From Microbacteriaceae bacterium UBA4731 (GTDB taxonomy: Bacteria; Actinomycetota; Actinomycetes; Actinomycetales; Microbacteriaceae): 21,722 nt of DNA. The stretch spans positions 31,223 through 52,944 of the forward strand of contig DHJB01000055.1 in the NCBI GenBank assembly GCA_002404115.1, read 5' to 3'. Made by a program: the position numbers and the translations under genes. The number at the start of each line of letters is the position of its first letter. Position 1 is the stretch's first letter. Shown here one piece after another: positions 1-21,722 of this stretch. The notes beneath the pieces were generated by a model, which was not told the origin of the DNA, ran no database searches, and was given only the letters and a program-made list of their open reading frames with translations.

Positions 1-537
1 ACCACCGTCTACGTGACCCACGACCAGACCGAGGCCCTGACCATGGGCGACCGCATCGCGGTCCTCAAGGACGGCGTCCTCCAGCAGGTCGGCACCCCGC
101 GCGACCTCTACGCGAAGCCGCAGAACGTCTTCGTTGCCGGCTTCATCGGCAGCCCGGCCATGAACCTGTTCCTGGCCGACACGACCGACGGCGGCATCAG
201 GTTCGGCACCGCGACCGTTCCGGTGCAGCGCGACACCCTCGTCAGCGCATCCGGCAAGAAGGTCACCATCGGCGTTCGCCCGGAGGACATCCACCTGTCC
301 ACCGTGCGGGGCGAAGGCCTCCAGGTAGAGGTCGACCTCGTCGAGGAACTCGGCGCCGACGGCTACCTGTACGGCCACTCCACGGTCGAGGGCAAGCGCA
401 CCGACGTCGTCGCCCGCGTCGACGGCCGTTCGCACCCGAACGCCGGCGACACGGTCTACCTGACCCCGACGCCGAACCACCTGCACGTCTTCGACGCAGA
501 GTCCGGCCTCCGCCTCGGCGGAGCGGTCGCCGACTAG
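1..537 (+). CDS. ABC transporter ATP-binding protein, C-terminal part (UgpC/MsmX/MalK type), 5' end cut by window
   Basis: The reading frame is open from the first base, so only the last 178 residues are present. It begins at the H-loop ([10 protein letters not shown], switch histidine) of a nucleotide-binding domain, followed by [19 protein letters not shown], typical of carbohydrate-importer ATPases. The remainder is a TOBE/OB-fold regulatory domain: [10 protein letters not shown] linker, then [10 protein letters not shown] and [13 protein letters not shown]. Walker A, Walker B and the LSGGQ signature lie upstream of the window. Proteins of this family energise import of sugars, maltodextrins or glycerol-3-phosphate and are often shared by several importers; the substrate cannot be read from this fragment. 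The gene is followed at once by a strong intrinsic terminator, so it ends its transcription unit. Confidence 0.9.
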
Positions 538-558
538 CTCGAACGGAACGCTCATGAC

Positions 559-594
559 CGGCCGGACGGGGCGAAAGCCCAGTCCGGCCGTTTT
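559..594 (+). terminator. Rho-independent terminator of the ABC ATPase gene
   Basis: A 9-bp perfect stem (559-567 with 582-590, CGGCCGGAC/GTCCGGCCG) continues after one mismatch into a 4-bp GGGC/GCCC stem capped by a GAAA tetraloop (573-576). Four T residues follow at 591-594. It starts 22 bp after the stop codon. Confidence 0.9.
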
Positions 595-606
595 GTCGTA
601 CACCGG

Positions 607-612
607 TAGGCT
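607..612 (+). promoter_or_regulatory. -10 element TAGGCT, probable leaderless promoter of the DUF4032 gene
   Basis: TAGGCT lies exactly 6 nt before the ATG at 619, so transcription would start at or next to the A of the start codon. No Shine-Dalgarno sequence is present. No good -35 element is visible; the region at that distance is the arm of the upstream terminator. Confidence 0.5.
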
Positions 613-618
613 CGATTC

Positions 619-1917
619 ATGAGCGGTTCCCTCAACATCACCTCGGCCACTGCAGACCCGGCGCTGCTCGACCTGCCCTGGCATCTCCCCCTCGACGGCT
701 GGCCGAACGAGAACATCGCAGCCCTGCCCAAGGGCATCTCCCGCCACCTCGTGCGTTTCGCCCACCTGAGCGGCCACGTCGTCGCCATCAAGGAAACGAC
801 GAGCGAGATGGCCAGGGGCGAGTACGAGATGCTCCGCACGCTGCAGGGGCTGGAGATCCCCTGCGTCGAGCCCGTCGCCGTGATCACGAACCGCACGGAT
901 GAGGACGGCGAACCGCTGAACTCGGTGCTCGTCACGCGTCACCTCAAGTTCTCGCTCCCCTACCGCGCCCTGTACTCGCAGACCCTGCGCCCCGACACTG
1001 CCACCCGCTTGGTCGACGCCCTGGCCGTGCTGCTCGTGCGCGTGCACATGGTCGGACTCTTCTGGGGCGACGTCTCACTGTCCAACACGCTGTTCCGCCG
1101 CGACGCCGGCGCCTTCGCCGCCTACCTCGTCGACGCGGAGACCGGGCAGCTCTACTCCGGCGGCCTCTCCAACGGGCAGCGTGAGAACGACCTCGAAATC
1201 GCGCGCGTCAACATCGCGGGCGAACTGATGGACCTCGAAGCCGGCGGCCGGGTCGCCGACGAGCTCGACCCGATCCGGGTGAGCAACGGCATCGTCGCCG
1301 CGTACCGGCTGCTCTGGAAGGAGCTCACCAGTTCCGAGTCGTTCTCCAGCACCGAGCGGTGGCGCATCCGGGAGCGCGTCGAACGCCTCAACAACCTCGG
1401 CTTCGACATCGACGAACTCGCGATCAAGACGGACAACACGGGCACGACCGTGCGCATCCAGCCGAAGGTCGTCGACGCCGGACACCACCAACGCCGCCTG
1501 CTGCGCCTGACCGGCCTCGACGCGGAAGAGAACCAGGCCAGGCGCCTGCTCAACGACCTCGACTCCTACCGTGCCGCCTACGGCGACCCGGAGGTTGACG
1601 AGGAGATGCTCGCTCACGAGTGGCTGGTGCGGGTCTTCGAACCCGTTGTCCGGGCCATCCCGCGCGACCTCAAGGGCAAGCTCGAACCGGCAGAGGTGTT
1701 CCACCAGCTGCTCGACCACCGCTGGTTCATGGCGCAGAACCAGTCACGGGAGATCCCGCTGGCCGAGGCCGTCAGCTCGTACGTGCAGGACGTGCTGCGT
1801 CACCGCCGCGATGAGGCCACCGTGATCGAACCGCCGACGGGCTCGATCACTCTGCCGATCACGCTCCCCGCTGGAGCCGACGCCGACGACGAGACCGACT
1901 GGCGCCTCAAGGTCTAA
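619..1917 (+). CDS. DUF4032 family protein with a kinase-like N-terminal domain
   Basis: The 432-residue protein matches the actinobacterial DUF4032 family as I recall it. Its first 200 residues look like a lipopolysaccharide-kinase/protein-kinase fold. VVAIKE gives a candidate ATP lysine (K58), with E68 as a possible partner. WGDVSLSNTLF gives a catalytic-loop-like D151 and N156, and YLVDAETG gives a metal-binding D172. These are the usual positions of a kinase active site, so activity is plausible, but substrate and function are unknown. The C-terminal half (about 230-400) is the DUF4032 portion, rich in charged helices, with RRLLRLTGLDAEENQARRLLNDL near residues 295-317. The tail is low complexity. 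The start is chosen because TAGGCT lies 6 nt upstream. It converges with rlmB across a palindromic element. Confidence 0.75.
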   Translation: MSGSLNITSATADPALLDLPWHLPLDGWPNENIAALPKGISRHLVRFAHLSGHVVAIKETTSEMARGEYEMLRTLQGLEIPCVEPVAVITNRTDEDGEPLNSVLVTRHLKFSLPYRALYSQTLRPDTATRLVDALAVLLVRVHMVGLFWGDVSLSNTLFRRDAGAFAAYLVDAETGQLYSGGLSNGQRENDLEIARVNIAGELMDLEAGGRVADELDPIRVSNGIVAAYRLLWKELTSSESFSSTERWRIRERVERLNNLGFDIDELAIKTDNTGTTVRIQPKVVDAGHHQRRLLRLTGLDAEENQARRLLNDLDSYRAAYGDPEVDEEMLAHEWLVRVFEPVVRAIPRDLKGKLEPAEVFHQLLDHRWFMAQNQSREIPLAEAVSSYVQDVLRHRRDEATVIEPPTGSITLPITLPAGADADDETDWRLKV

Positions 1918-1930
1918 CCCCTCGCCCCTT

Positions 1931-1993
1931 CCGCGAAACTGCAGTTGTGGTCACTAAGACACGTTCTTATCGACCACAACTGCAGTTTCGCGG
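1931..1993. repeat. 63-bp palindromic element, copy 1
   Basis: Perfect 22-bp inverted repeat: arm 1931-1952 pairs with 1972-1993 around a 19-nt spacer. The arm begins CCGCGAAACTGCAGTTGTGG. The spacer has a further 5-bp pairing (TAAGA 1955-1959 with TCTTA 1965-1969). It lies between the convergent 3' ends of the DUF4032 gene (stop 14 bp away) and rlmB (stop 18 bp away). No T tract follows on either strand, so it is not a textbook intrinsic terminator, though it could act as a bidirectional one. Spacer similarity suggests this copy is inverted relative to copies 2 and 3. Confidence 0.9.
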
Positions 1994-2010
1994 GGGGCTG
2001 GGCAGGGGTG

Positions 2011-3081
2011 CTACTTCTTCTTGGCGGCGGCGATCTGCGCGCGGAGGCGGGAGACCTCGTAGAGGGTGACGCCCGCCGCGATGCCGGCGTTGAGCGACTC
2101 GGTCGCAGCGCTGATCGGGATCGACACGATCGCGTCGCACGTTTCGGTGACGAGACGCGAGAGGCCCTTGCCCTCGCTGCCGACGACGATCACGATCGGG
2201 CGCTCGGCGAAGCCGATGCCGAGGTCCGGCAGCTCCACGTCGCCGCCGCCGTCGAGGCCGAGCACGAACACGCCACGCTCCTTGAGCGACTTGAGCGTCT
2301 GGGTGAGGTTGCTCGCCATGGCGACGGGCGTGCGGGCCGCGGCGCCGGCGGAGGTCTTCCAGGCCGAGGCCGTGACGCCGACCGAGCGGCGCTGCGGCAC
2401 GATCACGCCGTGCCCGCCGAAGGCTGCCGTCGAGCGGATGATTGCGCCGAGGTTGCGCGGGTCGGTGATGCCGTCGAGCGCGACGAAGAGCGGCTTGTGG
2501 CCGCGGCTGATCGTGAGGTCGAGCAGCTCCATCGGGTGCGCGTACTCGTAGGCCGGGACCTTGAGCGCGAGTCCCTGGTGCACGGAGTCGCGGCCGGCGA
2601 GGCGGTCGAGCTCCGGGCGCATCACTTCGAGAATCGGGATGTTGCGGTTGTTGGCGAGGGTCAGGATCTCCTTGACCCGGTCATCCATCTCGATGCGCGT
2701 CGCGATGTAGAGGGTGGAGGCCGGGATCTTCGCCCGGAGCGCCTCGAGCACCGAGTTGCGGCCGGTGACGATCTCGTGCTCGTCGACCTGCTTCGCCTTG
2801 CGGGTCGACGCGCCGCCGCCGCCGGTGTTCCCGGTGCCCCGGGAGGCGCCGCGCGGGGCACCCTTCGCTGCGGTGGGGCGGGCGCGGCCGCCGCTGGCCG
2901 CGGTGTAGCGGTCCTCGGCGAGCTTGCGCTTGCCGGCGGGGTGGTACGGACGGTCCTCGGCCTTAGGCGTGGGCTTCTTGCCCTCGAGGGCCTGGCGCCC
3001 CTGGCCGCCCGAGCCGACCTGGGGGCCCCTGGCGCCCTTGCGCACGGCTCCGGTGCGCGCCTTGCGGTCTGTGTTCTTCAT
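2011..3081 (-). CDS. rlmB: 23S rRNA (guanosine-2'-O)-methyltransferase, SpoU/TrmH family (RlmB-like)
   Basis: This 356-residue SPOUT methyltransferase should methylate a ribose 2'-OH in 23S rRNA with S-adenosylmethionine; RlmB acts on G2251, but related actinobacterial enzymes may differ in target. Residues 1-100 are a basic, Gly/Arg/Lys/Ala-rich, probably disordered extension. Residues 103-180 form the substrate-binding domain (GRNSVLEALRAKIPASTLYI). The catalytic domain carries motif 1 (ITDPRNLGAIIRST, N210, R216), motif 2 (GSEGKGLSRL, 301-310) and motif 3 (ESLNAGIAAGVTLYE, N331). The ATG overlaps the cysS stop by one base (TGATG), implying translational coupling. It is last in the ispDF-cysS-rlmB operon, matching Mycobacterium tuberculosis Rv3582c-Rv3579c order as I recall it. 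Confidence 0.9.
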   Translation of the reverse strand: MKNTDRKARTGAVRKGARGPQVGSGGQGRQALEGKKPTPKAEDRPYHPAGKRKLAEDRYTAASGGRARPTAAKGAPRGASRGTGNTGGGGASTRKAKQVDEHEIVTGRNSVLEALRAKIPASTLYIATRIEMDDRVKEILTLANNRNIPILEVMRPELDRLAGRDSVHQGLALKVPAYEYAHPMELLDLTISRGHKPLFVALDGITDPRNLGAIIRSTAAFGGHGVIVPQRRSVGVTASAWKTSAGAAARTPVAMASNLTQTLKSLKERGVFVLGLDGGGDVELPDLGIGFAERPIVIVVGSEGKGLSRLVTETCDAIVSIPISAATESLNAGIAAGVTLYEVSRLRAQIAAAKKK

Positions 3082-4496
3082 CAGTCAAAACTCCAATGTG
3101 CACCCGACGGGGTGTCTTCGATGGTGATTCCGGCGGCGACGAGTTCGTCCCGGATTCGGTCTGCGGCCGCGTAGTCGCGGCTCTGCCTGGCGATTTCCCG
3201 GTCGTCAAGCAGGCGCTCGACGAGGGCGGTGAGAGCGATCATGGCCGGCTCGTCCGTTGCGACGGACCAGCTGGGAGAGAGGGGGTTGATGCCGAGGACC
3301 TCGCTCATGGCGAGCACCTGGCCGCGGGCGGTCGCCGCGGCGTGCAGGTCTTCGGCGTCGAGCGCGGCGTTGCCGGCGCGCACGGTCTCGTGCAGCACAC
3401 CCAGGGCCTGCGGAACGGCGAGGTCGTCGTCCATGGCCTCGGCGAACTCGTCCGGCACGATTTCGACGCCGGACCCGGCGAACCGGGTGTCGGCCAGTCG
3501 GCGGTCGGCCCGGTCGAGGAAACTCTCGATACGCTCGAGCGCGGCCTCGGCCTCGGCGAGCGAGCCTTCGTGGAAGTCGATGGTCGAACGGTAGTGGGCG
3601 GCACCGAGGTAATAACGCACGACGATGGCACGCGCCTGCTCGAGGAGCTCCGCCGCATAGACGGAGTTGCCGAGCGACTTCGACATCTTCTGGCCGTTCA
3701 CGTGGACGAGGCCGTTGTGCATCCAGTAGTTCGCGAACGCGTCGCCGGCCGCGTTGGACTGGGCGAGTTCGTTCTCGTGGTGCGGGAAGCGCAGGTCGAG
3801 GCCGCCGCCGTGGATGTCGAACTGGGCGCCGAGGTAGCGGGAGGCCATGGCGGAGCACTCGATGTGCCAGCCGGGGCGGCCGTCTCCCCAGGGCGACGCC
3901 CAGGTGGCGGAGTCGGGCTCGCCGGCCTTGTGGCCCTTCCAGAGGGCGAAGTCGCGGGGGTCGCGTTTGCCGCGGGGGTCGGCATCCGTTGCCGCCTCCA
4001 TGTTGTCTGGACTCTGCCGGGTGAGCTCGCCGTAACCGGGCCAGCTCCTGGTGTCGAAGTAGACGTCGCCGGTGCCGTCGGCGGCCGGGTAGGCATTCCC
4101 GGCGGCAACCAGCCGATCGATCAGGTCGAGCATGTTCCGGATGCTGGCGGTCGCGCGCGGCTCGTAGCTGGGCGCGAGGATGCCGAGGCGCTGGTAGCCG
4201 GCCGTGAACTCGAGTTCGTACCGGTAGGCGAGCGCCCACCACTGCTCGGTGGTGCCCTCTGCGTTGGCGAGGATCTTGTCGTCGATGTCGGTGACGTTGC
4301 GGATGAAGGTCACGTCGTTGCCGCGGTAGGTGAGCCAGCGGCGCAGCTGGTCGTAGACGAGCGCGCTGCGCAGGTGGCCGATGTGCGGCGACGACTGCAC
4401 CGTCGGCCCGCAGACGTAGATTCCCACCTGGTCGGTGACAAGAGGCGTGAAGTCACGAAGGGCCTGGGCCTTCGAATCGTACAGTCGTATGGTCAC
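3081..4496 (-). CDS. cysS: Cysteine--tRNA ligase
   Basis: A 471-residue class I aminoacyl-tRNA synthetase that charges tRNA-Cys with cysteine. The HIGH motif is at 38-41 ([10 protein letters not shown]) and KMSKS at 270-274. Zinc ligands that confer cysteine selectivity are C29 (YVCGPTV), C214 (WHIECSAMA), H239 and E243 (PHHENE). Full length for the family. The start is a GTG that overlaps the ispDF stop by four bases (GTGA), so it is translated by coupling from ispDF. The mycothiol ligase MshC is a paralogue of this family. Preceded by ispDF and followed by rlmB, this is most likely the housekeeping cysS rather than mshC. Confidence 0.95.
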
Positions 4497-5707
4497 GAGA
4501 CCCAGCTTAGGTCAGGGCCCGGTGCCGGTGCCGGGATGAGCAGCGCGGTCGCCATCGCCGCGATGCCCTCGCCCCGACCGGTGAAGCCGAGGGCGTCGGT
4601 GGTGGTCGCCGAAACGCTGACCGGCGCGTTCAGGATGCCGGCCAGGAAGGCCTCGGCCTCGGCGCGGCGTGGGGAGAGTTTCGGCCGGTTGCCGATGATC
4701 TGCACGGAGACGTTGCCGACCCGGAATCCGGCCTCCTCCACCAGGCGCAGGGTTTCGGCCAGGAAGACATCACCGTGCGCGTTCGCGAAGCGGGCATCGG
4801 ACGTACCGAAGACCCCGCCGACGTCGCCGAGCCCGGCGGCGCCGAGCAGGGCGTCGCAGATGGCGTGCACGGCGGTGTCGCCGTCGCTGTGCCCTGACAG
4901 TCCGCGCTCCCCCGGCCAGTGCAGCCCGGCGAGCCACAGCTCTGAGGTGTCGTCGAAGGCGTGCACGTCCATCGCGGTGCCGATGCGCGGCAGGGCCGTG
5001 GCCGCGCCCGGGGCGCCGAGGAGCAGCTCCGCCCGGCGGAGATCCCATGCCGAGGTGATCTTGAAGGCGAGCTGCTCGCCGGGGATCACGCTCACGGGGT
5101 GACCGGCAGATGCGACCAGGGCCGCGTCATCCGTCGCTTCCGCCGTGGCCGCGGCCAGCGCGGCCACCAGCATCTCGCGGGGAAAGCCCTGCGGGGTCTG
5201 CACGGCGGAAAGTTCGGAGCGATCGACCGTGCCGAGGATGTCGCCGCCGGCACCGATGCGCTTGATGGTGTCGACGACGGGGAGTCCGGGGACGATCCCC
5301 TGGCCGGTGGACCGGACGGCGTCGACGACGGCGTCGCAGAGCGCGGACGGGGTCAGCGCGCGCGCCGCGTCGTGCACGAGCACGACGCTCACGCCCGGCC
5401 GCAGGGCGGCGAGCCCCCGCGAGACGGAGTCCTGCCGGGTGGAGCCGCCGGCAACGACATCGACGAAGCCGATCGCAGCGCCGGCAGCGTCTGCGGCAAT
5501 ATCGCGCGCCTCGGCCAGCTTCGCCTCCGGTGCGACGACGATCACCTGGGCCGGCTCGCGCATGCCGAACACGCCCGCCAGGGCGCGCCAGAGAATCGGG
5601 CGGCCGGCGAGCGGAACGAAGGCCTTCGGCTCGGACTGACCCAGGCGGGTTCCGCTGCCCGCGGCGACGACGATGACCGCGACCGTGGGCGCAGGTGAAT
5701 CAGTCAT
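4493..5707 (-). CDS. ispDF: Bifunctional IspD/IspF (MEP cytidylyltransferase / MEcPP synthase)
   Basis: A 404-residue fusion of two enzymes of the methylerythritol phosphate route to isoprenoids. IspD (about 8-230) has [16 protein letters not shown] for CTP binding, [14 protein letters not shown] and VQTPQGF. IspF (about 240-400) has the zinc ligands D247 and H249 (MDVHAF) and H281 ([10 protein letters not shown]), plus [11 protein letters not shown] and [16 protein letters not shown]. IspDF fusions are best known from alphaproteobacteria and also occur in Microbacteriaceae; mycobacteria keep two genes. The ATG at 5707 has no Shine-Dalgarno sequence: the transcript-sense bases before it read CCTCC. 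A TAGCCT hexamer 6 nt upstream suggests a leaderless start. An intrinsic terminator separates it from carD. First gene of the ispDF-cysS-rlmB unit. Confidence 0.95.
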
Positions 5708-5713
5708 GACAGG

Positions 5714-5742
5714 AGGCTATCTGCTGGGGCGTATCCGGTGAA
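5714..5742 (-). promoter_or_regulatory. Probable leaderless promoter of ispDF
   Basis: On the minus strand TAGCCT (5719-5714) lies 6 nt before the ATG at 5707. A TTCACC hexamer (5742-5737) stands 17 bp further upstream and matches four of six bases of the -35 consensus. An own promoter is expected because carD ends in a terminator just upstream. Confidence 0.55.
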
Positions 5743-5769
5743 GGGATATCGCAAGCGGTGCTGGGAGCG

Positions 5770-5807
5770 AAAAACACGACAGGCGGCACCTTGCGGCGCC
5801 GCCTGTC
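5770..5807 (-). terminator. Rho-independent terminator of carD
   Basis: Perfect 10-bp stem (5807-5798 with 5787-5778 read on the minus strand, GACAGGCGGC/GCCGCCTGTC) with a 10-nt loop. Three bases later comes a run of five T on the minus strand (5774-5770). It begins 15 bp after the carD stop. Confidence 0.88.
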
Positions 5808-5822
5808 AACGCAGCAGTGGAG

Positions 5823-6305
5823 CTAGGAGGCAAGAACCTCGTCGAGAACGCTGGATGCCTTCTCTTCGTCGGTCTTCTCTGCCAGTGCCAGTTCGGAGAT
5901 GAGGATCTGGCGCGCCTTTGCAAGCATGCGCTTCTCCCCGGCCGACAGGCCACGGTCCTGATCGCGGCGCCACAGGTCGCGGACGACCTCCGACACCTTG
6001 ATGACGTCACCGGAAGCGAGCTTCTCCAGGTTCGCCTTGTAGCGACGTGACCAGTTTGTGGGCTCTTCGGTGAACGGTGCGCGGAGCACCTCGAACACCT
6101 TGTCGAGTCCCTCCTTGCCGATGACATCTCGGACGCCGACAAGGTCGACATTCTCGGCCGGAACTTCAATGGTGAGATCGCCCTGAGTAACATTGAGCTT
6201 CAGGTACAGTTTCTCTACACCCTTCATTGTCCGCGTTTTCACCTCGGTGATCGTCGCGGCTCCGTGGTGGGGATAAACGACAGTTTCGCCAACCTCAAAA
6301 AGCAT
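5823..6305 (-). CDS. carD: CarD family RNA polymerase-binding transcription regulator
   Basis: A 160-residue protein, close to the 162 residues of mycobacterial CarD. The N-terminal RNA-polymerase-interaction (Tudor-like) domain starts [17 protein letters not shown]. The C-terminal helical DNA-binding part contains [17 protein letters not shown], with the tryptophan that wedges into promoter DNA upstream of the bubble. CarD stabilises open complexes at rRNA and other promoters. The start at 6305 is preferred over an in-frame TTG at 6326, because homologues begin MLFEVG or MIFKVG and AAGGGA lies 9 nt upstream. It is divergent from the LpqE-like lipoprotein gene, the same arrangement as mycobacterial Rv3583c-Rv3584. 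Confidence 0.95.
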
Positions 6306-6314
6306 GTATTTATA

Positions 6315-6320
6315 TCCCTT
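6315..6320 (-). promoter_or_regulatory. Ribosome binding site deciding the carD start
   Basis: AAGGGA on the minus strand, 9 nt before the ATG at 6305. It falls inside the longer alternative reading from TTG 6326 and therefore argues for the shorter protein. Confidence 0.65.
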
Positions 6321-6331
6321 CAGCAACGTCT

Positions 6332-6337
6332 AGGATA
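6332..6337 (-). promoter_or_regulatory. Candidate -10 of the carD promoter (TATCCT with upstream TG)
   Basis: On the minus strand TGG-TATCCT resembles an extended -10. It would give a leader of about 20 nt that carries the AAGGGA site. No convincing -35 is seen. Confidence 0.35.
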
Positions 6338-6463
6338 CCACAGGCCGCGGTGGTAAGGTTCGCCGAGCCTATGTGCCCCTTCCGCCCTCCGTTTCACCTG
6401 CGCGAGGGCCCTTCGGCTTGCCGCCCCAGCCTGTCGCGCCGGCTTGTCGCCCGCGTGCGCCGG

Positions 6464-6474
6464 TAGGCTAAACT
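6464..6474 (+). promoter_or_regulatory. Candidate -10 region of the LpqE-like gene
   Basis: Two overlapping hexamers, TAGGCT (6464-6469) and TAAACT (6469-6474). TAGGCT is identical to the -10 proposed for the DUF4032 gene. TTGTCG at 6444-6449 could be a -35, but the spacing (14 or 19 bp) is not ideal. The leader would be about 60 nt and would contain the hairpin at 6489-6518. Confidence 0.35.
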
Positions 6475-6488
6475 CAAAGCGAAATCTG

Positions 6489-6518
6489 CAGCGTTCTGGC
6501 CACTCCGGCCGAACGCTG
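6489..6518 (+). other. Stable hairpin in the leader of the LpqE-like gene
   Basis: CAGCGTTC (6489-6496) pairs with GAACGCTG (6511-6518). After a one-base bulge (T6497), GGCC pairs with GGCC around a 5-nt loop. It ends 9 nt before the GGAGG ribosome site at 6528. No T run follows, so it is not a terminator; it may affect stability or translation of the lipoprotein mRNA. Confidence 0.6.
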
Positions 6519-6536
6519 AATCGTTGTGGAGGTCTT

Positions 6537-7073
6537 GTGAGGGCGCGTATCGCCGCTTCCGTCGTTCTGGCGGCTGGCATTCTGATGGGAACGAGTGCCT
6601 GCGATCTGCTGGCCCCCCAGGCAACGACCAACCACTACGACGCGAGCGACGGGGTGAGCGGGACCGTGGGCGACATCGCCGTCCGCAACGCCATCCTGAT
6701 CTCGGACGGCGCCACCTCGGCCAACCTCCTGGTCACGATCGTCAACACGGGCGATTCGGCCCGCAACCTCAGCGTGCAGTACACCGCCGCCGGCCAGAAG
6801 GTCACGCAGCAGGTGACCGTCGCACCGAAGGCCACGGTCAGTTTCGGCACCCCCGACGTCCCGGCCGTGACGCTCGCCAACATCGACGCGAAGCCCGGCG
6901 CGCTCTTCCCCGTCTTCGTGCAGTACGGGCAGGAGACCGGCGTTGAACTGCTGGTGCCTGTGCTCGACGGAACGCTCAGCCAGTACTCGACCCTGGTTCC
7001 GACCGCAACGCCTACTCCCACGGCACAGACGCCAACGCCGGCAGTAACGCCCACGCCGACGCCCACTCCCTAG
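6537..7073 (+). CDS. LpqE-like secreted lipoprotein with Thr-Pro tail
   Basis: The GTG start at 6537 is chosen because GGAGG (6528-6532) lies just upstream and the protein then begins with a proper lipoprotein signal peptide: VRARIAASVVLAAGILMGTSAC, lipidated cysteine at residue 22. The longer frame from 6444 would bury the signal. The mature part (about 30-150) is predicted all-beta, with conserved-looking segments VRNAILISDG, LLVTIVNTGD and TVSFGTPD, ending in a low-complexity Thr/Pro repeat. Its place opposite carD matches mycobacterial lpqE (Rv3584), so orthology is inferred mainly from synteny plus lipoprotein character. Function is unknown; the fold could resemble periplasmic copper-chaperone-like beta domains, but no metal motif is evident. 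178 residues. Confidence 0.7.
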   Translation: MRARIAASVVLAAGILMGTSACDLLAPQATTNHYDASDGVSGTVGDIAVRNAILISDGATSANLLVTIVNTGDSARNLSVQYTAAGQKVTQQVTVAPKATVSFGTPDVPAVTLANIDAKPGALFPVFVQYGQETGVELLVPVLDGTLSQYSTLVPTATPTPTAQTPTPAVTPTPTPTP

Positions 7074-7099
7074 GCGCGCACCGGCTCAGGCCTGTTGGC

Positions 7100-7780
7100 T
7101 CAGGCCTCGAAGCGGTAGCCGAGGCCTCTCACCGTCACGAGCATGACCGGCTCCGAGGGTGTCGCTTCGATGCGCGAGCGGATGCGCTTGATGTGAACGT
7201 CGAGCGTCTTGGTGTCGCCGAAGTAGTCGCTTCCCCAGACCCGGTCGATCAGTTGTCCCCTGGTGAGCACGCGGCCGGCGTTGCGCAGCAGGAACTCGAG
7301 CAGTTCGAATTCCTTCAGCGGCAGGTTGACCAGCTCGCCGGACACCTCGACGGTGTGCCGCTCGAGGTCCATCCGCACCGTGCCGGCCGACAGGAGGCTC
7401 TCGTTCTCCGGTTCCTTGTCCACCCACCGGCGCGTGACCGCACGGATGCGGGCGAGCAGTTCCCGGGTGGAGTACGGCTTGGTGACGTAGTCGTCGGCTC
7501 CCAGCTCCAGCCCGACCACGATGTCGACCTCCGAGTCCTTGGCGGTGAGCATGATGATCGGCACGGAGGAGCGCGTGCGAATCTCCCGGCACACCTCGGT
7601 CCCGGGAAGACCAGGAAGCATCAGGTCGAGCAGGACGACGTCGGCGCCGGTGCGGTCGAACTCGGTGATCGCGCTCGGGCCGTCCTCGGCGACCGTGACC
7701 TCGTAGCCCTCGCGTTCCAGGAGATAACTGAGCGGCTCGCTGAGCGAACGCTCGTCTTCCACCAGGAGGATATGCGTCAC
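7100..7780 (-). CDS. regX3: Phosphate-responsive response regulator RegX3 (OmpR family)
   Basis: A 226-residue two-domain regulator. The receiver domain (1-115) has the acidic pocket E8/D9, phospho-acceptor D52 (VVLLDLMLPG), T79 and K101 (DDYVTKPYS), so it is a fully competent phospho-switch. The winged-helix DNA-binding domain (about 130-226) contains LPLKEFELLEFLLRNAGRVL and ends GLGYRFEA. With SenX3 it controls phosphate-starvation genes in actinobacteria. It starts with GTG and overlaps senX3 by four bases (GTGA), with AGGAG about 8 nt upstream. It converges with the LpqE-like gene with only 26 bp between stops and no clear terminator. Likely targets in this window are the PHO-type repeats upstream of pstS and phoU. 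Confidence 0.93.
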   Translation of the reverse strand: MTHILLVEDERSLSEPLSYLLEREGYEVTVAEDGPSAITEFDRTGADVVLLDLMLPGLPGTEVCREIRTRSSVPIIMLTAKDSEVDIVVGLELGADDYVTKPYSTRELLARIRAVTRRWVDKEPENESLLSAGTVRMDLERHTVEVSGELVNLPLKEFELLEFLLRNAGRVLTRGQLIDRVWGSDYFGDTKTLDVHIKRIRSRIEATPSEPVMLVTVRGLGYRFEA

Positions 7781-8931
7781 GGGGTGTCTCCTGTCGCCGG
7801 CTGGGCCGGGGTGGTCGCCTCTGGGAGGCGGATGGTGAACGTCGATCCGCTGCCTTGCTGTGACCAGACGCGGATGTCGCCGCCGTGGTTCTGCACGACG
7901 TGCTTCACGATCGCCAGGCCGAGGCCGGTGCCGCCGGTGTGCCGGGAGCGGGCCTGGTCGACCCGGAAGAACCGCTCGAAGATCCGGTCGAGGTCGGCCT
8001 CCGGGATGCCGACGCCCTGGTCGGTGACCGTGATTTCCACGGCGCCCTTGTGTCGCCTCATGCCGACGCCCACGCGGGAGCCGTCTGACGAGTAGTGCAC
8101 GGCATTCGCGATGAGGTTGTGGATCGCCACGGTCAGCAGCCGTTCGTCGCCGAGCACGTGTGCGCCCGACTTCTTGCCGACGGCGATCGTGATGTGGTCG
8201 GCGTTGGCGACGACCTTGCTCTGGTCGACCGCGGCGGCGACGACGGCGTCGATGTCCACGAGTTCGGGCTCGGCCAGCGCATCCTGGGCCTGCAGCCGGG
8301 ACAGTTCGATGATCTCCTGCGTGAGGCGGCCGAGCCGGCCGGACTCGGTGGTGAGACGGTTGGCGAAACGACGAACCTGCTCCGGTTCATCCGCCGCCTG
8401 GTCGATGGCCTCGGCGAGCAGGCCCACCGAGGCGATCGGGGTCTTCAGTTCGTGGCTGATGTTGGCGACGAAGTCGCGGCGCACCTCGTCGAGGCGGAAG
8501 GCCTCTGTGCGGTCTTCGGCGAGCAGGAGCACGTACCGGGTGCCCAACCTGGCAACTCGAACCCTGATGTGCATGCTCGCGTCGCCGAACGGGCCGCGGG
8601 AGAGCACGAGGTCGGTGGAGATCGGCTCGCCGGTGCGGCGCACCCGGCCGGCGAGCTCAAGCAGTTCGGGGTGCGCGAACTGCTGGTTCCAGACGAGGCC
8701 CATCGCGAGGGCGCCGGGCGAGGTTTTGATGACGTTGTTCGACGGGTCGAGCACGACCCCGGCGGACTCGAGGGCGTCGAGCACCTGGTCGATGCCGTCG
8801 GGAACCGCGGGGTTGACCACGTCGGCGGCGCGGCGGCCGTGACGCTCGGCGACGTGCAGCAGGGTCACGAATCCGGCGCCGACGGCCAGCCCGAGTGCCA
8901 GCGACAGCAGCACGAGCCAGGTGGATTCCAT
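7777..8931 (-). CDS. senX3: Phosphate-sensing histidine kinase SenX3
   Basis: A 384-residue sensor kinase. One N-terminal membrane segment (about 5-27) is followed directly by a PAS-like domain (about 45-145), with no sizeable extracellular domain. This fits the view that SenX3 senses through the Pst/PhoU complex rather than binding phosphate itself. The H-box is DFVANISHELKTPI (H160), the N-box NLIANAVHYS (N276), G1 DQGVGIP (304-310), the F-box around 318-322 and G2 GGTGLGLAI (333-341). The stop overlaps the regX3 start. The ATG at 8931 has a TAATCT hexamer 6 nt upstream, suggesting a leaderless mRNA. Divergent from phoU. The senX3-regX3-gpmA neighbourhood resembles Rv0489-Rv0491. Confidence 0.93.
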   Translation of the reverse strand: MESTWLVLLSLALGLAVGAGFVTLLHVAERHGRRAADVVNPAVPDGIDQVLDALESAGVVLDPSNNVIKTSPGALAMGLVWNQQFAHPELLELAGRVRRTGEPISTDLVLSRGPFGDASMHIRVRVARLGTRYVLLLAEDRTEAFRLDEVRRDFVANISHELKTPIASVGLLAEAIDQAADEPEQVRRFANRLTTESGRLGRLTQEIIELSRLQAQDALAEPELVDIDAVVAAAVDQSKVVANADHITIAVGKKSGAHVLGDERLLTVAIHNLIANAVHYSSDGSRVGVGMRRHKGAVEITVTDQGVGIPEADLDRIFERFFRVDQARSRHTGGTGLGLAIVKHVVQNHGGDIRVWSQQGSGSTFTIRLPEATTPAQPATGDTP

Positions 8932-8937
8932 TTCCCC

Positions 8938-8943
8938 AGATTA
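8938..8943 (-). promoter_or_regulatory. -10 element TAATCT, probable leaderless promoter of senX3-regX3
   Basis: TAATCT on the minus strand ends 6 nt before the senX3 ATG (spacer GGGGAA). No recognisable -35 at 16-18 bp. Transcription would begin at the start codon. Confidence 0.5.
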
Positions 8944-9002
8944 GTGACATTTGCGGCCCTCCCCCGCTGCGAGCGGGCTGGGCGGGCGGTACGTTAGGAA
9001 GT

Positions 9003-9035
9003 GTTCAAGCCCGCGGCACCTGCCGTTAACCTTCT
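9003..9035 (+). promoter_or_regulatory. Degenerate PHO-box-like direct repeat between senX3 and phoU
   Basis: Three units in strict 11-bp register: GTTCAAG at 9003, CGGCACC at 9014 and GTTAACC at 9025. The reference unit seen upstream of pstS is GTTCACC with the same 11-bp period. Each unit departs from it by two bases. Its position, 85 bp before phoU and 60 bp from the senX3 promoter, suits RegX3 autoregulation and phoU control. Confidence 0.45.
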
Positions 9036-9119
9036 CCCGGCACGATCACCGGGGGGCCAGGCGGGTCTCACGTGCCAGCCGGAGCCCGAGCGCCCGGCGG
9101 CCAGGAAGGACCAACCATC

Positions 9120-9776
9120 ATGCGCGAAGTATTTCAGCAGGAACTTGCCGAGGTGCAGGAGCGTCTCGTCGAGATCGCCCGCCTGGTAGCCATCTCCATC
9201 GACAAGGCCACGCGCGCGTTCAACGAATCGGATGTGAGCCTCGCCGAGGAGGTCATCGCGGACGACGACAAGATCGACGCGCTCACGGTGGAGCTCGACG
9301 AACTGGCCATCACGATCCTCGCCCGGCAGCAGCCGGTGGCGCGCGACCTGCGCATCGTCGTCAGTGCGCTGCGCATCAGCGCGTCCCTCGAACGGATGGG
9401 CGACATGTCGACCCACATCTCGCAGCTCGCCCGCTACCGCTTCCCGGACAAGGTCATCCCGAAGAGCCTGCGGCCGACCTTCGCCGAGATGGGCGAGCTG
9501 GACGTCAAGATCGCCAACATGCTCACCGAGCTGCTCACCACCGAAGACATGAAGCTGGCGGAGACCATCCGCAATGAAGACGACAAGATCGACGCGCTGC
9601 ACCTGAGCGTGTTCGACGCGGTGCTCGGCGAAACCTGGAAGGGCCAGGCCGCCGACACGGTGGACGCCACGCTGGCCAGCCGGTACCACGAGCGGTTCGC
9701 TGACCACGCCGTCTCGATCGCGAAGAAGGTGCAGTACCTCGGCACGGGCGACTGGCACCCGGCCGGCCCGGCGTAA
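9120..9776 (+). CDS. phoU: Phosphate transport/signalling regulator PhoU
   Basis: A 218-residue all-helical protein of two three-helix bundles. The duplicated PhoU metal-binding signature is visible as DDDKIDALTVELDE and NEDDKIDALHLSVFD. PhoU connects the Pst transporter to the sensor kinase and represses the phosphate response when phosphate is plentiful. The start at 9120 (MREVFQQELAEVQ) is preferred to an in-frame ATG at 9072: AGGAAGGA at 9103-9110 is well placed, and homologues begin this way. It is divergent from senX3 and converges with gpmA across palindromic element copy 2. The mycobacterial equivalents are PhoY1/PhoY2. Confidence 0.95.
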   Translation: MREVFQQELAEVQERLVEIARLVAISIDKATRAFNESDVSLAEEVIADDDKIDALTVELDELAITILARQQPVARDLRIVVSALRISASLERMGDMSTHISQLARYRFPDKVIPKSLRPTFAEMGELDVKIANMLTELLTTEDMKLAETIRNEDDKIDALHLSVFDAVLGETWKGQAADTVDATLASRYHERFADHAVSIAKKVQYLGTGDWHPAGPA

Positions 9777-9795
9777 CACTGCGATCCGTCTGCCA

Positions 9796-9858
9796 CCGCG
9801 AAAACGCAGTTGTGGTCATTCTGAGCGCGTTTTAGCGACCACAACTGCGTTTTCGCGG
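9796..9858. repeat. 63-bp palindromic element, copy 2
   Basis: Perfect 22-bp inverted repeat (9796-9817 with 9837-9858) around a 19-nt spacer. The arm begins CCGCGAAAACGCAGTTGTGG. It differs from copy 1 at two adjacent arm positions (AC instead of CT), and both changes are mirrored in the opposite arm. It lies between the convergent stops of phoU (19 bp away) and gpmA (8 bp away). The spacer GAGCGCGTTTTAG is identical to copy 3 over 13 bases. Confidence 0.9.
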
Positions 9859-9866
9859 GGGTGGGG

Positions 9867-10616
9867 CTACTTCTTGCCCTGCGCGGCGACGGCGGCGGCG
9901 CCAGCCGCTGCGGCCTCCGGGTCCAGGTACTCGCCGGGGCCGAGCGGCATGAGGTCCTCGCCGAGCCTGTAGACGAGCGGGATGCCGGTGGGGATGTTGA
10001 GCTCGGCGATGTCGGCGTCGGAGATGCCGTCGAGGTGCTTGACCAGGGCGCGCAGCGAGTTGCCGTGGGCGGTGACGAGCACGGTCTTGCCCGTGCGGAG
10101 GTCGGCCGCGATGTCGGACTCCCAGTAGGGCAGCATCCGCTCGACGACGTCCTTGAGGCATTCGGTGCGCGGGATGGCGTCACCCAGGTCCGCGTAGCGG
10201 GGGTCGTTCACCTGCGACCACTTGGAATCGTCGGCGAGCACGGGCGGCGGAACGTCGTACGACCGGCGCCAGAGCTGGAACTGCTCCGGCCCGAACTTCG
10301 CCAGGGTCTCGGCCTTGTCCAGGCCCTGCAGCGCGCCGTAGTGGCGTTCGTTCAGGCGCCAGGAGCGCTTCACGTCGATCCACAGGCGGTCGGCCTGCTC
10401 GAGCGCGAGGTTCGCGGTCTGGATGGCGCGGGTGAGCACGGAGGTGTGCACGATGTCGGGGTGCAGGCCGGACTCGGCGATGAGCTCGCCGGCGCGGCGA
10501 GCCTCGATGATGCCCTGTTCACTGAGCCTCACGTCCACCCAGCCGGTAAAGAGGTTCTGATGGTTCCACAGGCTCTGGCCGTGGCGAAGGAGGATGAGTG
10601 TGTATGGCTCAGACAT
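9867..10616 (-). CDS. gpmA: 2,3-bisphosphoglycerate-dependent phosphoglycerate mutase
   Basis: A 249-residue cofactor-dependent mutase interconverting 3- and 2-phosphoglycerate in glycolysis. The phosphohistidine loop is [10 protein letters not shown] (R11, H12). R63 ([11 protein letters not shown]), E90 ([13 protein letters not shown]) and H184 ([11 protein letters not shown]) complete the active site. The length is normal. The start at ATG 10616 is preferred over an in-frame GTG at 10625: the GTG overlaps a TAGAGT -10 hexamer that lies 7 nt before ATG 10616, and homologues start shortly before YTLILLRHG. It is next to senX3-regX3/phoU, as in mycobacteria (gpm1-senX3-regX3), although here phoU intervenes. 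Confidence 0.93.
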
Positions 10617-10623
10617 GGCATCC

Positions 10624-10629
10624 ACTCTA
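10624..10629 (-). promoter_or_regulatory. -10 element TAGAGT, probable leaderless promoter of gpmA
   Basis: TAGAGT on the minus strand, 7 nt before ATG 10616. No ribosome site or clear -35. Palindromic element copy 3 ends 19 bp upstream of this hexamer and so borders the promoter. Confidence 0.45.
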
Positions 10630-10648
10630 CCGAGAGCTGAGCTCCCCT

Positions 10649-10711
10649 CCGCGAAACTGCAGTCGTGGTCGTTCTGAGCGCGTTTTAGTGACCACTACTG
10701 CAGTTTCGCGG
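10649..10711. repeat. 63-bp palindromic element, copy 3
   Basis: 22-bp arms (10649-10670 and 10690-10711) around a 19-nt spacer, with a single C/T mismatch at arm position 16 (C10664 opposite T10696). The arm begins CCGCGAAACTGCAGTCGTGG, closest to copy 1 in the arm, while its spacer matches copy 2. Outside the arms CCCC (10644-10647) can pair with GGGG (10713-10716) after a T/T mismatch. It lies 25 bp beyond the ygfZ stop and upstream of gpmA, both on the minus strand, so it could separate the two units. Confidence 0.9.
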
Positions 10712-10736
10712 TGGGGGAAGGGAACGCGAGGCGGGG

Positions 10737-11909
10737 CTAGTGGCCGGGGGTGCGGATGCCGAGGCGCGGGAACCGGGGAATGTCGGCGACCGAACCGGCC
10801 GACGGCGGCACGATCACTTCCTGGGCGGCCGCGATCGAGAGGCCCTGCGACTGCACGTAGAGGGTGCTCGTCGCGGGCACGGTGCGCTTGATGACGGCGA
10901 GCGCGATCGGCCCGAGCTCGTGGTGGATGGCGCTGGAGGTGACGATGCCGACGGCGGCGCGCTCCGTCTCCCCCTCCTCGCCGCCCGGGACCCGCCGGTC
11001 GGCCTGCACTTCGTCGCCGTGCACGGGCAGCACCGAATCCGAGCCGTCGAGGTGCAGCAGCACCAGCCGGCGCGGCGGATGCCCGAGGTTGTGCACCTTC
11101 GCCACGGTCTCCTGGCCTCGGTAGCAGCCCTTGTTCAGGTGCACGGCCGTGCGCAGCCAGTCCAGCTCGTGCGGGATAGTCTTCTCGTCGGCCTCAGTGG
11201 CGGCCCGCGGGCGCCAAGCGGCGATGCGCAGGGCCTCGAACGCGAGCAGCCCGGCGGCCGCGGGGGTTCCGCCGGCCACGGCGTCCCGCAACGCGGCGAG
11301 CGCGGCACGGGGCACGAGCACCTCGGTCCAGTGCCAGCCGGCGCCCGGGTGCACGGCCGCCTCGGAGTACTGGTAGCCGCCGGCCGTGACGCCGGCCCAC
11401 GGGTCGCGCCAGAGAAGGGGCGCACCGTTCGGGGCTGACGGCGCCAGACCGACCGCCGATGGGTCGGCTGCCATCGTGCCGACGACGGCGTAGTCCGGGG
11501 TGTGGTCGGCGATCTCCACCCGCAGGGTGAACCGCATCCGGTCGAGCCAGGCCTGCAGGCCGGGCAGTTCGGCGGCCTCGACGATCAGGTAGGTTTCGAC
11601 GCCGTCGTCGAGCAGCTGGATGGCGTATTGCAACCGGCCGGTCGGGTCGAGCAGCAGCGTTTCCGTCGATTCGCCCGGGGTGAGGCCCCGCAGTTCCTGG
11701 CTGGACATCGAATTGAGCCAGCTCAGGCGGTCCGGCCCGGCAACACCGAGCACGCCCCGGTGGGACAGGTCGACGATGGCGTCGCCGGCCAGCAGGCTGC
11801 GCTGCTCGATCATCGGGTTGCCGTAGTGCGCGGCGACGCCCGCGTCGATGCCCTGCGCCGCGACGGCGCCCGGGAGGTCAAGCAGGGGGGAAACGGATGC
11901 TGGGGTCAC
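10737..11909 (-). CDS. ygfZ: YgfZ/GcvT-type folate-binding protein (Fe-S cluster assembly or repair)
   Basis: The YgfZ signature KGCYRGQETVAK, with its conserved cysteine, identifies the family. The fold is that of aminomethyltransferase GcvT, and known members bind tetrahydrofolate and support certain iron-sulfur enzymes, perhaps under oxidative stress. VVGVAGPDRLSWLNS-like text (GVLGVAGPDRLSWLN) and the C-terminal VGIVTSSAIHHELGPIALAVIKR fit the GcvT domains. The frame is open back to 12023, but that part overlaps the upstream gene and is low quality. GTG 11909, giving MTPASVSPLLDLPGAVAA (390 residues), is preferred because homologues begin near LPGAVA; no good ribosome site is visible. It follows the FABP-like gene by 44 bp on the same strand. 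Confidence 0.85.
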   Translation of the reverse strand: MTPASVSPLLDLPGAVAAQGIDAGVAAHYGNPMIEQRSLLAGDAIVDLSHRGVLGVAGPDRLSWLNSMSSQELRGLTPGESTETLLLDPTGRLQYAIQLLDDGVETYLIVEAAELPGLQAWLDRMRFTLRVEIADHTPDYAVVGTMAADPSAVGLAPSAPNGAPLLWRDPWAGVTAGGYQYSEAAVHPGAGWHWTEVLVPRAALAALRDAVAGGTPAAAGLLAFEALRIAAWRPRAATEADEKTIPHELDWLRTAVHLNKGCYRGQETVAKVHNLGHPPRRLVLLHLDGSDSVLPVHGDEVQADRRVPGGEEGETERAAVGIVTSSAIHHELGPIALAVIKRTVPATSTLYVQSQGLSIAAAQEVIVPPSAGSVADIPRFPRLGIRTPGH

Positions 11910-11953
11910 GATGCTCGATTCGACTGTGGCTATTCGGTGTGGCTGGGGTGCGC

Positions 11954-12568
11954 CTAGTCGGCTCGCGCGAGGCGACCGGACGCGTGGGTGCGCAGGCTCT
12001 GGCCGAGGGCGGCAATGTCCCACGCCCAGAGGAGGTGTTTGTCGACCAGTCCGTAGAGACGTGTCGCCGCCGCGTAGGGCTTCGCGCCCTGCGTGCGCAG
12101 CACGGCATCCGTCGCCAGGTCGATCCGGGGGCCCTTGACCTGGCCCAGGTAGAGCTCGGCGACGCCGCCGGGGTGCGCGAGGGTCACTTCGATGTCGAAG
12201 CCGCCGTCCGCGTTACGTAACGTTTCAACCTCGTCGGCGGTCGCATACGGCCGGTCGCCGAACCCGGGAAGGAGGCCCGGACCTGGGTCGCCGGCGAGCT
12301 GGGGACGGCTCAGGCGCCAGTACCCGGTCTCCGTCACGAGCGGCGTTTTCTCGTCGCCGCCCGACTCAGGGTCGGCTTCGAGCCAGGTGTACGAGCTGTA
12401 GTTGAGGTGCGGAAGGCCGTCGTGGCTGAAGCTCAGGCGATGGCCGAATTCGCGGGTGACCGACTCGTCGCCGATCGTGTATTCCAGTATTCCGGAGCCC
12501 TCCCAGACCCCGATGAGCCAGGAGAGCGGAACCAGTTCGGAAGGAAGCTGGGTCGGAAGCTCGAACAT
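11954..12568 (-). CDS. FABP-like/nitrobindin family heme-binding protein
   Basis: A 204-residue beta-barrel protein of the DUF1794/THAP4-like (nitrobindin) family. The diagnostic GVWEGSG (GxWxGxG, residues 20-26) follows PLSWLI. The C-terminal DKHLLWAWDIAALGQ and a histidine near 195 (THASGRL) match the heme-proximal region of the family. Members bind ferric heme and can react with nitric oxide or peroxynitrite; Mycobacterium tuberculosis Rv0813c is a relative. The ATG lies 5 nt after the stop of a 37-codon membrane microprotein gene, with only a distant G-rich segment as a ribosome site, so translation may depend on reinitiation. YgfZ follows, suggesting a shared link to redox or cluster protection. 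Confidence 0.88.
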   Translation of the reverse strand: MFELPTQLPSELVPLSWLIGVWEGSGILEYTIGDESVTREFGHRLSFSHDGLPHLNYSSYTWLEADPESGGDEKTPLVTETGYWRLSRPQLAGDPGPGLLPGFGDRPYATADEVETLRNADGGFDIEVTLAHPGGVAELYLGQVKGPRIDLATDAVLRTQGAKPYAAATRLYGLVDKHLLWAWDIAALGQSLRTHASGRLARAD

Positions 12569-12573
12569 GCGCT

Positions 12574-12687
12574 CTACCGCTGCCCCCAGAAGAGCTTGTA
12601 CAGGACAACCACGGAAACCCAGGCGATCGACAGGCTCGCCAGCGCGAGGAGACCCAGGAAGAAGAGTTCGAGTGCAAGCGGCGACAT
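12574..12687 (-). CDS. Membrane microprotein, 37 residues
   Basis: A short frame missed by length cut-offs. It encodes MSPLALELFFLGLLALAS, then LSIAWVSVVVLYKLFWGQR: a single hydrophobic helix (about 4-30) with a basic/aromatic C-terminal end, so it is likely inserted in the membrane with the C terminus inside. The stop is 5 nt before the FABP-like ATG. A TAGACT hexamer lies exactly 6 nt before its ATG, fitting a leaderless promoter that would serve the whole microprotein-FABP-ygfZ unit. I do not recognise the family; the function is unknown. Confidence 0.65.
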   Translation of the reverse strand: MSPLALELFFLGLLALASLSIAWVSVVVLYKLFWGQR

Positions 12688-12693
12688 GCGTCG

Positions 12694-12699
12694 AGTCTA
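12694..12699 (-). promoter_or_regulatory. -10 element TAGACT, probable leaderless promoter of the microprotein-FABP-ygfZ unit
   Basis: TAGACT on the minus strand, 6 nt before the ATG at 12687 (spacer CGACGC). No strong -35 is recognised. Confidence 0.5.
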
Positions 12700-12721
12700 C
12701 TCGCTGATGGGGGACCGGTTC

Positions 12722-12994
12722 TTAGCCGAGGCCGAGCAGCCCGAAGATTCCCGTGGCGGCGCCGAGAACGACGACCGCGCCGACAACGCTCATCGTCACC
12801 CGGTTCACATAGCCTTCCTTGCGGCCGGTCGCGAGCTGCAGGGCGAGCGTGACGATCGTGCAGCCGGCGAGCGAGAGACTGGTCCAGGCCAGCTCTTCGT
12901 TGGGCACCGAGAACAGCCCCGTGAGCACCGCGCAGACGACCGCGAGCAACCAAACCACGACGATGCTTCTCCATTGCCAGTTCACTCTCCCCAT
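12722..12994 (-). CDS. Small membrane protein with three predicted helices, unknown function
   Basis: A 90-residue hydrophobic protein starting [10 protein letters not shown]. Three membrane segments are apparent: [20 protein letters not shown], then about residues 34-55 ([20 protein letters not shown]), then [21 protein letters not shown] short positively charged loop ([11 protein letters not shown]) lies between the second and third. The frame continues upstream through the glnR-like gene, but that part is antisense to it and is not believable. A GTG at 12985 is an alternative start; no ribosome site clearly supports either. It is divergent from the glnR-like gene and lies 34 bp downstream of the microprotein gene start, on the same strand. 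I do not recognise the family. Confidence 0.65.
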
Positions 12995-13007
12995 TGTGCC
13001 CGGCCCA

Positions 13008-13024
13008 GTGCCAATCCGTGGCAC
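13008..13024. promoter_or_regulatory. Palindrome between divergent genes, possible operator
   Basis: Perfect 6-bp inverted repeat GTGCCA-ATCCG-TGGCAC with a 5-nt centre. It sits just upstream of the TAGTAT -10 proposed for the glnR-like gene and 14 bp before the start of the divergent membrane protein gene, a suitable place for a dimeric regulator. It does not look like the published GlnR box. Confidence 0.4.
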
Positions 13025-13026
13025 GG

Positions 13027-13032
13027 TAGTAT
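13027..13032 (+). promoter_or_regulatory. Candidate -10 (TAGTAT) of the glnR-mshD unit
   Basis: TAGTAT is close to the -10 consensus and gives a leader of about 20 nt containing GGAGG. No good -35; the palindrome occupies that region, so an activator or repressor may act there. Confidence 0.45.
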
Positions 13033-13047
13033 GGGGCCACGAAACTT

Positions 13048-13052
13048 GGAGG
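13048..13052 (+). promoter_or_regulatory. Ribosome binding site deciding the glnR-like start
   Basis: GGAGG touches an ATG at 13053 with no spacing, which could not work well, but stands an ideal 6 nt before the in-frame GTG at 13059. Confidence 0.7.
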
Positions 13053-13058
13053 ATGCGC

Positions 13059-13751
13059 GTGGCGCAGCTGTTGATCCTGACCTCGGCGGTCAACAATGAG
13101 GTTCTTCCCGCCCTGGCGTTGCTCTCGCACAGCACACGACTCATTCCGGCGCAGCCGCACCAGCTGATCACGGCGCCGGATTCCGACCTGATCCTGCTCG
13201 ACGCGCGGACCAACCTGATGGCGTCCAAGTCGCTCTGCCAGATCCTCCGCACCACCGGAATCTCGGTCCCGCTGCTCCTGGTGATCACCGAGGGTGGGCT
13301 CACCGCGGTCAGCCCCGACTGGGGCGTCGACGACGTCATCCTCGACACGGCCGGCCCGGCCGAGGTCGACGCGCGCATCCGTCTCGCCGTCGGGCGTGTG
13401 AGTCAGCACGAACCGTCGCCCACAATCCGCGCGGCCGGCGTCGTCATCGACGAAGCCAGCTATTCGGCGAAGGTGCACGGCAAGGTCCTAGACCTCACCT
13501 ACAAGGAGTTCGAGCTGCTGCGCTTCCTGGCCGCGCACCCGTCCCGCGTCTTCACCCGCGAGCAGCTGCTCAGCGAGGTCTGGGGCTACGACTACTTCGG
13601 CGGCACCCGCACGGTTGACGTGCATGTGCGACGGCTGCGCGCCAAGCTCGGCGACCAGGAGTCGCTCATCGGCACCGTCCGCAACGTCGGCTATCGATTC
13701 AACGTCATCGAGGAGGACGACGAGCGTGTCCCTCGTTCTGTCGGTTCCTGA
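13059..13751 (+). CDS. glnR: GlnR-type atypical response regulator (OmpR-family winged helix)
   Basis: A 230-residue regulator. The N-terminal receiver-like domain (1-115) keeps an aspartate at the acceptor position (LILLDAR, D48) but lacks the acidic pair after beta-1 ([10 protein letters not shown]). It also has aspartate in place of the conserved lysine ([10 protein letters not shown]96). Such a pocket cannot be phosphorylated in the usual way, as described for actinobacterial GlnR, which works as a phosphorylation-independent dimer. The winged helix (about 130-222) is canonical: [20 protein letters not shown] and ending VRNVGYRF. No kinase gene is adjacent. It lies directly before mshD, overlapping by 26 bp, like Rv0818(glnR)-Rv0819(mshD). 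GlnR activates ammonium and nitrogen assimilation genes. Assignment rests on receiver degeneracy plus synteny. Confidence 0.8.
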
Positions 13752-14613
13752 CCCGGCGGATGCCGCGTCGCACGAGCGGTTCGAGGCGGTTGCGTCCGCC
13801 GCGGCCGCCGTCGACGGGTACCGCCCGTTCAACGAACAGGCGATGCTCGACCTGTCCGCCGGCCGCCGCACCCCCCTGCTGATCACCGCGCAGGGCACCG
13901 CCGTCGGGGCCGCGCTCGTCGGCCGCGGCGAACTCGACCTCGTGATCACCCCGGCCCACCGCGGGCTCGGCCACGCCGGCGAGGCCCTCCGGGATATCCT
14001 CGCCGACGCACCGGACCAGCTCACGGCGTGGTCGCACGGCGACCATCCGGCCGCGCGGGTGCTCGCCAACCGGTTCCGGTTCGCGGCCGCACGCACCCTG
14101 CTGCAACTGCGGAAGCCGATGACCGACGCAGCGGAAGCGGCGCCCGTAGCCGGAGCGGCCCCGCGGGGACGGGTGAGCATCGACGCGTTCCGCCCCGGCG
14201 CCGACGACGAGGAATGGGTGATCCTCAACGCGCTCGTGTTCGCGCACCACCCGGAGCAGGGAGCGCTCACCGGCCTCGACCTGACCGCACGGCAGGGCGA
14301 GCCGTGGTTCGACCCGGGCGACTTCCTCATCGCGCGCGACGCCACCGGACGCATGATCGGGTACATCTGGCTGAAAATCGAGGGCGACGGGAAGGTCGGC
14401 GAGATCTACGTCGTCGGCGTTGACCCGGATGCCGCCGGCCGGGGCCTGGGCCGCACCCTCCTGCAGGCCGGCCTCGAACGCCTCCGCGAGCGCGGCTGCA
14501 CGAGTGCCGCGCTTTACGTCGAGGCCCACAACGCGCCCGCCGTTCACCTCTACCGTTCCCTCGGTTTCACCGACTACACGGTCGACGTGCAGTACCTCCG
14601 GCTCGCCGATTAG
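13726..14613 (+). CDS. mshD: Mycothiol synthase MshD
   Basis: A 295-residue protein of two tandem GNAT acetyltransferase domains. The N-terminal one is degenerate ([16 protein letters not shown], about 73-88). The C-terminal one carries the acetyl-CoA loop [18 protein letters not shown] (about 229-246) and [13 protein letters not shown]. MshD acetylates Cys-GlcN-inositol in the last step of mycothiol synthesis, the main thiol of Actinobacteria. The GTG start at 13726 is chosen because AGGAGG (13711-13716) is 9 nt upstream, and [10 protein letters not shown] avoids the low-quality upstream extension. The gene begins inside the last codons of the glnR-like gene. No terminator separates it from ppk. 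Confidence 0.92.
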
Positions 14614-14669
14614 CGAAACGTTCATCCCGATCGTCGCCCCCGCTGGACTCGCGGTGTAAGGATGGTCAG

Positions 14670-16847
14670 ATGGACAGCGACAACATCCAGGCGGACTCCC
14701 TCCTCGGCAGCGACTTCGACGATGATTTCGAACCGCTGATCAGCGAGAACGACCCTGCGCTGCCCTCCGAGCGGTACCTCGACCGCGAGCTGAGCTGGCT
14801 CGCCTTCAACCAGCGCGTTCTCGAACTCGCGGAGGATCCCGACCTCCCCGTGCTCGAGCGCGCGAATTTCCTCGCCATCTTCGCCAGCAACCTCGACGAG
14901 TTCTTCATGGTTCGGGTTGCCGGGCTCAAGCGCCGCATCCTCACCGGGCTGGCGGTTCCGACGAACGTCGGGCGCGCCCCCCAGGAGGTTCTCTCCGACA
15001 TCTCCCGGGCCGCACACGTGCTCCAGGACCGCCACTCGAGGGCCTTCCAGGACCTCGTGCGTCCGTCCCTGGCGAGCTCCGGCATCAACGTCGTCAACTG
15101 GGACACCCTGAACGACGCCGACCGGGCATCGCTGCGCACCTATTTCTCGAACCAGATCTTCCCGGTGCTGATGCCGCTCGCCGTCGACCCGGCGCATCCG
15201 TTCCCCTATATTTCGGGCCTCTCGCTCAACCTCGCGGTGCGGGTGCGCAACTCCAAGACCGGCAAGCAGGAGTTCGCCCGGCTCAAGGTGCCGTCGATGC
15301 TCCCGCGCTTCGTGCGCGTCGACCGCGGCGAAACCCTCGACGACGTTCGCTTCATTACGCTCGAAGACCTCATCGCCAACCACCTCGGCGACCTCTTCCC
15401 CGGTATGCAGATCCTCGAGCACCACGCCTTCCGGGTCACCCGGAACGAAGACGTCGAGATCGACGAAGACGAGACCGAGAACCTGATCAAGGCCCTCGAG
15501 AAGGAACTGCTGCGGCGCCGGTTCGGCCCGCCCATCCGGCTCGAAATCACCGAAGACATGGACGAGGTCACCCTCGGGCTGCTCGTGCGCGAGCTGGACG
15601 TCACCGACCAGGAGGTCTACCGCCTGCCCGCGCCGCTCGACCTCGGCGGCCTGTTCGACTTCGCCCGTGTCGACCGGCCGGACCTCCGCTATGCCAAGCA
15701 CGTGCCGACGACGGCAGCGCAGCTCCTGGCCGCAGAGCCGAACGCCGAGCCCGACATCTTCGCCGCGATCGCCCGCCGCGACATCCTGCTGCACCACCCG
15801 TACGAATCGTTCGCGACCAGCGTGCAGGCGTTCCTCGAGCAGGCTGCGACCGACCCGAACGTGCTGGCCATCAAGCAGACGCTGTACCGGACCTCGGGCG
15901 ACAGCCCCATCATCGACGCGCTCATCGCCGCGGCGGAGTCCGGCAAGCAGGTGCTCGCCCTCGTCGAGATCAAGGCGCGCTTCGACGAGCAGGCCAACAT
16001 CTCCTGGGCGCGCAAGCTGGAGAAGGCCGGCGTGCACGTCGTCTACGGCCTCGTCGGCCTGAAGACGCACTGCAAGCTCGCGCTCGTGGTGCGCCACGAA
16101 GAGGGCGTGCTGCGCCACTACAGCCACATCGGCACCGGCAACTATAATCCCAAGACCAGCCGCATCTACGAAGACCTCGGCCTGCTGACCGCGGATGCCC
16201 AGGTCGGCAAGGATCTCACCCGCCTGTTCAACGAGCTCTCCGGCTACGCGATCGAGAAGAAGTTCAAACGCCTGCTCGTGGCGCCGCTGCACCTGCGCAA
16301 GGCCCTGCTCAAGCGGATCGCGGACGAAACGGCCAACGCGATCGCCGGAAAGCCCGCCGGCATCCGGATCAAGGTCAACTCGATGGTCGACGAGGCCGTC
16401 ATCGACGGCCTCTACCGGGCCAGCCAGGCCGGGGTCCCGGTCGACATCTGGGTGCGCGGCATCTGCAGCCTCAAACCGGGCGTGCCCGGGATGAGCGAAA
16501 ACATCCGGGTTCGTTCGATCCTCGGCCGCTACCTCGAGCATTCCCGGATCTTCTCCTTCCACACCTTGGGTGAGCCGCAGGTCTTCATCGGCAGCGCCGA
16601 CATGATGCATCGCAACCTCGACCGTCGGGTCGAGGCGCTCGTGCGCCTCGTCGACACTGACCACCTCGTGGAGATCGACGCGCTGTTCACGCGCGCCATG
16701 GACGAGCGCACCTCGTCGTGGTGGCTCGACGCCTCCGGCGAGTGGGTTCGTCACCACCTGGACGATTCGGGCCAGCCGTTGGACGACATGCAAAATAGAC
16801 TCATGCAACAAATCGGGCAGCGCAAGCGACTGGTGGGCCGCCGGTGA
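14670..16847 (+). CDS. ppk: Polyphosphate kinase 1
   Basis: A 725-residue enzyme that makes inorganic polyphosphate from ATP, reversibly. The N-terminal domain is recognisable by [20 protein letters not shown] and [17 protein letters not shown]. The catalytic phospholipase-D-like domains hold the autophosphorylated histidine in [11 protein letters not shown] (H467), followed by [12 protein letters not shown]. The second active histidine is in [12 protein letters not shown] (H624), near [15 protein letters not shown]. An extra acidic leader of about 30 residues precedes the family core. AAGGAT (14658-14663) lies 6 nt before the ATG. Its stop overlaps the mutT1 start (GTGA). Placement near pstSCAB and senX3-regX3 fits phosphate storage control. 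Only a weak single PHO-like half site (GTTCATC, 14620) is seen upstream. Confidence 0.96.
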
Positions 16848-17782
16848 CCGAGATGGCGGTCTATGCCGCCGGGGCGGTGTGCTGGCGCCTGATCGACGAC
16901 AAGGTGCACGTTCTCCTGGTGCATCGCACGATCCACGGCGACGTGACCATCCCGAAAGGCAAGGTCGACCCGGGCGAGTCACTCCCCCGGACGGCCGTGC
17001 GCGAAATCGAGGAGGAGACCGGGATGTCGGTCGCCCTGGGTGTGCCGCTCGGTGTATCGCACTACGGGATGCCCAACGGCCGCGAGAAGATCGTGCACTA
17101 CTGGGCTGCCGAGGTCACCCCGTCGGCGATCCTGCGGTCCACCTTCGTGCCCAACGGGGAAATCGCCGCGATCGAGTGGGTTTCGATCAAGAAGGCCCGG
17201 ACCTACCTCAGCTACCCGGCGGACGTCGAAATCCTCGAAACGTTTGCGCGGCTCGTCGACAACGGCGTCACCCGCACCTTCGCGATCATCGCGCTCCGCC
17301 ACGCCAAGGCCGTGCCCCCGCGCAGCTGGGACGGCGCCGACAGCACCCGGCCGCTCACCGAGCGCGGCGTGACGCAGGCCGCGAGCATCGTGGACACGCT
17401 CACCGCCTGGCGCCCGAAGCGCATCATCACGAGTACCGCGACGCGGTGCGTGACCACGGTCGCGCCGCTCGGCGCGGCCACGGGCATCCAGATCAAGCGC
17501 ACCGACGTCATCAGCCAGGACGCGTGGACCGAGGGCACGGCCGACGTCAGAAGCAGCATCGGCAAGCGGGTTCGCGCCAGGAAGACGACCGTACTCTGCA
17601 GCCACGGTCCGGTGCTGCCCGAGATCCTGCGCGAGATCGCGCTGGCCACGGGCACAACGCTCGGCGCCTACGTCTCGGATGCCGCGGACCTGGAACCGGG
17701 CGGTTTCTCCGTCGTGCACCTCTCCGCCGAGAACCCCAGTTCCGGGATCATCGCCATCGAAACCCACGCTCCCCGGGTGTAG
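16844..17782 (+). CDS. mutT1: MutT1-type Nudix hydrolase fused to a histidine phosphatase domain
   Basis: A 312-residue two-domain protein. The N-terminal Nudix domain (1-135) has the full box from G39 through E45, R53-E54 and E57-E58 to G60 ([20 protein letters not shown]). The C-terminal part (about 145-312) is a SixA-like histidine phosphatase with LRHAKA (R152, H153), TATRCVTT (R201) and CSHGPVLPE (H254). Mycobacterial MutT1 (Rv2985) has this architecture and hydrolyses 8-oxo-dGTP/8-oxo-GTP and diadenosine polyphosphates. It also sits beside ppk there. The GTG start overlaps the ppk stop by four bases; ATG 16853 is a less likely alternative. It may clean oxidised nucleotides or supply a nucleotide-phosphate function linked to polyphosphate. 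Confidence 0.9.
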
Positions 17783-17829
17783 TTTCGACGCTGCGAACGG
17801 GCCGGCCCGTCGGGTCGGCCCGTCGAAAC
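17782..17829 (+). other. GC-rich hairpin region after mutT1
   Basis: GTTTCGACG (17782-17790) is repeated inverted as CGTCGAAAC (17821-17829). Inside, ACGGGCCG (17797-17804) pairs with CGGCCCGT (17816-17823), so the two stems compete for a few bases. No T run follows. It may end or stabilise the ppk-mutT1 transcript, and it directly abuts the PHO box of pstS. Confidence 0.55.
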
Positions 17830-17831
17830 CC

Positions 17832-17853
17832 GTTCACCTCCCGTTCACCTTGC
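17832..17853 (+). promoter_or_regulatory. PHO box upstream of pstS (two tandem 11-bp units)
   Basis: GTTCACCTCCC at 17832 and GTTCACCTTGC at 17843 are direct repeats in 11-bp register, identical over the first eight bases (GTTCACCT). This matches the direct-repeat units bound by PhoP in Streptomyces and the GTTCACC-type half sites of RegX3. It lies 104 bp before the pstS start. The -10 is unclear; TACCCT at 17911 is a possibility. Confidence 0.75.
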
Positions 17854-17944
17854 GGCCGGTCTGCCGTTAATCGCGCCGCGTAACGTCCCGTGTGGGCCTG
17901 CACCGGCCCTTACCCTGCAGTCAACTTTTTGCATTCAACCCTTG

Positions 17945-17951
17945 AAAAGGA
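17945..17951 (+). promoter_or_regulatory. Ribosome binding site deciding the pstS start
   Basis: AAAAGGA stands 5 nt before GTG 17957. It lies within the frame from the upstream TTG at 17942, which is therefore not the start. Confidence 0.7.
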
Positions 17952-17956
17952 TCCTT

Positions 17957-19048
17957 GTGAATCTCAAGCACATTGGCCGCCCGGCGGTCATTGCTGTGGC
18001 AGCCGCCCTCGCCCTGTCCTCCTGCGCCGCGAACGAATCCGGCGCACCGGCCAGCGGCGGCACCACGAGCGCACTGTCCGGCACGATCAACGCCGCCGGC
18101 TCGTCCGCGCAGGCCGCAGCACAGGAAGGGTGGATCGCTTCCTTCCAGACCGCCAACCCGAAGGTCACCGTCAACTACGACCCGACTGGTTCGGGCGCCG
18201 GCCGCGCGACCTTCATCGCCGGCGGTTCCGACTTCGCCGGCTCCGATTCCTTCCTGAAGGACGAAGAGCTCGCCGGCTCGTTCAAGGCCTGCGCGCCGAA
18301 GTCCAAGGCCGTCGACCTTCCCGTGTACATCTCCCCGATCGCCGTGATCTTCAACGTCAAGGGAGTCACCGACCTCAACCTCGACGCCACGACGATCGCC
18401 AAGATCTTCAAGGGCGACATCAAGACGTGGAACGACCCGGCCATCGCCGCCCTGAACAAGGGCGCTTCGCTGCCGTCGACGCCGATCACCGCCGTGCACC
18501 GCTCGGACGATTCGGGTACCACCAAGAACTTCACGGACTACCTGAACCAGAACGCTCCCAGCGTGTGGACGGATGCACCGGCCGACCCGTTCCCGCTCAA
18601 GACCGGTGAGGGCGCACAGGGCACCTCCGGTGTCGTCGACGCCGTCACCAACGGTGTTGGAACCATCGGCTACGCCGACGCCTCGCGCGCCGGCAAGCTT
18701 GGTGTCGCCAAGATCAAGGTCGGCGACAAGTTCGTGGGTTACACCGCAGACGGCGCCGCCGCCGTGGTGAACGACTCGCCGCTCGTCGCCGGTCGCGAAT
18801 CCAACGACCTCGCCATCGCGCTGGACCGCAAGACCACCGACGCGACGCACTACCCGCTCGTGCTCGTGAGCTACGCGGTCGTCTGCACCGAGTACACCGA
18901 CCCGGCCCAGGCCAAGCTCGTCAAGGCGTATGTCGGCTACATGGCCGGCGCCGACGGCCAGACCGTTGCCGCCAAGGCCTCCGGTTCCGCGCCGCTGTCG
19001 ACCGACGTGCAGGCCAAGGTCGCGGACGTTCTCGCCACCATCAAGTAA
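17957..19048 (+). CDS. pstS: Phosphate ABC transporter substrate-binding lipoprotein PstS
   Basis: A 363-residue extracytoplasmic phosphate-binding protein. The signal peptide ends in the lipobox LALSSC (lipidated C23), followed by a Ser/Gly/Ala-rich linker. The phosphate-binding loops are visible as NAAGSSAQAAAQ, DPTGSGAGRATFIAGGSDFAGSD and RSDDSGTTKNF. A typical PstS C-terminal region follows (GTIGYADAS and a final helix). The GTG start is fixed by AAAAGGA. It heads the pstSCAB operon behind a PHO box. A large hairpin between pstS and pstC probably makes pstS mRNA more abundant than the transporter mRNA. Confidence 0.97.
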   Translation: MNLKHIGRPAVIAVAAALALSSCAANESGAPASGGTTSALSGTINAAGSSAQAAAQEGWIASFQTANPKVTVNYDPTGSGAGRATFIAGGSDFAGSDSFLKDEELAGSFKACAPKSKAVDLPVYISPIAVIFNVKGVTDLNLDATTIAKIFKGDIKTWNDPAIAALNKGASLPSTPITAVHRSDDSGTTKNFTDYLNQNAPSVWTDAPADPFPLKTGEGAQGTSGVVDAVTNGVGTIGYADASRAGKLGVAKIKVGDKFVGYTADGAAAVVNDSPLVAGRESNDLAIALDRKTTDATHYPLVLVSYAVVCTEYTDPAQAKLVKAYVGYMAGADGQTVAAKASGSAPLSTDVQAKVADVLATIK

Positions 19049-19049
19049 C

Positions 19050-19120
19050 ACCCCGTTTGAAGCTGCCCGACCCGGCATCCGTCGCATTGCATGCGACCGC
19101 CGGGTCGGGCAGACTGGGGT
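19050..19120 (+). terminator. Large hairpin between pstS and pstC (attenuator or mRNA-stabilising)
   Basis: Perfect 14-bp stem CTGCCCGACCCGGC (19063-19076) with 19099-19112. A second 6-bp stem inside (GTCGCA 19081-19086 with TGCGAC 19092-19097) closes a 5-nt loop. Outside, ACCCC (19050-19054) can pair with GGGGT (19116-19120). Only three T follow, so termination is probably partial. It begins at the pstS stop and precedes pstC by about 80 bp. Confidence 0.75.
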
Positions 19121-19202
19121 TTGTGGCCAGCGGCTCGTATCCCCGGTTCGACGGATCTCACCTCACTTCTCTTCACCTGACCCACCCAGGGAGACGCCCG
19201 GC

Positions 19203-20147
19203 ATGACGACCGAAGTTGCCACGTCGGCACTCAAGGCCAAACAACGCGCAGGCGACCGGATCTTCTCCACCGCGACGATCGTCGCGGGCAGCCTCATCCT
19301 CGCGATCCTCGCCGCCGTCGCCATCTTCCTGCTCCTGCAGAGCCTCCCGGCGTTCGTCGCCAAGGCCACGGACTTCAAGGGCGGCTTCACCAACTTCTGG
19401 GCCTACGTCTGGCCGCTGGCCTTCGGCACGCTCTGGTCGTCGTTCCTCGCGCTCATCATCGCCATCCCCCTGGCGATCGGCATCGCGCTGTTCATCTCGC
19501 ACTACGCGCCGCGCCGGCTGGCGCAGGGCCTCGGCTACATCGTCGACCTGCTGGCCGCCGTGCCCTCCGTGGTCTTCGGGCTCTGGGGCATCGGCGTCCT
19601 CGCCCCGCTCCTGCAGCCGTTCTACACGACGCTCGTGCAGTGGTTCGGCTGGTTCCCGCTCTTCGCGGGGCCGGTCTCCGGAACCGGGCGCACCCTCCTC
19701 ACCGTCGCCATCGTGCTGGCCGTCATGGTGCTGCCGATCATCACCGCGATCTCCCGCGAGATCTTCCTGCAGACTCCCGTGCTGCACGAGGAGGCCGCGC
19801 TCGCGCTCGGCGCCACTCGCTGGGAAATGATCACGATGGCGGTCCTGCCGTTCGGCCGGCCCGGCATCATCTCGGCCTCGATGCTCGGCCTCGGCCGCGC
19901 CCTCGGCGAGACCATGGCCGTCGCCATGGTGCTCTCCCCGAGCCCGCAGGTGATCTTCAATCTGCTCACCTCGCAGAACCCCACCACGATCGCCGCCAAC
20001 ATCGCGCTCAACTTCCCGGAGGCGCACGGCACGGGCGTGAACATCCTCCTCGGCACCGGCCTGATCCTCTTCGTCATCACGCTCGCGGTGAACATGCTGG
20101 CCCGTTACGTCATCAACCGCCGCAAGGCCTTCTCCGGAGCGAACTGA
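19203..20147 (+). CDS. pstC: Phosphate ABC transporter permease PstC
   Basis: A 314-residue inner membrane permease with six predicted helices: the first around 23-46 ([20 protein letters not shown]), then the core from [20 protein letters not shown] onward. The EAA loop that touches the ATPase is [36 protein letters not shown] is typical of PstC. ATG 19203 has AGGGAGA 8 nt upstream; the frame further upstream overlaps the pstS end and is not coding. The stop overlaps the pstA start by one base. Confidence 0.96.
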
Positions 20148-21229
20148 TGAGCACCATGACCGCTCCGCTGACCAACTCGCTCACCGCCGGCAAGCTTCCG
20201 AAGTATTCCTCGCTCGCCGTGCTGGCCGGCAGCTGGTTCGCCACGGCCGCCGTCTTCCTCGTGCTGCAGCTCTCCGGCGCGACAACGGACTTCAACATTG
20301 CCGGAACCCTGTTCTTCGGCACGGTGATCTACTGCGTCGCCATCTATCTCCTGTCCTACTTCGTCGAAGGCACGCGCAAGGCCACGGACCGCCTGGTCAC
20401 GGCCCTCGTCACCGCCGCCTTCGTGATCGCGCTGCTCCCACTCATTTCACTCGTCGCGACGACGGTCGTCAACGGGCTGCCGGCGTTCCTCACGCCCACA
20501 TTCTTCACGTCGTCCCAGCGCAACATCGTCGGCGCCGGCGGCGGCGCCCTGCACGCCATCATGGGTACCCTCCTCATCACCGGTGTCGCCGGGATCATCT
20601 CGGTTCCGATCGGCCTGCTCACCGCGATCTACCTGACCGAGTACGGTCGCGGCCGCCTCGCCCGCGGCATTACCTTCTTCGTCGACGTGATGACGGGCAT
20701 CCCGTCGATCGTCGCCGGCCTGTTCGCGTTCGCCCTGTTCTCGCTCCTGTTCAACGACCCGGGCATCCGCTTCGGTTTCGGCGGCGCCGTCGCTCTGTCC
20801 GTGCTGATGATCCCGGTCGTCGTGCGCTCGAGCGAAGAGATGCTCAAACTCGTGCCGAACGAACTGCGCGAAGCCGCGTACGCGCTCGGGGTGCCGAAAT
20901 GGCTGACGATCCTCAAGGTCGTGCTGCCGACATCCCTCGCCGGGATCATCACCGGCGTGATGATCTCGATCTCGCGCGTGATCGGCGAGACCGCGCCGCT
21001 GCTGATCATCTCCGGGTTCACGGCGAGCATGAACTACGACCTGTTCAGCGAGCGGATGATGACCCTGCCGGTGTTCGTGTACACCCAGTACGCCAGCCAG
21101 GGTGCCGACACCCAGGCCTACGTCGACCGGGCCTGGGCCGGAGCCCTCACACTCGTCCTGATCGTGATGCTGCTCAACGGCGTCGCCCGCCTCATCGGCA
21201 AGATCTTCTCCCCCAAGCTCGGCCGCTAG
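20147..21229 (+). CDS. pstA: Phosphate ABC transporter permease PstA
   Basis: A 360-residue permease. The core of six helices starts near residue 80 and includes [35 protein letters not shown] and the EAA loop [20 protein letters not shown], then [15 protein letters not shown]. The first 75 residues hold two extra membrane segments (about 22-43 and 52-71) absent from Escherichia coli PstA, an extension I recall as common in actinobacterial homologues. The start ATG overlaps the pstC stop (TGATG), with GGAG 7 nt upstream. Pairs with PstC to form the channel. Confidence 0.96.
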
Positions 21230-21249
21230 CCGTCAACTCGAAGGATTAC

Positions 21250-21722
21250 ATGTCCAAGCGCATCGAAGTCACCGACCTCAACGCCTACTACGGCAAGTTC
21301 CTCGCCGTCGAGGGCGTCTCGCTGACCATCGAGCCCCGCTCCGTGACGGCCTTCATCGGCCCCAGCGGATGCGGCAAGTCCACCCTCCTGCGCACCCTCA
21401 ACCGCATGCACGAGGTCATCCCCGGCGCGCACGTCGAGGGTGAAGTGCTCATCGACGGCAACAACCTGTACGGCCCCGGCGTCGACCCGGTGCTCGTGCG
21501 CCGGCAGGTGGGCATGGTGTTCCAGCGCCCGAACCCGTTCCCGACCATGTCGATCCAGGACAACGTGCTGGCCGGCGTGAAGCTCAACAACCGGCGCATG
21601 TCCAAGAGCGACGCCGACGACCTGACCGAGAAGTCGCTGCGCGGCGCAAACCTGTGGAACGAGGTCAAGGACCGCCTGCATGGGCCCGGCTCGGGCCTGT
21701 CCGGCGGCCAGCAGCAGCGGCT
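21250..21722 (+). CDS. pstB: Phosphate ABC transporter ATPase PstB, 3' end cut by window
   Basis: The first 157 codons are present. Walker A is GPSGCGKST, preceded by [14 protein letters not shown]. The Q-loop is [14 protein letters not shown], characteristic of PstB, and the signature LSGGQQQR is the last motif before the edge. Walker B and the H-loop lie outside. AAGGA (21241-21245) lies 4 nt before the ATG, 20 bp after the pstA stop. It hydrolyses ATP to power phosphate import and relays transport state to PhoU/SenX3. Confidence 0.97.

What the first reader, a model, noticed from the sequence alone, without database searches (positions are those of the whole stretch)
1931..10711. A 63-bp palindromic element occurs three times with fixed geometry
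Copies at 1931-1993, 9796-9858 and 10649-10711 share 22-bp arms beginning CCGCGAAA and ending GTGGTC, and a spacer of exactly 19 nt. Such a fixed format in unrelated intergenic gaps means a dispersed family, not chance. It encodes no protein and is associated with no transposase in the window. It could be a REP/MITE-like element moved in trans, a family of bidirectional transcription-end structures, or a nucleoid or regulator binding site.
Basis: seen in the sequence. Interest (0 to 1): 0.8.

Follow-up and report, generated by a model that had tools for sequence, protein, structure and literature searches.

The report
Footprints of a palindrome-flanked nuclease gene
The three repeated 63-letter mirror sequences match the sequences that bracket a family of mobile-looking genes for a DNA-cutting type of enzyme in related bacteria, so they are most likely landing sites or leftovers of a little-noticed kind of jumping gene.

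Summary
In detail: three 63-bp palindromes (22-bp arms, 19-nt spacer), far beyond chance. The host genome is not held, but relatives explain them. There the same kind of palindrome occurs singly and as pairs about 1 kb apart; each of the five pairs examined encloses one gene. Its product is predicted to join an AbiEi-like DNA-binding region to a Vsr/EDxHD-type nuclease domain. Of 87 such genes scored, 60 have similar sequences on both sides, against 2 of 235 control ORFs. At one site, two of five close relatives carry palindrome-gene-palindrome and three a single palindrome. At another, 2 of 30 congeners carry the element and 27 have the flanking genes close together without it. The window's arms match those around the Cryobacterium-type gene (19, 20, 20; null maximum 12), and copies 2 and 3 still read in frame like nuclease C-terminal tails. 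No Y1 (RAYT-type) transposase was found in 23 genomes. I read the window copies as solo target sites or footprints of a homing-like element. Binding, cleavage and movement are inferred.

The parts
1931..1993 (.). Copy 1 of the 63-bp palindrome (arms 1931-1952 and 1972-1993, spacer 1953-1971), in the convergent gap 1918-2010
   Evidence: arm match to the palindromes flanking the L160 nuclease gene 19 vs null maximum 12
9796..9858 (+). Copy 2 (arms 9796-9817 and 9837-9858, spacer 9818-9836), in the convergent gap 9777-9866
   Evidence: arm match 20 vs null maximum 12
9798..9824 (+). In-frame reading of copy 2 that resembles a nuclease C-terminal tail: AKTQLWSF*
10649..10711 (+). Copy 3 (arms 10649-10670 and 10690-10711, spacer 10671-10689; one arm mismatch), between two ORFs both on the - strand (gap 10626-10736)
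   Evidence: arm match 20 vs null maximum 12
10651..10677 (+). In-frame reading of copy 3: AKLQSWSF*, compare nuclease tails ANLQSWSL (P0006) and ARSESWSF (P0026, P0029, P0034)
10695..10709 (-). In-frame reading of copy 3 on the other strand: AKLQ*, compare nuclease tails ANLQ (P0003, P0014) and AKPQ (P0001, P0002, P0004)

Best explanation
The three palindromes are solo copies of the end sequence of a palindrome-flanked nuclease element. The complete element, seen in relatives, is palindrome - gene - palindrome. The gene makes a protein with an AbiEi-like DNA-binding region (residues about 3-199) and a Vsr/EDxHD-type nuclease domain (about 202-309). Proposed working: two protein copies bind the two 22-bp arms and cut within the fixed 19-nt spacer. 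Repair of the cut from a complete element copies the gene into the solo site, and recombination between the two flanking palindromes removes the gene and leaves a solo. Shown: the gene-palindrome association, the solo/complete and empty/complete differences at orthologous sites, and the similarity of the window's arms to those around a sister gene. Predicted by model: the folds. Inferred: binding to the palindrome, cleavage, the homing-like step, and how solos reach new loci.
Against: The cognate gene of the window's own family was not seen (no host genome). G681 has four window-type solos but no close nuclease (best 227.5 bits). 27 of 87 loci score below 15, and palindromes on both sides were called in only 41 of 87. 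Copies per genome are few (at most 7 by pattern). The protein-arm correlation is modest (Spearman 0.25), comes mostly from close relatives and is not corrected for relatedness. No target-site duplication or excision was observed. A self-bracketing nuclease would also cut its own flanks, which needs an extra rule. Some solos look old and vertically inherited.
Confidence: 0.72

Rival explanations
1. Regulon reading: the palindromes are operators. The AbiEi-like part autoregulates its own gene through the upstream palindrome, and solo palindromes are binding sites at other genes. Nothing moves.
For: AbiEi antitoxins bind inverted repeats in their own promoter (PMC7319586 abstract). In many loci a palindrome lies about 50-150 bp upstream of the profile's start.
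Against: There is often a second palindrome at or over the stop codon. Of 34 GTGGT-type palindromes placed with a crude gene caller (at least 8 of them beside nuclease genes), 14 are convergent, 18 tandem, 1 divergent and 1 inside an ORF: few sit where only promoters are. Solo/complete and empty/complete differences occur between close relatives.
Confidence: 0.12
2. Bidirectional transcription terminators that happen to share sequence; the nuclease genes merely sit between terminators.
For: Very stable hairpins (-40.5 to -46.1 kcal/mol). Two of the three copies lie in convergent gaps. In relatives the phoU-gpm gap carries other palindromes in 16 of 18 measured gaps.
Against: No U-run, and not called by the terminator scan. 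Flanks match across the gene within a locus but not between loci (1.1% of mismatched pairs reach 15). The fixed 22-19-22 format is not needed for termination. A copy upstream of the gene start is unexplained. The two phoU-gpm palindromes of relatives that I compared match no nuclease family (10 and 8, null maximum 12), so ordinary terminators are a separate thing.
Confidence: 0.08
3. Classical REP/REPIN elements moved by a RAYT (Y1/HUH) transposase.
For: Dispersed extragenic palindromes tied to one gene family, as in REPIN/RAYT systems (PMC3116915, passages).
Against: 0 of 23 element-bearing genomes have a Y1_Tnp match at E<=0.001, with working controls. The associated gene has a different predicted fold.
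Confidence: 0.02

Closest known systems
REP/REPIN elements with RAYT (TnpA-REP)
   Same: Small extragenic palindromes found beside the gene of a dedicated enzyme, families differing between genomes, solos elsewhere (PMC3116915, passages)
   Different: The enzyme is a predicted Vsr-like nuclease with an AbiEi-like part, not a Y1 transposase; few copies per genome seen; palindrome about 57-63 bp with, in the window family, a fixed spacer
EDxHD (Vsr-like) homing endonucleases such as I-Bth0305I
   Different: Gene bracketed by two whole palindromes; AbiEi-like DNA-binding region; no intron or intein noticed (not searched for); cleavage not shown
AbiEi antitoxins (type IV toxin-antitoxin)
   Different: Fused to a nuclease domain; Pfam AbiEi models match only 1 of 82 members each; neighbouring AbiEii toxin not looked for
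DUF559 / REase_MTES_1575 proteins
   Same: C-terminal domain: PF18741 matches 68 and PF04480 51 of 82 members at E<=0.01
   Different: MTES_1575 itself is described as a multidomain protein with HEPN, transglutaminase and wHTH (PMC3710099, passages); palindrome bracketing is not mentioned in the passages seen
MITEs / insertion sequences
   Same: Ends dispersed away from a gene flanked by the same ends
   Different: No target-site duplication seen; the gene is not a recognised transposase

Membership tests
REP/REPIN-RAYT | Cognate Y1 (HUH) tyrosine transposase (PF01797) | tested here: not met
   0 of 23 element-bearing genomes at E<=0.001; 5 of 14 control genomes ring
REP/REPIN-RAYT | Palindromes flank the gene of the dedicated enzyme | tested here: met
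   Similar flanks in 60 of 87 loci against 2 of 235 controls, for a different enzyme
REP/REPIN-RAYT | High copy number, often as inverted pairs | tested here: inconclusive
   At most 7 copies per genome by a 3-mismatch pattern; host genome not held
EDxHD homing endonuclease | Vsr-like catalytic fold with conserved acidic/His residues | tested here: met
EDxHD homing endonuclease | Gene present in some and absent from other alleles of one site | tested here: met
EDxHD homing endonuclease | Cuts the gene-less allele | not testable with these tools
   needs biochemistry
AbiEi antitoxin | AbiEi fold with wHTH | tested here: inconclusive
AbiEi antitoxin | Paired with a nucleotidyltransferase toxin gene | not tested
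   Neighbouring genes not checked for it
Intrinsic bidirectional terminator | GC stem followed by a U-run | tested here: not met
   The scan of 1-12500 calls none of the three and finds a canonical one at 5777-5808. Its loop limit of 3-8 nt may also work against such stems

The most novel reading that the evidence does not exclude
An actinomycete-wide class of selfish elements: an AbiEi-Vsr homing-type nuclease whose gene is bracketed by two copies of its own ~60-bp palindromic target, and whose solo targets, scattered between genes, are the orphan palindromes of these genomes. It would be a second, independently invented REP/RAYT-like system, built on a Vsr-like nuclease instead of an HUH enzyme.
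Probability: 0.5. Interest if true: 0.92.

Novelty: new variant of a known kind. Interest (0 to 1): 0.82.

Why it matters
It gives an enzyme and a mechanism to test for a class of orphan palindromes in actinobacterial genomes, and a role for a common, unexplained gene family (DUF559 / MTES_1575-like; homologues at E<=1e-20 in 39 of 60 genomes sampled from one actinobacterial class). If the enzyme cuts its palindrome, this is a REP/RAYT-like partnership built from unrelated parts, and a set of long-target nucleases whose targets can be read off the genome beside the gene.

Tried and rejected

Literature: all 10 searches used. None of the papers shown in the listings described a palindrome-bracketed Vsr/DUF559/AbiEi gene. 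Listings were cut (12 of 119 papers shown, 8 of 11) and only open-licence PMC papers are covered, so this is no proof that it is unpublished.

Dropped rows and selection: one search left out 3 of 90 loci (L189, L218, L227, best profile stretch under 200 positions). The 90 are of 172 matches (my sum of its table), taken mostly from the top of its list, not at random. The 30 loci are the best match of 30 of the 39 genomes with a match. One search used 40 loci for the Mantel test. Four loci were the seeds of the profile; without them 56 of 83 pass 15, and their own top scores are by construction. The arm library used only loci scoring >=13.
Full report
CHECK OF THE OBSERVATION. The arm motif gives 6 hits against a shuffle mean of 0.05. 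Copies 1 and 2 are in convergent gaps, copy 3 between two ORFs on the - strand. Gene names used here for orientation (kinase-like 619-1917, rlmB-like 2011-3081, phoU-like 9072-9776, gpm-like 9867-10625, ygfZ-like 10737-12023) are my own reading and come from no call.

WHERE ELSE IT OCCURS. The host genome is not held. A one-arm scan of a collection of one genome per species gave 14 stray hits, none with the second arm. I reached relatives through proteins of the window: the best identity to the gpm-like protein is 90%, in G582. That these relatives are Microbacteriaceae is my inference from the names. A pattern of both inner arms with a fixed 19-nt spacer and up to 3 mismatches matched 33 of 398 genomes of the family. 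Single hits mean little, because the reversed control also rings singly in many genomes; but 15 genomes have two or more places against 3 for the control, and 8 have three or more against 0 (my count from the table). In the genus of G582, 8 of 57 genomes match, with 7 places in G654, 4 in G681, 3 in G653 and 2 in G680; the control never exceeds 1. Arms differ between genomes yet stay self-complementary; a core like GCA(G/C)T.GTGGTC recurs.

HOW GENERAL THE BRACKETING IS. The profile finds homologues at E<=1e-8 in 34 of 35 genomes searched, 172 matches in all by my sum. I fetched 90 of these, mostly the better-scoring, and scored 87: the upstream and downstream flanks resemble each other at score >=15 in 60 of 87 and >=20 in 46 of 87, against 2 and 0 of 235 control ORFs, and 1.1% and 0.5% of 1500 mismatched flank pairs. 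Without the four seed loci it is 56 and 42 of 83; among 33 loci from genomes chosen because they lack the window-type element, 25 pass 15. A palindrome near the gene was called in 76 of 87, on both sides in 41. In a sample of one class, 39 of 60 genomes have homologues at E<=1e-20 and 23 of 30 fetched loci pass 15. Several genomes hold several such genes with different arms (e.g. G654). Similar proteins have similar arms (Spearman 0.25, 0 of 2000 permutations, 40 loci); the signal comes from pairs of close relatives and is not corrected for kinship.

SIGNS OF MOVEMENT. (a) In five relatives whose left flanks are 96-98% identical, G298 and G466 have palindrome-gene-palindrome and G542, G506 and G419 a single palindrome at exactly the same place. 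(b) The gene nearest to the window family (L160 in G653, L159 in G680) sits between two genes that lie 28-390 bp apart without it in 27 of the other 28 fetched congeners; the remaining one has 1.16 kb without a nuclease match. All 57 congeners hold the flank; 30 were fetched. (c) The gap that holds window copy 1 holds a complete element in G311, a nuclease gene next to rlmB in G472 and a truncated one in G426, fragments beside rlmB in G375, and in G630 and G519 palindromes that match another nuclease family (19 and 17 against a null maximum of 12). (d) The gpm-ygfZ gap of window copy 3 is 111 nt between ORFs; in 5 of 7 congeners examined it is 32-82 nt between alignment ends and no palindrome is called; in the other two it is 146 and 158 nt with weak ones.

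LINK TO THE WINDOW. The window copies score 19, 20 and 20 against the palindromes around the L160 gene, null maximum 12 in 300 shuffles (ranks L160, L159, L156 first with other settings). Where both are known (L159, L160, L156, L157, L158, L155), the downstream palindrome covers the end of the nuclease gene. Tails in the protein search are AKPQ, ANLQ, ANLQSWSL, ARSESWSF; the DNA behind the metagenomic ones was not seen. In the same frame, window copy 3 reads AKLQSWSF* on + and AKLQ* on -, and copy 2 AKTQLWSF*; copy 1 has no such stop. So copies 2 and 3 look like downstream-type ends of a gene not present in the window.

MECHANISM. I-Bth0305I, the nearest solved catalytic domain, is reported to dimerise on a target of nearly 60 bp (PMC3943268, passages), and AbiEi proteins bind inverted repeats in their promoters (PMC7319586, abstract). 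A dimer that holds the two arms and cuts in the spacer would explain the fixed 22-19-22 format. Cutting a solo and repairing it from a complete element would give the complete state; recombination between the two palindromes would give the solo. All of this paragraph beyond the two papers is inference. How solos reach new loci is open. A possible secondary effect is transcription end formation: in relatives the phoU-gpm gap has other palindromes in 16 of 18 measured gaps, but the window copies have no U-run.

AGAINST. Orphan solos exist without a close gene (G681). 27 of 87 genes lack clear matching flanks. Copy numbers are low. One solo is shared with the same neighbour by G298, G466 and G506, so solos can be old and vertically inherited. 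RAYT movers are disfavoured as far as PF01797 goes (0 of 23).

NOVELTY. It works like REP/RAYT (PMC3116915, passages) but fails its defining enzyme; it shares a predicted catalytic fold with EDxHD homing endonucleases but has a different DNA-binding part and palindromic brackets. None of the papers shown by ten literature searches described it, within an open-licence library and with cut listings. I call it a new variant of a known kind and keep 'a separate class' as the novel reading.

Noticed in passing
L275-L279, just left of the palindrome: In the five relatives the palindrome seems to supply the last codons and stop (..RLSTRAQ*) of the neighbouring response-regulator-like gene, much like the tail (..RAQ) of the nuclease L196; read by eye from the alignment.
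   Followed up: no
L087 gpm-ygfZ gap; L285 after the conserved flank gene: Another repeat, built of GTCTCGAC(A/G)GGCTCGACCACCGG units, fills gaps in G582, the closest relative by gpm.
   Followed up: no
L309, about 1.16 kb between the flank genes: G650 has 1.16 kb at the site where G653 and G680 carry the nuclease element, with no clear nuclease match (best E 0.08); its start carries CCGAGCCGTGAGTTTC, an arm seen around the G553 gene L178.
   Followed up: partly
window 5777-5808, - strand: A canonical 14-pair terminator with a T-run, found by the scan, suggests that ordinary intrinsic terminators exist in this genome.
   Followed up: no
   Followed up: partly
L005, L010, L012, L013: Four Janthinobacterium genomes share the same exact one-arm match CGCGAAAAAGCAGTAGTGGTC without a second arm; probably an unrelated conserved sequence.
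   Followed up: partly
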